Positions 1 through 64,000 of a stretch of DNA of 64,000 nt are shown piece after piece. The notes under the pieces were generated by a model that made no database searches, was not told the origin of the DNA, and saw only the letters and a program-made list of their open reading frames with translations. The DNA comes from Labilibacter sediminis (GTDB taxonomy: Bacteria; Bacteroidota; Bacteroidia; Bacteroidales; Marinilabiliaceae), in contig NZ_VCHY01000018.1 of assembly GCF_005877885.1 (NCBI RefSeq), positions 1 through 64,000 of the forward strand, written 5' to 3'. How positions within the stretch are numbered: position 1 is the stretch's first letter; the number at the start of each line of letters is the position of its first letter. The position numbers and the translations under genes were made by a program.

Positions 1-380
1 TAGAATAGTATATATAATGGTCTTCTTAATTGAAATAATTGGCCAGCGAGGAGTAGGAACGGAAAGCCCGACCCGAATGAATTTACTTCGACTGTAGTTA
101 AGGGGCTTTATTGAGGGAAACGGCATATAAGGAATTCTGTCTATACTTATCACTAAAGAAATTAATAGACAGAAATGGTTTTACCCTTTATTAGAGTTAC
201 AAAAACACAACAATAAAATGATCTCAAGAAAAGCCTTTGTTTACCTACAATTCGCTAATACACTACCCATTACAAACACACAAAGCACTTTTATTTTCTT
301 TGAAAATTTGATATTTATCGATAACTTAACATTGAGAAAATCTAATTATTTAAACTTTTTACTATTCAAAATTCTACCCT
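1..380. other. Intergenic region with hairpin, no gene seen
   Basis: No reading frame of useful length is visible. Positions 40-125 are richer in G and C than the surroundings. A perfect 10 bp inverted repeat (TTCTGTCTAT at 135-144 and ATAGACAGAA at 165-174) could be the terminator of a gene lying left of the window. The rest, up to the start codon at 381, is AT-rich and unremarkable. Confidence 0.5.
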
Positions 381-692
381 ATGATCAATCTTGAAGACAT
401 TGAGATCAACAAATTTCAACTTAACGGATTGTTAAACCATCACGAAAAACAAGGTTTTAAATACCTACTCGAAAACGGAGTATTTTGTGCAACATGCAAC
501 GATTATTGCAAATACAGCGTTTCTAATTACAAACTGTATTTAGACCGCTTTAACGACATTAAGGTTTCTGGTAACTGCTCGTTATGCAATGGTAAAGTTG
601 AGAAAGTGATGGAATTTGGGGACAATGAATCTTTTTTTAGAAAAGCTGTACAATTTAGAAACAAAATGGCTGCTCTTGTTGAAAGCGAATAA
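381..692 (+). CDS. Small putative zinc-ribbon protein
   Basis: A 103-residue soluble protein that I do not recognise. Two CxxC pairs (C36-C39 and C66-C69), with C43 between them, are spaced as in a zinc ribbon, so metal binding is likely. There is no signal peptide or membrane segment. The ATG at 381 follows an AT-rich leader without a clear ribosome binding site, which is normal for Bacteroidota. It is followed by a terminator and is probably transcribed alone. The reading frame is sound; the function is unknown. Confidence 0.7.
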   Translation: MINLEDIEINKFQLNGLLNHHEKQGFKYLLENGVFCATCNDYCKYSVSNYKLYLDRFNDIKVSGNCSLCNGKVEKVMEFGDNESFFRKAVQFRNKMAALVESE

Positions 693-720
693 ACATTCCA
701 TATAATAACACCACCTAATG

Positions 721-756
721 AAAGCCAGGAATTTCAATATTTCTGGCTTTTTTAAT
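721..756 (+). terminator. Rho-independent terminator
   Basis: AAAGCCAG (721-728) pairs with CTGGCTTT (743-750), with further partial pairing inside, followed by a run of T. It ends the zinc-ribbon gene and lies just before the next start codon at 769. Confidence 0.75.
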
Positions 757-768
757 TAATATTGTACC

Positions 769-1401
769 ATGTATAAAAATATATTCGCTTTTATTTTCGG
801 ACTAATTTTACTTATGAGTTGCCAACAAAACAATTCGAATGCCACATTAAAACATGGAGATATTTTATTTAGAGGCAACAATATTGCCGGCTTATCGGAA
901 GCCATTAACGAAGTAACCCGGACTAACAAAGGAACAAACTATACCCATATGGGAATTTGCGTTGTTGAGGATAAAAACATCTGGGTTATTCATGCATCAC
1001 CAACTGATGGTGTAATAAAAGAACCTCTTGAATTATTTTGTCAACCCAACAAAGATGAAGCATATAATACTGATGTATATAGATTAAGACAAAAATTTGA
1101 GGAGCATATTCCTAAAGCCATAAAAAAAGCACACGCTTTAATCGGCAGCCCCTATGATTCTACTTATATTTTAGAAAGTGATGGCTACTATTGCTCCGAA
1201 TTAATTTATGAAGTATTTAAAGAAGATTCGGTATTCGCCATTAATCCCATGACATTTATTAATCCTAAAACGCAAGCTTTTCATGAGGGATGGCTAGAAC
1301 ACTACAAGGAACTTGGCATTGATATTCCGGAAGGTAAACCTGGCTGCAATCCCAATGACATGTCGACCAATAGTAAACTTTTATTTATTAAAAAACTTTA
1401 A
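769..1401 (+). CDS. YiiX-like permuted NlpC/P60 lipoprotein
   Basis: A 210-residue protein of the YiiX/YebB (DUF830) group, circularly permuted papain-like amidases or peptidases of the cell envelope. The N-terminus is a lipoprotein signal with the lipobox cysteine at residue 18. The permuted order is visible: the catalytic histidine H60 lies in a THMGI motif and the nucleophile C142 comes later in YYCSEL. Family members cleave amide bonds in peptidoglycan or lipids; the substrate here is unknown. The gene stands 43 bases before an aldo/keto reductase on the same strand, and co-transcription is possible. Both expected catalytic residues are present. Confidence 0.82.
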   Translation: MYKNIFAFIFGLILLMSCQQNNSNATLKHGDILFRGNNIAGLSEAINEVTRTNKGTNYTHMGICVVEDKNIWVIHASPTDGVIKEPLELFCQPNKDEAYNTDVYRLRQKFEEHIPKAIKKAHALIGSPYDSTYILESDGYYCSELIYEVFKEDSVFAINPMTFINPKTQAFHEGWLEHYKELGIDIPEGKPGCNPNDMSTNSKLLFIKKL

Positions 1402-1444
1402 TAAAAGAATCCTTTGCTTTTTTTAAGCAAGCTCATAATCAAGA

Positions 1445-2632
1445 ATGGAATACAGAAGATTTGGAAAAACGGGAAAGAACATAAGCGTAATAACATTAGG
1501 TGGTATGCGTTTTAAGCAGGTTTGGGATAACCCGCGCCACGAAATACCTGCCGCAACACAGGATCATTGCAATCAACTGGTTGATTTAGCCATAAAAAAT
1601 GGCGTCAATCATTTTGAAACAGCTTATGGTTATGTAAAAAGCGAAACAGTGTTTGGTCGGACTTTAAATGATGAATTAAAAATAGATAGATCATCTTATC
1701 ATTTAATGACTAAAGGAACTGCCAATACTGCCGATGAAATGCGCAAACTGGTTGATGAGCAACTTAAAACACTAAAAACTGATTATTTTGATTTTTATGC
1801 ATGGCATGGGATTAACAATCAGGAATTATTAGAAAACTCATGTAAAAAAAATGGTTCAGTTGAAGCCTTGCTTAAATTGAAAGAGGAAGGTATTATTAAA
1901 CATGTTGGATTTAGTACACATGGCTCTTTAGAAACAATAAAGAACACCATTGATACCGATCTTTTTGAGTTTGTGAATCTTCATTACTATTATTTCTATC
2001 AGAGAAATTTAGAAGCGATTGAATTGGCTGAGAAAAAAGACCTGGGTATTTTTATTATTTCGCCTAACGATAAAGGCGGGCAGCTATATAAAGCTCCTGC
2101 AAAAATAAGAAAAGCCATTCCTCACTGCTCTCCTATTCAATGGAATGCCCGTTTTTGCTTAAGCACACCTGCCATTCATACGCTTTCGTTTGGAATGAAT
2201 GAAGTTGCACATTTTGATGAGATGAATGGAATATTTCCCACGCACCAACCGCTTTGTAAAGAGGATGCTTCATCTAAGGTAAAGCTAGATGACATGCTCA
2301 ATGACGATCCATACTCTGGTTTTTTAGCCACTGAATTTGAAAGTGATCCATCTGGATTCGACGTTCACTTACTTTTACATTGGCGAAAGTTGTGGAAATG
2401 TTACGATTTACTTGATTTTGCCAAGTACAGGTACAAGGAACTAAAAACTCCAAATCACTGGGTTCCCGGAATATTTGCAACACCTGAGAATCTTAACAAA
2501 TTTGATTTTTCAAGAATCCCTAATAACATTCCGCTGAGAGAAATGCTTTCCGAACTACATCAGGCATTATATCAAGAGCCTGAAAAAAAACCTAAAATTG
2601 ACCCCTCGAAACTTATATTACCGAAAAATTAG
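1445..2632 (+). CDS. Aldo/keto reductase family protein
   Basis: A 395-residue NAD(P)H-type aldo/keto reductase with a TIM-barrel fold. The N-terminal pattern EYRRFGKTG and the motif around 57-63 are typical. The usual catalytic set can be placed: E58 where most members have Asp, Y63, K90 and H121. The C-terminal ~130 residues extend beyond the barrel and lack the ferredoxin-type cysteines seen in many bacterial homologues. No signal peptide, so cytoplasmic. The substrate is not predictable. The Asp-to-Glu replacement in the tetrad is conservative but could change activity. A strong hairpin follows the gene. Confidence 0.85.
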   Translation: MEYRRFGKTGKNISVITLGGMRFKQVWDNPRHEIPAATQDHCNQLVDLAIKNGVNHFETAYGYVKSETVFGRTLNDELKIDRSSYHLMTKGTANTADEMRKLVDEQLKTLKTDYFDFYAWHGINNQELLENSCKKNGSVEALLKLKEEGIIKHVGFSTHGSLETIKNTIDTDLFEFVNLHYYYFYQRNLEAIELAEKKDLGIFIISPNDKGGQLYKAPAKIRKAIPHCSPIQWNARFCLSTPAIHTLSFGMNEVAHFDEMNGIFPTHQPLCKEDASSKVKLDDMLNDDPYSGFLATEFESDPSGFDVHLLLHWRKLWKCYDLLDFAKYRYKELKTPNHWVPGIFATPENLNKFDFSRIPNNIPLREMLSELHQALYQEPEKKPKIDPSKLILPKN

Positions 2633-2650
2633 GTATAAAATAAAAACATA

Positions 2651-2690
2651 AAAAAGCGATATCCTGATTTTTCATGATATCGCTTTTTAT
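2651..2690. terminator. Bidirectional rho-independent terminator
   Basis: AAAAAGCGATATC (2651-2663) pairs perfectly with GATATCGCTTTTT (2676-2688). A-tract and T-tract flank the stem, so it can work on both strands. It ends the aldo/keto reductase gene and may also stop guaC transcripts coming from the right. Confidence 0.85.
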
Positions 2691-2707
2691 TATCATCAAC
2701 AATTTAT

Positions 2708-2994
2708 TAACCTCAGTTCGAAATAAAATTTATAACTCAGACCGTTTATAAATAATGAGTTTCAAGGAGGATTTGCAAAAGCATACCTGCCTAGCCGGCA
2801 AGCATGGCTGGCTATGGTAAGCAAATTTGACGAAGAAAATAGTTGTTTATAAACGGAAACATAAGCTTATTAGTAAATAATCGATCTACTGCCCTGAATT
2901 TTATCACCATAGCTCGCTATGCTTCTAAAATTCATATTGTATATCAATCATTTACTAAAATCTGAGTCTGTAAATTTTAATCGAACTGAGGTTA
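2708..2994. repeat. Branched palindromic element with 14 bp terminal inverted repeats
   Basis: A 287 bp non-coding element bounded by perfect inverted repeats, TAACCTCAGTTCGA and its complement TCGAACTGAGGTTA. The pairing continues imperfectly for another ~16 bp. Inside are two further hairpins: one from about 2739 to 2862 (CCGTTTATAAA against TTTATAAACGG) and one from about 2871 to 2960 (TTAGTAAAT against ATTTACTAA). The whole could fold as a three-way junction. The right end touches the guaC stop codon at 2995. It encodes no protein and resembles a MITE-like element; no second copy lies in this window. Confidence 0.7.
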
Positions 2995-4035
2995 TTACTT
3001 AGTATAAACCCTGTTTTCCTGTTCGTTTACTCTTATAAAAGTGGTTCTTTTACTAAGTTCCTTAAGCTTTGAAGCTCCAACGTAGGTACATGTACTTCTA
3101 ATACCTCCAAGTATATCAAGTACTGTATTTTCTACTTTACCTTTATAAGGAACATCAACAGTTTTACCTTCACTTGCACGATACTCTGCAACTCCACCAA
3201 CATGCTTATCCATGGCAGTTGCTGAGCTCATACCATAAAACTGCTTTACTTTTTCACCGTCCTTTTCAATAAGTTCACCCCCACTCTCATCATGACCTGC
3301 GAACATACCTCCAAGCATTACAAAATCGGCACCGGCACCAAAAGCCTTAGATACATCACCAGGGTTAGAACAACCTCCGTCACTAATAATATGACCTCCA
3401 ATACCATGAGCTGCATCAGCACATTCAATAATGGCAGATAACTGAGGGTAACCCACGCCTGTTTTAACTCGAGTAGTACATACAGAACCTGGTCCAATTC
3501 CTACTTTAATAATATCTGCTCCGGCAAGTAACAGTTCCTCTACCATTTCACCAGTCACCACATTTCCTGCCATAATTACTTTATCCGGATAATTACTACG
3601 TGCCTGCTTAACAAATGCCACAAAATGCTCAGAATAACCATTGGCCACATCTATACATATATAATTCAATTGAGGATGTTGCTTAAAAACCTCATCGATT
3701 CTTTCAAGATCTTTGGCACCAGTACCTGTACTTACTGCTATAAAATCTTCAATACCTTTGGGAGCTGAAGCCATAAATGCATTCCACTCTTTCGTTGTAT
3801 AATGTTTATGAATGGCAGTAAATATTTTCTTTTGAAACAAAGCAACAGCCATCTCAAAAGTACCAACAGTATCCATATTGGCAGCCATAATTGGAACACC
3901 TGTCCACTCTTTTTCACTATGCAATAATTTAAAACTACGTTCAAGATTTACCTGAGATCTACTTTTTAAGGTAGACCTTTTTGGTCTGAACATCACATCC
4001 TTAAATCCTAACTTAATATCATTTTCAATCCTCAT
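2995..4035 (-). CDS. guaC: GMP reductase
   Basis: A 346-residue GMP reductase, the IMPDH-family TIM barrel that converts GMP to IMP with NADPH and release of ammonia, linking guanine and adenine nucleotide pools. The signature GPGSVCTTR carries the catalytic cysteine at residue 186, the same position as in the E. coli enzyme, and the length is close to that enzyme. There are no CBS domains, which separates it from IMP dehydrogenase; the [10 protein letters not shown] and GGMFAGHDE segments support this. Cytoplasmic. It is a single minus-strand gene whose stop codon abuts a palindromic element. Confidence 0.93.
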
Positions 4036-4194
4036 TATTCAATATTTAAGTGTGTATAATTAATTGGGTAATTCTAAATACAAAAACTAAACGGGCACTA
4101 AATATTACATTTTCGGCCAACCGTTAAAGATAGCAAATAACCTTCAGAATTCACTTTTTAATTTGTTTCATGCGTTAATAATTTTCATTTGCAG

Positions 4195-4340
4195 CATGCC
4201 TGCCAGCCGTCAGGCTGGGAACTCTCAGGAAAATTTATTACTCACCAAGGTTTCACATTCAAAGATGATCATGAATACTTCGTATTTCATTCGCTTGTGT
4301 GTAAACTTGAATAATTAAATTTTACATGGTCATTTCATAT
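4195..4340 (-). repeat. Diverged copy of the start-codon-linked hairpin repeat
   Basis: Read on the minus strand this begins ATGAAATGACCATG, contains the ACACACAAGCG loop segment and ends near GAGAGTTCCC, like the copies at 24512, 24601, 46206 and 49587. The stem AAAATTTAATTAT near the start finds a partner about 90 bases later, because this copy has extra sequence in the loop. The usual CATCTGGC end is replaced by a CAGCCTGACGGCTG hairpin. It lies upstream of guaC in the same orientation. Confidence 0.55.
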
Positions 4341-4661
4341 TACAACTCTTAACAAGCTTTATTGTCTTTTGAGAATTACAAACTACCTAAAATCTCTTTT
4401 CAGACTATCAAAAAAACACTTGTAAATACTGCCTAACAAAACCACACAAGGGTTAAAACTGAGACCTAAACCCTGAAAAAACTCCATACTTAATTCAATA
4501 TTTATTTCACACACCAACCAAACGTAAAAAATTAACATACATACAATTACCTACACCTATCCATTTTAAAATATAGTGATGTTTGGGAAATTTATATCTC
4601 CATTTTTATTGTTTGAAACTTAAATTGAGGAAATGCTCTGACGAACCTTTTTATTTAATAG

Positions 4662-4669
4662 TAGTTTTG
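4662..4669 (+). promoter_or_regulatory. Candidate Bacteroidota -7 promoter box
   Basis: TAGTTTTG fits the Bacteroidota sigma-ABfr -7 consensus TAnnTTTG and stands 67 bases before the glucanase ATG. No convincing -33 TTG was found at the expected distance, so the call is tentative. Confidence 0.3.
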
Positions 4670-4736
4670 AGTCGCACTCATAAGGTAAAATGAAAATATA
4701 CATAAACCACATTCACACACCGCAAAATTTAAATTG

Positions 4737-7079
4737 ATGAAGAAAATCTTACTACTGCTATTTATTTCACTTCCACTTGTGATGTCATCTCAAAAAACAG
4801 ATGAAGAAGTGATGTACGAATTATTTCGTAGCTCCTATACCTTTTACCAACAATTAAGGGCAGATAACGGTGCATATAACGATAAACTTATCATTGGAGA
4901 TCCTCCTACAACCCGCGGTTCTGTGGCTAACATTGGCATGGGCTTAATGTCGCTATGTATTGGAGATGCCATGGGGTGGGAACCTGAAGCCGAAGCTAAA
5001 ACTCTAGAAACGCTAAAATTGGTGATGGATGGAACACCCACTTTTAACCTTGCCAGAAATGTAGATGGGTGCTTTACCCACTTTTACAATATGACAACAG
5101 GGGCCATGATGGGCGAAGGGTATAGTACTATTGACACAGACCTTTTGCTTGGTGGTGCTCTATTTGCTAAGAGATACTTCTACCAAAACAGTGAGATTAC
5201 TCAATATGCAGATCAATTATGGAATTTAGTCGATCACAGCAATTTTATCGCTTCAGCGAACGAAGGTAAGGTATACTCCTTAATGAATTATGATGGTACT
5301 CCTGTTGGAGGAACAATCTCTACTTACAATGAATATATGATTGTTGCGTGGTTTGCAAAAATGCAAAGCACAGATGATAATTCAGATGCCAATAATCTAT
5401 GGAAGAAATGGTATGAGACCACTGAGAATTTATTAAAGTGTGTATACCCTGGAGATGGTGGTAATCAGCCAATATCGGTTATCTCACCGTCTACTTCACG
5501 CTTCACTTCCATGTTTACGTTTATGTTTAACCATAATTTCATCCATCATTTTTCGGCCAACACAGAATACAGAGATGCTATGCTAAACGCGATGAAGGCT
5601 GACTCTGCATGGTGGGCAGATCAAACCGATCTGGAAGCATTAGGTAAACAACCCTATGAATGGGGTACAACAGCCGGATACGGATATAAATTAAAAGACA
5701 ACGGCTCAATAAGCCCGGGTTATGCCGTAGACAGAATTTCACTACCTACAGGTGCCGATAACAATGTAGGAAAAAACGTATCTCCACATGCTCTGGCAGG
5801 TTTTGCTCCTGTTGCTCCCGATCGTGTTCGCACGGATTTAATTTCGATGTATCGCGACCCGAGAGGAATTGGAAGAATTGTATTGGCTCCTGGTGATACG
5901 ATTTTATATAAGTATAGCTATTACGATACCGATTGGCAAAATCACCATGTTGAAGGGGTAGATTTTTCTTGTGAACCTTTTGGATTAGCAGCACTACCTG
6001 AATTTTTAGGACCGGATTTCTTTAGCAGATATAACGACTTCTTTAATCCTAATCCACCAACTTTTCAATATCAAAAAGTATACGACATAAGATATTCCTA
6101 CAAATCATTGAATTCAATCAAGTTATCATGGCTTGATTTATATCAGGCAGCCAGCTACAAAGTTTTTGTAGACGGCAATCTTGAAACTACAACTACCGGT
6201 AATTCAATAGTTATTTTTGATTTAGATCCTAGTGGCACGTACGAGATTACCATTCAGGCTATTGAAGAAAGCACCGGCACTGCATCAACCACAAGTGATG
6301 TTGTTACCGTTGAAATGCCTAGTGTTGGAACTGTTTTTGAAGATTTTGAAGGACCTACTTATGAATCGATTTTAGCCAATGGCGGTTCAAGCATTGACTC
6401 TCCTATTGCAAATCCGGACAAAGACAATAATAATCCCAGCGATTATGTACTAAGCATCTATCACCCCAGCGGAAGTCAAACATGGGCTGGTGCTAATTTT
6501 AATGCTATAACCCCTTTTGAAATAACCACAGATTACGTACACATGAAGGTGTATAAGGATAAAATTTCGCCTGTAAGATTTAAAATTTTCACATCAATAG
6601 TCAATACGGAGTTAGACCCAATAACCCCCCAAAGTAAAACAGGAGAATGGGAAGATTTGGTGTTTGATTTAAGAAACTATAAAAACGCTACTTTAACTAA
6701 GATAATCCTTCAACCAGATTTAGTTGAGGGAAGCAACAATACTATTTATATTGATGATATTATTTTCAACAATAACCCTGTAGCTATTGAGATTCCTACT
6801 TCTATTTTTAAATCCACTCAAGTTGAAGATATTGTATCTATCTACCCTAATCCGACAAAATCAAACATCAACATCTCAATCACCAACAGTGTCATCAAAA
6901 TAAAATCTATACAAGTTTTTGATGTTACCGGAAGAGCTGTTTATTCCTTAAACGGGGCATTTTCTTTTGGTGACAAAATCAATATTAATATAGCGGAACT
7001 GGGGAATGAGGGACTATATATGGTTCGATTTATTACCTCAGATAATCAAACTTCAGTTGAAAAAGTTATGGTTAACTAA
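4737..7079 (+). CDS. Secreted GH144-type glucanase with T9SS tail
   Basis: A multi-domain secreted enzyme of 780 residues. A signal peptide (about 1-19) is followed by a glycoamylase-like (alpha/alpha)6 domain to about residue 440 that resembles GH144 endo-beta-1,2-glucanases. Next come a fibronectin type III-like domain (about 450-540), a jelly-roll carbohydrate-binding-like domain (about 545-690) and a type IX secretion type A sorting domain (YPNPTKSNINISI to the end). The type A tail predicts export through the T9SS and attachment at the surface. The frame opens with TTG at 4734, but ATG at 4737 gives a proper signal peptide. Beta-1,2-glucan as substrate is an inference from fold similarity. 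A terminator follows. Confidence 0.78.
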   Translation: MKKILLLLFISLPLVMSSQKTDEEVMYELFRSSYTFYQQLRADNGAYNDKLIIGDPPTTRGSVANIGMGLMSLCIGDAMGWEPEAEAKTLETLKLVMDGTPTFNLARNVDGCFTHFYNMTTGAMMGEGYSTIDTDLLLGGALFAKRYFYQNSEITQYADQLWNLVDHSNFIASANEGKVYSLMNYDGTPVGGTISTYNEYMIVAWFAKMQSTDDNSDANNLWKKWYETTENLLKCVYPGDGGNQPISVISPSTSRFTSMFTFMFNHNFIHHFSANTEYRDAMLNAMKADSAWWADQTDLEALGKQPYEWGTTAGYGYKLKDNGSISPGYAVDRISLPTGADNNVGKNVSPHALAGFAPVAPDRVRTDLISMYRDPRGIGRIVLAPGDTILYKYSYYDTDWQNHHVEGVDFSCEPFGLAALPEFLGPDFFSRYNDFFNPNPPTFQYQKVYDIRYSYKSLNSIKLSWLDLYQAASYKVFVDGNLETTTTGNSIVIFDLDPSGTYEITIQAIEESTGTASTTSDVVTVEMPSVGTVFEDFEGPTYESILANGGSSIDSPIANPDKDNNNPSDYVLSIYHPSGSQTWAGANFNAITPFEITTDYVHMKVYKDKISPVRFKIFTSIVNTELDPITPQSKTGEWEDLVFDLRNYKNATLTKIILQPDLVEGSNNTIYIDDIIFNNNPVAIEIPTSIFKSTQVEDIVSIYPNPTKSNINISITNSVIKIKSIQVFDVTGRAVYSLNGAFSFGDKININIAELGNEGLYMVRFITSDNQTSVEKVMVN

Positions 7080-7122
7080 TTTATAAGATTCCCTAATTCA
7101 CTAGAACAGTGTTAATACTATA

Positions 7123-7168
7123 AACTTGAGTTTCTCCATGGTCTGACAGGAACTCAAGTTTTTTTTGT
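7123..7168 (+). terminator. Rho-independent terminator
   Basis: AACTTGAGTT (7123-7132) pairs perfectly with AACTCAAGTT (7151-7160) and is followed by eight further T in sequence. It ends the glucanase gene. Confidence 0.85.
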
Positions 7169-7212
7169 GCCACCAACACAAAGAACTCAAACCTGTATAA
7201 TTCTCTTGTGAT

Positions 7213-7386
7213 TTAACCCGGATTATGTATTAGAACTTTGTGACGAGCATTGAAAGAGCAATAAAACAAGGTATTTCGGAAGCGAGGCATAGCATCGTTA
7301 TGGTGAGCTGACGTAATGCAGCGAAGTGTCTTGTTTTGAAGCAGTTTCAATGCGTAGTAGATTTTATAATGCATAACGCGGGTTTA
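7213..7386. repeat. Long-hairpin element, family A, copy 1
   Basis: A ~170 bp non-coding palindromic element. The ends AACCCGGATTATG and CATAACGCGGGTT are inverted repeats, with inner pairings such as TTGAAAGAGC with the region around GCAGTTTCAA. The centre GGCATAGCATCG is shared with the copies at 21305 and 51073. This copy is the most diverged of the three. It lies between two plus-strand genes. Confidence 0.75.
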
Positions 7387-7515
7387 AAGATAAGTCATAA
7401 AAACAATTGCAGAATAACTGGTCATATTCCTAACTTTTCCTCTCAAAAAATATTTTTACTTCAGATTATAATTTTATCTTAGTAGTGATAACCTAAACAG
7501 AGTAAAAATACACCA

Positions 7516-7815
7516 ATGAGAACCAAACAGTACCGTAAGAAGAAAATTCCAAACTCCCCGGATAAAAACAATCTAATTAAAACTAAAGCCGGTTTGGTTT
7601 TTATTTTTATAGGTAGTTATTTTTTTTTCTTTGATGTATTCGGCAGTTCTCCCTTTACTGACAATTTTAACTACGACCAAAGCACAGCATCTTCCAGTAG
7701 CCTTATTGCTCCACTCTTCCTTCAAAATGGAAAAATGGCCAGCTCCATGCTTTTTTATATGATTGCTCTTTTCTTTTTTGGGTGGGAAGTTTTTGATATT
7801 AAAATTAAAAAGTAA
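7516..7815 (+). CDS. Small membrane protein of unknown function
   Basis: A 99-residue protein with a lysine- and arginine-rich N-terminus and two hydrophobic segments (about 28-46 and 77-94), joined by a polar, serine-rich stretch. I do not recognise a family. The next gene starts 29 bases downstream on the same strand, so the two may be co-transcribed. Conserved topology and the absence of a better overlapping frame support it as real, but it remains hypothetical. Confidence 0.5.
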   Translation: MRTKQYRKKKIPNSPDKNNLIKTKAGLVFIFIGSYFFFFDVFGSSPFTDNFNYDQSTASSSSLIAPLFLQNGKMASSMLFYMIALFFFGWEVFDIKIKK

Positions 7816-7844
7816 ATTCTTCCTTAAAAAACATACATTATCCA

Positions 7845-8432
7845 ATGAGATTAAAATATACTTCTCTTTTTATATTGTTATGGACACAGCTAAGTTGGAG
7901 TCAAAACAGTACAAGGCAAGATCTATCCAGTGCTGCTCTATCTCTTACAAATCAATCTGTAAGCTACGATCCTTCATATTTTTCAATAACCTATCCAAAC
8001 GGAGATGTTCCTTCTGACAAAGGTGTTTGTACAGATGTGATTATAAGAGCATATAGATTACTGGGTATTGATTTACAAAAGGAGGTTCACGAAGATATGA
8101 AAGCCAACTTTAACCTGTACCCTAATCATTGGGGACTTACGCAAACAGATACAAATATTGACCACAGGCGTGTCCCTAATTTAATGGTATACTTTTCACG
8201 CTTTGGTAAAGAACTTTCTATTCCTCAAAAGCCTCAAGACTATAAACCCGGAGATATTGTGTGTTGGAATTTAGGAGGTGGAATAACTCACATTGGTATT
8301 GTAGTAAATAAACGTTCTAATGACAACTCCCGGTTTTTAATTGTTCACAATATTGGAGCAGGCCAGGTTGTTGAGGATTGCCTTTTTGACTTTAAGATTA
8401 TTGGCCATTATAAGTACCCCATAGGTAACTAA
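7845..8432 (+). CDS. DUF1287 family secreted NlpC/P60-like protein
   Basis: A 195-residue exported protein of the DUF1287 (YijF-like) group, which has a papain/NlpC-like fold. A signal peptide of about 19 residues ends near WSQ. The putative nucleophile lies in GVCTDVIIRAYRLLGIDLQ and the histidine in THIGIVVN, followed by VHNIG, as expected for this fold. It probably acts on peptidoglycan or another amide in the periplasm; the substrate is not known. It follows the small membrane protein by 29 bases. A weak inverted repeat (8440-8473) after the stop codon may end transcription. Confidence 0.78.
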   Translation: MRLKYTSLFILLWTQLSWSQNSTRQDLSSAALSLTNQSVSYDPSYFSITYPNGDVPSDKGVCTDVIIRAYRLLGIDLQKEVHEDMKANFNLYPNHWGLTQTDTNIDHRRVPNLMVYFSRFGKELSIPQKPQDYKPGDIVCWNLGGGITHIGIVVNKRSNDNSRFLIVHNIGAGQVVEDCLFDFKIIGHYKYPIGN

Positions 8433-8601
8433 AAGAAAACCCCTGATTAAGCATAACACTTATCAGAGGCCTCTACCAAAATAAAAAACTACTCAACTAT
8501 TTGCGAACTTTAAAACCTGAAAGTATTGTAATCAACTCCAATACCCTTCAATATTTTTTAAGCCAAAGATGACTGTTTATAAATCGCCTAATTAAATCAG
8601 G

Positions 8602-10317
8602 TTAATTTACATGAGCATTAATTGACGATGCCAACAACACTAAAGGAGCATTCCAGTTTATAGCGATTTCATTGGTTGAGAAACTGCACTGCATATCAAT
8701 GTATGATTTTGCAGGAAATAAAGACCTTTGTACCTCATCTCCACAGTCATTTAACACAATAATATTTGGACCGCCAACCAAAAAGCCGGGAACAGGTTTA
8801 TCTACTCCATCAGCACCCGATGGGCGATGATGAATATTCATAGGAGTCTTGTTTCCAAAGCCGGTTACAAAACAGTAAGCAGTTGCATTACGACCTAAAA
8901 GGTAATCCAAATCGTTTTGTGCAGATCTTTGATACTTTTCGTCTTGGGTTAGATTATACCCCACCTGCTTTAATACACCCTGGTTGGCCACATCTGAATT
9001 ACTACCCCAGGCCATCTCACCCACACTTACACTGTAGGCTGACTGCTGATCCTGAAGCAACAATAGATTTACAAAATCGAGGTATTCTTCTTGTAAAGAA
9101 ACAAATTCTTCAGCCTTATCAGATGTGATTAAAGAGATAAAACCCAGGGTATTTACCACATCCCACTTGGGCGTATTTACTTTTTCTTTATTCCTAACCA
9201 ATACTTCTTTATAGTCTGCATTACCGGTTGTTAAATAAAGTTCCGATGCTGCCCAAAACCATTCATCCACAAGGCTTGTATCTTTATATTCGCCTGTAGT
9301 TATATCTGAAGGATTTAAAAAATAATTGTTTGGATTTAATTTAGCCCACTCCCATGCTAACTGTGCTCTCTCTTTAAATTGACTCGCAATTTTCTGTTGT
9401 CCATTCACATCCTTAAATATGCGTGATGCAAAGGCCATTGTTGCTGCAAAATCCAACGCTGCCGATGTGCTTTTGCCGACCATATATCGCTTAGCCGTAA
9501 CCTGATCAGGCATGATAAATCCATCAAAATTTTTGGTGGTTAATTTGTGATAAACTCCACCATCTTTAAAATCCTGCATGGTTAACATCCAGTTAAGATT
9601 GCACAACACCTCATCTAAAATATCCGGTATATCATTTTCTGACTCAGGTATGGATACATTTAAATTGTGATGATATTCAGGATTCAGGAAATAACTCAAC
9701 ATTAAGGTGTACGTTGTAATACCACTGTTGACAATGTACTTGTTGTAATCCCCAGCATCATACCATCCACCACTAGATGAAATAACACTTCCTTCAGGTC
9801 GACTAGCACTTGCTGCAGATTTATGAATATAAACTACGGTATCAGAATGGCCTCCCTTACGAGACCATTCTTTACCATACTTTTCTTCAATTTCCATGTT
9901 TGACCTGTTGTAATAAAAAGCTTTTAAAGCCGCCTTTCCTACCGAATCGTAAGGCCGCTCACTTATTACTACCGGGTACGAACAAAGGGTATCGTTTACA
10001 ACTATGGAATATTCTCCAGCTGTTGAAAATTTAGAAAAATCAGCTATTCGCGTTGAATCTCCAGATAAATCCCATTTTTTCCACGGACCGGTTTTCCCTT
10101 TAAAAACAATATTTCCATCGGCATCATTTAAACTAAAATCAGAAGCATCTAAACGTAACAAAGCATACTTATTTCCTTGAACTGGATAGGCTACCTGATT
10201 AATTAAAATATCTTCAGACACCACATATTCTTTCGGTTTTGAACTACAACACGACCAAAGCATAGTGGTTGCAAACACAAAAAACAGACTATAGTAAATA
10301 TTGTTTTTCTTCATCAT
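8602..10317 (-). CDS. GH9 family cellulase lipoprotein
   Basis: A 571-residue glycoside hydrolase family 9 enzyme. The N-terminus has a lipoprotein signal ending in WSCCSS, so the protein is probably lipid-anchored. An Ig-like CelD_N domain (about 33-120) is followed by the (alpha/alpha)6 catalytic domain. GGWYDAGDYNKY supplies the aspartates D187 and D190, HHRPSGAD a conserved histidine segment, and FSTNEIAINWNAP the acid glutamate E550. GH9 enzymes are endo- or exo-acting beta-1,4-glucanases or exo-glucosaminidases. It is the last gene of the minus-strand set with cellobiose phosphorylase, so cellulo-oligosaccharide cleavage is the best guess. Confidence 0.88.
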   Translation of the reverse strand: MMKKNNIYYSLFFVFATTMLWSCCSSKPKEYVVSEDILINQVAYPVQGNKYALLRLDASDFSLNDADGNIVFKGKTGPWKKWDLSGDSTRIADFSKFSTAGEYSIVVNDTLCSYPVVISERPYDSVGKAALKAFYYNRSNMEIEEKYGKEWSRKGGHSDTVVYIHKSAASASRPEGSVISSSGGWYDAGDYNKYIVNSGITTYTLMLSYFLNPEYHHNLNVSIPESENDIPDILDEVLCNLNWMLTMQDFKDGGVYHKLTTKNFDGFIMPDQVTAKRYMVGKSTSAALDFAATMAFASRIFKDVNGQQKIASQFKERAQLAWEWAKLNPNNYFLNPSDITTGEYKDTSLVDEWFWAASELYLTTGNADYKEVLVRNKEKVNTPKWDVVNTLGFISLITSDKAEEFVSLQEEYLDFVNLLLLQDQQSAYSVSVGEMAWGSNSDVANQGVLKQVGYNLTQDEKYQRSAQNDLDYLLGRNATAYCFVTGFGNKTPMNIHHRPSGADGVDKPVPGFLVGGPNIIVLNDCGDEVQRSLFPAKSYIDMQCSFSTNEIAINWNAPLVLLASSINAHVN

Positions 10318-10334
10318 TATTTTTTATATCGAGA

Positions 10335-12770
10335 TTACCCCAATTCAACAACTACATTATAACTACCCTCTTTCATTGCAGGAATCACATTTCCTTCAAC
10401 TTTTTTACCATCTATAAGTATAGCACTTACTCCACCATTTACATGATTCGGGTTTTTAACTTCTATATGATAAGTAGCCCCTCTAAACTTACGGGTCATT
10501 TTATAACCAGGCCATTCCTTAGGGATACATGGATCAACTTTGATTCCTTGATAATCAGGTTGAATTCCTAATATATACTGCGTAATCGTATAAAAATTCC
10601 ATGCTGCCGTACCTGTTAACCATGAGTTTTTGGCCTCACCGGGTTTATAAGCATCTTTACCGGCTATCATCTGTGCATATACATAAGGTTCTGTTTTATG
10701 CAGATCGCTGATTTCTTCGAGGTATGCCGGACAAATTTTCTTGAAATATTCCCAGGCTTCTTCCCCTCTTCCAATCTTTGTTTCGCCAATAATAATCCAT
10801 GGATTGTTATGACAAAAAATACCCGCATTTTCCTTGTATCCTTTAGGATAAGTAGAGATTTCTCCATACTCAATCACATACTTTGTAAAAGCCGGATTAT
10901 TTAAAACAATACCATAAGGTGTATCCAAACGCTCTTTTACACTATTCAGTGATTTCTCAACCATTCCTTCTTCAAGACCTATCTCTGCCATAGAGCACCA
11001 TCCCTGAGATTCAATGAAGATTTTACCCTCTTCATTCTCGTCGGATCCCACTTTATTTCCATGAAAATCATAAGCTCTAAGGAACCATTCGCCATCCCAT
11101 CCTTTGGTTTTTACAGCTTGTTTCATGGCATCCACCTCTTTTTGTGCACGCTCAGCTTCTTCGGTTTTACCCAGCTCTTTACATAGCGCTACATAATCAT
11201 TACCATACACCACAAATAAACCTGCAATCATCAATGATTCAGCTTTAGATCCTTCGGTGTTGTTTTCGGTAGTTTGAAAAGACTCGTTAGGATTTGTTGA
11301 GAAACAGTTTAGGTTTAAACAGTCGTTCCAGTCAGCTCGCCCTATTAACGGCAAACCATTAGGTCCTAAATTATTAATTACATGATTAAACGAAATGGTA
11401 AGGTGATCAAAAAGCGTTTTTGCCAATGACGGATCATTATCAAACGGAACCATCTCATCTAAAATGGAGAAGTCGCCACTCTCTTTAATATAGCTTACCG
11501 TACCTAAGATTAACCACATTGGGTCATCATTAAATCCACCTCCAATGGCATCGTTACCTCTCTTGGTTAATGGCTGATACTGGTGATAACATCCTCCATC
11601 CGGAAACTGAGTAGAAGCAATATCGATAATACGCTCACGGGCACGCTCAGGAATCTGATGTACAAAACCTATAAGGTCCTGATTTGAATCACGGAATCCC
11701 ATTCCTCGTCCAATACCTACCTCAAAAAATGAAGCTGAACGTGACATATTGAAAGTCACCATACACTGATATTGATTCCAGATGTTCACCATTCGATTTA
11801 GCTTATCATCCTGATGGTCGAGAGTGATAATACTTAATAAGTTCTCCCAGTATGTTGCTAATTCAGCCAAGGCAGCATCCACTTTTTCAACTGTGTCGAA
11901 CTTGGAAATTTGTGCTTTAGCTTTTGTTTTATTGATTACTCCTTTGCTTTCCCACTTATCATCTTCAGCATTTTCAACATAACCCAAAATAAATATCAAA
12001 TCCTTGCTCTCGCCCGGTTGTAATTCAATTTCGAAATAATGTGATGCTATCGGTGACCACCCATGGGCTTCTGAATTACGAGGTGCTCCATCTAAAACAG
12101 CCTGTGGACCTGAAGTATCATTATACAAGCCCATGAAAGTTTCTCTATCCGTATCGAAACCGTTCACTTCTGCATTTACATGATAATATGCAAAATGATT
12201 TCTTCGTTCTTTATATTCTGTTTTATGATATAGCGTAGAATTGTCAATCTCCACTTCACCAGTTGAAAGGTTACGCTGCAAGTTGTTCTGATCATCTTCT
12301 GCATTCCATAAACACCATTCGTTATACGAAAAGAGTTTAAATGATTTTACCTTGTCACTGGTATTGGTCAGCTTCATTTTTTGAATCTCACACCAATTCC
12401 CCAAAGGAATAAACATGGTTACTTCTGATTCCAGACCATCCTTTGCGCCTGTTATTTTAGTATAACTTAAACCATGACGACATTCATATTTATCTAATTC
12501 TGTTTTAGATGGTTTCCATCCCGGGTTCCATATGGTACCATTGTCGTTGATATAGAAATAACGACCGCCATTATCCATAGGCACATTGTTATAACGATAT
12601 CTGTTTAAACGACGAAACTTAGCGTCTTTATAAAAACTATATCCTCCTGCACTATTTGATACTAAAGAAAAGAAATCTTCATTACCCAAATAGTTGATCC
12701 ACGGCCAAGGCGTTTTAGGGTTAGTTATTACATACTCCCTCTTTTCATCATCAAAAAATCCGTACTTCAT
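10335..12770 (-). CDS. Cellobiose phosphorylase (GH94)
   Basis: An 811-residue cytoplasmic GH94 enzyme that splits cellobiose with phosphate into alpha-glucose-1-phosphate and glucose, saving ATP. The N-terminus ([25 protein letters not shown]) is very close to clostridial cellobiose phosphorylases as I remember them, and the length is the same. The catalytic acid is D483 in RADWNDCLN, matching the numbering of the Clostridium thermocellum enzyme. No signal peptide. It lies 17 bases upstream of the GH9 gene and downstream of a sugar symporter, giving a cleave-import-phosphorolyse pathway. Related specificities (cellodextrin, laminaribiose) cannot be excluded. Confidence 0.92.
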
Positions 12771-12824
12771 CTTCTTTCTATTATTGTTTCAACATATTAG
12801 TTATTAAGCTTTTATTTTAAAGGC

Positions 12825-14423
12825 CTATTCAGCACTTCTTCGTCTATTTAGTTCCAGTGTGACCTCATCAAGTTTTTTCTGCGTAAGCGGATAGAGTGTC
12901 ATCAGAACTGCTGCTAACACCGCCACCAGGGCAGGAACCCAACTCATCAACATTTTAATGGCAGGTATAGCTCCTGGTATTGTACTGGCAACTAAACCAT
13001 CGTAGTGATAAGCAGATAGTACCAGACCAATGATAGCTCCAGCAAGTCCTCCTCCAAACTTAGTCACAAATGAACCTGCCGAATAAACCAAACCTGTAGC
13101 CCTTCTTCCATTTTTAAACTCAGAGTAATCAGCCGCATCACCAAGCATGGCAAAAAATAAAGTTGGAAATATTGCTGCGGCAAATTCTGAAACAATCCCT
13201 ATCGCAAAAATGGCTCCTACGTCTTCCGGGCCACAGAAAAACAACAAAGCATTGACTCCTCCAGAAAATAATAATGCATATATAAAAAGCTTTCGCTTTC
13301 CTAATCTTTTACCTAGTGGAGCTGTTATCATTGCACCTGCAACAGAAACTATCATTAATCCCACCAAAAAGGAGGCTGCTAGTAACTGATTGTGCACATA
13401 GTGTGTAAAATATATGATTACAATACCCTGTTTAATCGAGTTGTATATGGTAAACAATAAACCTATCCCCAATAGAACAAGCCATGGTTTATTGGTGATC
13501 AAATCTTTTAAATCATTAACCAAATTACTTTTCTGATTTTTAGGGGGATGAACTCTTTCCTTTGTACTATAAAAGGTAATTACCATAAAGGCTGCAAGAA
13601 ATATGGATAGCAAATAAATAGAGTAGCTGTATCCTTTCTTTTGATTGATTAGTCGAATCTTACCTGCAGATAAGTTCTCTTCTCCTTCTACAATAAATGT
13701 ATATTCAGTTTCAGCATCCATTGCGAAACTCTTATACTTTGCTGCTTCATCCGTTGAATCATTGGCCCAAACAAACGATGCAATACCATCTTTGGTTTTA
13801 ATATTTGCATTGCTAACAAATTCAGGAGTAGAAACTGTTACTTCGTATTTTGTTAGTGTTAATTCATTTACATCAATGCTTGGGTTGACATTTCCAAAAT
13901 AGGCTACCAAAAACAACAAAGCTCCTTGAACCAACATTCCACCACCAAAAGCGCCAACCATTCGGTACGAACCTAAACTTGTTCGTTCCTTATTGTCACC
14001 TGTCATAACGGCCATTAATGCTCCGTAAGGAATATTGTTCGCTGTATATATTAATGTAAACAATATATAAGTAGTGTATGCATACACAATTTTACCTGTT
14101 TCACTTAGTTCCGGACTAGTAAATAACATAGATAAAATGGCTGCTAACGGAAAAGCAGTCCATAATACCCACGGTCGGAATTTTCCATGTTTTGACTTTG
14201 TTCTATCTCCCACTATGCCCATCAAAACATCACTTACTCCATCACTTGAACGTGCTATTAGCAGTAGTAAACCCGCTGTTGCCGGAGTTATTCCAAAAAC
14301 ATCAGTATAAAAAAACAATAGAAAAGTAGACACTCCCCTCCATGCTATATTAGCAGCACCATCACCTAGTGCATAACCTATTTTCTCCTTTATTGATAAT
14401 TTATTTGCAGTCATTTCTTTCAT
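12825..14423 (-). CDS. GPH family sugar:cation symporter
   Basis: A 532-residue inner-membrane transporter of the glycoside-pentoside-hexuronide (MelB-like) major facilitator group, with about twelve helices. IAWRGVSTFLLFFYTDVFGI and the RSSDGVSDVLMG motif near the N-terminus are typical. It probably imports cellobiose or short cellodextrins for the phosphorylase encoded next. Unusually, it carries about 90 extra, mostly polar residues (about 178-270) between helices, making it some 60 residues longer than MelB; this looks like a small extracytoplasmic domain. The start may be at the second Met (14414). Confidence 0.85.
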   Translation of the reverse strand: MKEMTANKLSIKEKIGYALGDGAANIAWRGVSTFLLFFYTDVFGITPATAGLLLLIARSSDGVSDVLMGIVGDRTKSKHGKFRPWVLWTAFPLAAILSMLFTSPELSETGKIVYAYTTYILFTLIYTANNIPYGALMAVMTGDNKERTSLGSYRMVGAFGGGMLVQGALLFLVAYFGNVNPSIDVNELTLTKYEVTVSTPEFVSNANIKTKDGIASFVWANDSTDEAAKYKSFAMDAETEYTFIVEGEENLSAGKIRLINQKKGYSYSIYLLSIFLAAFMVITFYSTKERVHPPKNQKSNLVNDLKDLITNKPWLVLLGIGLLFTIYNSIKQGIVIIYFTHYVHNQLLAASFLVGLMIVSVAGAMITAPLGKRLGKRKLFIYALLFSGGVNALLFFCGPEDVGAIFAIGIVSEFAAAIFPTLFFAMLGDAADYSEFKNGRRATGLVYSAGSFVTKFGGGLAGAIIGLVLSAYHYDGLVASTIPGAIPAIKMLMSWVPALVAVLAAVLMTLYPLTQKKLDEVTLELNRRRSAE

Positions 14424-14536
14424 CTGTTTATAATTATGATTCGATGATCACTGATGAAACTCGCCAGCTTAATTATTCTGCTACGTCAGAAAATTCTTCT
14501 CTTGGATCGTTTCATGTGGTCTTTATGATTCTATAT

Positions 14537-15271
14537 TTATACCCAAAAATCAAACAATTCTTTCTTCGTTTTTTCATATACCTCTCTGCTAAACATATAT
14601 AATCGTGCAGGTTTATGCGCCACCCCAGTCTGCTTTTCATCCAATGGAATCAGGTATTTCATGCGCGCTACTTTTTTCCTAAAATTTCGTTTATCAAACT
14701 CGGTATCTAATATGATTTCATATAATTTTTGAAGTTGACTGAGGGTAAACTTTTCGGGCAAAAGCTCAAAACCAATAGGCTCGTGCTTAATTTTGTTTCT
14801 TAGTTCAATCAATGCTCTTTGCAAAATAAGGTTATGATCAAAGGCCAATTCTCCAATTTCATGAACGGGTACCCATTTTACATTTCGCCCTTTCCATTCC
14901 AGTGTAACATCCTGGGTAGCTAACAATGCAAAATATCCTATTGATACAATTCTTTTGTCTGGATCTCTCCCATCATGTAATAACCATTTTCTATCATTGG
15001 GCTTTTTTAACCTGTCGGGATGAGCAAATGTTTTAAACTGCTCCAGGTAGATATTTTGTAATCCGGTTAAATCATACAAAATTCGATTAGCTGCCTCATC
15101 TACTGTTTCATCTTCGTAAATATGATTACCAGTCAGGGTTAAATCTTCAAACTCAACCTCCCCTGTCTCATCATTCCTTAGTGTTCTATCTACAAGAAGA
15201 ACATTCAACTGCTCAAAATCGAACCCGAAAATCACACAGTCAGCTGATATATAATTATTTAAAACTCTCAT
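14537..15271 (-). CDS. NUDIX-winged-helix transcriptional regulator
   Basis: A 244-residue regulator with an N-terminal NUDIX domain (about 10-150) and a C-terminal winged helix (about 160-235), the AraR/NrtR-like architecture used in Bacteroidota for sugar-responsive control. The NUDIX box is degenerate: GNHIYEDETVDEAANRILYDL lacks the REUxEE glutamates needed for hydrolysis, so the domain probably only senses a ligand. It lies 113 bases upstream of the sugar symporter on the same strand, so it probably controls the cellobiose genes and itself. The effector is not known. Confidence 0.87.
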   Translation of the reverse strand: MRVLNNYISADCVIFGFDFEQLNVLLVDRTLRNDETGEVEFEDLTLTGNHIYEDETVDEAANRILYDLTGLQNIYLEQFKTFAHPDRLKKPNDRKWLLHDGRDPDKRIVSIGYFALLATQDVTLEWKGRNVKWVPVHEIGELAFDHNLILQRALIELRNKIKHEPIGFELLPEKFTLSQLQKLYEIILDTEFDKRNFRKKVARMKYLIPLDEKQTGVAHKPARLYMFSREVYEKTKKELFDFWV

Positions 15272-15282
15272 TTACAAACTTG

Positions 15283-15498
15283 TTATTTTTCAAACATTCG
15301 ACTTAGTGTCGCTTTTACACTTTTGAATTTAGAACGAATGTATATGTTTTTTTTTGCATAATCAACTCTGTACAGACCTTTTGTTAAAATTTGCTTTTTA
15401 GTAATTGTACTTTTTACACTTACTATTCTTTTACTGATGCGGAATTTGTGAAAATCAAAATATGGATATAAAACTTGTAATTTAGAATCATTATACAT
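15283..15498 (-). CDS. Doubtful small basic open reading frame
   Basis: A 71-codon frame coding for a basic, lysine-rich sequence with no recognised domain. It lies 11 bases upstream of the regulator gene and may simply be leader sequence. I list it because the spacing would suit an operon; the composition does not convince. Confidence 0.2.
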   Translation of the reverse strand: MYNDSKLQVLYPYFDFHKFRISKRIVSVKSTITKKQILTKGLYRVDYAKKNIYIRSKFKSVKATLSRMFEK

Positions 15499-15692
15499 AA
15501 CAAAAGAGAGTTGTTCAATTTATTCCAGATTTATAAATAAGCTATACTTCTTCATATCACTTCAGAACACAACTTCAAAACCGCCCACCACAAACAACTC
15601 ATATAAAACACCTTACAAACACCCCTTAACCAGACTCATTATAAATTACAATAATCCAGATATATCTCACTTAATATATCTATATAATTATA

Positions 15693-15700
15693 TACTTTTG
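15693..15700 (+). promoter_or_regulatory. Candidate Bacteroidota -7 promoter box
   Basis: TACTTTTG fits the consensus TAnnTTTG and lies 67 bases before the octaheme cytochrome ATG, the same distance as the box before the glucanase. No clear -33 TTG is seen. Confidence 0.35.
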
Positions 15701-15767
15701 GTTGATTTTTTCGTAGTAACGATTAATAACAATGAATAAACACACAAAACAAACTAAATAGTCACCT

Positions 15768-17354
15768 ATGAACCGAGTTATCATTTATTCTATTGTGGTC
15801 ACTATCCTTGTTCTGATAGGCGTTAACCTGTTGCATAGAACAGAGCCTATGAATCTGTCGCAATATGAGTTAAAACAGAAATTTGCGAGCAAGGTCAAAC
15901 CATCGGTTGATCATTCCGAATTCGAAATTCTTCAACAACATTTTAAAACACCCCAGGATGTTACAGAGGCATGTTTAACTTGTCATAACAAAAGGCACGA
16001 AGAGATTATACACTCCAGTCACTGGAACTGGGAACGTGTTGCCTATGTGGAAGGGAAAGGGATTTCGAAAATTGGTAAGAAAAATGTGCTGAACAATTTT
16101 TGCATTGGTGCCAATACCAACGAACAAGCCTGTGCCAAATGCCACATTGGATTTGGTATGACCAGCAACAAATTCGATTTTAACAATGCACGTAACGTAG
16201 ACTGCATGGTTTGCCACGACGGTAGCGAAGAGTATATTAAAGGTGCTGCCATGGCCGGATATCCGGATAGAAATGTTAACCTATCAAAGGTTGCACAAAG
16301 CGTTAATAAACCAAGTAGTGTTAACTGTGGGAGCTGTCACTTTTATAGTGGTGGTGGAAACAACGTAAAACACGGTGACCTGGAAGAGGCACTATTGGCC
16401 TGTGACAGAAACACAGATGTGCATATGGCACAAAACGGGATTAACATGACTTGTGTTGATTGCCATACTGGTGAAAAGCATAATATTAAAGGAAAACTTT
16501 ATTCTGTATCTTCCACTGACGTAAACAGACTCAACTGTGAAGAGTGCCATACATCTAAACCTCATTTAGATGACTTACTAAACAGGCATTATTCAAAAAT
16601 TGCCTGTCAAACCTGCCATATACCCACCTACGCCAAGCAGAACGCCACAAAAATGGCATGGCGCTGGTCCGAATCAGGTAAGTTAAAAGATGGGAAACCA
16701 TATCACGAAGAAGATTCTTTAGGAAACCACACCTACTTATCCATTAAAGGAGAGTTTGAGTGGGGAACCAATGTGGAGCCGGAGTACTTTTGGTTTAATG
16801 GCAATGCAAGTCACTACGTTATTGGCGATACCATTGAATCAGTACCGGTACAAATAAATAAGCTATATGGTTCTGCCGACGATATTCATTCTAAAATATA
16901 TCCGGTAAAAGTTCACAGAGGTGATCAAATTTACGACCCGGAAACCAATATGCTCATTCAACCAAAACTATTTTCTCCTGAAAAAGGTGATAGTGCATTT
17001 TGGGTTGATTTTAACTGGGGCTTAGCTGCTGAGGCAGGGATGAAGCAACTAGGTCTTCCTTATAGTGGCAATTACGATTTTGTTGAAACAGAAATGTATT
17101 GGCCCATTAATCATATGGTTTCCCCTAAGGAACAAACCCTATCTTGTGAAGAATGCCATACACAAAATGATGGCAGACTAGCTTCTTTATCCGGCTTTTA
17201 CTTACCGGGAAGAGACCGTAATAACTGGATCGACTTATTTGGAAACTTACTTTTCTGGGGTTCTTTAATAGGTGTGTCAATCCATGCGCTGGCCCGACTT
17301 ATTAATTCGCTTCGTAAAAATGAAGTGGAAACTGAAGAAATAGATTTAGAATAA
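15768..17354 (+). CDS. Octaheme c-type cytochrome, tetrathionate reductase family
   Basis: A 528-residue membrane-anchored multiheme cytochrome. Eight CxxCH sites bind haem: C69-H73, C122-H126, C146-H150, C187-H191, C229-H233, C257-H261, C280-H284 and C460-H464. The spacing, with seven clustered sites and one distant site, resembles the octaheme tetrathionate reductase (OTR) family, which in vitro reduces tetrathionate, nitrite and hydroxylamine. An N-terminal hydrophobic segment (about 4-22) and a C-terminal one (about 490-508) anchor it with the haems outside the cytoplasm. It starts an operon with a b-type cytochrome and sulfur transporters, so a sulfur oxyanion is the likely acceptor. Confidence 0.88.
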   Translation: MNRVIIYSIVVTILVLIGVNLLHRTEPMNLSQYELKQKFASKVKPSVDHSEFEILQQHFKTPQDVTEACLTCHNKRHEEIIHSSHWNWERVAYVEGKGISKIGKKNVLNNFCIGANTNEQACAKCHIGFGMTSNKFDFNNARNVDCMVCHDGSEEYIKGAAMAGYPDRNVNLSKVAQSVNKPSSVNCGSCHFYSGGGNNVKHGDLEEALLACDRNTDVHMAQNGINMTCVDCHTGEKHNIKGKLYSVSSTDVNRLNCEECHTSKPHLDDLLNRHYSKIACQTCHIPTYAKQNATKMAWRWSESGKLKDGKPYHEEDSLGNHTYLSIKGEFEWGTNVEPEYFWFNGNASHYVIGDTIESVPVQINKLYGSADDIHSKIYPVKVHRGDQIYDPETNMLIQPKLFSPEKGDSAFWVDFNWGLAAEAGMKQLGLPYSGNYDFVETEMYWPINHMVSPKEQTLSCEECHTQNDGRLASLSGFYLPGRDRNNWIDLFGNLLFWGSLIGVSIHALARLINSLRKNEVETEEIDLE

Positions 17355-17372
17355 CTACGAAAAATATAAGAT

Positions 17373-18020
17373 ATGCGTCAAGTTTATATATATAAAAAGT
17401 TCGAGCGTTTCTGGCACTGGAGTCAGGCTGCATTAATTTTCTTTTTAGCCTTAACCGGATTCGAAATTCATGATTCAATTCATTTGTTTGGATTTGAAAA
17501 AGCTGTTGCTTTTCACAGATCGGCTTCATACCTCTTATTGGGATTAATTGGGCTCAGTATTTTTTGGCATTTCACCACCGGCGAATGGAAACAATACATC
17601 CCTACTTTATCTAAGCTTAAAGATCAGATTCATTATTACACCATAGGAATGTTTAAGGGTGATCCTCATCCAACCATTAAATCCGCACATAAAAAACTCA
17701 ATCCACTACAAGCCGTGGTTTACTTAGGATTTAAATTGGTCATGGCACCTATGGTTATCCTTTCTGGCATTCTATACTTATACTACAAATCATTTGATGT
17801 AAATGATATCGTGGTCGCTTTAGATATTCCTCTGGAATGGATTGCTGTCATCCACACTTTAGGTGCCTTTTTATTGATGTCGTTTGTTGTTGTTCATGTA
17901 TATATGACTACCACAGGACACTCACTTACTGCCAATATCAAGGCTATGATTACAGGTTGGGAAAACCTGGAAGACGAAGAAGATGCTAGACAAGAAGAAA
18001 ATAAATCATCAAAAAACTAA
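17373..18020 (+). CDS. b-type cytochrome, cytochrome b561/thiosulfate reductase subunit-like
   Basis: A 215-residue integral membrane cytochrome b with four hydrophobic helices. Histidines suited to haem b ligation occur in RFWHWSQ (helix 1), AFHRSASY (helix 2) and VIHTLGAF/VVVHVYM (last helices). Such proteins take electrons from the quinol pool and pass them to a periplasmic partner, here almost certainly the octaheme cytochrome encoded 18 bases upstream. The C-terminal tail is acidic and cytoplasmic. The exact subfamily (hydrogenase, formate dehydrogenase or thiosulfate reductase type) cannot be decided by eye. Confidence 0.85.
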   Translation: MRQVYIYKKFERFWHWSQAALIFFLALTGFEIHDSIHLFGFEKAVAFHRSASYLLLGLIGLSIFWHFTTGEWKQYIPTLSKLKDQIHYYTIGMFKGDPHPTIKSAHKKLNPLQAVVYLGFKLVMAPMVILSGILYLYYKSFDVNDIVVALDIPLEWIAVIHTLGAFLLMSFVVVHVYMTTTGHSLTANIKAMITGWENLEDEEDARQEENKSSKN

Positions 18021-18026
18021 TTAATC

Positions 18027-18563
18027 ATGTTAAAGGAAACTCCAAAAAAATATATGAACCCCTATTTAGCAGGGTTCTTTTTGGGCTTTGTTCTCCTGGT
18101 CACAATATATGTAACCGGAAGAGGCCTTGGTGCCAGTGGTGCTTTTAAAAGTGTTGCCATTCAAACTGTAGAAAGTGTTGCCCCTACGCATGCTGCAAAT
18201 ACACAATACTATGTCGATTACAAAGAATCTCATCCTGAAGGTCCTCTTAAATCGTGGCTTGTGTTCGAAGTACTGGGTGTGTTTATTGGTGCATTTCTTT
18301 CAGGTGTAGCCTCCAACAGAATAGCGCTAAAACTGGAAAAAGGACATGGCGTAAGAAACTCTACCCGAATTATAGGGGCTATTGCCGGTGGTGCATTGTT
18401 TGGTTTTGGCAGTCAACTCGGAAGAGGCTGCACATCGGGATCAGCACTTAGTGGGATGGCAGTCATGTCATTTGGAGGAATCATTACCATGCTGGCCATA
18501 TTTGGTATGGCTTATATGGTAGCCTATTTTTTTAGAAATTTATGGATTAAAAAAGAACAATAG
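18027..18563 (+). CDS. YeeE/YedE family transporter, first half
   Basis: A 178-residue membrane protein with the YeeE/YedE motif GFGSQLGRGCTSGSALSG containing C135. In the thiosulfate importer TsuA (YeeE) such cysteines form a relay for the substrate. This protein corresponds to one half of that ~350-residue transporter, and the next gene supplies the other half two bases later. It also has an extracytoplasmic segment (about 40-75). The context suggests movement of thiosulfate, a tetrathionate reduction product, or another sulfur species. Confidence 0.85.
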   Translation: MLKETPKKYMNPYLAGFFLGFVLLVTIYVTGRGLGASGAFKSVAIQTVESVAPTHAANTQYYVDYKESHPEGPLKSWLVFEVLGVFIGAFLSGVASNRIALKLEKGHGVRNSTRIIGAIAGGALFGFGSQLGRGCTSGSALSGMAVMSFGGIITMLAIFGMAYMVAYFFRNLWIKKEQ

Positions 18564-18565
18564 AT

Positions 18566-19765
18566 ATGGGACCGTTAGTACCTGATATTATAAGTGGAGA
18601 ACTCAATTATATCATTGCCTTAATTATTGGTATTGGATTTGGGTTCGCCCTTGAGCAAGCTGGCTTTGCTTCTACAAAAAAATTAGTTGGTTTATTTTAC
18701 GGTTATGACTTTACCGTATTAAGAGTATTTTTTACAGCAGGCATTACCGCTATGGTTGGCATTGTGGTTCTTAGCCATTTTAACATGCTTGATGTAAGTG
18801 TCATATATGTTAACCCAACCTTCTTATGGTCAACACTTATAGGTGGAGGAATCATGGGATTTGGTTTTATTATTGGTGGTTTTTGCCCGGGCACCAGTGC
18901 ATGTGCCGCAGCCACCGGAAGAGTTGACGGAATGGCCTTTTTATTAGGTAGTGTCATCGGTATTTTTGCATTTGCAGAAGGATACCCTTTATTTAAAGAC
19001 ATTTACCTGGCCGAAAACTGGGGTGCCGTACTAATGTATGAACAACTTGGTTTATCCAGAGAAGTATTTGGTATCATCATGATACTAGTGGCTGCCGGTG
19101 CTTTTGTAATGACTACTGTTATTGAGAATAACATTAATCACAAAGAAACAAAATGGTTTAAACCTACGATTATCAAAAATTCAATTTTAGTGGCTACACC
19201 AATTCTTTTGGTATTGATGGTGATGATTACACCTACCAAAACAGAGGTAATGAACACCAGGATTGACGAAAAGATAGCTGCAGGAGAGTGTAATCCGAAA
19301 ATGATGCATGCTGATAAGCTGGCTTACGAATTAATGAACCAATATTACAAATACAATGTCATTGATGTTCGTTCTGCAGAGGAGTATAAAGCATTTCATA
19401 TCCCAACAGCTATCAACATTCCCCTGGAAGAATTACACAATAAAGAAAACCTTGGTATTGTATTGCAAAACATTAAAACCAATGTGTTTTATGGGGCCGA
19501 TATTAATCAATCCCAAAGAGCCTGCATGGTTTCTAAATACTTTGGGAAGTCAGATAACTTTGCATTGGATTTAACAGCCACACAATTTAACCAACAGTAT
19601 TTTTTACTGGCTGATATTGATGAGAATGCATCGAAGACTGAAGCTGAACTGTACAACTTTAGAAAAGACGCAGGCATTAAACTCAAAGAAATTGAAGAAA
19701 CGGTTGGCAACCTGGATAAACCTGTGATTAAAAAAGCAGGCAGAGTTAAAGGGGGATGCAGTTAA
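18566..19765 (+). CDS. YeeE/YedE transporter half fused to a cysteine-less rhodanese domain
   Basis: A 399-residue fusion. Residues 1-225 are membrane helices of the YeeE/YedE type with GGFCPGTSACAAATG (C107, C113). Residues about 245-340 form a rhodanese domain beginning NVIDVRSAEEYKAFHIP. Where active rhodaneses have the persulfide cysteine at the start of the catalytic loop, this one has G310 (FYGADINQSQRAC), so sulfur transfer by that residue is not possible. The protein ends in GRVKGGCS, leaving one cysteine next to the C-terminus. It probably completes the sulfur transporter; the rhodanese-like part may bind sulfane sulfur or act structurally. Confidence 0.85.
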   Translation: MGPLVPDIISGELNYIIALIIGIGFGFALEQAGFASTKKLVGLFYGYDFTVLRVFFTAGITAMVGIVVLSHFNMLDVSVIYVNPTFLWSTLIGGGIMGFGFIIGGFCPGTSACAAATGRVDGMAFLLGSVIGIFAFAEGYPLFKDIYLAENWGAVLMYEQLGLSREVFGIIMILVAAGAFVMTTVIENNINHKETKWFKPTIIKNSILVATPILLVLMVMITPTKTEVMNTRIDEKIAAGECNPKMMHADKLAYELMNQYYKYNVIDVRSAEEYKAFHIPTAINIPLEELHNKENLGIVLQNIKTNVFYGADINQSQRACMVSKYFGKSDNFALDLTATQFNQQYFLLADIDENASKTEAELYNFRKDAGIKLKEIEETVGNLDKPVIKKAGRVKGGCS

Positions 19766-19781
19766 GTTTGAAATACTAAAT

Positions 19782-19829
19782 ATAAAAGAAATGCCCTGTT
19801 GCAAAATTGCAGCAGGGCATTTCTTTTAT
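19782..19829. terminator. Strong bidirectional terminator
   Basis: ATAAAAGAAATGCCCTG (19782-19798) pairs perfectly over 17 bp with 19813-19829, and an inner TTGCA/TGCAG pairing shortens the loop. It separates the convergent sulfur operon and the DUF6249-like gene. Confidence 0.9.
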
Positions 19830-19845
19830 CCTTAACCCAGAATAA

Positions 19846-20202
19846 CTATTGTTTTTGTCTGATGGCTATTAAAAAATAAAATAAAAAACCCATTCCAATA
19901 AACATTAGCTCAATACCAAATGAAATAAGGGAACGATCCATTTGATATCTATCAAACTCAAAGTACTTACCCACTAAGAACGCTACTATTAATCCCAAAC
20001 CAGCCATTGTGGATACCATAGCCCATTTTAAACTGGCCATTCTTTGAGGCTCCTGTTCCTGACTTGAAACAGGTTCTAATATATTGGCTTTCTCTACATG
20101 TCCTCCCTTAATCAATCTTCTTTTCAATAAAAAGTTGGTAAACATTCTGATAATAAAAAAGAAACTACCAAATACCACTAAGGCCATAAATACATCTTGC
20201 AT
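19846..20202 (-). CDS. DUF6249-like membrane protein, probable ECF sigma target
   Basis: A 118-residue inner-membrane protein with three hydrophobic segments (about 4-22, 60-80, 92-112) and a short cytoplasmic loop. It resembles DUF6249 proteins of Bacteroidota, whose function is unknown. It is divergent from an ECF sigma factor operon. Its upstream region carries the same GCAACC-N16-CGACC sequence as the sigma gene, so it is very likely transcribed by that sigma factor. Confidence 0.75.
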   Translation of the reverse strand: MQDVFMALVVFGSFFFIIRMFTNFLLKRRLIKGGHVEKANILEPVSSQEQEPQRMASLKWAMVSTMAGLGLIVAFLVGKYFEFDRYQMDRSLISFGIELMFIGMGFLFYFLIAIRQKQ

Positions 20203-20235
20203 AATATTTTGTTTTAAAATTAAACTTCTGCCTAT

Positions 20236-20263
20236 TGGTCGTTAGATAAACAGAAAAGGTTGC
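20236..20263 (-). promoter_or_regulatory. ECF-type promoter for the divergent membrane gene
   Basis: On the minus strand GCAACC (20263-20258) is followed after exactly 16 bases by CGACCA (20241-20236). This mirrors the promoter of the sigma gene and lies about 34 bases before the start codon at 20202. AAC in the -35 element and CGNC in the -10 element are usual for ECF sigma factors. Confidence 0.6.
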
Positions 20264-20297
20264 AACGAAAAGAAAATTATTTTTATGACCTTTACCT

Positions 20298-20325
20298 GCA
20301 ACCTTTTCTATCTTGGAGGCGACCT
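20298..20325 (+). promoter_or_regulatory. Autoregulatory ECF-type promoter of the sigma gene
   Basis: GCAACC (20298-20303), 16 bases, then CGACCT (20320-20325). The ATG lies at 20336, so transcription would start at or within a few bases of the start codon, giving a leaderless or nearly leaderless mRNA. Confidence 0.6.
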
Positions 20326-20335
20326 ACTATAATAT

Positions 20336-20914
20336 ATGGATGATTTTGAACTTGTAAAACAAATTAAAAAAGGTAATTCTAATGCCTATCGCTTTATGGT
20401 GAGTAAACATGAGCGATTGGTATTTAATATTGCCTGGCGTATGGCAGGTCAACATCAGGCTGATATTGAAGACATTGCTCAGGAGGTGTTTATTAAGGTG
20501 TATAAAAACATAAAAAGCTATCGTAATGAATCAAAATTATCAACCTGGATAGCATCCATTGCATGGAAAACATCCATAGATTTTATCAGGCGAAAAACCA
20601 GAAATAAACTAAACTTTACAGATGAACCTGAGTTACATGAAACGCAATATGAAAACAACGTCTTTGAAAACATAAAGCAATCGGAACTTAAAAAGGTAGT
20701 TTCAGAAACATTAGCAAAGTTACCTGTTCAATATCAATCTGTATTATCTCTATATTACCTTGAAGAGTTTTCGTATGCCGAAATACAGGAAATTACAAAT
20801 ATGCCATTGGGCACCATAAAAAGCTACTTAAACAGAGCTAAAAATATTTTTAAGTCAGAAATAGAAAATAAGCATGGTCATAACGCCATCCAATTATTAT
20901 ATAATGACAAATAA
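20336..20914 (+). CDS. ECF RNA polymerase sigma factor
   Basis: A 192-residue extracytoplasmic-function sigma factor. Region 2 spans about 20-90 (DIAQEVFIKVYKNIKSYRNESKLSTWIASIAW) and region 4 about 125-180 (LPVQYQSVLSLYYLEEFSYAEIQEITNMPLGTIKSYLNRAK). The start at 20336 places region 2 at the normal distance. The stop overlaps the start of the next gene by 11 bases, which suggests translational coupling to a membrane protein that may act as its anti-sigma partner. Matching promoters on both sides indicate autoregulation and control of the divergent gene. Confidence 0.92.
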   Translation: MDDFELVKQIKKGNSNAYRFMVSKHERLVFNIAWRMAGQHQADIEDIAQEVFIKVYKNIKSYRNESKLSTWIASIAWKTSIDFIRRKTRNKLNFTDEPELHETQYENNVFENIKQSELKKVVSETLAKLPVQYQSVLSLYYLEEFSYAEIQEITNMPLGTIKSYLNRAKNIFKSEIENKHGHNAIQLLYNDK

Positions 20915-21284
20915 GAGGGAGATGGAAAAAAAAGAAGACAAGGATCGAAAGTTTGAGACTTTAATGCAAAATGCCTTAAGTGATCAACAATTTTATATAC
21001 CGGATAACTTTGCAGATAGACTTACTCAAAAGTTTAATATCCGAAATATGAAGCATCGTTTATTAACAGAATGGGGTTTAAAATTATTAATTATTATTGG
21101 GGTAACAGGTGGTTCTGCACTAGTTTTCATCCTGTCAGGCTCTGACATTATATCCAGCTTTATTCACAATTACTATCCTATCATTTTAATTCTGATCATC
21201 ACTGTGTTTATTTTCTTTTTTGACCAGGTTTTACTCAAGCTTATGTTTTTCCTCAAAGATATTAAGAAGCATAATTCGAAATAG
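20904..21284 (+). CDS. Membrane protein coupled to the ECF sigma factor
   Basis: A 127-residue protein when started at ATG 20904, which overlaps the sigma stop codon; the upstream in-frame ATG at 20874 lies deep inside the sigma gene and is less likely. The N-terminal ~55 residues are charged and cytoplasmic (FETLMQNALSDQQFYIPDNFADRLTQKF), followed by two membrane helices (about 68-88 and 96-116) and a basic tail. The size, position and topology fit a membrane-bound anti-sigma factor, but there is no recognisable zinc anti-sigma motif, so that role is inferred from context. Confidence 0.7.
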   Translation: MTNKREMEKKEDKDRKFETLMQNALSDQQFYIPDNFADRLTQKFNIRNMKHRLLTEWGLKLLIIIGVTGGSALVFILSGSDIISSFIHNYYPIILILIITVFIFFFDQVLLKLMFFLKDIKKHNSK

Positions 21285-21304
21285 TTATTTAACTAGAGAT
21301 AAAT

Positions 21305-21474
21305 AAACCCGCATTATGTATTATAACTTCGTCATGAACGTTGAAATCACGATAACACAAGGCTTTACTGAAACGAGGCATAGCATCGTTCTGGTGAGTT
21401 GAAGTGAAGAAACAAAGTGTCTTGTTTTGAAGTGATTTCAATGTGTAATAGATTTTCTAATGCATAAAGCGGGA
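21305..21474. repeat. Long-hairpin element, family A, copy 2
   Basis: A 170 bp palindromic element with terminal inverted repeats CCCGCATTATGTATTATAA and TTCTAATGCATAAAGCGGG (16 of 19 positions pair). The inner stem TTGAAATCAC pairs perfectly with GTGATTTCAA, and the tip ACGAGGCATAGCATCGT is itself a small hairpin. It lies between convergent genes and is very similar to the copy at 51073. Confidence 0.8.
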
Positions 21475-21521
21475 TAAACCACCATTCCCAAACCTTATAA
21501 GTTGAAATTCATAGAAAAATA

Positions 21522-21553
21522 AAACCGCAACATATATGATATATTGCGGTTTA
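21522..21553 (-). terminator. Rho-independent terminator of the YebC gene
   Basis: AAACCGCAA (21522-21530) pairs with TTGCGGTTT (21544-21552), with extra AT pairing in between. Read on the minus strand it is followed by TTATTTTTC. It lies 24 bases beyond the YebC stop codon. Confidence 0.75.
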
Positions 21554-21575
21554 CTTTATTTATTATGAATATCTT

Positions 21576-22292
21576 TTATAGTCCGGTTGCTGTATGATAT
21601 ACATTGGTTACATCATCATCTTCGTCAAACTTACCTAACATTTTTTCAAACGTCACCACTTCTTCTTCACTCAACTCTTTGGTTGTAGTTGGCAAGCGTT
21701 CAAATTCGGAACTCAATATCTCGAATTCATTTTCCTCTAAATAAGACTGAATAGAACCATAGCTTTCAAATTCACCATAAATAATGATATTGCCTTCTTC
21801 TTCAAAAATTTCATTGGCTCCGGCATCAATCATATCAAGCTCTAACTCCTCTAAATCCAAACCTTCTTTACCTGCTACTTTAAAGTGACATTTATGCTCA
21901 AACATATAATCTACACTTCCGGTAGTTCCTAAAGAACCACCAGCTTTGTTAAAGTAACTTCTAACAGCACCAACCGTTCTTGTATTGTTGTTTGTTGTGG
22001 TTTCCACTAAAACGGCAATTCCGAATGGACCATAACCTTCAAACACGACCTCTTTCCAATCCTCGGTATTTTTTTCAGTAGCTTTTTTAATGGCTCTTGC
22101 AACATTATCCTTAGGCATATTAGCCGTTTTGGCATTTTGCATTAACATCCTTAAACGTGGATTGGCTTCCGGATCCGGGCCTCCATCTTTAGCGGCCATT
22201 GTAATTTGTCGACCTAATTTAGTAAATGTCTTTGCCATTCCGGCCCACCTTTTCATTTTGGTGGCTTTTCGGTATTCAAATGCGCGTCCCAT
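21576..22292 (-). CDS. YebC/PmpR (TACO1) family protein
   Basis: A 238-residue member of the YebC/TACO1 family. The N-terminal RAFEYRKATKMKRWAGMAKTFTKLGRQITMAAKDGGPDPEANPRL block and FEGYGPFGIAVLVE are diagnostic. Family members were long annotated as DNA-binding regulators; newer work on YebC proteins links them to relief of ribosome stalling at proline-rich stretches. Cytoplasmic, and usual length. It is flanked by its own terminator, so it is probably a single-gene unit. Confidence 0.92.
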   Translation of the reverse strand: MGRAFEYRKATKMKRWAGMAKTFTKLGRQITMAAKDGGPDPEANPRLRMLMQNAKTANMPKDNVARAIKKATEKNTEDWKEVVFEGYGPFGIAVLVETTTNNNTRTVGAVRSYFNKAGGSLGTTGSVDYMFEHKCHFKVAGKEGLDLEELELDMIDAGANEIFEEEGNIIIYGEFESYGSIQSYLEENEFEILSSEFERLPTTTKELSEEEVVTFEKMLGKFDEDDDVTNVYHTATGL

Positions 22293-22366
22293 TATATTAT
22301 TTTTTCTTTACTCGTTACATTTTTGAACTGACAAAGCTATAATTCCTATCCAAAAAAATCAAAAAA

Positions 22367-22392
22367 AGCCGAAAGAGATTTACTCTTCGGCA
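22367..22392 (-). terminator. Rho-independent terminator of the glutathione peroxidase gene
   Basis: GCCGAAAGAG (22368-22377) pairs with CTCTTCGGC (22383-22391) with one bulge. On the minus strand a run of seven T follows. Confidence 0.75.
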
Positions 22393-22447
22393 TTTATAAT
22401 TTAAAAATTAATGTCTATAACCATAAAAGCTACCTAACACTTTAACG

Positions 22448-22990
22448 CTATCCTTCAATCCAACTTATTATTTCTTTATCATACGGCTTAGTTCCCGGCG
22501 GTAACACTTTTTCCAGAACACCATTTTCGTTCACCAGATACTTCTGAAAATTCCATTCCACTTCACTATCCATCACTCCATTCTCACTTTTCTGCGTAAG
22601 CCACTTATATACATCACTCATATCACCCCCTTTAACAGAGGCTTTTCCCATTAAAGGGAAATTTATATGATAGTTAAGCTTACAGAACTTACGGATATCT
22701 GCATTAGTATCCGGCTCTGTGTTTCGAAAGTTATTAGCCGGAAACCCAATAACTACAAATTCCTTTTCACTATACTTTTCATATAGTACCTGAAGCATTT
22801 CGTACTGCTTTGTAGTACTGCATTTACTTGCGGTGTTTACAATAAGTACCTTCTTCCCTTTTAAAACAGAAAAATCAAATGGCTCTCCTTCAATATCTAC
22901 CGTTTTAAAATCATAAAAACCTGATTGTGCCTGCATCGACATAAAACTTACAGCAACTAACACTAAACTTAAAACAATAATCTTCTTCAT
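22448..22990 (-). CDS. Glutathione peroxidase family protein, exported
   Basis: A 180-residue thioredoxin-fold peroxidase of the glutathione peroxidase family. A signal peptide of about 22 residues predicts export. The active site NTASKCSTTKQYEMLQ contains the peroxidatic C57; the later WNFQKYLV supplies the conserved Trp and Asn. The usual FPCNQF second motif reads FPANNF, so the resolving cysteine normally found there is absent. It would reduce hydroperoxides in the periplasm with an unknown thiol donor. Monocistronic, with its own terminator. Confidence 0.87.
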   Translation of the reverse strand: MKKIIVLSLVLVAVSFMSMQAQSGFYDFKTVDIEGEPFDFSVLKGKKVLIVNTASKCSTTKQYEMLQVLYEKYSEKEFVVIGFPANNFRNTEPDTNADIRKFCKLNYHINFPLMGKASVKGGDMSDVYKWLTQKSENGVMDSEVEWNFQKYLVNENGVLEKVLPPGTKPYDKEIISWIEG

Positions 22991-23169
22991 AGTTTTTCTT
23001 GTATATGAGATTTACAAAAACATTGGTCTATACTTAAACAATATCCTTACAAAGAATTCTACTTTTTTTAATAAGAGTTGAACATTACTCTGTAATATGG
23101 CATTCATTATACTCTGCTCTTGCACCCAACCTCCTTAATTGTACTTTACTTTTCGGGATTAAAATAAAG

Positions 23170-24456
23170 TTGTATGTTAGTACCTTCTTAAAAAATGAAA
23201 ATTCATCATCGAACACTAAATACAATAAGGTGAGAAGATTTAAATGGTTTCCTCTATTTAGCACCAATTTTGCCGGTGTATTAAACGATAATTTACTAAA
23301 AACACTCATTGGATTTGTTTGTGTTGCCTGGCTGGGTCCTGATAGTAAGGCAAGTCTGGTTTCAATGGCTGCTGCGTTGTTGGTTGTACCATATATCTTT
23401 CTTTCTCCCTGGTCGGGAAAACTGGCAAAGGAACATCCCAAAGCCAAAATAATTCAGTGGGCTAAACTGGCAGAAATACCCATCATGACCATAGCTGTTA
23501 TTGGCTTTATTTTTAGCAACATATATCTGGTCATGAGCAGTATGCTTTTAATGGGCTTACAAAGTTGTATTTATTCTCCCAGCAAATATGGAATTATTAG
23601 AGATATTGGTGGTAAAGAAGGTATTTCGTTTGGAACTGGAGCCATGGAAATGATCACATTTATGGCTGTTCTATTGGGTACATTTTTAGGTGGAGTGATT
23701 TCGGATGTGGATGAAAACATGGGGAGTAGACACTTAGAAATCATTATTCTTTGTTCTACCCTTATGGTACTGGCCATAATTGGATGGTTAGCCAGCTTAA
23801 AAATTCATCCTCATGAGAGTACTCCTAAAGATGACTCTGATGATACATTAAATCCTATATTGTTTCCCATACGATGGTTTAAATGGTCGAAACAAGTATT
23901 GGGATTAAACTATACTGTACTTGGCTTATCCATGTTTTGGCTTATTGGCTCCATGGTTCAGATGAATTTATACATCTACTGCGAAAAGTATTTAAAAATA
24001 TCCAACACTGCTACCGGAACTATCATGGCTTTAGTAGCTGTTGGTATTGGTGCAGGCTGTTACGCTGCCGGAGTAATATCAAACCATAAAGTAAATACCC
24101 GGCTTGTACCTATCGGCGGCATAGGAATGGCTATTACCATGTTTGTGATATTTATCTCAAAGCCCGATACCACATTATTTACGGTACTCATTGTCACTTT
24201 TGCTTTTTTTGCAGGACTATTTAAAATTCCTTTAAACGCATTTATACAAGATCGTGTTAAAGGAAGAGAATTGGGTCCTGTGATTGCCTATAACAACCAG
24301 ATGGTATTTGTAGCCATCTTAATATCAGCAGGAGTATTCTCTTTAATTGTGAAAACTTTTGATTCGAGAATTGTGTTTTTAGTGATTCTTCTGATCACCA
24401 TCATAACCACACTCATCACTTTTATAAAACTACCGGGAGCAGGAATTAGAAAATAA
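23170..24456 (+). CDS. LplT-like major facilitator transporter
   Basis: A ~428-residue major facilitator with about twelve helices, related to the lysophospholipid flippase LplT. FSTNFAGVLNDNLLKT at the N-terminus and SPSKYGIIRDI after the fourth helix are typical of the group. The frame has no ATG: TTG at 23170 or GTG at 23233 could be the start, and the GTG would place the conserved N-terminus right at residue 1. The next gene encodes an acyltransferase/acyl-ACP ligase, the same pairing as lplT-aas in enterobacteria, so it probably flips lysophospholipids inward for re-acylation. Confidence 0.83.
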   Translation: MYVSTFLKNENSSSNTKYNKVRRFKWFPLFSTNFAGVLNDNLLKTLIGFVCVAWLGPDSKASLVSMAAALLVVPYIFLSPWSGKLAKEHPKAKIIQWAKLAEIPIMTIAVIGFIFSNIYLVMSSMLLMGLQSCIYSPSKYGIIRDIGGKEGISFGTGAMEMITFMAVLLGTFLGGVISDVDENMGSRHLEIIILCSTLMVLAIIGWLASLKIHPHESTPKDDSDDTLNPILFPIRWFKWSKQVLGLNYTVLGLSMFWLIGSMVQMNLYIYCEKYLKISNTATGTIMALVAVGIGAGCYAAGVISNHKVNTRLVPIGGIGMAITMFVIFISKPDTTLFTVLIVTFAFFAGLFKIPLNAFIQDRVKGRELGPVIAYNNQMVFVAILISAGVFSLIVKTFDSRIVFLVILLITIITTLITFIKLPGAGIRK

Positions 24457-24511
24457 CACTTAGTTATAAAAGGGAATCATCTATATACCGGAAACTTAGC
24501 AGGGTTAAAAT

Positions 24512-24600
24512 ATGAAACGAGCCATGATAACTATTTCTCACACAGAAGTATGATTGATTTGGCGAGTTCCATGTGGCAATAAAAAGCAAAATATAAACAC
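24512..24600 (+). repeat. Start-codon-linked hairpin repeat, copy 2
   Basis: An 89-base unit starting ATGAAACGAGCCATGA and ending CAAAATATAAACAC, directly followed by the next ATGAAA. Apart from a stretch near positions 15-25 it is identical to the 90-base unit at 49587, 25 kb away. The stem around TATTTCTCACACAGAAGTA and the closing pairing ATGAAAC/GTTCCAT can form. It lies in tandem with copy 3 upstream of the acyltransferase gene. Confidence 0.8.
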
Positions 24601-24683
24601 ATGAAACAACCATGCAAATTTGATTATCCAAATTGACACACAAGCGGATGATCAAATTTATTTGGGAGTTCCATCTGACCATT
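24601..24683 (+). repeat. Start-codon-linked hairpin repeat, copy 3
   Basis: This unit starts ATGAAACAACCATG and ends GAGTTCCATCTGACC. The main stem AAATTTGATTATC/GATGATCAAATTT has the same geometry as copy 4 at 46206 with two compensated base-pair changes. The loop contains ACACACAAGCG. It is followed after about 20 bases by the probable ATG of the acyltransferase at 24703. Confidence 0.75.
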
Positions 24684-24702
24684 GAAAAATAAATTTAGAC
24701 AG

Positions 24703-27375
24703 ATGAAAGACAAACATCCAATTATAAAAGCCATAGCGCAACTTATTTTTTTACTGGGCAGAATGATGCTGTCTTTACGATATAAAGTTACGCTTTCACG
24801 GATAGATCATATTGACAAAAACAGGCCTGTATTGTTTTTACCTAACCACCAGGCTGTAGTAGATCCTATGTTATTGGTCAGTTATTTATATCCCCATAAA
24901 AATATTGTTCCTGTTATTACTTCAACATATTATGATTTACCCATTTTATATAAGTTTTTTAAAAACTGGGGTGCTGTAAGAGTGAGCGATCTGGAAGCAG
25001 GAAGTAGAAATACTAACGTTTTAAACGACATTACCAACGCTACAACAAAAGCTTTTGAGTACAAAAGAAGTATTGTAATTTATCCTGCCGGGCAAATTGC
25101 CGGACAAGGTTTTGAAAGAATACTGAATAAAAAAGGTGCACATGAAATAGTTAAAAACATTCCTGATGATGTGCAAATTGTTGGTGTAAGAATTTCGGGA
25201 TTATGGGGAAGTACATGGTCAAAGGCATGGACAGGCCAATCGCCTAACTTTGTTAAACGGGTATTTAAAAGCTTTTTTTACTCCCTGGCTAATTTAATCT
25301 TTTTTATGCCCCGACGACATGTGCATATGCATTTTGAAGACCTCACTGAAACTTTAAAGCTTAGCTCCACTCGGGATAAACACGTTTTTAATAATCATCT
25401 GGAACAATTTTATAACGCACAAGGCGAAGAGTCACCTGTCTTTTTAAAGCATTACTTTTATAGTCCAAAACTTAAACGCAAATTACCGGATGTTATTAAA
25501 GGATCTGTTGTTCATGTAAAATCAGCTAAGGTTCAAAACAAACTAAAAAAATATCCGCTGGCCATAACCAAAGGTGTAAATAAGATTGTAGCTCAACAAC
25601 TACAAATTAACATCAATGAAATAAAAGAAGAATCTGATTTAATCATTGATTTAGGTGCAGACTCCTTAAGCATGGTTGAAATTATTTCGGCCGTGGAAAA
25701 ACAGTTTAATGTAGAAACCATTAATGATGTTAGCGAACTAAAAGTGGTTCATGACATTTATATGTTGGCCAACGGCGATTTACAATATCAGCAGGCATTG
25801 CCACCCTGCTCTTTTAAAACATCAGCTCCATTTAAAGACTATATTAAAATAAATAGTCTGGAAAATATTCCCACTCAAATTATTCAACGATTTACATCCA
25901 ATCCAAATCTGGCATTCTCATATGATGCCATGCTTGGAGAAACCACTCGAAAAAACTTTCTACTTAAAGCTTGTGTGGTAGCCGAAATCATTAAACAAAA
26001 AACAGATAATGAACGTATTGGCATCATGCTACCTGCTTTGCAAAGTACAACCTTACTGATTACGGCTACATATTTGGCAGGTAAAATACCGGTTATGCTT
26101 AACTGGACAGTTGGACAGAAAATACTGGATCACTGTATTACTGAAGCAAATATTGATAAAATTCTTACAGCTGGAAGTTTTGTTGAAAAAGTAAAAGACC
26201 AACTTCCCGGCTCCATCACTGAAAAGCTGGTATTATTGGAAAAAGAAGTTCCCAATGCCGGTATAAAAACCAAGCTTACCGGTGCCATAAAAAGTAAGTT
26301 TCCTAAATGGCTCATCAATACCCAGAACATTAGCGATACCGCAGTCATCCTATTTACATCAGGTAGCGAAAACTTACCTAAAGCAGTCCCTCTTACCCAC
26401 AGTAATATTATTCACGATCTTAAGGGAACTCTTGAACTTATTAACCTGGAAAGAAACCAAATACTACTGGCCTCTCTCCCGCCATTCCATAGTTTTGGGT
26501 TTACCATTTTATCCATTTTACCTTTACTTACCGGAGTCAGAACCGCCTACTACCCCGATCCCACAGATGGCAAAGGAATTGTTAGAACACTTAAACATAC
26601 TTCGTCCAGTATATTGGTATCAGCCCCAAGCTTTTTAAAAATTATATTGGGAAATGCTATACCCGAAGATTTAGTTTCACTCAAACTTGTTGTTTCTGGT
26701 GCAGAAGCTATGCCTCCTGAAATTAAATCCTTTTTGGGATCTCTTGCTCCTCAGGCAACTCTAATTGAAGGGTATGGCATTACAGAATGTGCTCCGGTAC
26801 TTTCTTTAAATCCCTTGCAGTTGCAAAAAGAAAGAAGTGTTGGTAAAATTATTAAAGGAGTTGATTGCAAAATCATCAGCCTTGAAACTTCAAATATTCT
26901 TCCTCCTAACAACGAAGGCATGATTTGTTTTAAAGGGCCTAATGTTTTTAATGGTTATTTAAACGATCAAATACAATCGCCTTTTATCGACATTGACGGC
27001 TCATCATATTATAAAACAGGTGACTTAGGTTATTTAGACACAGATGGTTACTTATTTATAACGGGTAGATTAAAACGCTTCGTAAAAATTGCTGGCGAAA
27101 TGATTAGTCTTCCGTTTTTAGAAGAGGTTTTGTCGTTTAAATTTGGTGATGACGAAGAAAAAGTACTGGCCATTGAAGGAAATGATAAAGTAAATCCTGT
27201 TCAGATAGTGTTATTTACTTCAAAGCCCATTAGTATAAAAGAAGCCAATGAGCACCTAAGGCTTAGCAATGCTCCTCCCATAGCTAAAATCACAAAGGTT
27301 GAACTTGTTGAAGCTATACCCATGTTAGGAACAGGAAAAATAGATTATAAATTATTAAAAGAGATGGTACAATAA
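24703..27375 (+). CDS. Acyltransferase-ACP-acyl-ACP ligase fusion (Aas-like)
   Basis: An 890-residue three-part protein. Residues about 1-230 form a PlsC-type acyltransferase with N48-H49-x4-D54 (NHQAVVD). Residues about 280-360 form an acyl carrier protein whose GADSLSMVE motif carries the phosphopantetheine serine. The rest is an AMP-forming acyl ligase with FTSGSENLPK, EGYGITECAP, TGDLGYLD and the C-terminal GTGKIDYK lysine. It would activate a fatty acid, load it on its own ACP and re-acylate lysophospholipid at the inner membrane. E. coli Aas lacks the built-in ACP. The frame opens with TTG at 24682 inside a repeat; ATG 24703 is the better start. Confidence 0.87.
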   Translation: MKDKHPIIKAIAQLIFLLGRMMLSLRYKVTLSRIDHIDKNRPVLFLPNHQAVVDPMLLVSYLYPHKNIVPVITSTYYDLPILYKFFKNWGAVRVSDLEAGSRNTNVLNDITNATTKAFEYKRSIVIYPAGQIAGQGFERILNKKGAHEIVKNIPDDVQIVGVRISGLWGSTWSKAWTGQSPNFVKRVFKSFFYSLANLIFFMPRRHVHMHFEDLTETLKLSSTRDKHVFNNHLEQFYNAQGEESPVFLKHYFYSPKLKRKLPDVIKGSVVHVKSAKVQNKLKKYPLAITKGVNKIVAQQLQININEIKEESDLIIDLGADSLSMVEIISAVEKQFNVETINDVSELKVVHDIYMLANGDLQYQQALPPCSFKTSAPFKDYIKINSLENIPTQIIQRFTSNPNLAFSYDAMLGETTRKNFLLKACVVAEIIKQKTDNERIGIMLPALQSTTLLITATYLAGKIPVMLNWTVGQKILDHCITEANIDKILTAGSFVEKVKDQLPGSITEKLVLLEKEVPNAGIKTKLTGAIKSKFPKWLINTQNISDTAVILFTSGSENLPKAVPLTHSNIIHDLKGTLELINLERNQILLASLPPFHSFGFTILSILPLLTGVRTAYYPDPTDGKGIVRTLKHTSSSILVSAPSFLKIILGNAIPEDLVSLKLVVSGAEAMPPEIKSFLGSLAPQATLIEGYGITECAPVLSLNPLQLQKERSVGKIIKGVDCKIISLETSNILPPNNEGMICFKGPNVFNGYLNDQIQSPFIDIDGSSYYKTGDLGYLDTDGYLFITGRLKRFVKIAGEMISLPFLEEVLSFKFGDDEEKVLAIEGNDKVNPVQIVLFTSKPISIKEANEHLRLSNAPPIAKITKVELVEAIPMLGTGKIDYKLLKEMVQ

Positions 27376-27461
27376 TCTGTTAAGCTTTGGCATAAGTATT
27401 GTTAATCACGAATGCTAAAAAAATAGATATTAAACTGATTTTTGTACCTCAATCATTACAG

Positions 27462-28640
27462 ATGACAGCACAAGTAGCACCTAAAAAAAACAGAATAGAA
27501 GTTGTAGATTTTATTCGTGGTTTTGCCATTATGGCCATTATGCTTTTGCATAATATAGAAAGATTTAACCTGTATGTTTTCCCTGGCGGGATGAAAGGCA
27601 TGAGCGGTTTAGACAGAGGCATATGGGACACTTTATTTTTTATGTTTGGCGGAAAAACATATTCCATATTTGCACTTCTCTTTGGCTTTACCTTCTTCGT
27701 ACAATACACCGGCGCCAAGTGTCGCGGTCAAAATTTTGATGGCAGATACCTGTGGCGTCTGCTTCTTTTAGCCGGACTGGCCTGCATCAATGCAGCCTTC
27801 TTTCCCGGCGAAGTACTGATGTTATATGCAGTTGTAGGCGTTGTTCTATACCTGTTTCGTAAAGCAAGTAATACCTGGGTACTTGTTGCAGCCACTGTGT
27901 TTATGCTTCAGCCCGTTGAATTATTCTACTACTTTAAAGATTTACTGGACAGTTCCTTTGAACTTCCGGCACAACTCAGCCGTCAGTTACACGGAGGGGT
28001 TAAAGAATATGTAAACGAAGGTACATTTTGGGCACTGGTTAAAGGAAACACCACCATTGGTCAGGCTTGGAGTATGATGTGGGCCATTGAAAATGGCAGA
28101 TTCCTTCAAACAGCCGGTTTATTTTTAATGGGAATGTTTATTGGGCGTAAACAATGGTATGCCGATAAACCTGAGAACCGTAAGGTTTGGTGGCGCATCC
28201 TTATCTCTGGCTTTATTACTGCTGTAATATTTTATTTTTTAAGAGATGCATATTACCTAAATCGTGACTTTGAGTTCAGACGCTCAATTGGTGTAGCCAT
28301 TGATATGTGGTGGAAGGTAAGTTGTACTTTTATATGGGTCAGCATTTTTGTTTTACTTTATAAAACACAAGTCTTTAAGAAAATAACCAAACCATTTTTA
28401 TCGTATGGTAAGATGAGTTTAACCAATTACATCACGCAATCTATTATTGGTTCATTGCTTTATTTCCCTTTTGCCATGAACCTGGCACCTAAAATTACCG
28501 TTACCGAGAGTTTACTTCTGGGTGTGGTTTTATTTGTTATGCAGATAGCCTTTTGTAACTGGTGGATCAAAAAATACAAACAAGGGCCATTTGAAAAACT
28601 TTGGCATCGCCTAACCTGGATTAATTCAGATAAACAATAA
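27462..28640 (+). CDS. DUF418 family membrane protein
   Basis: A 392-residue polytopic membrane protein of the DUF418 family, starting RIEVVDFIRGFAIMAIMLLHNIERF as is typical, with about eight to ten helices and the conserved C-terminal DUF418 domain (LSYGKMSLTNYITQSIIG to the end). The family is distantly like acyltransferase-3 proteins, but no reaction has been shown. The frame extends 21 codons upstream to 27399; ATG 27462 gives the conserved N-terminus. It follows the acyltransferase fusion by 86 bases and could be co-transcribed. Confidence 0.82.
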   Translation: MTAQVAPKKNRIEVVDFIRGFAIMAIMLLHNIERFNLYVFPGGMKGMSGLDRGIWDTLFFMFGGKTYSIFALLFGFTFFVQYTGAKCRGQNFDGRYLWRLLLLAGLACINAAFFPGEVLMLYAVVGVVLYLFRKASNTWVLVAATVFMLQPVELFYYFKDLLDSSFELPAQLSRQLHGGVKEYVNEGTFWALVKGNTTIGQAWSMMWAIENGRFLQTAGLFLMGMFIGRKQWYADKPENRKVWWRILISGFITAVIFYFLRDAYYLNRDFEFRRSIGVAIDMWWKVSCTFIWVSIFVLLYKTQVFKKITKPFLSYGKMSLTNYITQSIIGSLLYFPFAMNLAPKITVTESLLLGVVLFVMQIAFCNWWIKKYKQGPFEKLWHRLTWINSDKQ

Positions 28641-28651
28641 TTCAAACAATA

Positions 28652-28689
28652 GCTTCTTTCTGATGTTTAAACGAATATCAGAAAGAAGC
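28652..28689. terminator. Perfect 13 bp hairpin, probable terminator
   Basis: GCTTCTTTCTGAT (28652-28664) pairs perfectly with ATCAGAAAGAAGC (28677-28689). There is no T-run after it, but it lies 12 bases beyond the DUF418 stop codon. Confidence 0.65.
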
Positions 28690-28711
28690 AATAACTTAAA
28701 AACACCTTTCT

Positions 28712-29299
28712 ATGAGACATTTCATTGTATTACTTTTAATTGCTCTAACACTAGGTAGCTGTTCTAGTCTTAAAGTAAATAGCGAACGAGACAAATCCAT
28801 TGATTTCAATCAATACAAAACCTTTAGCTTTATTGGCTGGAGCCCGAAAAGCAATCCTAATGTGAGTGAAATTGCTAAAAGAAAACTGGAACAGGCCTTT
28901 AAGCAACAATTTGAAGAAAGAGGCCTAACTTATACAGAAGGCAAAGGAGACATTGCTGTTTCATTATTTATATTTAAGAGTGTAGAAATTAGTCGAACTG
29001 CTTACCCAAACTACTACAACTACGGAGGCTTTGGTTACGGATATCATCCACATGCCGGATGGCGGGGGCCAGTTGGGTATGGCTACGGATATGGCTATGC
29101 AACCATCGAGGAACGCCAGCATGAGGTTAGAGTATTGGTATGTGATGTTTTTGATGAAAACACAAAAGATCAAATTTGGCACGGATCAGGCAGAGAAAGT
29201 GCAAATGACATTCCTTCAAATGTAGAAGCGGAAAAACGTATTAACTACGTGGTAAATGCTATCATGAGTAAATATCCTGTACGGAAACAAAAGAAATAA
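28712..29299 (+). CDS. DUF4136 lipoprotein, first of a tandem pair
   Basis: A 195-residue outer-membrane lipoprotein candidate with lipobox GSCSS near residue 17 and a DUF4136 domain (FNQYKTFSFIGW to the C-terminus). A glycine/tyrosine-rich loop at about 108-132 (GYGYGYGY type) is inserted in the domain. DUF4136 proteins are common in Bacteroidota; their function is unknown. The next gene is a clear paralogue with the same layout, so the pair arose by tandem duplication. It has its own terminator. Confidence 0.85.
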   Translation: MRHFIVLLLIALTLGSCSSLKVNSERDKSIDFNQYKTFSFIGWSPKSNPNVSEIAKRKLEQAFKQQFEERGLTYTEGKGDIAVSLFIFKSVEISRTAYPNYYNYGGFGYGYHPHAGWRGPVGYGYGYGYATIEERQHEVRVLVCDVFDENTKDQIWHGSGRESANDIPSNVEAEKRINYVVNAIMSKYPVRKQKK

Positions 29300-29321
29300 A
29301 AGCAAATTTCAAGTTATATTT

Positions 29322-29361
29322 AAGCGCCAGTTTGCATAAGCAGATTGGCGCTTTTTTTTAA
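29322..29361 (+). terminator. Rho-independent terminator
   Basis: AAGCGCCA (29322-29329) pairs with TGGCGCTT (29346-29353) and is followed by a T-run. It ends the first DUF4136 gene. Confidence 0.8.
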
Positions 29362-29551
29362 CATCAATATCAAAAACTCCACTTCTTTATCCTCCTGTTC
29401 ACCACATGCCAGATATTCTCCCCCATAAACTAGAGACCTTTTACAAGTAATTCTTCACATTTTCTAAAGTGAAAAATCCTTAAAATATCTTCTTACATCT
29501 TTATTTGGCTTAATAGTTGATTTGAACTAATAAACAATTAAAACATAAGCC

Positions 29552-30121
29552 ATGAAAAATCTAGTTTTTATATTTTTGGTTGGTATTCTGTTTACAGGGT
29601 GTTCCAGCCTTCAGGTAACAGCAGACAAGGATAGTTCTGCCGACTTTAAGCAATACAAAACCTTTAGTTTTATGGGATGGAACGATAAAACCAATGAAGG
29701 TGTTGACGAAGCGGAAAAAAGGCTTATTGAAAAAGCTTTTAAACAGGAATTTGAAAAGAGAGGATTGACTTATCAACAGAAAAATGCTGATATAAGCGTA
29801 TCGTTATTTGTTCTTATTAACCAGGAAACCAGCAGAACTGCCTATACCGATTATTACGGGATGGGAGGATTTGGATATGGATATTACCGTCATCCCGGTT
29901 GGGGTTGGGGTTGGGGAATGGGACATGCCTACACTACCATCCAAGAGTACGATTATAAATCCAAAATTTTTGTTTGCGACGTTTTTGATGAAAAAAGCAA
30001 AGAGCAAGTATGGCAAGGGGTAGCCAAAGAAAACATGGATGAAATCTCAAATAAAATAGAACGTCAGAAAAGAGTTAACTACGTTGTAAAAGGCATCATG
30101 AGTAAATATCCCAGAAGGTAA
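29552..30121 (+). CDS. DUF4136 lipoprotein, second of a tandem pair
   Basis: A 189-residue paralogue of the preceding gene: lipobox TGCSS near residue 17, the same FKQYKTFSFMGW start of the DUF4136 domain, and a glycine/tryptophan/tyrosine-rich loop (about 103-125) in the same place. Both end in YVV..IMSKYP. The separate leader and terminator show that the copies are transcribed independently, which would allow different regulation. Probably anchored in the outer membrane; role unknown. Confidence 0.85.
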   Translation: MKNLVFIFLVGILFTGCSSLQVTADKDSSADFKQYKTFSFMGWNDKTNEGVDEAEKRLIEKAFKQEFEKRGLTYQQKNADISVSLFVLINQETSRTAYTDYYGMGGFGYGYYRHPGWGWGWGMGHAYTTIQEYDYKSKIFVCDVFDEKSKEQVWQGVAKENMDEISNKIERQKRVNYVVKGIMSKYPRR

Positions 30122-30141
30122 AATAAAGTATTCATTTATAT

Positions 30142-30172
30142 AAAGGTTGTCGTTAAATGGCAACCTTTTTTG
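30142..30172 (+). terminator. Rho-independent terminator
   Basis: AAAGGTTG (30142-30149) pairs with CAACCTTT (30161-30168), followed by T residues. It ends the second DUF4136 gene. Confidence 0.8.
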
Positions 30173-30204
30173 TTATAATAAAAAACCAAATGGGCATTTA
30201 TTAA

Positions 30205-30440
30205 ACCCCTTCAGGGTTTATCTATTACCTTATTGTAATCCCTGCATTTCATACAGGGTTATTTAAATTAAACTACTTCGTAGTTCTTTAGCATATCATA
30301 CTTTTGAATTCCCATTTGTTAATGGTACTTCTCCTAAATTTAAATTATAAAAAATCCTGAAAGGATTTAATACCAATAACCATGGGTGAAACCCGTGGCG
30401 TAATACTATACCTGCATCAACCCTGCAGGAGTTGAATATC
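30205..30440. repeat. Cluster of small palindromes, REP-like
   Basis: In about 235 bases there are at least six separate short hairpins: AAACCCCTTCAGGGTTT, TAATCCCTG with CAGGGTTA, AACTACTTCGTAGTT, AAATCCTGAAAGGATTT, CCATGGGTGAAACCCGTGG and AACCCTGCAGGAGTT. The last three look like the REP family seen near 39.8 and 51.3 kb in spacing but not in sequence. No reading frame is present. Confidence 0.6.
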
Positions 30441-30460
30441 AACAACCATAACTTTTTTCC

Positions 30461-30715
30461 TCACTTCACCTTTACCAGATCCCTGATTTCAAATTCATAC
30501 TTATTTTCAAAATCGATCTTCAGAGATTCGAATTCTTCATCCATCACAAACTTATATCCCGGGATCTGATCATTGGGCATATCTTTCTTACCCTTATATT
30601 TCTTAAAAAATGATTTTATCATTTTACAATCCTCACGCTGTATGGCAACCAGACACTCAAGCTTTTGGTTTTCATACATTTCATAATCGCTTTTTATGGT
30701 TCGTAATATACCCAT
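30461..30715 (-). CDS. Small hypothetical protein
   Basis: An 84-residue, charged, cytoplasmic protein (MGILRTIKSDYEMYENQKLE and onward) with a lysine-rich middle and an acidic C-terminal half. No domain was recognised. It stands alone between repeat-rich spacers. The normal amino-acid composition and ATG start make it plausible. Confidence 0.45.
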   Translation of the reverse strand: MGILRTIKSDYEMYENQKLECLVAIQREDCKMIKSFFKKYKGKKDMPNDQIPGYKFVMDEEFESLKIDFENKYEFEIRDLVKVK

Positions 30716-30830
30716 ATCAATACCTTTATTTTTTGTAATTGCTATTAGAGCTGTCCAAAATAATTGGTGCTTCGCCCAAACCAGACTTACTTTTTGTTCT
30801 TGATGACAAAAACTAAGGAAAAAACTTCAA

Positions 30831-30959
30831 GGCTGCTTTAAAAATAACGTTCTTATTTGCATAAAGATAAAGTGCGGCCGGGCGATCTTCGAGCAAAGCT
30901 CTCAGCTTCCCGATCTTACTAAATCTTTATACAAAACAAAAGTAATTTTTAAAGAGGCC
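30831..30959. repeat. Single long imperfect hairpin
   Basis: CTTTAAAAAT (30835-30844) and onward pairs with ATTTTTAAAG (30945-30954) and inward over about 40 positions with scattered mismatches (GCATAAAGAT against ATCTTTATAC). The apex contains a GC-rich CGGCCGGGCGATCTTCG segment. The surrounding 373-base spacer (30716-31088) has no gene. Confidence 0.65.
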
Positions 30960-31088
30960 GTTTACTTGCATACTACAAAATAATTCCCAGCCTAAACAAA
31001 CTATTACAAAATACTGTTATTTAAATATTTAAACAAAAACGACATGAACATTTAGGACAGATGTGAATTGCTACGTTTAAACTGATTA

Positions 31089-31577
31089 CTACAGCCCCTT
31101 ATAAACCTCTTCCAGCTTATCTTCATAATCTACCCGAATGTCTTCGTGTAATGCATTTAGCGCCTTTTCAATATTTTTCACTTGCCGTTCATATAAATTT
31201 ACCATCACCTTGCTTTGCTTAAACGACACACCGCATGTTTGCATTTGACGGCAAAAGAAAAGCAACAATTCAATCTCTGTTTCCTTTAACCCTGAATGCT
31301 TTATATGCTTGGTGGTTAAACGATGAATCCTGCGGATATTCTTTTTGGCGTAATAAAATGTATCTTTATTAATCTCTTGAAAAGCGGCTTCAATATCTTC
31401 CTTAATTTCACTTACATACCCCTCCTCATCATCCGCTTCAAACAACAAATAATTCAAAAGTTCCTTATTGTCTTTTTTGTATTTTGCCATGCGCAAACAG
31501 TGCTGAATTAACTCATCCTTTGGAAGATTGATCAGCTCTTTTTTGATGGTAGAAATGGTGTTAATCTTTACTGACAT
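31089..31577 (-). CDS. Conserved hypothetical protein
   Basis: A 162-residue, highly charged and mostly helical cytoplasmic protein. Residues 1-60 contain IKKELINLPKDELIQHCLRMAKYKKDNKELLNYLLFEAD, a pattern I have seen in uncharacterised Bacteroidota proteins without a named function. No catalytic motif is visible. It is a single gene flanked by non-coding spacers. Confidence 0.6.
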   Translation of the reverse strand: MSVKINTISTIKKELINLPKDELIQHCLRMAKYKKDNKELLNYLLFEADDEEGYVSEIKEDIEAAFQEINKDTFYYAKKNIRRIHRLTTKHIKHSGLKETEIELLLFFCRQMQTCGVSFKQSKVMVNLYERQVKNIEKALNALHEDIRVDYEDKLEEVYKGL

Positions 31578-31741
31578 AAAGTAAAAATAATGATTTATTC
31601 AGGTTTGACATATTCAGACTTTTGCAAACATAGCAATAACATACTAGTGTGGATGTATAAGCATCTATAATTTCAACGTTTTTTATATATTGCCGGCCGA
31701 AACAAGATCAACCTAAAACTGACTTTAAACAGCATAAATTC

Positions 31742-32398
31742 ATGAAATCAAAGTTATTACTAATTATACTTACCGCCATTTTATATTGGGTATTCCAAAA
31801 CTATGTACCTTACGGAGCTTACATTACATTGCCCGTAAACTTATTCGTGACCTTTCTGCACGAATTGGGACATGCCTTTTTTGCCTTAGTGACAGGAGGT
31901 AGTGTTCATGAAGTGATGATACAATCAAACGGTGCCGGATACGCTGTTACATCGGGAGGCATAAGACCATTAATTTTAATGGGCGGTTACATAGGCAGTG
32001 CTTTGTTTGGTAACCTACTATTACACATAGGCTTAAACAAACCCAAAACAAGCATCATAACCCTCTATGTCATCATCGCCATCTTATTATTTACAGCAAT
32101 CTGGTGGTTTAGCTCCATATTTACCTCTGTTTTGTTGATTGTATTTTCGACTCTGGCTTTTTGGTTGAGTAAAAAATCAAAAGCCAATGTCTCCAACCTA
32201 CTCATCATCCTGGGAACCGCTTCAATCATCTATATTATTATGGATTACAATACAGGGCCAGCTTCCGACCTGGCAAAGTTTACAGAAATAATACCTCTAC
32301 TCCCTCAGGCTATATGGGCTATCATTTGGCTGGCTATTGTTGTTTATATTACCTGGAAGAATCTTCAATATTCGTTTAGGTTAAAATCTAAAGTCTGA
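31742..32398 (+). CDS. M50B-like membrane metalloprotease
   Basis: A 218-residue polytopic membrane protein of the peptidase M50B-like family. The zinc site FLHELGHAFFALVTGG (HExxH at about 41-45) lies in the second hydrophobic stretch, followed by further helices. Such small site-2-protease relatives cut substrates within the membrane; those of this subgroup are unknown. It is transcribed alone. The second metal-ligand motif (NxxPxxxxDG) is not seen, as usual in this short subgroup. Confidence 0.8.
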   Translation: MKSKLLLIILTAILYWVFQNYVPYGAYITLPVNLFVTFLHELGHAFFALVTGGSVHEVMIQSNGAGYAVTSGGIRPLILMGGYIGSALFGNLLLHIGLNKPKTSIITLYVIIAILLFTAIWWFSSIFTSVLLIVFSTLAFWLSKKSKANVSNLLIILGTASIIYIIMDYNTGPASDLAKFTEIIPLLPQAIWAIIWLAIVVYITWKNLQYSFRLKSKV

Positions 32399-32663
32399 CA
32401 TTACTGACCGGGTAAAATTTTGAGAAATATTTGAATTCCTTTATAAACATTCAATCCCTCTGAGATTGTTGGTTATGGGGTTGTTTTTCTATAAAAATTT
32501 AACTTCTCCACCTGCCAGCCGCAGGCAGGAAGTTAATTGAATATCTGCAGAGAAGGTACATATTATATAGACAAGGATTACCAAAGTAAAACAACTCCAG
32601 AGGTTTTGCATATTATTTTTTAGTCGGATACTTAATAAAAATCTAATAACACTGAGATTAAGG

Positions 32664-33710
32664 TCACTTATAAAACCGCTTTACTTCTACCTCAGGATGC
32701 AAACCATAGGTATTATCGTTTAAGTACTTAAGCATTTCGCTTGCAAAGAAAGGGGCAAGCATTACACCTTTAGTACCTAAGCCATTAAAAATATTAATTT
32801 GAGAATACTTCGGATGACTCCCCAATACAGGTCGCCTGTCATGAACCGTAGGACGAATACCTGCATAATGATTTAGCACCTCATAAGGCAACGAAATCAA
32901 ATCTTCGAACCTTGAGAGGAGATCTTTCCTGGCCTCTTCAGTCCCACGCTCATCAAGGTTTTTCCAGTCGTAAGTGGCTCCTATTTTAAATCGCTGATTA
33001 CCCACAGGCATTACAAACAATTGCTTATTTAGGATAAATTCTTCAGATAAACCTACACAATAAATTTCCAGAAGCTCTCCTTTGGTTGGCTTTAGCGTTA
33101 CATCCTTAAAAAACGGATTTTGCATTACCCGATAACCCTCGCAAAAAACAACACCTGTGGCTTTAATTCCCTGCCATTCTACTCCCTCCTCAGTAAGCTT
33201 TAAATCATCGTAATTAAATCGCTCATCAATTATTGCATTGTTACTTTTTAACCACAATCTAAACGCGTTGAGCATTTGCCTTAATCGTAAAGAGCCCGAT
33301 TGCATGACTTTACCATATGCATAAAACGCATGCATACCAGAGATGGGTACTTGTTTCTGAACACCCTGTATATAACTTGAAAAATTATCGCTGTCGATCT
33401 TTTCTTTCCACAACAGACTCTCCTGTTCAGATACAGGCTTAATCATTTTCTTCTCGAACAGAAATCGCCCATTCAACAATTGTTCAATGGCTTTATATGT
33501 AGATAGCATTTCGGGTAAACACACATCGACCATCCAACTTTTGGTTAGCCTCTTAAACACCAAAGGATTAAACAAACCTGCTGCAACATCAGAGGCCTTA
33601 GATATATCCTGGCTGGCAATTACTTTAAAATCAATACCCTGCTGATACATTTTAAAAGCCAATACTGATCCTGCCAGCCCCTGCCCTACGATTAGATATT
33701 TTTTACACAT
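32664..33710 (-). CDS. FAD-dependent oxidoreductase (DAO family)
   Basis: A 348-residue flavoprotein. The dinucleotide-binding motif VGQGLAGS (residues 8-15) opens the Rossmann fold and GIRPTVHDRRPVLG near residue 288 is the C-terminal DAO signature. The overall shape resembles the C-terminal FAD domain of MnmC and glycine-oxidase-like enzymes, which oxidise C-N bonds. Cytoplasmic; substrate not predictable. Monocistronic on the minus strand. It lacks the N-terminal methyltransferase domain of bifunctional MnmC. Confidence 0.82.
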   Translation of the reverse strand: MCKKYLIVGQGLAGSVLAFKMYQQGIDFKVIASQDISKASDVAAGLFNPLVFKRLTKSWMVDVCLPEMLSTYKAIEQLLNGRFLFEKKMIKPVSEQESLLWKEKIDSDNFSSYIQGVQKQVPISGMHAFYAYGKVMQSGSLRLRQMLNAFRLWLKSNNAIIDERFNYDDLKLTEEGVEWQGIKATGVVFCEGYRVMQNPFFKDVTLKPTKGELLEIYCVGLSEEFILNKQLFVMPVGNQRFKIGATYDWKNLDERGTEEARKDLLSRFEDLISLPYEVLNHYAGIRPTVHDRRPVLGSHPKYSQINIFNGLGTKGVMLAPFFASEMLKYLNDNTYGLHPEVEVKRFYK

Positions 33711-33810
33711 GATCTTATCTCACATAATTGAATTATGTATGTAAGTATTGTGAGCGCTTTTTGTTTAAACAAAGACTTGTCGATTTCCAGAATATGAAAG
33801 CTTTTTTATA

Positions 33811-33897
33811 CCAATTGAATTATAATCGATTTAAAAGAGCGGGATGGGATTCTTCATGTCTTGATGTTTTGGTTCTTTTACATTAAGCTAAAAGAAC
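33811..33897. repeat. Palindromic spacer element
   Basis: Begins ATACCAATTGAATT, like the left end of the long hairpin at 37551. It ends with the perfect stem GTTCTTTTA/TAAAAGAAC (33872-33880 and 33889-33897), which also occurs in similar form near 63557-63590. The stem lies directly after the hemerythrin gene and may terminate it. Confidence 0.5.
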
Positions 33898-33904
33898 ACC
33901 AATC

Positions 33905-35149
33905 CTACCAATCCAATAATCTTTTTTCACCCTCTAAGGCTTTTATATCCGACACCTCCTGAGTGACTTCAATCACCCCTTTGTAGTTTTTCTCCTGGTC
34001 CCTCACAGCAAAATACTGAATCAGAATAAACTCCCCTTTCATCTTTATCCAAAACTCAGCCTTATCCTTCTCTCCATTCTTAAATGATTCCACAATTTTC
34101 TCAACAACATGCACACTTTCCGGTGGATGGCAATTACTTACATCACGACCAATAATGGCATTGGTTCTTGGAAAAATTCGCTTTGGCGGAGTGGAGAAAA
34201 ATCGCACTTTATCGTGTTCATCCACATAAGTAATATCCACTGGCAGATGATTAAAGATTAGTTTTATCTGCTCTAGTGTTAAAAGGCCCGTACTAAGATT
34301 AGCTAGGTCATTATCCATGGTTGTTTCTTCTTTTTCAACAACTTGTTTATGGGGTTGAACATAAGGGAAGCCTATTTCTAGACCTTCTTCATTCATCTTT
34401 ACCAATTGCTCTTCTCCAATGGTAGATAGTATATAGGGGAATAGAATTTTCTCTTCGCGGAATTTAATCGCCATCATATGAAAGAAAACATCACCTACTG
34501 AACGATTAAAATCTCCATCAACACCTCCCTCTCTTAATACATTTAATATGAATTTTATATTTCGTCGGATATCATCATGAAACGACCACATAATTTGCAA
34601 ACACCTATAATCGGACCATTCTTTCTCTATGATCGGGAAAAGTACATTTTCTTTGATCACATAATGATTCACAAAAAGACTCAGCTTTTCGAATAGGGAG
34701 ATTAATTTTGACTTATTCTCCTCATCCTCTTTATTCTTTATAAACACCTTAAAAACAGAACCAATTTCATCTAACACCAACTCCATCTGAGCATTATTTT
34801 GAGTTAAAACACCCAGGAAAGAATCCGGTTCTGGGTCAAAGCTTTTGTGATTCTCGATGGCCTTGTGAAAGATATTCAGGATTTTATTGGAGCAAGTTTT
34901 TAGTTCGTCCATAGCGTAACCTTCTTGAATCAAGACATCAAAGAGGGTTATAAAATCGGAAGGAATAACTGTTGGAATGAAATCCTGATTGCTCAGTATA
35001 AAAGAGCGTGCATTTCCTGTTTCTAGGGTTAATCGTGAAACTTTCAGGAGCTTAGCTAATCTTTGGGCTTTGGTATCTGATAGTTCTGACATATACGGCA
35101 AATGGTAAAAGTTATCTTTGTAAGATACACCCATTATATCACTCTTCAA
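33905..35149 (-). CDS. DUF438/hemerythrin/PAS domain protein
   Basis: A 414-residue cytoplasmic protein. The N-terminal ~110 residues fit DUF438-like helical sequence. Residues about 115-260 form a hemerythrin-like four-helix domain with candidate di-iron ligands in NHYVIKENVLFPIIEKEW, SFHDDIRRN and KFREEKILFPYI. Residues about 300-405 form a PAS domain (FNHLPVDITYVDEHDKVRFFSTPPKRIFPR). Such proteins are thought to sense oxygen, nitric oxide or redox state. No output domain is attached, so it may act through a partner. A later start at 35134 is possible. Confidence 0.82.
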   Translation of the reverse strand: MKSDIMGVSYKDNFYHLPYMSELSDTKAQRLAKLLKVSRLTLETGNARSFILSNQDFIPTVIPSDFITLFDVLIQEGYAMDELKTCSNKILNIFHKAIENHKSFDPEPDSFLGVLTQNNAQMELVLDEIGSVFKVFIKNKEDEENKSKLISLFEKLSLFVNHYVIKENVLFPIIEKEWSDYRCLQIMWSFHDDIRRNIKFILNVLREGGVDGDFNRSVGDVFFHMMAIKFREEKILFPYILSTIGEEQLVKMNEEGLEIGFPYVQPHKQVVEKEETTMDNDLANLSTGLLTLEQIKLIFNHLPVDITYVDEHDKVRFFSTPPKRIFPRTNAIIGRDVSNCHPPESVHVVEKIVESFKNGEKDKAEFWIKMKGEFILIQYFAVRDQEKNYKGVIEVTQEVSDIKALEGEKRLLDW

Positions 35150-35208
35150 AACCTTAACAGAACATGCGAGTGACTGATTTTATAATAAGACTTTCCGACT
35201 ACCATGCA

Positions 35209-35628
35209 TCAGATACCGCCTCTAAGCTTTTTAGCACTGGCATGCAATTCGTCTGGTTCATATATAAAAACAGGATCCTTTTTTAAAGGCTTTATAAATT
35301 GAATATCTTCAATCTTAAAATACCTACAATCAAATGAATTCTCATTTTCATGAATCTGCAATAAATCCTCATTATTCCAATACCTGATATTAGACAGTTT
35401 AAAAAGTCCTTGAGGAGATCTTTGTACATCAATTTTATCCAAAATGTCCTTATTGATTTGCCCCATATAATAATAATCTGTTGTATCTCGCACCAACTCC
35501 TGTTGAAGCTCAATCCGCACCCACACCTTCTCCTTTTTTATTTCTAATGGTATTTCATAACGATTGTATACAATAAAGGCAACAAGTAAAACAATCACAA
35601 CCATTAAAACATGCTCTTTTCGTTTCAT
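35209..35628 (-). CDS. Hypothetical single-pass membrane protein
   Basis: A 139-residue protein with one N-terminal membrane helix (about 7-22) and a soluble domain outside or inside the membrane. No family recognised. It lies 51 bases downstream of another membrane protein gene and probably belongs to the minus-strand run from 38.1 to 35.2 kb. Confidence 0.55.
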   Translation of the reverse strand: MKRKEHVLMVVIVLLVAFIVYNRYEIPLEIKKEKVWVRIELQQELVRDTTDYYYMGQINKDILDKIDVQRSPQGLFKLSNIRYWNNEDLLQIHENENSFDCRYFKIEDIQFIKPLKKDPVFIYEPDELHASAKKLRGGI

Positions 35629-35679
35629 AAATTTATTTTTACTTTTAAATTCTACTCTTACTACAAGTCTAACGGTATC

Positions 35680-36477
35680 TTACGAGCCAATTTTCCCGTA
35701 ACGTTGATATTCTGAAAAGTAGATAACAATGATCTGATCGTGATTTAATACCGGATAAAACAGTTCATATCTGCCGTCATGAGAACTAAACCTTGGTTTG
35801 ATTTCATTGCCTGTAAAAATATCATTGAGATATTCTTTCTCCTCCATAGAGCAGGAATAGATATACTCTATCTTATCTTTATTTTCTTTTGTTGTGTAAT
35901 CCATTTGGTAATCGCGAATACGCAAATAGGTAGGTGTTCCTTCCACAGTATCTTGCACTATAACAAAAGCATTGGGCAGGTTATCATCAATCTTGCTTAA
36001 ATAATCCAGTGTTTTTTCGGTGCGTTTTATGTAGTCTTCAGTAAATGTATACTCACTTAAGGCTTCTACCTTTTCTGCATATTGCTCTGTTAAGTATGCC
36101 GCCGAATCAATTAGATACTTTTCTTTTTTATTTGAGGTTAGCTTATCTCCTGTATATAGTAATGCAAAAATTAAAGGAAAGCTGCTTATAAATAATATGG
36201 TAGACAGCTTGTTACTTTTTACTTTAAATGTGTACTTTTTCTTATCCACATAATCAGATATCTTGGTAAGGTTTAACATGATGTTAATCATCAAGGCTCC
36301 AAACATTAAAGATAAAATACCAATGATACTCAGGTAAAATGACTCGGTGATGTTTTCTTTAAATACTTTTAATTCAAATACTGTAATCGAGATAAATATA
36401 AATACCCAATAGATTAACAATGTGATGGAAACCATGCCCACAGCATTACTTACTTTTATTATTCTATCCTTGTTCAT
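35680..36477 (-). CDS. Hypothetical membrane protein with C-terminal soluble domain
   Basis: A 265-residue protein with three hydrophobic helices in the first ~120 residues (about 14-36, 48-70, 92-110) and a polar domain of ~145 residues after them. The layout is like a sensor lacking an output domain. I do not recognise the family. It is followed by another membrane protein and preceded by a methyltransferase on the same strand. Confidence 0.55.
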   Translation of the reverse strand: MNKDRIIKVSNAVGMVSITLLIYWVFIFISITVFELKVFKENITESFYLSIIGILSLMFGALMINIMLNLTKISDYVDKKKYTFKVKSNKLSTILFISSFPLIFALLYTGDKLTSNKKEKYLIDSAAYLTEQYAEKVEALSEYTFTEDYIKRTEKTLDYLSKIDDNLPNAFVIVQDTVEGTPTYLRIRDYQMDYTTKENKDKIEYIYSCSMEEKEYLNDIFTGNEIKPRFSSHDGRYELFYPVLNHDQIIVIYFSEYQRYGKIGS

Positions 36478-36507
36478 TTTGTTTATATGTAATGATTATG
36501 CTATTTC

Positions 36508-37080
36508 TTACTTCTTTCTACCAATCAATACGATAGAATCGTTCTCTTCAAACTCCCGATAGGGTTCCAAAACCAATATTTCAAAAGCATCAGCAAAAAG
36601 AGTGCTTAGCTCATCTTTGCTATGATAATTCACAAACATACCTTTGAATTCCTCGGTTCCCTCTCCCAACCAAAACGAATGACAAATGACACCTCCTTTA
36701 TTTAAAACAGGAAGCTGAGCCTGAATGGAGCTTTGTAATTCCTTATCGGATAAATGGTGTAATACTTTGTTTGAATAAATGCCATCAAACGTCCTGTTCA
36801 CATCCATGGTACAGGCGTCAAGCTGAAGGAATTCACCTTGGGGGTATTTGGCCTTTAAACGATGTAAGAACTCATTTGAATTATCGGATCCCACCACTTG
36901 ATAGTCCTTGCTTAAAATTTGCCAGTCCGTTCCCGGCCCTGAACCCACTTCTAACATCAAAGACCTGGCAGGCAGGTGCTTTCTAAGTTTCTCTATTAAT
37001 TGCAAGCTATTTACATCCTTGGCCATCTGAATATACTCATCAACCGACTCTTTGGTATAGTAATAACCTTTATCTTCCAT
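36508..37080 (-). CDS. Class I SAM-dependent methyltransferase
   Basis: A 190-residue methyltransferase with motif I LEVGSGPGTDWQIL (about 42-55), an acidic residue after the second strand (VVGSDNS), and motif IV-like DGIYSNKVLHHL. The substrate is unknown. Small enzymes of this type act on metabolites or quinone precursors. Cytoplasmic; located 30 bases before a membrane protein gene, so probably co-transcribed. Confidence 0.82.
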   Translation of the reverse strand: MEDKGYYYTKESVDEYIQMAKDVNSLQLIEKLRKHLPARSLMLEVGSGPGTDWQILSKDYQVVGSDNSNEFLHRLKAKYPQGEFLQLDACTMDVNRTFDGIYSNKVLHHLSDKELQSSIQAQLPVLNKGGVICHSFWLGEGTEEFKGMFVNYHSKDELSTLFADAFEILVLEPYREFEENDSIVLIGRKK

Positions 37081-37108
37081 TTTACATTAATTTTTGCCTG
37101 ATACGATC

Positions 37109-37486
37109 TTAATCTAATGAAATTGCAATAACTTTTCTCTGTTTTATTCCTTTTAAAATCCCCCACACAATTAATGAAATAATTAATACCAACAAACCAA
37201 TCATTGTTGGTTTATATGAATTCTTTATACCCTGTGCTACGACAGAAGCCGATATATCACCCGTCAGTGCTATTGCATCAAATGTATTAATCATACTAAC
37301 AACTTGTCCGAAAACTCCTAACAGAAGCGCTATAATCCCCATAAGCCAAATGCCAAAAATCCCAATATGCTGTGGAGTTTCTGACTTACGCAACTTCCAC
37401 AATTTCAGGTAACCCACAATTATAATTGTTATTCCACATAAAAGTGGAAGCAAATTAACCAGGTTTAAATTTAAAAGTCTAATCAT
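37109..37486 (-). CDS. Short MotA/TolQ/ExbB-like membrane protein
   Basis: A 125-residue protein with three membrane helices. The stretch LGVFGQVVSMINTFDAIALTGDISASVVAQGIKNSYKPTMIGLLV resembles the core two helices of MotA/TolQ/ExbB proton-channel subunits (LGLLGTV...GDISP..VA.GI...), but the protein is about half their length and lacks the large cytoplasmic part. Short family members occur in Bacteroidota. It may energise an unknown envelope process or be a degenerate relative; no ExbD-like partner lies next to it. Confidence 0.6.
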   Translation of the reverse strand: MIRLLNLNLVNLLPLLCGITIIIVGYLKLWKLRKSETPQHIGIFGIWLMGIIALLLGVFGQVVSMINTFDAIALTGDISASVVAQGIKNSYKPTMIGLLVLIISLIVWGILKGIKQRKVIAISLD

Positions 37487-37550
37487 GATTTCTTTAACTT
37501 ATATATTTCAACTATTACTCCTTTTTCAGGTATTCGTAATTAAATAACTA

Positions 37551-37710
37551 ATACCAATTGAATTTCAAAATGAGACTTTAGATTTTAAATATTATTAGTT
37601 TGCTTGAAGAAGAGACTTATTGCATAGCCATAGCTACGGAATGAGTCGATGATGATAAGCAAGCTAATAAGAATATAATTATATGGCGCATTTTGATGTT
37701 TAATTGGTAT
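37551..37710. repeat. Long hairpin element overlapping a stop codon
   Basis: A 160 bp palindromic element. Left arm ATACCAATTGAATTTCAAAA pairs with right arm TTTTGATGTTTAATTGGTAT, and inside ATTATTAGTTTGCTTG pairs with CAAGCTAATAA. The apex holds GCATAGCCATAGC. The right arm contains the last codons and stop (37700-37702) of the RDD gene that reads in from the right. Confidence 0.75.
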
Positions 37711-38065
37711 CACACTTCACCAATCTGGTTCGCGACAACAGATCATGCGCCCCTTGCTCATTGCCAAACAAATACGATGCGGAATCAAAAGGATACAAAC
37801 GCAACACTGACCTTAATAATATTCTCCAAAATCCCGGCTTTTCATTATTCATATTAACCACTTTAGTACCTGTAATTAACTTACCAACAGTTCTGCCCAA
37901 GCTCACTTCCAATATAAAATAATAAGCAACACATACCAACGAAAACATCAGCCTTGGATCTCCTATTACCTCAAGTACAATTACAAGTATGCTGGAAATT
38001 ATTGAAACAATCATGATATCGATAATGCCATTAGCCACTCGTATTCCTTTGTGAATTTGGTTCAT
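37700..38065 (-). CDS. RDD family membrane protein, short
   Basis: A 121-residue RDD-family protein with three hydrophobic segments and the typical SLGRTVGKLITGTKVV motif at about 55-70. The first helix has IDIMIV in place of the usual arginine-aspartate pair. RDD proteins are membrane proteins of mostly unknown function; one group exchanges Na+ for H+. The last codons (DTN-stop) lie within the terminal repeat of a palindromic element, so the natural C-terminus may have been changed by its insertion. Confidence 0.75.
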   Translation of the reverse strand: MNQIHKGIRVANGIIDIMIVSIISSILVIVLEVIGDPRLMFSLVCVAYYFILEVSLGRTVGKLITGTKVVNMNNEKPGFWRILLRSVLRLYPFDSASYLFGNEQGAHDLLSRTRLVKCDTN

Positions 38066-38100
38066 AATTTATAAATGAAAAATGATACAATATTTTAGCC

Positions 38101-38152
38101 ACGATGGAATGAATTCCATCGCTCAGTTTAGTCTTCCCTTCAGGACGATAAC
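38101..38152. repeat. REP element, single half
   Basis: One arm of the REPIN-like family: GATGGAATGAATTCCATC hairpin followed by GTCTTCCCTTCAGGACGAT. The opposite arm is absent or decayed (CATTGTC remains near 38160). Confidence 0.65.
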
Positions 38153-38194
38153 CTTACTCCATTGTCATAAATCAAAACATCATCGATTATTATT

Positions 38195-38611
38195 TTATAA
38201 CAAATCACTCACCTCTCTACGATCAGTCCCTACGGCTTCCTCTTTATTATTTTCTGGCAACACTTTTCTTATGATTCCTTGTACAATTCTTTGACTAACC
38301 TTAAAACCAATAAATACTACAACTAAAGCAAAGGCCAGATCACTTGCTTCTATGGCAAATATATCATCACCTACAAAATCCATAACAGCCTCATTATCAA
38401 TCTGCATCCCAAGCTTCCCCATCATCTGCCCCATGATTAATTCATCCCACATGAAATATATTAAACCTGATACTAAAGCACCCATAACCCAATACCTATC
38501 CTTAACACTTAATGCTTTAAAAACAACATACCCCATCATTCCCCACAACAAACCATCCAGGGCCATACTTATAAAACCAAATAATGCCAATACTACTATG
38601 TCCGAATTCAT
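38195..38611 (-). CDS. Hypothetical four-helix membrane protein
   Basis: A 138-residue protein with about four hydrophobic segments (5-28, 40-60, 88-108 and a shorter one). An acidic pair of residues lies in MWDELIMGQMMGK. I do not recognise a family. REP-like repeats lie on both sides, and it sits between two RDD-family genes. Confidence 0.55.
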   Translation of the reverse strand: MNSDIVVLALFGFISMALDGLLWGMMGYVVFKALSVKDRYWVMGALVSGLIYFMWDELIMGQMMGKLGMQIDNEAVMDFVGDDIFAIEASDLAFALVVVFIGFKVSQRIVQGIIRKVLPENNKEEAVGTDRREVSDLL

Positions 38612-38648
38612 CTTATTCTATTTTTTATTGCTTCTAGTTAATTAATCT

Positions 38649-38735
38649 AAGCCAGAATAAATTCCGCCGCTTTGTTGAACCGTCCTTTCAGGACGATCTA
38701 CCACCTATTGATCCTAAAAGGAATATGATCCTGTT
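38649..38735. repeat. Degenerate REP element
   Basis: AATAAATTCCGCCGCTTTGTT, then CGTCCTTTCAGGACGAT and CTATTGATCCTAAAAGGA. This is a recognisable but decayed copy of the REPIN-like family. Confidence 0.6.
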
Positions 38736-38760
38736 ATCTAATACACAATTAACTCTTTCA

Positions 38761-39720
38761 TTAATTTCTTATGGTCCAGGTTTTCGAATAATTCGTACTC
38801 CAAATACCAATATCATAACCATAATTCATTATAACCTCAGCATAATCAATTCGTTGCAGATTAAAACACTTCCTCTTAATAACATCAAACACTTCCTCTT
38901 TAAATCTTTCTTCATCAATATCATCAAAGTCCTTTGAGGTCGTTAATTCAACAATTATCCCGACTTCTGATTCAATAGTAATATTAATTTGAGTTTTCTC
39001 AACAAACAATACTTGCTCATTTTCTGTCAATTCCGACGCTATTTCAAACAGTGTTTCCTTATTTTCATCAAACACTTCCTGAAGGTTTGATGAATCAACA
39101 AAAGAATAGCCAACACTAAACATGGCACCCCAAAGCACTATTACTATGCTAACAAACCCGATTATTTTACTCTGGGTAATAGACCTTGGTTTACAAGAAT
39201 CTTCATTCGTTTTATTAACCACAACAGTCTTTGCTAAAATATCATGTATGGATTGCTTTGATATTTTATTGACCAATAAAAAATACACTAAACCTATGTA
39301 ATATGACAAGGTTATAATGCTTAAAAGAATAGACAAATAATAATGATCGAAAAAACTTTGAAAATACTCCAATAAAAAATATGGTGTTGTAAATAATAAA
39401 CTCCTCTTTATAGCAAAAAAAGGAGTTAGATATTGTGACTTATAGTCAACAACCTTGATTCCCATAAACTCTTTACCTATAGTTGAACCCTTAAAAATGA
39501 TACTATTTCCACATGTAAAATATATAGTTGTAATAATCCATCCAACCAAAACTCCATGCCAAGCAAGCTGAACAAAAAACGACTTAAAAATTAAACCTAA
39601 TATTAATCCAATAATACCTAATACGATAAAATCTATAATAAATGCAGCGATCCTGCTTCCCAAAGGTCCTTTCTGTGTTTTCACGGGTGCTTTTTCTTCT
39701 ATATTAGCTTCTACTTCCAT
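38761..39720 (-). CDS. RDD family membrane protein with C-terminal soluble domain
   Basis: A 319-residue protein. After a charged 20-residue N-terminus come RDD-type helices with LGSRIAAFIIDFIVLG (the R..D pair) and GSTIGKEFMGIKVVDY. A further helix (about 185-205) is followed by ~110 soluble residues, which look like a small extracytoplasmic domain. Function unknown. Together with the short RDD protein, the ExbB-like protein and other membrane proteins it forms a minus-strand group interrupted by REP elements. Confidence 0.75.
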   Translation of the reverse strand: MEVEANIEEKAPVKTQKGPLGSRIAAFIIDFIVLGIIGLILGLIFKSFFVQLAWHGVLVGWIITTIYFTCGNSIIFKGSTIGKEFMGIKVVDYKSQYLTPFFAIKRSLLFTTPYFLLEYFQSFFDHYYLSILLSIITLSYYIGLVYFLLVNKISKQSIHDILAKTVVVNKTNEDSCKPRSITQSKIIGFVSIVIVLWGAMFSVGYSFVDSSNLQEVFDENKETLFEIASELTENEQVLFVEKTQINITIESEVGIIVELTTSKDFDDIDEERFKEEVFDVIKRKCFNLQRIDYAEVIMNYGYDIGIWSTNYSKTWTIRN

Positions 39721-39788
39721 TTTAGTATTTTATTGATTCTGATTAATTATATTTTTCGATCTTTCTATTTGTAATATTTTAAATATTC

Positions 39789-39912
39789 ATTGTCCTGAAA
39801 GGACATATCAGCCTATCGAAGGGATTCATCCCGTCGATAAAACTAAACTCCATACAATATTTCACGACGGAATAAATTCCGTCGCTTTGTTTAGTCGTCC
39901 TTTCAGGACGAT
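39789..39912. repeat. REPIN-like inverted REP pair
   Basis: Complete pair: TGTCCTGAAAGGACA and TCGAAGGGATTCATCCCGTCGA, then a short spacer, then CGACGGAATAAATTCCGTCG and GTCGTCCTTTCAGGACGAT. The two halves are inverted relative to each other, the arrangement expected of a REPIN/BIME. Confidence 0.8.
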
Positions 39913-39945
39913 AGCATAACCATAACTCAAACATTAATATTCGCT

Positions 39946-40416
39946 TTAGTTCTTCTTTGCAATTGAATATTTAAAATATGCAATGCCATCCATGCCTCGT
40001 ATTGAAATTGGAAGTTCATTAATTTTCGTATTGGTAACATCAACGATTTTCAATTTTTTACAAAAACTAAAACTTGGCAAATCATAAAGGTTATGATTAT
40101 TGGATAAATATATTTCTTCCAAATTCTCACAAAAACCTAAAACACTCACGTCTACGAGTTTATTATTTCGAATTGACAAAGACCTTAGCTGTTTAAGATT
40201 CACAAACCAATCAGGAATCTCTTTTAAATTATTATTATCCAAAATTAATATTTCAACATCCCGGTCGATCACCGGTAGCTTTAATAAATTTTGATTGCTT
40301 AAATCAATGATATCTTCCTCGAAAGATCCATTCCCATGATATACAACAACAGAGTCTTTTAATTGCGAAAAAGTAACAAGAGGAAAGAACAAAAGAATAA
40401 TAAGAACAAATTTCAT
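39946..40416 (-). CDS. Exported leucine-rich repeat protein
   Basis: A 156-residue protein with a signal peptide (about 1-18, ending FSQ) followed by about four to five leucine-rich repeats of the LxxLxLxxNxL kind (VEILILDNNNLKEIP, LRSLSIRNNKLVDV, LEEIYLSNNHNLYDLP, LKIVDVTNTKINELP). Such domains bind proteins. The short length gives a small solenoid without an attached effector domain. It stands after a REPIN and is probably transcribed alone. Confidence 0.78.
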   Translation of the reverse strand: MKFVLIILLFFPLVTFSQLKDSVVVYHGNGSFEEDIIDLSNQNLLKLPVIDRDVEILILDNNNLKEIPDWFVNLKQLRSLSIRNNKLVDVSVLGFCENLEEIYLSNNHNLYDLPSFSFCKKLKIVDVTNTKINELPISIRGMDGIAYFKYSIAKKN

Positions 40417-40751
40417 AGTAATAGCTTTAGCCAGGTTTTAATAATCTTTTTATATGCCGCATGCTATTTATGTGAGTGGTTTATAGTTGAGAGTGCTTGC
40501 ATTGTAACTGGTTTAGATGCTTTTTATTAACGAAACATTTACTAACCTTGATATATACAAGATTCCCTGACTTCACTTATACAGCTTGCTTGTAAAAATT
40601 GTAATAATCCTCACTAAACTACTAACATTTAGTAGAAAAAAGAAATACCTGAAATGAGTTTATTAGTTATCATACCATTGTAAAAAGAAGTCAAAACCAT
40701 AAATTTCAGAAGGGTGTGGCTGAAATGAATTGATAAATTTGTTTTCAGAAA
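40417..40751. other. Intergenic spacer, nothing definite
   Basis: About 335 bases between the TonB receptor gene end and the LRR gene. Only a weak hairpin (CTACTAACATTTAGTAG, near 40618) stands out. No reading frame, repeat or promoter could be assigned. Confidence 0.4.
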
Positions 40752-43271
40752 TTAAAACCTTAATCTCAAATTTATATTAGGTGTAGTTCTTAGAGCGTGT
40801 TGGATTACCTGCTCTATTTCTTTTTGATTATTTCGTTGATAGAATATATTAATATCATTTTGACGATTTAGTACATTCCATACAGATACACCTATTTCTC
40901 CCTGAACTTTTCTAAAATTGAAAATATATTTTGCCGAAACATCTAACCTGATATAATCATTAAGGCGTGAACTGTTGGTGTTTTCGTACTTAATTTCACC
41001 CAATTCTGTTTGATTCTCCTGTAATGGTTTCGTAAATGGTTTACCTGTTCTATAATTAAATCCTGAAGATATCTCAAAATTCTTAAAAGAGTAATTTCCT
41101 CCTAACGACAACGCATGCCTTACATCAAGATTATTAGGAAATGTAGAAGGTGTAAAATCCTTAAAATTGTAATCGTTACGGGCAAGTGAATAGTTAATCC
41201 AGATATTCGATTGATTAAATTGTTTGTCGACTAAAAACTCTATTCCCACAGCATTGTAGTTCCCAATAGCATAAACGTACTGATATTGATTTTGAAATCC
41301 CTGACTAGGTGAAATGATTCCTCTGACTTCTTTAGAATAAGCCTCAGCAGAAATTAAAAAATTGTTTAATTTATACTGCAAGCCCAATGAAAGTTGATTA
41401 CTTTTAATGACAGGTACACTGTTATCATTCGACAATACCCACCTTCTTTTCTCAATTCCTAAAAAGTCCGACTGAAAATCTATTTGTTGAGTTGTTTGTT
41501 GACTTTTCTTTTCTGCTAATAGCTCCAATGACAAGTTCCGGTTAATTACATAATTAAGAACTGCTCGTGGCTCAATTAACAACTTTTTAAACTTCGGAAA
41601 ATAGTTTGCTCGTAACCCCAAACGCAGGTATAGCTTTTTAAATAACTGATTGGTTTCCGCTTCTGAATAAAGAGAATGTATCCTCAAAACATCTTTTATA
41701 TCCCTGCTGTAGTTGGGTTTATGAATATTATCCAAATTACGGATACCGACCTCACTATAATGATAGCCGCTAAGCAATCTGGTTGTTTCTGATATTCTAT
41801 TTTGCGAATTGACTTTTAGCCCCCAATCAAGTACTTCATTTTTTTGAAGATGATGTTGGTCATTTACAAGAGATGCATTAAAAGCATCTAAAAGATAATT
41901 TGATACATATGCACTAAGGCTTGTTTCATGATTGCTATTCCATGAACGCGTGTAACAAAAATCAGACAAGAGGCTTGATTGTTTAAGGCTGCTCTTTTTG
42001 CTTTTTAAAGTATCCCGAACTATCTCACTTTCTTCGTATTCAATCTTGTTATTTACATGAAGGACACTAAATCGAATTTTGTCTTTATCTGAAATGTCGT
42101 AAAGCAGCTTGGTACTTAAATCATAAAAGGAAAAATCTTTGTATTCATCAACAACCGTGTCATCGATATGATGGTGTTGCGATATTTCCGTTTGTTCAAA
42201 TGCTCTTTCATAATAACGCTTGTAAGTTGGGGTAATAGCAATATCATTAATGGAGTGTCTGGCACCAAAAATAAGCGATAAATTGTTGTTAAAAGGAATT
42301 TTAACTATCGCATCTGCACTTATCATATTTAAGCCAACATCAACACCGAAGTCTTTGACCAAATAATCTTGCTGTCTCAAATCAATTGTTCCGGAGACGC
42401 CTTCACCCAATGAAGCACTCGTTCCATTTTTTACAACCTTTGCCTTATGTATTAAATGTGAGTTAAATGCAGATATCAAACCAAAAAAATGCCCGGTCTG
42501 ATACATTTTAACTCCATCCCATAAAATCAAATTCTGGTCGTTTGTTCCACCTCTTGTATTGATGTCAGAAACGGTTTCGTTTATGCTTTGAATGCCGGGT
42601 AAAACTTGTACGGTGCGCAATACATCGGGCTCCGACAATCCGGGTAAAACATTTAAATTCTGAACATTCAACTGAATTGAACCATCCTCCATTTTGTCCA
42701 ATCCAGTTGCTATATAATTAATTACCACCTCATTTAATGCGTAAACATCAGGAGTGAGAACATATACTGAAGAATCGTTTACCCAGGTGTTTTTATTGAG
42801 AATTAAAGGTTTATAACCTACATGCCGTATGATTAGCGCTGAATCGGTTTCCGGGTTTACTTTTATTGAGAATCTTCCATTCTTATCACTTAAGGCAAGA
42901 CTTTTATTGGAAAAGATAACAGCACCAATTAAAAGTTGACCGGTAAACTTATCCTTAATTGTACCATTTATGCTTACTGCATTATTCTTTTTTTTTATTG
43001 CAATGTATCGTGAATCTAACCTTTTAAAACTTAATTTGGTTTGTTCTTCCAGGTCAAAGAGGTATTCATCAAGAGTTAAATCACGCTTTTGTATTGTAAT
43101 ATGGATTCCCTGAATATTCTCATCAGCATAAGTAAAGACAACATTAAACCTTCCCTCCAGAAAAAACAGAAATGTATCAAGTGATTGTTTTCCTGCATCC
43201 TGAGCAAACGACTTAAACCTAACTAAAGTAAATAGAATCAATATGAAAGTTAAGAACCTACCTGTCTTCAA
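40752..43271 (-). CDS. TonB-dependent outer-membrane receptor with STN signalling domain
   Basis: An 839-residue outer-membrane receptor. Signal peptide (1-23), an STN (secretin/TonB N-terminal) domain at about 30-95, a carboxypeptidase-regulatory-like beta-sandwich at about 100-185, a plug domain beginning near 190 (RTVQVLPGIQSINETVSDINTRGGT), and a 22-strand barrel to the C-terminus ending in LRLRF. The STN domain marks it as a transducer that signals to the FecR-like anti-sigma encoded immediately upstream, whose stop overlaps this start by 14 bases. There is no SusD partner, so the ligand is more likely a metal chelate or peptide than a glycan. Confidence 0.87.
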   Translation of the reverse strand: MKTGRFLTFILILFTLVRFKSFAQDAGKQSLDTFLFFLEGRFNVVFTYADENIQGIHITIQKRDLTLDEYLFDLEEQTKLSFKRLDSRYIAIKKKNNAVSINGTIKDKFTGQLLIGAVIFSNKSLALSDKNGRFSIKVNPETDSALIIRHVGYKPLILNKNTWVNDSSVYVLTPDVYALNEVVINYIATGLDKMEDGSIQLNVQNLNVLPGLSEPDVLRTVQVLPGIQSINETVSDINTRGGTNDQNLILWDGVKMYQTGHFFGLISAFNSHLIHKAKVVKNGTSASLGEGVSGTIDLRQQDYLVKDFGVDVGLNMISADAIVKIPFNNNLSLIFGARHSINDIAITPTYKRYYERAFEQTEISQHHHIDDTVVDEYKDFSFYDLSTKLLYDISDKDKIRFSVLHVNNKIEYEESEIVRDTLKSKKSSLKQSSLLSDFCYTRSWNSNHETSLSAYVSNYLLDAFNASLVNDQHHLQKNEVLDWGLKVNSQNRISETTRLLSGYHYSEVGIRNLDNIHKPNYSRDIKDVLRIHSLYSEAETNQLFKKLYLRLGLRANYFPKFKKLLIEPRAVLNYVINRNLSLELLAEKKSQQTTQQIDFQSDFLGIEKRRWVLSNDNSVPVIKSNQLSLGLQYKLNNFLISAEAYSKEVRGIISPSQGFQNQYQYVYAIGNYNAVGIEFLVDKQFNQSNIWINYSLARNDYNFKDFTPSTFPNNLDVRHALSLGGNYSFKNFEISSGFNYRTGKPFTKPLQENQTELGEIKYENTNSSRLNDYIRLDVSAKYIFNFRKVQGEIGVSVWNVLNRQNDINIFYQRNNQKEIEQVIQHALRTTPNINLRLRF

Positions 43272-44175
43272 GATTTATTACGATTTTATTACCTTTTATC
43301 TCGTAACGTAAATTAACAGGAATGGTTATAGATTCCAGCGCAATTTTCAAATTACTATTAGTAAAGCTCCCTGTAAATAACTGATTTAAATCAACATTAT
43401 TAAATTCAACCTTAACTTTATATTGTCTCTCCAGTTCTTTAAATACAAAGCTGATTGGCGTACTATTAAAACTACTTTCTCCTTTTATCCAATCCGGCTC
43501 CTTTTTATTTGAGACTATGAAGTTATCATCAATTCCATTTATTATTCTAAAAGCAGCCCCCGCTTTTAGTATACGAGTCATACTACCGGAAACAACCTTG
43601 ACTGAGCCGGAATAACAAATAACTTCATAATAATTATCCCTATCCTTCACTCCAAACTGAGTTCCCAATACAGTAACTGTCCCTTGTGGTGTTATTACGT
43701 TAAAACTTTCCCCCTTTTTAACCATAAAAAAAGCTTCTCCACTCAATTCAACATCTCTTCCTTTTTCCCATCCCTTTTCTGAAAAACGAATTTTGGATGC
43801 AGCATTTAGTATAAGCGATGATGAATCAGGTAAAAAGATTTCACCTTGTTCAGCGACCCATCCTTGCTTTTCCGAAGGAGAGTTGAAATTTGTATAAGTA
43901 AAATAGCCAATTGTTAAAGCAATAATAAAAATAGCTGCTATCCTTAATACAGGCCTAACTTTCTCATACAAAGAGATGCTTCTTCTATTGTAAGATAAAT
44001 TATCGGATAGTATGTTGTATTCTTTTTCAACATCATACTCCGGAGCTTTGAAGGAGTTAACCGCCTTCAATAGCTTATCTATCTTTCCAAACTCCTCACT
44101 GCTCTCAAATTCTGCTCTTTCCGAATCAGAAAGCTCCCCGGATAGCCACCTTTTTATTTTATCTTCATTTGTCAT
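43258..44175 (-). CDS. FecR-type anti-sigma factor
   Basis: A 305-residue FecR-family regulator: a cytoplasmic N-terminal segment (DKIKRWLSGELSDSERAEF), one membrane helix (about 77-95), and periplasmic FecR (about 105-205) and DUF4974 (about 235-303) domains. It holds the sigma factor inactive until the STN domain of the receptor makes contact. Its position between sigma gene and receptor, and the overlap with the receptor gene, are typical of cell-surface signalling operons. Confidence 0.9.
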   Translation of the reverse strand: MTNEDKIKRWLSGELSDSERAEFESSEEFGKIDKLLKAVNSFKAPEYDVEKEYNILSDNLSYNRRSISLYEKVRPVLRIAAIFIIALTIGYFTYTNFNSPSEKQGWVAEQGEIFLPDSSSLILNAASKIRFSEKGWEKGRDVELSGEAFFMVKKGESFNVITPQGTVTVLGTQFGVKDRDNYYEVICYSGSVKVVSGSMTRILKAGAAFRIINGIDDNFIVSNKKEPDWIKGESSFNSTPISFVFKELERQYKVKVEFNNVDLNQLFTGSFTNSNLKIALESITIPVNLRYEIKGNKIVINLEDR

Positions 44176-44233
44176 TTTTCGATAATCTAGTTATATAACA
44201 GATGAGTGTTTCAAATTCCTACCTGAATTACTA

Positions 44234-44761
44234 TCAAATTTTATTTATCTCAACTTTTTCTCTTAAAATTTTAAGTGCAGTATAAATGCGCTTTTCAACA
44301 GCTTTTCTTGAAATACCTAACATATCGGCTATTTCCTGATGTTTTTTCCCTTCAATACGGTTCAGCAAAAACGTTACCCTTTGTTCTTCAGATAAGTCTT
44401 CGATAGCCTTTTTCAATCTGTCGTGGTATTCCTTTTCTTCTAATAAAAACTCAGGCGATTCAGATGTATAATTCTTAGGTTTTTGAATAGTATAATTTAA
44501 AACAGTCTTTTTTCTCGACAGAGAATTAAGCATTTCGTTATTTGCTACAGTATATAAAAATGACTTTGCTTTTTCCGGTAATACATTTTTACAATTTCTC
44601 CAAAGTTTTTCAAAGGCTGCCTGAACAATATCCTGAGGATTATTTTCTTCTCCATATTTATAGTATAAAAAATCATGTAAATCTTTTGACAAGGATGTAA
44701 ATAAGTGGTTAAAAACCCTTTCCTTACAAACATTACCCTCGTTATTTTCACATTTTGTCAT
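44234..44761 (-). CDS. FecI-type ECF sigma factor
   Basis: A 175-residue ECF sigma factor of the Bacteroidota FecI-like group: region 2 at about 25-90 (NPQDIVQAAFEKLWRNCKNVLPEKAKSFLYTVANNEML) and region 4 at about 115-170 (LSEEQRVTFLLNRIEGKKHQEIADMLGISRKAVEKRI). The open frame extends to 44842, but ATG 44761 gives the normal N-terminus. It is the first gene of the sigma/anti-sigma/receptor operon, is divergent from a PAS histidine kinase gene, and should direct transcription of the receptor. Confidence 0.9.
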   Translation of the reverse strand: MTKCENNEGNVCKERVFNHLFTSLSKDLHDFLYYKYGEENNPQDIVQAAFEKLWRNCKNVLPEKAKSFLYTVANNEMLNSLSRKKTVLNYTIQKPKNYTSESPEFLLEEKEYHDRLKKAIEDLSEEQRVTFLLNRIEGKKHQEIADMLGISRKAVEKRIYTALKILREKVEINKI

Positions 44762-44923
44762 GTTGTGTTGTTTTATTCCACTGCAAAAATGAATTAAAAT
44801 TTGAAAAAAAATAATAATCCGGTAGGAGAAAATCAAAGTCATCTGTTTAATTTTTATTATGTATTTATTGAATAGTACAATTGCTATTATGCTGGAACTA
44901 TTTGATATTGTATGAGAAAATAG

Positions 44924-45997
44924 ATGATGCAGAATAGAATTAACGATAACATTGTTGGTGAGAAAAAAGTAAAGCTAATCTCCATATCTGATATAGGCTT
45001 TATTAAAACAGATATAAATGGTGGTATTATTGAAATCAATAATATCTCTTGTATTCAAACAGGATATGAATATAAAGAGTTAATAGAAATGAATATATCG
45101 GATTTCATTACTGATATTCAAAAAGAAGAAATTACATCTTTTATTAAAAGGATGTATGAGGAAAGAGGGTACAAATTCGAATTAAGTTATTTAAATAAGA
45201 AAGGCGATATACTACCTGTTACACTAACAGCAACAAAAAAAGGGAGATATATTTATAACAACATATCTACAAGTACGACAGAAAAAAACATTCAAAAAGA
45301 CCTTTTGCAAAATAGCACGGAGAAATATTTCTTTTTACCTAACATTAGCCATGAGCTCCGAACTCCAATGAACGCAATAGTTAATTTTGGGAACATGTTA
45401 AATGATAAATCATTTAATAATAATGAAAAAAAGGAGTTTATTTCAATTATTAATAATAATTGCTCTCATTTATTAAACACGGTGGATAACCTGGCTTACT
45501 ATAGCATGGTACGAAACAATGAGCTGATTCCTGAAAAAGTAAATTTCAATTTGAATAAATTAATAATTGACTTATATGATGAACATAAAGTAGATGCTAA
45601 AAAAAAGAGAATAAAATTAAAGATTAACATGTTTGAGATTAATCCAGATTCAACGATTACAACAGACTACAAAATTTTAAAAAAGACTATCTCGTGTATT
45701 GTTGATAATGCAATAAAGTTTACAGAACATGGAGATATCGAATTAGTTTGTATGCTAGAAGAATCACTTGTTAATTTTTGGATAGTAGATAAAGGAATAG
45801 GAATACCTAAAGAAAAGCAAGCTCTTATATTTAAAGAATTTAAACAGATAGATGAATCTTTAACCAGAGCATATGGTGGTATGGGAATTGGATTAACCTT
45901 AGCTTGCTCCTTTATTAAACTGCTGAACGGGAAATACAAACTTACCAGTAGTCGCAATGAAGGAACGACCTTTTATATTCAAATTCCTATTGTTTAG
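44924..45997 (+). CDS. Soluble PAS domain histidine kinase
   Basis: A 357-residue sensor histidine kinase without membrane segments. A PAS domain (about 18-115) is followed by the dimerisation helix with ISHELRTPMN (phosphoacceptor H143), the N-box NAIKFTEHG and the G boxes DKGIGIP and GGMGIGLTLA. It therefore senses a cytoplasmic signal. No response regulator is encoded next to it, so its partner lies elsewhere. Divergent from the FecI-type operon, which it could influence; this is only positional evidence. Confidence 0.87.
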   Translation: MMQNRINDNIVGEKKVKLISISDIGFIKTDINGGIIEINNISCIQTGYEYKELIEMNISDFITDIQKEEITSFIKRMYEERGYKFELSYLNKKGDILPVTLTATKKGRYIYNNISTSTTEKNIQKDLLQNSTEKYFFLPNISHELRTPMNAIVNFGNMLNDKSFNNNEKKEFISIINNNCSHLLNTVDNLAYYSMVRNNELIPEKVNFNLNKLIIDLYDEHKVDAKKKRIKLKINMFEINPDSTITTDYKILKKTISCIVDNAIKFTEHGDIELVCMLEESLVNFWIVDKGIGIPKEKQALIFKEFKQIDESLTRAYGGMGIGLTLACSFIKLLNGKYKLTSSRNEGTTFYIQIPIV

Positions 45998-46039
45998 CTA
46001 TTTCTACCGAATAGAAGTGTTAATGTAAGAATTAAAATT

Positions 46040-46183
46040 ATGAAATTGAAAATTCCCGAAAATGTAAAAAATCCATTAATCTATCTATTGATAATTCTTT
46101 TCATCTGTTTAAAATTTGTTTTTAGTTGCCAGATGGAACTCTCAAAAGAATTTAATCATCCTAGTGTGTGTGAATTTAGATAA
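46040..46183 (+). pseudogene. Short frame running into a repeat, possible gene remnant
   Basis: A 47-codon frame starts MKLKIPENVKNPLIYLLIILF, one good membrane or signal helix, and after FVFSC runs directly into repeat copy 4, which supplies the last ~18 codons and the stop. It looks like the 5' end of a lipoprotein or membrane protein gene cut by the repeat. No continuation was found on the far side. Confidence 0.3.
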
Positions 46184-46206
46184 TTAAATTCTCATGTTCG
46201 TTTCAT
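46125..46206 (-). repeat. Start-codon-linked hairpin repeat, copy 4
   Basis: Read on the minus strand: ATGAAACGAACATGAG, stem GAATTTAATTATC, loop with ACACACACTAG, stem GATGATTAAATTC, then GAGTTCCATCTGGC. It pairs as copy 3 does, with two base pairs changed on both sides. It lies antisense between the histidine kinase and the surface operon. Confidence 0.75.
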
Positions 46207-46352
46207 GATACTTGGAACAATAATAAATGAGACTATTCAGGAGAAAGGAAATGAAGTTATATCAACATTTAAATTGAAAAAAGAATCAATAATCAGGTAG
46301 GAGTTTTTAATATTGATCTGTTTTATTACCAGAAAAGGAAATTAATATATAG

Positions 46353-47429
46353 ATGAAAAAACTGATAAAAATATTACATGCTTTTGTAGCTATAATTTTT
46401 ATGCTACAATTTATCAGTTGTCAAAAAGAATACATTGATATCGTTGAACCTGATAAAAACGTTACGATCAGTGCTGATGACAATATTGCCGATTTAATCT
46501 TAAAGGTGTCTCTAAAAGATGGCTCTTACGATAATATAATAGATAAATGCAGCGAGATTAGTATTAACTACCCGTACGCTATACATATAGATGATGAACT
46601 TCTATACATCAACTCAATAGATGAAATAGAAACCATTAAGTATAATTACTATCAATACCTGGATGATATTGAAATATCATATCCTGTTACTATTTCGTTT
46701 AGCAATTATTCGAAGATGTTGCTGTTAAATGAAGATCAGCTTGAAGAAATACAGGAACAATATCACTCAACTTTTACCGATGATGATATTGAATGCATAG
46801 ATTTTGTTTATCCCATTGAGTTATCCGTATATAATAATGTAAAAGAAAGCATAGATGTGAGCATTGTCAACAATGATTATGAGATGTACAATGTTTTTGA
46901 CAATATAAATAGCTTACTTGTTGATATAAGCTTTCCGATAGAACTAAAATTATCAAGCGGTCAAATCGTAAGCGTCTCTAATAACAATCAACTCGAAGAT
47001 GAAATAACAAAAGTTAATGACGTGTGTGATGAAGATGACGAAACGGAGTTTGACGATGATGATTATCCATACGAAGAACTTATCATTCAGAACACATGGC
47101 AGGTACTTTCATATAATGATGCAAACAATAATACGTCTCATTTTTCTTCTTATATACTAAGCTTTAATCAGGATAATACTATTCAGGTTACTTCAGATAA
47201 AGGCACTTTTAAAGGTACATGGGAACTTAATGTTAAAGCACAATCTCTTAAAATAGAATTCGAAACGGATGATCCTCCTTTATCCTTGCTAAATGAGAAT
47301 TGGAAAATTGTAAATAGCAATTTGATAATTATTGAATTAATTACAGAAAAAGATATTAAAGGATTTAACAAAAAGCTTATCCTTCAAAATTTAAATAAAA
47401 AACAAAAATTACTTGGGGACAAATTTTAA
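46353..47429 (+). CDS. Large lipoprotein of unknown function
   Basis: A 358-residue lipoprotein (lipobox ISC, C23). The middle ~200 residues contain repeated elements of the type SYPVTISFSN / VYPIELSVYN / SFPIELKLSS, suggesting a repeated beta-structure. A very acidic stretch (DEDDETEFDDDD, near 225-237) precedes a lipocalin-like C-terminal domain (IIQNTWQVLSYNDANNN to the end). It is the first gene of a plus-strand set of exported proteins; the next starts 12 bases later. Unknown function, probably on the cell surface. Confidence 0.7.
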   Translation: MKKLIKILHAFVAIIFMLQFISCQKEYIDIVEPDKNVTISADDNIADLILKVSLKDGSYDNIIDKCSEISINYPYAIHIDDELLYINSIDEIETIKYNYYQYLDDIEISYPVTISFSNYSKMLLLNEDQLEEIQEQYHSTFTDDDIECIDFVYPIELSVYNNVKESIDVSIVNNDYEMYNVFDNINSLLVDISFPIELKLSSGQIVSVSNNNQLEDEITKVNDVCDEDDETEFDDDDYPYEELIIQNTWQVLSYNDANNNTSHFSSYILSFNQDNTIQVTSDKGTFKGTWELNVKAQSLKIEFETDDPPLSLLNENWKIVNSNLIIIELITEKDIKGFNKKLILQNLNKKQKLLGDKF

Positions 47430-47441
47430 ATTTTAACAATT

Positions 47442-48308
47442 ATGAAAAAACTGAATTTTAGAACATTACTAGTAGCAGCATTATTGATTATTGGAGTATC
47501 AATTGTAAGTTGTGATAAGGATAATGTTTCAGGATCTGGGAAATTAAAGATTCAATTAACAGACGCACCATTCCCAACAGATCTAGTATCTGAAGCTAAT
47601 GTAACAATTAGTAAAATCGACATAAGGAAAAGTGGAGATGCTGAAGGTAATCCATTCATTACTTTATCAGAAGAAGAAATGAGTTTTAACTTATTAGATC
47701 TTACAAATGGTGTTACGGCCAGCCTGGTAGATTTAGAAATTGAAGCTGGTTCTTATGACTTAGTTAGACTTTATGTTTCAGAGGCAAGCATAGTCTTAAA
47801 AGATGGGACTGAATTTGACCTTAAAGTTCCGAGTGGAGCTCAAACCGGTATTAAAATCTTTATTAATCCATCTATTGATGTAGTTGGCGGATTAACTGCA
47901 GAGTTATTACTAGACTTTAATGTGGCCAAGTCGTTCGTTGCTCAAGGCGATATCAATTCTCCGGAAGGCATCAACGCTTTTAACTTTACGCCTGTAATCA
48001 AAGCATCTAACTTGTCAACAGCAGGTCGTTTAACAGGAACAGTAACTGATGCTGAAACTGCTGCTGAAACTGCTGCTATTGATGGTGCTCAGGTATCTAT
48101 TATTGCTGCTGACACTGTTTATACTACCACTTTCTCTGATATAAACGGAGCATATGCCATTATAGGTGTTGATGCTGGTACTTACACTGTAGAATTTGCA
48201 AAAGAAGGTTTTGAAACAGCTACAATCGAAGAAGTAAGCATTATTGCTGCTAACGAAACAACTCAGGATGCGCAGCTGACTGCAATAGTAGAAGAAGTTG
48301 TAGAATAA
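47442..48308 (+). CDS. DUF4382 lipoprotein with carboxypeptidase-regulatory-like domain
   Basis: A 288-residue lipoprotein (lipobox VSC, C24). A DUF4382 domain (about 30-185; KLKIQLTDAPFPTDLVSEANVTISKIDI) is followed by a carboxypeptidase-regulatory-like domain (about 193-280; GRLTGTVTDAE...GTYTVEFAKEGFE). DUF4382 proteins are surface or periplasmic proteins of unknown role. It is co-directional and 12 bases from the preceding lipoprotein gene, so they are co-transcribed. A terminator follows. Confidence 0.82.
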   Translation: MKKLNFRTLLVAALLIIGVSIVSCDKDNVSGSGKLKIQLTDAPFPTDLVSEANVTISKIDIRKSGDAEGNPFITLSEEEMSFNLLDLTNGVTASLVDLEIEAGSYDLVRLYVSEASIVLKDGTEFDLKVPSGAQTGIKIFINPSIDVVGGLTAELLLDFNVAKSFVAQGDINSPEGINAFNFTPVIKASNLSTAGRLTGTVTDAETAAETAAIDGAQVSIIAADTVYTTTFSDINGAYAIIGVDAGTYTVEFAKEGFETATIEEVSIIAANETTQDAQLTAIVEEVVE

Positions 48309-48320
48309 CAATAACTTATT

Positions 48321-48362
48321 AAAAAAAAAGCTCATGCAGTTTTGACATGGGCTTTTTTTTAC
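48321..48362 (+). terminator. Rho-independent terminator
   Basis: AAAAGCTCATG (ending 48335) pairs with CATGGGCTTTT (from 48346) with one G-T pair, and a T-run follows. It may reduce rather than abolish transcription into the next genes. Confidence 0.8.
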
Positions 48363-48413
48363 CTCAATTTCATGGTTGAGGTGCATTAAAAGTATAAACT
48401 AAATCAATAATTT

Positions 48414-48926
48414 ATGCAAAAAACTATCACAAAAAACCGGCTCATTATCGGAGCTGTGTTTGTAATGCTGTTTTGCTTAGCCCATAAAACTTCCGCCCAA
48501 AGTATTGCGCGGCAAAGCATAACAAGTTATGGCGCAACTAAAACGGTAGGAAATAGCTCAATTTCGCAAACCGTTGGACAGCCATATAGCACTAAAGCAT
48601 CAAATGGTAATACTGTAATGCAGGGTTTTCAACAATCGCTTAGCATTAAAATAGAAAAGGTAACTCCGGAACCTATTGAAGAATTAGAAATCAGGGTATA
48701 TCCAAATCCTGCTAATTATTCCATTTTTATTGAAACTGTGGATGTTATTGAAGGAGGCTCGGTAATGATTACAAATGCACAGGGTAATGTAATTTACCAA
48801 CAAAGACTTCCTGAAAATATCAAACACGAGCTAAACTGTAGTGCCTGGTCACCTGGCATTTATATTCTAAAAGTTTACAATTCAAGTAACAAACAAACCA
48901 TAAAAAAAATAGTCATTTCTAAATAA
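48414..48926 (+). CDS. T9SS type A sorting-domain protein
   Basis: A 170-residue exported protein. A signal peptide (about 1-29, ending SAQ) is followed by a short region (SIARQSITSYGATKTVGNSSISQTVGQPY), common in small Bacteroidota T9SS cargo, and a type A sorting domain (IRVYPNPANYSIFIET to the C-terminal IVISK). It should cross the outer membrane by the type IX system. It lies 7 bases before a beta-barrel gene. The short mature part suggests a structural or adaptor role. Confidence 0.82.
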   Translation: MQKTITKNRLIIGAVFVMLFCLAHKTSAQSIARQSITSYGATKTVGNSSISQTVGQPYSTKASNGNTVMQGFQQSLSIKIEKVTPEPIEELEIRVYPNPANYSIFIETVDVIEGGSVMITNAQGNVIYQQRLPENIKHELNCSAWSPGIYILKVYNSSNKQTIKKIVISK

Positions 48927-48933
48927 TTGCAAA

Positions 48934-49557
48934 ATGATAAAAAATATACTCTTAACTCTTATTGCTTTTGTAACCATTAGTACTTATGCACAGGAGCAAA
49001 GCCTTACCATTGAAGCTTCTCAATTGGTTAGTACTTTTAGTTTTATTGACAGCAATAACGACAAGCAAAACAAAGATTACCAGTCTGTTTTAACCGGATC
49101 TTATGGTGTAGGTTATCGGCATATATTAAATAACAATATCATCTTAAAAGGGGGCTTAGGTAAACGTACCGGAGGCGCAAACTATGTATATGATGAAATG
49201 AATTATTCATGGCGCCTGGAATATGCTGATATTAAATTAGGAGCCGGCTATATGCACGACATGGGAAGGTTTAGCCCATATATTGTAGCCAATGGTTATT
49301 ATGCAATGCTAATCCGCGGAACACAAATACTAAATAACGAGGAATTTAACATTACAGAGTCAGGTATTCTGGAAAATAATGACATTGGTATTATAGGTAA
49401 TATTGGCGTTAATTTTAAAATGTCAGATTATATATCGGCTTATGTAGAAGGACAATACTTACAAGGATTAAACAATGTAGAGAAGGAATCGAGCCAAACA
49501 GCTAAAAACAAAAGCTATGGTGTAACGCTTGGACTTTCATTTAATATCACAAAGTAA
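48934..49557 (+). CDS. Outer-membrane beta-barrel protein
   Basis: A 207-residue protein with a signal peptide (about 1-18) and alternating amphipathic strands typical of an eight- to ten-stranded outer-membrane barrel (YGVGYRHILNNNIILKGGLGK, SAYVEGQYLQGLNN), ending in a phenylalanine-containing strand (GLSFNITK). No enzyme motif. It follows the T9SS cargo gene by 7 bases, and a repeat unit separates it from the stalk-protein gene. Confidence 0.75.
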   Translation: MIKNILLTLIAFVTISTYAQEQSLTIEASQLVSTFSFIDSNNDKQNKDYQSVLTGSYGVGYRHILNNNIILKGGLGKRTGGANYVYDEMNYSWRLEYADIKLGAGYMHDMGRFSPYIVANGYYAMLIRGTQILNNEEFNITESGILENNDIGIIGNIGVNFKMSDYISAYVEGQYLQGLNNVEKESSQTAKNKSYGVTLGLSFNITK

Positions 49558-49586
49558 CAATAAGCATTTAAATAAAATTTAGACAC

Positions 49587-49676
49587 ATGAAACGAGCCAT
49601 GAGCAAATACTTCTCACACAGAAGTATGATTGATTTGGCGAGTTCCATGTGGCAATAAAAAGCAAAATATAAACAC
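49587..49676 (+). repeat. Start-codon-linked hairpin repeat, copy 5
   Basis: A 90-base unit from ATGAAACGAGCC to AATATAAACAC, ending exactly where the ATGAAA of the next gene begins. The stem ATACTTCT/AGAAGTAT is perfect with loop CACAC, and the outer pairing CATGAAAC/GTTCCATG closes it. It is almost identical to copy 2. In this copy the unit is also an open frame of 23 codons ending TAA at 49656-49658. Confidence 0.8.
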
Positions 49677-50951
49677 ATGAAAAGTTTAATATATATATTC
49701 ATTGCAGTTCTTCTGTATTCATTTCATACTATTTCTGCACAAAACATTGGTGATCTGGACGGCATATACTACCAGGCAGTTGCTCTTGATGATGAAACCC
49801 AGGAAATTGTTGGGGTAGACATTGAAGCCAAGCCGCTTTATAACAGGGAAATTGGTGTTCGTTTTACAATCTCTAAAGGCTTGGATGGAGATATTCAGTG
49901 GGAAGAAACCCATGTTACAACAACAGATAAATATGGTTTGTTTACCTTAACTATAGGGCAAGGTGATGTTAGCAGCACAGCCTACGCACGATTATTGGAT
50001 ATTCCATGGATTGATGCAGACCAGTTTTTAAAAGTAGAGATTTCAACAAAAAATGATGGTAACTATAAGATTGTAAGCAACCAGAAATTTATGGCTGTAC
50101 CTTATGCTTTTTATACCGATGACATTGCGGATGACGCCATCAGAACAGAAAAAATCTTAAATGAAGAAATTCTTGCTGAAGATATTAAGGAAGGTGCGGT
50201 TGAGACTTCCGAGATTCTGAATGAAACTATTCTGGCTGAGGATATCAATACTGACGCAGTAGAAACTTCCGAAATATTAAATGAAACTATCCTTGCTGAA
50301 GATATTAAAGAGGGGGCTGTAGAAACTTCTGAAATTTTAAATGAAACTATCCTTGCCGAAGATATAAGCACGGGTGCGGTTGAATCTGCGGAAATTTTAA
50401 ATGGAACTATTGTAAATGAAGACATCGCTAATACAACGATCGATTTAACTACCAAAGTTACCAATGTTTTGCCTGTGGCAAATGGAGGTACCGGACTTGA
50501 TGGTTCTGCTGCAAGTGACGGTCAAATTCTTATTGGAGATGGTATAACAAATGACTTCAAATTAGGTAATATTTCGGCTGGTGAAGGAATTGAAATTGCC
50601 AACTCACCCGGAGGTATTACAATAACATCTCCTCCTATTTCGACACAAACCAGCTCCGATGGTTCATTTGAAATACCGGTAGGAAGTAACGGAAGCATCG
50701 GTGCAGGAGAAGCCTGGTATTCTCCTAACAGTTTAAAAGTTTCTCCTCCGGCTGATAAACCTTTTGAAATGGGTGACATTTTCCTTGCTTCAGCAAACGT
50801 TGATTTAAAGGGGTGTATTTTATCTGTATATCTGCAAAGTATTGATGGAACTGATGGAAGAGCCAATGTTCAGGTAATATTATTTAATCCTCAAAACAAA
50901 ACTGTTACCTTGCAAACACCAGTTACCTTTAAATTCTTACTTGTTAAGTAA
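49677..50951 (+). CDS. Exported repeat protein with tail-fibre-like region
   Basis: A 424-residue exported protein (signal peptide about 1-21). An N-terminal globular region (22-150) is followed by about five copies of a 20-residue repeat, ETSEILNETILAEDIKEGAV, at about 155-255, encoded by a 60 bp DNA repeat. Next is LPVANGGTGLDGSAASDGQIL, a motif common in phage tail fibres and bacterial surface stalk proteins, and a C-terminal beta domain. The regular repeat suggests a fibrous or trimeric stalk. Its start codon lies at the edge of a repeat unit. Last gene of the surface set. Confidence 0.75.
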   Translation: MKSLIYIFIAVLLYSFHTISAQNIGDLDGIYYQAVALDDETQEIVGVDIEAKPLYNREIGVRFTISKGLDGDIQWEETHVTTTDKYGLFTLTIGQGDVSSTAYARLLDIPWIDADQFLKVEISTKNDGNYKIVSNQKFMAVPYAFYTDDIADDAIRTEKILNEEILAEDIKEGAVETSEILNETILAEDINTDAVETSEILNETILAEDIKEGAVETSEILNETILAEDISTGAVESAEILNGTIVNEDIANTTIDLTTKVTNVLPVANGGTGLDGSAASDGQILIGDGITNDFKLGNISAGEGIEIANSPGGITITSPPISTQTSSDGSFEIPVGSNGSIGAGEAWYSPNSLKVSPPADKPFEMGDIFLASANVDLKGCILSVYLQSIDGTDGRANVQVILFNPQNKTVTLQTPVTFKFLLVK

Positions 50952-50974
50952 TAACACTCAGTTATATAAAAACA

Positions 50975-51006
50975 ACCCGTTTACTTATGTAGACGGGTAT
51001 TTTTAT
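50975..51006 (+). terminator. Rho-independent terminator
   Basis: ACCCGTTTAC (50975-50984) pairs with GTAGACGGGT (50989-50998) with one mismatch, followed by ATTTTTAT. It ends the surface operon. Confidence 0.8.
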
Positions 51007-51072
51007 GCTTATAATAGAACTAACAGCTCTGAAATTTTAGTTCACAATTAATGTAAAAACATGTCTTCACTT

Positions 51073-51243
51073 AAACCGGATTATGTATTAGAATTTCGTC
51101 ATGAACATTGAAAGCTCAATAAAACAAGGCTTTACTGAAACGAGGCATAGCATCGTTCTGGTGAGTGGCAGTGAAGCAACAAAGTGTCTTGTTTTGAAGT
51201 GATTTCAATGTGTAATAGATTTTCTAATGAATATTTTGGGTTT
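51073..51243. repeat. Long-hairpin element, family A, copy 3
   Basis: The same 170 bp element as at 21305, sharing nearly unbroken stretches such as GGCATAGCATCGTTCTGGTG and CTTGTTTTGAAGTGATTTCA. The left end is AAACCGGATTATGTATTAGA; the right end has decayed to TTTCTAATGAATATTTTGGG. Confidence 0.8.
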
Positions 51244-51275
51244 ATACAAAAGGTTAAGTTTTTATGCACTAATTC

Positions 51276-51520
51276 ATTTAATTCCGCTGCTTTGTTTAGT
51301 CGTCCTTTCAGGACGATTACGCAACACCCATTGTCCTGAAAGGACATATCATCCTATCGATGGGATTTATCCCGTCGATTATACTAAAATCCATACATTC
51401 ATTTCACAACGGAATGAATTCCGTCGCTTTGTTAAGTCGTCCTTTCAGGACGATAACGCAACACCCCATTATTCTGGAAGAACTTATCAACTAATCAATA
51501 GGATTGATTTCTTCGATCGG
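51276..51520. repeat. REPIN-like elements left of the transposase
   Basis: About one and a half inverted REP pairs: TTCCGCTGC..GTCGTCCTTTCAGGACGAT, TGTCCTGAAAGGACATATCA with ATCGATGGGATTTATCCCGT, then a second CGTCCTTTCAGGACGAT arm and decayed remains up to 51520. The last bases touch the end of the transposase gene. Confidence 0.8.
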
Positions 51521-51522
51521 TT

Positions 51523-51975
51523 CTAATCCCACAAATAATCCTCATTGAAATCAACATTATACTTGTTTAGGAATCCTCGATATTCTTCTACAAAACCTTT
51601 CTTCTCATGATGTTTGTGTTGATTAAGAATATAATTTTTCACCTTTTCAATATCAGCAGGATTAACCGAAAAAGCGCCATATCCATCTTGCCAGTAAAAA
51701 TTGCACAAATGATTACCTTGTTCTTTCATCCATATCGAGGATCGTCCCTTTATCTTTTTTACCAGCTCAACCAAAGAGATATTCTTTGACAACAAACACA
51801 GTATGTGAATATGGTCTGTATACCCTCCAACAACTAAAACCGGACAATCCATATCATTACACAACTCTCCCAAATAGGCATGAAGTGCTTGTTCATATGG
51901 TGGGTAAATCATTGGTTCACGATGCTTTGTACCAAAGGTGATATGTATGTAGTTTTTTACGAGTGATTGTCCCAT
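51523..51975 (-). CDS. IS200-like Y1 transposase, probable RAYT
   Basis: A 150-residue Y1 (HUH) transposase. The metal-binding HUH motif is DHIHIL (H55, H57) and the catalytic tyrosine is Y115 in KNYILNQHKHHEKKGF. The length and the C-terminal EYRGFLNKYNVDFNEDYLW are usual for the Bacteroidota IS200-like group. There is no tnpB. Copies of the REPIN-like palindrome flank it closely on both sides, so it fits a REP-associated tyrosine transposase that nicks and moves REP sequences as single strands. All catalytic residues are present. Confidence 0.9.
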   Translation of the reverse strand: MGQSLVKNYIHITFGTKHREPMIYPPYEQALHAYLGELCNDMDCPVLVVGGYTDHIHILCLLSKNISLVELVKKIKGRSSIWMKEQGNHLCNFYWQDGYGAFSVNPADIEKVKNYILNQHKHHEKKGFVEEYRGFLNKYNVDFNEDYLWD

Positions 51976-52031
51976 ATTTAGTTTTAGGTTTCGGTTATAT
52001 TGGTTTAAAAGATATTATTTGTTTTTATTTT

Positions 52032-52220
52032 TCGACGGAATGAATTCCGCCGCTTTGTTAAACCGTCCCGTCAGGACGATAGCAAAACTACCCACTGTCC
52101 TGAAAGGACATATCATCCTATCGATGAGATTGATCCCATCGATATTAACAATTACATTCTTCTTTTCTCACGACGGAATAAATTCCATCGCTTTGTATAG
52201 TCGTCCTTTCAGGACGATAT
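52032..52220. repeat. REPIN-like elements right of the transposase
   Basis: CGACGGAATGAATTCCGCCG and CGTCCCGTCAGGACGAT, then TGTCCTGAAAGGACATATCA with TCGATGAGATTGATCCCATC, then a second CGACGGAATAAATTCCATCG plus GTCGTCCTTTCAGGACGAT arm. Together with 51276-51520 they bracket the transposase gene almost symmetrically. Confidence 0.8.
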
Positions 52221-52246
52221 CAAAACTATCCAGTTATACCTGATTA

Positions 52247-52435
52247 TGCTTAATTTAATCCGCAAGACCATTTCTTTTTGTCTACTATCATTAAACCAAC
52301 ATCCTTACCAACCCACCGGCTGGCAGGTAATCCGGCTTTTATTAAAAGGTGCTACAAAACATTTATTGAATTACTCCTATATAATTACAGCTCACTGATT
52401 CCTCGGGTTGCAGATGTGCGTCTACAGGGCAGGTT
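52247..52435. repeat. Accessory-region repeat, diverged copy 1
   Basis: Shares TAATCC..AGACCATTTCTTTTTG, TATCATTAAACCAAC, GTGCTACAAAACATTTATTG and TCTACAGGG with the two better copies at 53982 and 55908, but is shorter and has many changes. Confidence 0.6.
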
Positions 52436-52471
52436 TGATAATAAAATTCAGACACATCCTTTATTCCACAA

Positions 52472-53191
52472 CTATTTATTCAGTGTCGATTGTGTCGCAA
52501 AATTAATTGGAACGGTATAACTAACATTTACAGGTTTTCCTCTTTGATATCCTGGACGCCATTTAGGCATCGCATTAACAACCCTTAGAGCTTCATTGTT
52601 AATTATTTCATGTACACCTCTTATAATTTTAGCATCTTTTACTTCTCCATTATAATCAATTATAAAACTCACATATACACGCCCGAAAATATTTTGCTTT
52701 AGAGCTTCCTCTGGGTACTTTACTGTTTGAGCAATAAACTGACGCATTGCTTCATTACCTCCCGGAAACTCAGGCATATTTTCAACGACAAAGAAAACAG
52801 GATGTTCATCATAGTGGACAACAGAACCTATTTGCTTTCCTTTTAAAAAGTTTCTTACTTCTTTCTCATTCCCATTACTATAGTAAAGTATCGATTGTCC
52901 ATGCTTTAAAAATTTATTTTCTTTCTCCAACTTCTTATAATTATCTATAGTAACTGGACTTTTTGACTTTGATAAATATTCAATTCTACTAAATATTTCA
53001 CCTTGCACGTAATAATCAATTAAAACATACTTCTTTTTCTCATTTTTAATTTTGTTGAGCACCTTATAATATATGGCCGGGTTAATATTAACCTCTTCAA
53101 ATGATGACTCTAAATAAAGCGTATCTGTTTTTTGTGCAGTCAATGATTGAATACTTACTATTGCAATTATAAGCACTATAATTCTTTTCAT
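52472..53191 (-). CDS. Exported TonB C-terminal domain protein
   Basis: A 239-residue protein with a signal peptide (about 1-19) and a TonB C-terminal domain (about 150-232; MRQFIAQTVKYPEEALKQNIFGRVYVSFIIDYNGEVKDAKIIRG). The domain is preceded by FPGGNEAM, usual in Bacteroidota TonB-like proteins. It lacks the N-terminal membrane anchor of a true energy transducer, so it is probably a periplasmic or lipid-free relative. It is flanked by repeats in an accessory region. Function beyond the domain is unknown. Confidence 0.78.
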   Translation of the reverse strand: MKRIIVLIIAIVSIQSLTAQKTDTLYLESSFEEVNINPAIYYKVLNKIKNEKKKYVLIDYYVQGEIFSRIEYLSKSKSPVTIDNYKKLEKENKFLKHGQSILYYSNGNEKEVRNFLKGKQIGSVVHYDEHPVFFVVENMPEFPGGNEAMRQFIAQTVKYPEEALKQNIFGRVYVSFIIDYNGEVKDAKIIRGVHEIINNEALRVVNAMPKWRPGYQRGKPVNVSYTVPINFATQSTLNK

Positions 53192-53319
53192 ATATGAATT
53201 TGTTTTATGTTGTTCTTATTCTAATTTTTAATCACCTAACCTTAGCTTCTACTCTAACCTTTTCTTGTGGTATTAATACTTAGCGAACCTCATGATACAA
53301 TCTTGCGGCAGCGTGGTGA

Positions 53320-53943
53320 TTAATACCCTATCATAAACTTTACACCAAGGATTAGTCCCCCCGGAGCCATCAAGTTGATAAAATTCTTTGACTCCTGGGT
53401 TAATTCATCGTCTGTTTTATTAGTATAAAAATCATCCTTTAACCTTATGGCATATCCTCCACTAAAAACAAACTTCGATTTTCGCCCCACCTTTAAGTTA
53501 TATGAATAAATTAAATTTAATGTTCCTACCGAATATAAATCTAGCAAGACATCCTTTTCTTCTACATTACCACTTGAATCTACCACGTCTAACCTGGGAT
53601 CAAAATCAGATAACCCTGTAGCATATGAATATCCGATGCAATAGGCCGATTTATACCCTCCGTTATATGGATAATATTTTATACCTCCGGTTAATTTATA
53701 ACCCCAGGTACCTATTCCTCCCATTCCATAAAACCATAAATTCTCCTGAACTGGCAATTCCACTCCAAGTCCTAACAAACCAATTTCATTCACAGTTAAA
53801 CCCAATCCAACAAACCCCTTGTTTTTTTCTTTTGCTTGCTGACGTTCTAAAATCCCCTGTGCAAACCCATTGCCGGTAACGCATAGGAATAAAATAATTA
53901 ATACTGAATAACGGATGCATTGAGCATATTCTTTAATTTTCAT
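53320..53943 (-). CDS. Outer-membrane beta-barrel-like protein
   Basis: A 207-residue exported protein (signal about 1-28, ending GFAQ) with short glycine-rich amphipathic strands (FVGLGLTVNEIGLLGLGVELP, YGMGGIGTWGYKLTGGIKYYPYNGGY) pointing to an outer-membrane barrel. No defined family. It lies between two repeat-filled spacers and is probably transcribed alone. Confidence 0.6.
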   Translation of the reverse strand: MKIKEYAQCIRYSVLIILFLCVTGNGFAQGILERQQAKEKNKGFVGLGLTVNEIGLLGLGVELPVQENLWFYGMGGIGTWGYKLTGGIKYYPYNGGYKSAYCIGYSYATGLSDFDPRLDVVDSSGNVEEKDVLLDLYSVGTLNLIYSYNLKVGRKSKFVFSGGYAIRLKDDFYTNKTDDELTQESKNFINLMAPGGLILGVKFMIGY

Positions 53944-53981
53944 ACTTTAATTAAGTTCTTTATTTGTTTTTATTTAATTAC

Positions 53982-54234
53982 ACCAGCTCTCACGGATTTA
54001 GCGAAGCATAATCCGTGAGACCATTTCTTTTTGACTGTTATCATTAAACTAACTTATCTTCTGAAGATAAGAAACGAGGATTTGTAATCCGGGCTTTTAA
54101 AAACGTCTTTAACCCGGGTTGCAAACCCTCATATCAATAAAAAGTGCTACAAAATGTTTATTGTAACACTTCTATATACTTACTGCTCGCTTATTGCACG
54201 GATTGCAAATCCGAGCCTACGGGTACCAATCCTT
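53982..54234. repeat. Accessory-region repeat, copy 2
   Basis: A ~250 bp non-coding repeat that is a string of hairpins: CACGGATTTAGCGAAGCATAATCCGTG, CTTATCTTCTGAAGATAAG, CCGGGC..AACCCGGG, and CGGATTGCAAATCCG. It matches the copy at 55908 almost throughout. Confidence 0.8.
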
Positions 54235-54291
54235 TCGTGTCGTTTTATAATTGGATAGCCACAAGATACAATCCTGCGGCAGCGGGACAGT

Positions 54292-54681
54292 TTATTCTAT
54301 TTTTACAATAGTACTTTTATATTTAAACTCCATATCATCTGCAAACTTTGCCTCTTGCAGATATGAATTCTCCCTGACATCGGTTATTCTTACAATTAAA
54401 TCGGGTGTTGATCTATCCCCTAATTTAGATTTCCTCCATGCTTCATTGCCTTCAATAAAAATTAAGCGATATGAACATTCATCCATCCATTCTATTTTCA
54501 GCTTGACGAAAATATTACCATGCTGTTCAATTTGAATTGAATCATTTCTTTCAATTTTAGACTTTACACTTCCATTTTCAACATTATGAAATTTGCCAGT
54601 TTTAAATTTCTCACATCCTGATTGAGAAAAGGCAATGCCTGTTATCCATAGGGATATTATTAATAAAACCATTTTTTCCAT
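54292..54681 (-). CDS. Small exported hypothetical protein
   Basis: A 129-residue exported protein (signal about 1-19, ending FSQ). The mature part starts SGCEKFKTGKFHN and is predicted as mostly beta strand. Close relatives in Bacteroidota are often mislabelled as DNA topoisomerase IV, which the sequence does not support. Function unknown. It sits alone between a repeat and a REP element. Confidence 0.6.
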   Translation of the reverse strand: MEKMVLLIISLWITGIAFSQSGCEKFKTGKFHNVENGSVKSKIERNDSIQIEQHGNIFVKLKIEWMDECSYRLIFIEGNEAWRKSKLGDRSTPDLIVRITDVRENSYLQEAKFADDMEFKYKSTIVKIE

Positions 54682-54715
54682 ACAATTCTTTTTTTATCCT
54701 AACTAACTCATCCTG

Positions 54716-54803
54716 ACAGTCAACCTCGCTTCAGGACGATCTACCACCTACCCACTGTCCTGAAAGGACATATCAACTAATCGATGGGATTAATCCCGTC
54801 GAT
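54716..54803. repeat. REPIN-like element, partial
   Basis: Decayed first arm (CTTCAGGACGAT) and an intact second arm: TGTCCTGAAAGGACATATCA followed by ATCGATGGGATTAATCCCGT. Confidence 0.7.
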
Positions 54804-54818
54804 ATTAAGGATAGTATT

Positions 54819-55445
54819 TTAAAATGAATATTTTAATCCTAATTCAATCGAATGCATATAACCATCCTTCAAAGATAAATTTTCAATCATTCCGCCATAT
54901 TCATCAAAGTCTAAACCATTATACAAAGCCTTTATTCCCTGAGAATATCTAATTTCAACTCCAATATTTTCCGAAATACTATACTCCGCTCCACCAATTA
55001 CATTTAATGTTAGGTCTTCAAAATTATCTTTCCACTCACTTTCAGGTCTTCTTTTTGAACTTATTTTATATCCAATACTTGGTCCTAGCATGAATTTAAT
55101 TTTATCACTAACTGCATATTTTAAAAGCACTGGTAATTCAATTATATTAAAAGTAACACTAACATTCTTGTTACCCGAATCCTCAGGTATATTCCACCCT
55201 TTAGCTATAAATAGAACCTCTCCATTTATCGATAAATCATTCTTAAGTGGAATACCTATATATCCACCTACATAATACCCTGGTCTGTAATTAAGATCAC
55301 CATCTGAAGAACTAAAGTTAGCCTTGGAAAGATTCATACCTCCCTTAACCCCAACTTCAATATTTTTCTTTTCTTGTCCTTTTAAAACCACATGATAACT
55401 TGCAATACACATTACAATAATTAAAACTCTAATTTCCTTTCTCAT
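54819..55445 (-). CDS. PorT-like outer-membrane beta-barrel protein
   Basis: A 208-residue protein when started at ATG 55445, which gives a proper signal peptide (MRKEIRVLIIVMCIASYHVVL); the frame continues upstream to 55508. The mature part begins IEVGVKGGMNLSKANF, typical of the outer-membrane beta-barrel (PorT-like) family, and ends in the aromatic strand LGLKYSF. It probably spans the outer membrane with eight to ten strands. No specific role can be given. Confidence 0.75.
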   Translation of the reverse strand: MRKEIRVLIIVMCIASYHVVLKGQEKKNIEVGVKGGMNLSKANFSSSDGDLNYRPGYYVGGYIGIPLKNDLSINGEVLFIAKGWNIPEDSGNKNVSVTFNIIELPVLLKYAVSDKIKFMLGPSIGYKISSKRRPESEWKDNFEDLTLNVIGGAEYSISENIGVEIRYSQGIKALYNGLDFDEYGGMIENLSLKDGYMHSIELGLKYSF

Positions 55446-55488
55446 AAATACATTTCGTTGATAAAACAGCCCCTTAGCAAGATGTTGG

Positions 55489-55881
55489 TTAATTTGATAA
55501 TTTCGCATTAAATAATTTATTCTTTTTAAGAACCTTATCTTGTTGAAATCCTTTAATTATGAAAGAAATACCGGTTACTATCATTAATATTCCTATTATC
55601 ATTGAAAGCAGAAACACTACCAGACCTAGAATAAGCACTACTAGACCATACAATTTATTTCGACTAGGTTTTGCTGAACCATCTTGTGTACGAGCGTTAC
55701 CAGCTGCACGCAGGCTTAACTCAAGTCTTCTATCTGCTTCTTGCTCATCTTTAATAAAACTTTGACATTTATCTTCAAAATCTGGTTTTTCGTTTGTTAT
55801 ACTGCATGCCAGTCCTGTTTTAAGATTAACCTCTCGTTTTTCACATATAGAACAGAATTCCAATCTCTCTTTTAAAGTCAT
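55489..55881 (-). CDS. Small membrane protein with N-terminal cysteine motif
   Basis: A 130-residue protein. The first 40 residues hold cysteines in FCSICEKREVNLKTGLACSITNEKPDFEDKC, arranged like a small zinc-binding fold. Two closely spaced membrane helices (about 75-113) follow, and the tail is lysine-rich. I have no family name. It is upstream of the barrel gene on the same strand. Confidence 0.55.
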   Translation of the reverse strand: MTLKERLEFCSICEKREVNLKTGLACSITNEKPDFEDKCQSFIKDEQEADRRLELSLRAAGNARTQDGSAKPSRNKLYGLVVLILGLVVFLLSMIIGILMIVTGISFIIKGFQQDKVLKKNKLFNAKLSN

Positions 55882-55907
55882 ATTTTTCTAGGTTTAATTA
55901 TCAATAT

Positions 55908-56152
55908 ACCAGCTCGCACGGATTTAGCGAAGCATAATCCGTGAGACCATTTCTTTTTGACTGTTATCATTAAACTAACTTATCTTCTGAAGATAAGAAA
56001 CGAAGATTTGTAATCCGGGCTTTTAAAAACGTCTTTAACCCGGGTTGCAAACCCTCATATCAATAAAATGTGCTACAAAATGTTTATTGTAACACTTCTA
56101 TATACTTACAGCTCGCTTATTGCACGGATTACAAATCCGAGCCTACGGGTGG
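55908..56152. repeat. Accessory-region repeat, copy 3
   Basis: Nearly identical to the repeat at 53982, with the same series of hairpins; differences are mostly single bases. It separates the barrel-gene pair from the defence island. Confidence 0.8.
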
Positions 56153-56176
56153 GCAGTGGGATCTCGCTATGTCTTT

Positions 56177-56851
56177 TTACATTAATTTTTTAATTTCATC
56201 TATCGTCAAATCTAACCTTAATGGAATCTTTTCTTCCATAATCTGTGTATAGCTAAGATTAATCACATTAACAACATCAACTGCAATGCAAAAGTCCGAA
56301 TTTATCTTATAGTTTTTGGAATAAGTTTGATTCATATATCTATAAAGGATGTCTGTAAACATTGCTAATTCATATTTATTGTAGCCTTCCAATTTTGCAA
56401 TAAACCAAATTGCCCCTATTTCTTCATCGTCATTCTTGAAGGTAAATACGTGGTGAGGTAATGCTTGAACTTGCAAACCACTAATATCTAGAAGAAAATC
56501 TGATTTATGCTTTTTTATGATATCAAAACCTTCTGCAGGCATCCACTTTCTAAAGTCAATGTCTTCAAATTTATAGAGAATCGAAATATTTCTTTCATAC
56601 ATATCTTTCGTCCTCTTATAATCAGTTTCTTCGAACTTCTCCTCGAGCTGGTGAATTTTGTCAAGAATAATACTATTATCATTATACTTAAAGCTATTGC
56701 TTATGGCGCTTAAGCAACTTACCCAATAATCTCCACCTCCATCTGAATCTTGTTTCTGTTTATCAATTTGTAAGTTTAACGCAAAGGTCTTTTTGCTCTT
56801 ATCTGATTTACCGCTAAACTCAATGAGTTGTTTGATAGATAGTTTTCTCAT
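56177..56851 (-). CDS. Hypothetical protein downstream of hamB
   Basis: A 224-residue cytoplasmic protein that I do not recognise. It has a helical, charged middle and a beta-containing part with LLDISGLQVQALPHHVFTFKNDDEEIGAIWFIAKLEGYNKYELAMF. No known catalytic motif is clear. It lies about 200 bases downstream of the helicase gene on the same strand, so it may be a further defence-island gene or an unrelated passenger. Confidence 0.55.
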   Translation of the reverse strand: MRKLSIKQLIEFSGKSDKSKKTFALNLQIDKQKQDSDGGGDYWVSCLSAISNSFKYNDNSIILDKIHQLEEKFEETDYKRTKDMYERNISILYKFEDIDFRKWMPAEGFDIIKKHKSDFLLDISGLQVQALPHHVFTFKNDDEEIGAIWFIAKLEGYNKYELAMFTDILYRYMNQTYSKNYKINSDFCIAVDVVNVINLSYTQIMEEKIPLRLDLTIDEIKKLM

Positions 56852-57055
56852 AATTTAAGTCTTTGTATAAGTATATAAATTAGAATATAATTATTTATCA
56901 AATTACAGCTAACCATATAATTACGATTATTAGCCGATTGCGTGACACTTTCCTGTCAAATTACAAAAAAGTTGAAGCGAGCTACACCGTTGAAATTATT
57001 ACTATTATGGCTATTATCCTTATACATCGTAAGGGGCTGGTGTTTGTTGGTTGCA

Positions 57056-59359
57056 TTAGTTTAGAAATCTTGAAATGGATAATTTTTGTTCTTCTGGAAT
57101 ATCATTTATGGAATCTTTGAATACAATTTGTTCTGAATTAATATCATCAATATGGTTCTCCAACACCTCAATATCCTCAAATGACATTCCGTATCTCAGC
57201 ATCCATATATGTCTAGCATTATCAGTACCATAACGAATATATTTGGCTAAGCGCAATGCATTTGGATCAGAAGTTCTTTCATTATATTTAAAGAATGCAG
57301 CATACAGAATATCACTTAACTTGAATCCAATTAATTTATCAATGTAATCATAAGTGTCAAACATAATTAAATCATAATCAACATCCTTTGCGTTGATACC
57401 AGCAAGGCTGCTGTATACATTAATCTGTTTATCAGGTAAATCTTTGTACTCTGTAAAAAAAGCAGCTTCTATATGTTCCGTATTTTGACCGAGCTGCTCT
57501 AATTGCTCTCGTTCATGGGTCTTACTTGCATAAGCATAACGGTACCAACAGATGTTTTTGAATGTTCTACCATGAACTTGCCACAGAATAATTTTAATCG
57601 CAGTATTAAATACATTTACCTCACCACGATGCAGAATTCTACCAAGATAAATCGAATACAAATTTTGAAAGTGAGAATATAACTTCAATCGGTTTTGAGA
57701 TGCACTAGTTAAAACATTTAATGGGATTAGCGTATTGTTTTGAAATACTGACTCTAAAATATCTTTTATTACCGTATCAATGTCGCTGTCACTTAATTTT
57801 ACTAAATCTTTTTCTGTTAGATTGTATTCATCTGAATACGTATCATTTATTATAGCATCTTTGAATTCATTATAATCGTCATCTTGTTGCTCGTCTTTTT
57901 CCAATAGTGAAGTGTTATCTAATATTTCATCTGCTAGCATTATTTTCCGAAAACGAGCCATTCTATTAGGAGCACTTACAATTACATATCCGTAATCAAA
58001 TTCTGTTTTAAGAGATGAACGTCCTGCACGACCAATTAGATTTTTTACAGCTAATGGCTTACTCCCATCAAGTCTATCAAGAAACACAACATCAAATGGC
58101 ATATTAATACCTTGTTCCAAGGTTGAAGTAGCGAAACATAACCGACATAAACCATCCTTGGTAAATTGCTCGATTAGTAATCTTATCTGAAGAGGCAAAG
58201 AGCCATGATGAATTACTATTCCACGTTTTAGAAATGAAATTAGTTGAGAATAGTGGCTTCTAGTTGAACTTGTTTCACCACCTGTATATTGCTTTATTTG
58301 TTCAATATAATATTCAGCCTTTTCATTTTCAATTTCGTCACATAAGTCTATATATCGACTAAACCTATTTATAAATTTTTTGCTATAAATCTTAGCTTTA
58401 GAAACATAAAACAAAACAGAACCACCGTTTTTAACGGTCTTTTCTATTGGGTCAAATGGACAAAGATGCTTTTGCCTCCCCATTACTTCTTTATTAATTC
58501 CAAAATGATAATAGTTCCACATATCATCCGAACATAAAAACATTTGCCCAACACTTTTTTGGTTATATTGTTTAGCTTGTAAGTTATCAGATTTAAAGTG
58601 ATTCTTTTCAATTTGAGATTCAGGATTCTTAACAAAAGGATGGGCAAAAACGAATTTGGAATCTGGATAAGCTTTATAGCACCGACGAACTATACTGTCA
58701 AAGTAAAGTCCTCTTTTGGAATTTTCATCACTAAGTTGAGCTTCATCGAATAGGAATAAATCAACGTTAAAATCATTTTTTAACTTAAATAATTCTCTAC
58801 ATCTTTCTGGAGTGACTATAAAGACATTCCTTTTTGCAAAACGAGTGTTTATTTTATCAATAAAAGTTAAAACGTTTACTGACTTATCAGTAATGCTTTC
58901 ATTTAGTTTTAAATAGTACTCATTTATTAAAGCGCGAGATGGAACTACTACGACAACGTCATTTTTTGTCTCCAGAATCTTGTTCATGAACACAAATGAT
59001 TTGCCTGTACTTGTTGGAGCTGAGAAACTAAAACAATTATTATTATCTATACCATTAACTATATTTGCTTGAACTGGAGTATAATGCTTGTCAAACTTTT
59101 CTTCTAGATATTTTTTATATTGACCAAAAACAACTTCTTGTAAAGAATTGCTATTAACATCTTTATAAAAAAGTGCCATATAGGTCAAAATAGAATTCTT
59201 ATACTCTTCAAACTTATCATTATGATAAAGTTTTAGTAAAGAAAGTATTTCCATATCACAGACTGATACAGGACCATTTTTATACAAGCTATCCATCGTA
59301 TAATTGAAAATAGCTCCAATTTCTTCAGTTGCCAATATTTTTCGTACAAGGTCTTTCAT
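57056..59359 (-). CDS. hamB: Hachiman-type SF2 helicase HamB
   Basis: A 767-residue superfamily 2 helicase. TPVQ (Q-like motif, 94-97), SAPTSTGKS (Walker A, 113-121), TPER (183-186), DEAQ (205-208), and in the second RecA domain FATSTLEQGINMPFDVVFLDRL and LIGRAGRSS (motif VI) are all present. About 300 residues follow the motor. In Hachiman defence, HamB is a DNA-sensing helicase that releases the HamA nuclease when phage DNA or damage is met. Its start overlaps the stop of the preceding nuclease gene (ATGA), so the two are coupled. The Hachiman name rests on this pairing. Confidence 0.8.
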   Translation of the reverse strand: MKDLVRKILATEEIGAIFNYTMDSLYKNGPVSVCDMEILSLLKLYHNDKFEEYKNSILTYMALFYKDVNSNSLQEVVFGQYKKYLEEKFDKHYTPVQANIVNGIDNNNCFSFSAPTSTGKSFVFMNKILETKNDVVVVVPSRALINEYYLKLNESITDKSVNVLTFIDKINTRFAKRNVFIVTPERCRELFKLKNDFNVDLFLFDEAQLSDENSKRGLYFDSIVRRCYKAYPDSKFVFAHPFVKNPESQIEKNHFKSDNLQAKQYNQKSVGQMFLCSDDMWNYYHFGINKEVMGRQKHLCPFDPIEKTVKNGGSVLFYVSKAKIYSKKFINRFSRYIDLCDEIENEKAEYYIEQIKQYTGGETSSTRSHYSQLISFLKRGIVIHHGSLPLQIRLLIEQFTKDGLCRLCFATSTLEQGINMPFDVVFLDRLDGSKPLAVKNLIGRAGRSSLKTEFDYGYVIVSAPNRMARFRKIMLADEILDNTSLLEKDEQQDDDYNEFKDAIINDTYSDEYNLTEKDLVKLSDSDIDTVIKDILESVFQNNTLIPLNVLTSASQNRLKLYSHFQNLYSIYLGRILHRGEVNVFNTAIKIILWQVHGRTFKNICWYRYAYASKTHEREQLEQLGQNTEHIEAAFFTEYKDLPDKQINVYSSLAGINAKDVDYDLIMFDTYDYIDKLIGFKLSDILYAAFFKYNERTSDPNALRLAKYIRYGTDNARHIWMLRYGMSFEDIEVLENHIDDINSEQIVFKDSINDIPEEQKLSISRFLN

Positions 59360-60138
59360 ATGTTAACCGCAATACAAATTAACTCATTAAACTTACTCAA
59401 CTCTTGAAAATCTACATTTGCTTTAATACCCTCTAATATTTTCTTTGTAGATGTTGATTTAGCCGCAAAAGCTGCCATAAACCCCTTATTACCAGCGGTA
59501 AAATTTTTCTTAGAATTATCACAGCAAAATTTATCAATTGCAAGTACGTCTGACTTGTCTTTTTTGCCAATAAATTTTACAATTTGTTTTAAAGCTTTCC
59601 CATATGCATTCTGAGAGGCAACATATTTGGCTTCTCCAAATAATAATATGTTATCTTTATTTTTCGAAAAAAAATCAAAACCATGATTTCCAATATCTTT
59701 TTCTTTTATTAACTCACCTAGAGGAATATCTAAATACTCCATTTCAGTGACTATTGTTTTTCTAGCTAATTCAGAAACAAGACATTCTCCAGAATCTTTT
59801 GTGACTTCGTCTTCATTAGCTTTTATTATGTTTTTTGAAATATAATCTATAGTAGCTTCTGCCCTTACTCTAAAACCATCTCGAACGTAGTCTTCATCAA
59901 AAGAACTTATCCACGCAACATTAGCAATTGAATCGAAAACTTCTCTTAATGTGACTTTAATATCCGTCGGGTTAATACGAATAAAGCTAATATGGTCATC
60001 GATTTTAGTCCTATCTATAATATCATATCCATTCATTACTATTCTTGTATTTATTATTTGCAGGATGCCTCTTACACTTGCCCCTAACATTTCACTATGA
60101 ATAGTTGCCGATTGCGGGCTACTTACCAGTCCATGCAC
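59356..60138 (-). CDS. hamA: Hachiman-type nuclease HamA (DUF1837)
   Basis: A 260-residue protein of the DUF1837/HamA kind. A PD-(D/E)xK-like nuclease core can be placed at GFDFFSKNKDNILLFGEAKY: D155, E169 and K171. The protein overlaps the helicase gene by four bases. In the Hachiman system HamA is the effector that degrades DNA after release by HamB. The start is uncertain: ATG 60138 gives 260 residues, while ATG 60036 would give a 226-residue protein. The related AbpA proteins are an alternative name. The call needs a profile search to be firm. Confidence 0.72.
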   Translation of the reverse strand: MHGLVSSPQSATIHSEMLGASVRGILQIINTRIVMNGYDIIDRTKIDDHISFIRINPTDIKVTLREVFDSIANVAWISSFDEDYVRDGFRVRAEATIDYISKNIIKANEDEVTKDSGECLVSELARKTIVTEMEYLDIPLGELIKEKDIGNHGFDFFSKNKDNILLFGEAKYVASQNAYGKALKQIVKFIGKKDKSDVLAIDKFCCDNSKKNFTAGNKGFMAAFAAKSTSTKKILEGIKANVDFQELSKFNELICIAVNI

Positions 60139-60204
60139 ACCAAACCAAAAGCGTATTACAACCTAACAATAACCAACTAAACGGCAATTATTTATGAGCA
60201 TGTA

Positions 60205-60690
60205 TTAGGGCTTATTATTAATTTCCACTTTAATGATTTTGTCCAAAGAATCCTTCTGAATCGTGATTTTCGAACTAGTTTCTCCCTTTATTATTATTCT
60301 TTCATCAATTTCAATAACTTGCTCCGAATCGGTATCTGATATCGATTCCTTAGGTTCTATTGTAAAAAAGAAAATTCCAGTAAAAATTATACCTGTTAAG
60401 AATGACAAGATTGCTATAACATTAAACTTCCTTGCATCTTTTGCTTTTACATCTAATTCACCTCTATCCAGCTTATAGATATAACAATTTAAAGATATAA
60501 TACTACAAATTGCAGTAATAAGAAAAAGAGAAAGAGAAATAATCAGTGTAACCGAAAACCCTGTTTGTATAGAAGAGTTATATGCCAGTAATCCTCCAAT
60601 CAAGAATGTTGACAGAGTCAAATATAGTTTAAGTGATTCAATATTAACTTCAATAGCTTTGACTTTTCCTATTCGTTTTTTCTCTTTCAT
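60205..60690 (-). CDS. Hypothetical three-helix membrane protein near the defence genes
   Basis: A 161-residue protein with three hydrophobic segments (about 21-39, 47-72, 88-109) and a soluble C-terminal part of ~50 residues (SEQVIEIDERIIIKGETSSKITIQKDSLDKIIKVEINN). No known family. It is preceded 9 bases upstream by a small gene and followed 66 bases later by hamA, all on the same strand. Small membrane proteins beside defence genes are sometimes effectors, but nothing in the sequence proves that here. Confidence 0.55.
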   Translation of the reverse strand: MKEKKRIGKVKAIEVNIESLKLYLTLSTFLIGGLLAYNSSIQTGFSVTLIISLSLFLITAICSIISLNCYIYKLDRGELDVKAKDARKFNVIAILSFLTGIIFTGIFFFTIEPKESISDTDSEQVIEIDERIIIKGETSSKITIQKDSLDKIIKVEINNKP

Positions 60691-60699
60691 TGTCAGTTT

Positions 60700-61032
60700 T
60701 TAACATGGATAAATATCACAATCACCCCTACTTTTCATGCTTCTCTTAGCCTCCATAATCGTTCTTGAATTTACCAAACTACCATTATCAGAAGTCCTAT
60801 ATAATGCTTGAGCAAAAGTTCTTGTCAATTCACGTAAATTTTGTTTATGATATCTTTCTCTAGTCTGCTTTTCAGAATAAGAAAAGGTTCTCATACTTTC
60901 GTTAATTGAATTCTCTACATCTTGAATTCTAAATTCTTCACGAATTAATCCTAATGAATCTGAAGCACTTCGATTACTCAATCTTCTCCATTCGTTCATG
61001 AACTCGTCTCTTAATAAATCATTAATTTCCAT
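60700..61032 (-). CDS. Small hypothetical protein upstream of the membrane protein
   Basis: A 110-residue, strongly helical, arginine-rich soluble protein (NEWRRLSNRSASDSLGLIREEF) ending in GDCDIYPC with a terminal cysteine. No family recognised. The 9-base spacing to the membrane protein gene suggests a two-gene unit that could be co-transcribed with hamAB. Confidence 0.5.
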   Translation of the reverse strand: MEINDLLRDEFMNEWRRLSNRSASDSLGLIREEFRIQDVENSINESMRTFSYSEKQTRERYHKQNLRELTRTFAQALYRTSDNGSLVNSRTIMEAKRSMKSRGDCDIYPC

Positions 61033-61412
61033 GTCTTAAATATTTAATTTTATGTGGTATCGTGTTTTAATAAACCCTAACTCCTACAATAAGCGCACAT
61101 GAGTGCATTTACTTTCATTATGCCATTTCTATTTCAAATCTCTTCGCCATCATCAATTTTACTATAAACATTCATAAATCAGCGATGCATTTTTTCGAAG
61201 AAATCATTCAATCATTCAAATCTAATTAAAATGTTAAACAAAGCCTATCAAATTAGTATATATTTCATATACATCTATATGTTTACACTAAGTACATACT
61301 GCTTATTAGCCTCAAGTATCAAGACCCAAGTATCAAGAAAGATTTACATCTCGCATAAACGTCAGCTACAGCAAATAGAATAGGCTTTAATCAAACTTTT
61401 AGGGTACAAAAA

Positions 61413-61436
61413 AGAGAAGAGGCTCCCCCCTTCTCT
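61413..61436 (-). terminator. Rho-independent terminator, minus strand
   Basis: AGAGAAGAGG (61413-61422) pairs with CCTTCTCT (61429-61436), leaving one base bulged. On the minus strand six T follow. It is the first terminator after the coiled-coil gene at 61635. Confidence 0.65.
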
Positions 61437-61486
61437 TGTCTAACTCTTTAACCACATAATGAATACTGATACCAAAAATACTATAC

Positions 61487-61613
61487 AATGATTGATATAA
61501 CTTTATTCTTTTGAAATTTTTACCTCTTCATAAAATCTCACTATAGCTAAGGCTATACTTCAATTTTCTTCATTGTAGAAATTCAAAATAACCAAATTTA
61601 TTTATCCATCATT
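61487..61613. repeat. Single long imperfect hairpin
   Basis: AATGATTGATATAA pairs with the end TTATCCATCATT, and inside TTATTCTTTTGAA with TTCAAAATAA and CTTCAT with ATGAAG equivalents; the apex is CTATAGCTAAGGCTATAC. It lies 22 bases after the stop codon of the coiled-coil gene. Of the same build as the elements at 30831 and 37551. Confidence 0.6.
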
Positions 61614-61634
61614 TCATAATACATTTGATATAAT

Positions 61635-62330
61635 TTACGCTTCGTTTATTTCACTTTCTGTTTTTTGCTTTCTGCTGGCCGCATTAATAATCATACGGGC
61701 TGCTTTATACTCAGGATAAAACAGGGGATGTTCATTAAATAATTCCATCAAAGGATCTATTTTGTCTTCAAGCAGTTCTGCCGCATCACCAATATAATCT
61801 ACAATGAGTTCGTTATTTGTTTTACGCTCATTAATTAATTGGCGGGGTTCTAAAACCACGCTTTTAAACTCTTCAATCTCCTCATCTAATTGCTTTTTTA
61901 TGTCCTCGGTTAGTCCGTATGGCGCCAATACCTCTGTCATGGTACCAATACGTTCCGACACACCCTTTGAATAGTCAAGCAGTTGCTGATGCCGCAAACG
62001 GTTCTTTAATTCCGAACGCGACGATATAATAAAATCAGACAAGGTTTGATCCTTATTTACAGTCGCATAAGCTTTTAATACATTACTCACCCTGTGCGTA
62101 ACAGACATTAAATCTAATCTGCATAAGTTTTTATTACCGGCTGTTTTCGATGGTATACCATCTACCTTGGTAACCAATGTAGCAACATTGTTAATTAAGG
62201 CAGTAAACTCTTTTACTGCATCTACCAAAACAGTTACACTTTTATATTCCTCCTTAAATTTTTCAAGAATTCTCGCCACCTGTTGGTTGGCATAATGTCT
62301 GGCTTCAAGACTTTTTCTCATAATTTTCAA
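61635..62330 (-). CDS. Hypothetical coiled-coil protein
   Basis: A 231-residue, almost wholly helical, charged cytoplasmic protein with long heptad-like stretches (about 15-55, 85-125, 145-200). I know related uncharacterised proteins from Bacteroidota but no function. A start at the second Met (62321) is equally possible. Its leader region on the minus strand is an unusually purine-rich stretch. Confidence 0.6.
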   Translation of the reverse strand: MKIMRKSLEARHYANQQVARILEKFKEEYKSVTVLVDAVKEFTALINNVATLVTKVDGIPSKTAGNKNLCRLDLMSVTHRVSNVLKAYATVNKDQTLSDFIISSRSELKNRLRHQQLLDYSKGVSERIGTMTEVLAPYGLTEDIKKQLDEEIEEFKSVVLEPRQLINERKTNNELIVDYIGDAAELLEDKIDPLMELFNEHPLFYPEYKAARMIINAASRKQKTESEINEA

Positions 62331-62951
62331 AATAATTAAACGTGGTTAAATCGTCACTAAATTAAAATTATATAAAACATACCATCTGTAAAAATATTTT
62401 AACATTAATTAATATAATATTCACACCGAATACTACCAGCATTATCCTCTCATAATCACACCTCTTTCATAGCTCCCACAAAACACTCATATAATGACAC
62501 AAACACCAATCCCACTCACTCTGATCACCCAACAATTCATCTGACCAAGCTTACAATAACACTAACATAAACTTCTTACCAACTTACATCTCTGTTGAAC
62601 AGCATAACCACCTCTACTCTTTAGCTCACTCCAGCAATCAGACACATTCCCTGTTCAATTCACAACGCAACGCTCCCTTCATTTTATCATCCGATGCCTA
62701 TGTTATCACACGACGCCTCTTTCGTAACAACTTCCCTGTCTTTCTTTTCTTCTAACGGCTCTTATAAGGTGCAGTTCAGCCCATTCTTGTCACACTACGT
62801 GGTTATTGTCAACAGCATCCGTGCCTTATGAATTTCATTCCGGGTCTTCTGAAAGAGCTTCACACCCTTCTGAAATATCGATCAACGCTTCTGAATTTGG
62901 TACCGCCTCTTTCGCACCAGCCATCAACCCTTTTGAAAGAACTAACATATT
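62331..62951. other. Strand-biased non-coding region
   Basis: About 600 bases without a reading frame. The plus strand is rich in C and T and poor in G from about 62400 to 62940, with loosely repeated words such as CTTCTGAA, GCCTCTTTCG and CCTTCTGAAA. On the minus strand this would be a purine-rich leader of the coiled-coil gene. Confidence 0.5.
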
Positions 62952-63064
62952 CACGATGGAATAAATTCCATCGCTTGATTTAGTCGTCCATTCAGGACGC
63001 TTTGCCACACATATCCTGTCCTGAAAGGACAGCTGAACCTAACGATGGGATTCATCCCGTCGTT
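62952..63064. repeat. REPIN-like inverted REP pair
   Basis: CACGATGGAATAAATTCCAT and GTCGTCCATTCAGGACG, then TGTCCTGAAAGGACAGCTGA and AACGATGGGATTCATCCCGT. Complete pair. Confidence 0.8.
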
Positions 63065-63235
63065 AAAAAGCGTAAGCCAGTTCAAACCCAAAGGATTCAA
63101 TCCGTCAAGTTCAGCAAACATTATTCATCATGTAAATCAACTCTCCTCCTTACCAAAAAAGGAGTACGGTGAGGCACGAGCCGGGAGGTGGTTTTATAAC
63201 ATATAACGATAGATTCTACCTTTCAAATCATCCAC
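63065..63235. repeat. Right-end composite repeat, copy 1
   Basis: Linker with CCAGTTCAAACCCAAA and AGCAAACATTATTCATCA, then CTCCTCCTTACC and GGTGAGGCACGAGCCGGGAG and TGGTTTTATAACATATAACG. The same order of segments recurs at 63704-63870. Confidence 0.75.
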
Positions 63236-63242
63236 TTTTTTT

Positions 63243-63357
63243 CCACGATGGAATAAATTCCATCGCTCAATTTAGTCGCCCCTACAGGACGACCTAACAC
63301 TTATTCCCTGTCCTGAAAGGACAGCTCAACCCAACGATGGGATTCATCACGTCGTTA
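63243..63357. repeat. REPIN-like inverted REP pair
   Basis: CACGATGGAATAAATTCCAT, GTCGCCCCTACAGGACGAC, TGTCCTGAAAGGACAGCTCA and AACGATGGGATTCATCACGT. Slightly decayed pair. Confidence 0.8.
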
Positions 63358-63420
63358 AAAGCGTAGGCCAGAACCAAATCCAATTTCGAACTCTTAAGTA
63401 TACCATATAATTTCAATCAT

Positions 63421-63597
63421 TCACAGTGCGCTGGCCAGTTCAATTGGCCCGGGCCGGAGCTAGAGTGACGCAGTCGAATGCGGGAGATTAAGGCCAATGC
63501 GAAGGCAAAAATTCGACAAGGAAGAGCGCTGAAGGATGAATTGAACTAGACATTTTGTTTCTTTTAGGGCAATGCTAAAAGAAAACCCGTCTGTTAA
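63421..63597. repeat. GC-rich palindromic island with terminal stem
   Basis: A GC-rich insert with CCAGTTCAATTGG and GGCCCGGGCC palindromes, AAGGCCAATGCGAAGGC, and AATTGAAC near its right part. It continues into TTCTTTTAGGGCAATGCTAA, closed by AAAAGAAA; this last hairpin matches the one at 33872. No protein is encoded. Confidence 0.5.
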
Positions 63598-63606
63598 CAC
63601 ATAGCC

Positions 63607-63703
63607 ACGCCAGAATAAATTCCGTCCCTTCAGAACGATCTACCACCTACCCAATGTCCTGGAAGGACAAGTCAACCCAACGATGGGATTCATCCCGTCG
63701 TTA
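63607..63703. repeat. REPIN-like pair, first arm decayed
   Basis: AATAAATTCCGTCCCTTCAG remains of the first arm; TGTCCTGGAAGGACA and AACGATGGGATTCATCCCGT form the second. Confidence 0.7.
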
Positions 63704-63870
63704 AAAAACATAAGCAAGTTCAAACCAAAAATCTCATCCCGAAGTGTTTAGCAAACAATATTCATCAAGGAAATCATCTCTCCTCCTTACCAAGGAGGAG
63801 TCCGGTGAGGCACGAGCCGGGAGGTGGTTTTATAACATATAACGATAGGTTTTCATGTTCAAATCATCCA
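63704..63870. repeat. Right-end composite repeat, copy 2
   Basis: The same segments in the same order as 63065-63235: AAGTTCAAACCAAAA, AGCAAACAATATTCATCA, CTCCTCCTTACCAAGGAGGA, GGTGAGGCACGAGCCGGGAG and TGGTTTTATAACATATAACG. The first copy has lost part of the CTCCTCC stem. Confidence 0.75.
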
Positions 63871-63884
63871 TATTCTCTTCTTTC

Positions 63885-64000
63885 CACGACGGAATAAATT
63901 CCGCCGCTTTATTTAGTCGTCCCGTCAGGACGATAACTTTACACCCCACTGTCCTGAAAGGACATATCACCTTATCGATGGGATTGATCCCATCGACTAT
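63885..64000. repeat. REPIN-like inverted REP pair at the window end
   Basis: CACGACGGAATAAATTCCGC, GTCGTCCCGTCAGGACGAT, TGTCCTGAAAGGACATATCA and ATCGATGGGATTGATCCCAT. The window ends inside or just after the pair. Confidence 0.8.

Follow-up and report, generated by a model that had tools for sequence, protein, structure and literature searches.

A short repeat family in Labilibacter sediminis is best explained, in our reading, as a non-autonomous element that inserts immediately 5' of ATGAA, preferring start codons, and is moved in trans as folded single-stranded DNA; we give this reading as a whole a probability of roughly 0.55. The family was noticed in a 64,000-nucleotide stretch of one contig (the window), where a sequence-only reading had listed five copies with compensatory changes in a stem. 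All five lie where they had been placed, and our analysis confirms the family and brings the window to six copies. The boundaries of the element, a second covarying hairpin, the ATGAA target and the preference for start codons go beyond that first description.

The unit is about 90-102 nt long (longer where the stem carries inserts) and has the order ATGAAACGA - hairpin - GA-GTTCCAT - NTG - A-rich stretch of about 20 nt - CAN. Its left end is ATGAAAC and its right end CAN; ATGAA comes next, usually as part of the start of an unrelated gene. The guide segment GTTCCAT is nearly invariant among 57 copies of the genome. Copies 2 and 3 stand in tandem and share one ATGAA, which both follows copy 2 and opens copy 3. 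A long ORF lies downstream of only three of the six window copies (starts 24703, 49677 and 14423), the last of these being ORF 12825-14423 behind the sixth copy, a sugar transporter by Pfam. Downstream of copy 2 lies copy 3, and only short ORFs follow copies 1 and 4; after copy 4 comes ATGAAAAGAATT.., with just a 7-codon ORF. Copy 1 is a long stem variant with a GC-rich palindrome inserted between GAGTTCC and CATGC. Palindromes of this kind (GCCTGCC..CAGGC type) are found inside element copies at 4172-4338 of the window (minus strand) and at loci L034, L060 and L064, and upstream in L041 and L044. They occupy the same spot, between GAGTTCC and CATG, in some copies and the loop in others, and form a second, REP-like family.

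Table 1. Coordinates of the element copies, their parts and associated genes in the window (CM, covariance model).
Feature	Position	Strand	Remarks
Copy 3, ATGAAAC...CAG	24601..24702	+	CM match 24601-24708, 118 bits
Gene after copy 3	24703-27372		Starts at 24703 (ATGAAAG); acyltransferase/AMP-binding protein (Pfam)
Copy 3 left terminus ATGAAAC	24601..24607	+	Complementary to guide segment except one A.C mismatch
Copy 3 hairpin 1 inner stem, 5' arm	24616..24629	+	
Copy 3 hairpin 1 inner stem, 3' arm	24646..24659	+	
Copy 3 guide segment GTTCCAT	24668..24674	+	Pairs with left terminus; its CAT pairs with target ATG
Copy 3 NTG triplet (CTG), hairpin 2 5' arm	24675..24677	+	Covaries with CAN
Copy 3 CAN triplet (CAG), hairpin 2 3' arm	24700..24702	+	Abuts start codon; covaries with NTG
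Copy 2	24512..24600	+	CM match 24512-24606, 87 bits
Copy 5	49587..49676	+	CM match 49587-49682, 82.7 bits; 424-aa ORF begins at 49677
Copy 4	46105..46206	-	CM match 46099-46206, 115.7 bits
Sixth copy	14424..14515	-	CM match 14418-14515, 52 bits
Copy 1, degenerate	4172..4338	-	CM match 4183-4338, 31.7 bits, E 0.03
IS200-like Y1 transposase gene, 150 aa	51523-51975	-	Pfam PF01797, E 6.9e-25

Across the 6.36-Mb genome, GAGTTCCATSTGRC with up to two mismatches occurs at 191 places, against 40 for a reversed-pattern control. A covariance model with 25 pairs was built from 57 of 64 non-redundant copies (three of the seven left out have stem inserts); it gave at least 147 matches in the same genome at E ≤ 1, the best at 2.7e-21, among 150 candidates scored. 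These pattern and model counts imply that the repeat is not a product of chance. In the window alone, the 14-mer with up to three mismatches was not significant, with 12 matches found (four of them exact), 8.8 expected and 24 of 100 shuffles reaching 12.

There is very little doubt that the element is mobile. In one genome (G006), six copies with different flanks share exactly the same sequence from ATGAAACG through CATATGAAA. Another (G004) holds a 90-nt unit in eight identical copies with different flanks and a one-base variant of it in four identical copies, two of which lie inside a longer repeat. The groups of six and eight together comprise 14 copies; downstream of 13 lies an ORF of at least 158 aa, and downstream of the other just 29 codons. 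The upstream flank of five of the eight G004 copies resembles the tail of an older copy, implying that those targets were starts already used by the family. A syntenic empty site was found in G005 at the transporter of the sixth copy, where the stop of a NUDIX gene is followed by a spacer of about 29 nt and ATGAAA, with no element between. The earlier suggestion of a structure selected "in RNA or as single-stranded DNA during movement" is thus borne out as to movement, which the identical copies with different flanks and the empty site demonstrate.

The same two genes were compared in further relatives. Within 200 nt before the aligned transporter start, GAGTTCCAT is absent in seven of seven relatives, several of which have start codons other than ATGAA. 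For the gene behind copies 2 and 3, inspection by eye of the 330 nt before the start in six relatives found no full element; the start is ATGAAAG in all but one of them, which has ATGAGAAA. In G004 (L467), ATGAAACGAGC stands directly before the transporter ATGAAA and is likely a remnant of the element, left by deletion between two ATGA-like strings, and in L277, read for the gene behind copies 2 and 3, one stretch may also be a remnant. Elsewhere, the element precedes related proteins of one BLAST cluster in two genera (L133 in G019 and L153 in G006, whose protein reads like coaD); these insertions are probably independent, the L153 copy being one of the six identical recent ones. The longer repeat of G004 (TTAGTGGCTGCAAGAAAACGAC..., L138-L144) carries an old element copy and occurs at least seven times with it, and other element copies (L454, L456) sit inside this repeat. 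As a candidate IS, this composite repeat was rejected, having no long ORF.

The boundaries of the element are fixed to within the shared ATGAA. The flank itself is constant. With ATGAA present at either end, the cut can be placed only to within this motif, and a 5-bp duplication would be hidden. This arrangement, in a small and non-coding element, is what would be expected of a classical MITE mobilized by a DDE transposase through terminal inverted repeats, with ATGAA as its 5-bp target duplication. However, the termini as read from the alignment, ATGAAACG and AAACAN, are not inverted repeats, and the left side still reads ATGAAAC at L006, where the target differs (ATGACA). Moreover, left base 7 varies with the guide in a few copies, implying that this base belongs to the element. 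We therefore consider a MITE very improbable.

The element has two conserved hairpins. In hairpin 1, ATGAAAC pairs with GTTCCAT (with one fixed A.C mismatch), followed by tandem GA/GA, a near-fixed C-G pair and a variable stem. In hairpin 2, absent from the first description, NTG pairs with CAN, and the helix is extended by CAT and the ATG of the target. The strongest covariation lies in hairpin 2. Its N positions form a Watson-Crick pair in 271 of 301 copies from a parse that required CA.ATGAA (AT 96, CG 88, GC 87); among 112 matches in contigs of other genomes, the counts are CG 39, AU 29, GC 27, UG 4 and GU 3, with 10 unpaired.

The compensatory changes originally reported concern hairpin 1. 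As claimed, both partners have changed at two positions between the stem of copy 3 (AAATTTGATTATC/GATGATCAAATTT) and that of copy 4 (GAATTTAATTATC/GATGATTAAATTC), and copies 2 and 5 have a different stem in the same place. From this it had been argued that sequence turnover with kept pairing reflects a selected structure. On the 57 own-genome copies the argument held for three of five covariation measures, none of which was reached in 500 shuffles: paired cells make up 89.0% (82.4 in shuffles), cells changed on both sides number 87 (27.9), and the covariation score stands at 0.169 (0.083). The other two did not stand out, with 8 pairs showing change on both sides against 7.1 in shuffles (one slid version has more) and 30 further pair types against 31.6. 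All five measures exceeded 500 of 500 shuffles and every slid version on the 112 matches from other genomes, with 90.4% of cells paired (77.9 in shuffles) and 214 changed on both sides (84.9), in an alignment that was fitted to the model and whose loci came mostly from a scan in which N was free on both sides and most of GTTCCAT and of hairpin 2 was prescribed. In two other parses (91 of 98 parsed copies entered the shuffle), wherever several right-hand ATGs fitted, the one that favoured pairing was taken. Overall, these data support a selected structure. Two outcomes had been named beforehand as telling against it, a lack of significant covariation genome-wide and a match of the copies to a known IS terminus; neither was found.

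The base of hairpin 1 also varies. In a few distant copies the left end and guide change together, from ATGAAAC/GTTCCAT to ATGAAAT/ATTCCAT; the combination at left base 7 and guide base 1 is C-G in 246, T-G in 15, T-A in 4, C-A in 2 and G-G in 1 (n = 268), and the covariation of this closing pair comes from few copies. The tandem GA/GA is replaced by AT/AT in G023 (L334, L337) or by GC/GC (L394, L395). RNAalifold, run on the 57 copies, recovered hairpin 2 alone; the left stem appears once the structure is named and was probably missed because two stem classes are mixed in the alignment. When four window copies were folded as RNA, both hairpins were retained in the predictions and AAC/GTT closed hairpin 1 (z -2.2 to -4.6). 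The opposite strand folded as DNA is weaker: three copies have z of -2.3 to -2.4, one is no better than shuffles, and copy 4 takes another shape. A conserved upstream peptide beginning at the left ATG was rejected, since the ORF stops inside the element, at varying places, in 260 of 278 copies.

These folds bear on the idea that the element is a mobile cis-regulatory RNA, in which hairpin 2 (CAUNUG/CANAUG) sequesters the start codon, with hairpin 1 as a competitor for GUUCCAU, to make a translational switch or thermosensor. The start AUG does lie within hairpin 2 in the predicted RNA folds, the pairing covaries and most copies are at start codons; furthermore, Bacteroidetes are reported to tune translation through the structure of the mRNA and the bases around the start codon (PMC6847099). 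But pairing is nearly as good where there is no gene to regulate: it is kept in 59 of the 68 copies that do not precede an ORF of at least 50 aa (87%; these include copies standing before another copy), against 168 of the 184 that do (91%). The downstream genes are unrelated, relatives lack the full element at the same two genes, and both hairpins coexist in the predicted folds, where a strict switch is not seen. An effect on translation may exist; the pairing kept away from ORFs implies that none is needed to explain the element, and we regard the regulatory explanation as unlikely.

The preferred reading, insertion just 5' of ATGAA, draws on the sequence that follows the copies. Retrieval of the own-genome copies did not require ATGAA, and 89 of the 90 that were parsed are followed by it, the exception being L006. 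For all sources the figure is 248 of 253, some loci coming from a scan that did require ATGAA; of the five exceptions, four are apparently parse errors. (The parses sought CA.ATG with the third base free; the one behind the counts of downstream ORFs also had a looser fallback, allowed mismatches and includes a few false elements.) An ORF of at least 50 aa is preceded by 62 of the 90 own-genome copies and another copy of the element by 16, whereas gene starts make up 21 of 84 ATGAA sites outside coding sequence, a baseline that covers the window alone and uses rough gene calls. Start codons are thus very probably used more than ATGAA alone predicts, a placement that could come from selection instead of targeting. 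The inferred empty sites prefer A at +6 and +7, with frequencies of 0.91 and 0.71 at 201 sites compared with 0.52 and 0.54 at 495 other ATGAA ORF starts. Clustering of the ORFs downstream of the 253 parsed copies showed ordinary, unrelated genes. A match between the guide and the base before the target, suggested by CAT before seven of the eight identical G004 copies, failed on 216 solitary copies (65 matches, shuffle mean 59.5, p 0.21).

An RNA route was also weighed, in which element RNA would insert into mRNAs at accessible AUGAA and a reverse transcriptase would copy the product back. This would account for both the orientation and the preference for start codons, and it is consistent with the enrichment of sense-orientation copies at gene starts, the predicted RNA structure and the observation of no lagging-strand bias in G004, where gene orientation confounds the comparison. 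Set against it are the absence of a match to known RNA families in Rfam and the fact that the placement could arise by selection alone, and we judge it a little less likely still than the regulatory RNA.

Returning to insertion as folded single-stranded DNA, a landing just 5' of ATGAA would leave ATGAA behind the element as before. The element would supply an A-rich leader, and the host gene would retain its start codon and a plausible initiation region. Bacteroidota lack Shine-Dalgarno sequences, according to the accessible part of the same study (PMC6847099); the A-rich tail looks like an initiation region of this phylum and, from its sequence, might work as one. If the targeting is real, the element has solved the safe-harbour problem of a compact genome by leaving the gene intact and bringing a leader along. 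More than 100 genes here, and probably as many in several relatives, would then have a start region that is both foreign and structured, with consequences for start annotation and for expression. A bolder version, a start-codon transposon that recognizes translation starts as such, re-supplies the initiation region, uses a new class of enzyme (not Y1, RAYT or DDE) and has spread through Bacteroidota, appears doubtful to us.

On the opposite strand the order is TTCAT^ - NTG - about 20 nt - CAN - ATGGAAC (guide) - hairpin - GTTTCAT^. The two putative cut sites are each on the 3' side of TTCAT, and both are matched by the complement of a single guide, ATGGAAC, placed where the 5' foot of one hairpin begins. 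The likeliest mover would be an HUH-type single-strand DNA transposase acting in trans. We see about an even chance of movement as a folded single strand, and hold a Y1-type enzyme as the mover to be a tentative candidate only. The pairing of guide and terminus offers a direct handle on the mobilizing enzyme, with the conserved A.C mismatch as a candidate point of cleavage.

The search for a mobilizer found none. No pair of element ends was found in the approximately 3 kb around each of the six Y1 loci of the genome. PF01797 had no match (E ≤ 0.001) in G014 (98% complete, 32 copies), G022 (64 copies) or G023 (24 copies); G022 and G023 each have two weak matches to NF047646, leaving G014 alone with neither (E ≤ 0.001). 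An autonomous version was sought among the downstream ORFs, whose clusters have at most six members and consist of ordinary genes, with no recombinase among the cluster heads listed; the largest clusters we take, from reading their sequences, to be sulfatase-like and SusD-like. The loci with the shortest stems, L009 and L062, were considered as a transposase locus, and no transposase was found there. IS608 and ISDra2 target the lagging-strand template, according to the part of PMC6006769 that was available. In G004, 85 of 132 insertions are co-directional with replication, compared with 118 of 198 genes (Fisher p 0.42), a comparison confounded by gene orientation. The origin and terminus were placed from 20 samples of 15 kb, and the sample at 1,550,001 (10 genes, located at the skew switch) was excluded from the gene baseline.

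Mobilization by a RAYT (TnpA_REP) would make the element REP-like, belonging to the Bacteroidetes subclass 2.6 with its published "atypical secondary structures". As far as the available text of PMC6006769 goes, subclass 2.6 genes are mostly from Bacteroidetes and are flanked by atypical structures copied elsewhere in the genome; NF047646, moreover, matches in 52 of 61 genomes. Yet the element is present at only one of 30 RAYT loci (E ≤ 0.01), and other palindromes adjoin several RAYT genes. The distributions also disagree, as G014 has 32 copies and no NF047646 match, whereas G012 has 10 NF047646 matches and no element at E ≤ 0.01. This origin is, in our judgment, improbable, somewhat more so than the RNA route.

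Other repeats lie in the same window. A family with CGACGGAATnnATTCCGTCG and GTCCTnnnAGGAC palindromes occurs at 38075-38150, 39788-39913, 51243-52280, 54693-54821 and 62927-63996, some of its copies flanking the IS200-like gene on either side. A third family (D6) is found at 7194-7394, 21285-21485 and 51052-51252; ACAAGGCTTTACTGAAACGAGGCATAGC...TCTTGTTT, near 51,1xx and in L096, may belong to it.

Beyond its own genome, the element has a patchy spread, as for a mobile element. The covariance model matches 38 of 61 genomes (its own and 60 relatives) at E ≤ 0.01 under stricter filters; in a phylum-wide set of 198 genomes that includes its own, it matches 13 at E ≤ 1e-4. A pattern scan of named genomes gave at least 114 stretches; 78 of the 80 titled stretches listed are Bacteroidota by name, and the other two are both "Bacterium BMS3Abin03". 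Hosts named among the matches listed include Carboxylicivirga, Labilibaculum, Marinifilum, Geofilum, Natronoflexus, Paludibacter, Prevotella and Aquimarina. Plasmids and phages gave no match, and viral contigs gave four matching stretches.

The sequence-only reading knew of no named element with this signature, and our searches agree. Rfam 15 has no match in the window at the gathering score, and for three loci searched at E ≤ 1 its sole hits are in L016 (153-251), some 1.2 kb away from the element of that locus. A literature search, whose scope stops short of subscription papers and preprints, returned no description of the element and no text with both signature strings. In the literature searched, the habit of a mobile element landing before start codons has no published description.

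How does the element compare with known systems? The consensus boxes of integron attC sites are RYYYAAC/GTTRRRY. Like attC as commonly described, the element would act as a folded strand with AAC/GTT at the base of a stem; it differs in having no such boxes, in the absence of cassette arrays among the copies seen and in its ATGAA target. With REP/REPIN sequences and their RAYTs it shares being short, structured, present in many copies between genes and probably moved in trans. In contrast to them, it has no GT[AG]G foot, is not found next to RAYT genes (one of 30 loci excepted), and has a fixed ATGAA target and one orientation relative to the following gene. RAYT subclass 2.6 is near to it by theme, its atypical structures being compared here by their description in the accessible part of PMC6006769. 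TAACTGA repeats likewise stand just before the start codons of functionally unrelated genes, and occur in five Bacteroidetes too; they are heptamer direct repeats without the sequence of the element, and no transmission mechanism is evident in the portion of the report at hand (PMC4679880).

The closest comparison is with the ends of IS200/IS605. The element differs from these in having one hairpin instead of two, a guide of 7-10 nt with a fixed A.C mismatch instead of a tetranucleotide, no linked Y1 gene and no lagging-strand bias seen. It resembles them in that the guide lies at the 5' foot of a hairpin and is complementary to the cleavage sites, an anatomy described in the available part of PMC6006769, and in that both sites are 3' of TTCAT on one strand, without inverted repeats. 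The subterminal hairpin with its 5' guide is thus found in part, as a single hairpin whose pairs are kept and covary. We do not claim membership of that family; the odds that the element works like IS200/IS605 are about even, and its geometry would then be that of a single IS200/IS605 end doing the work of two.
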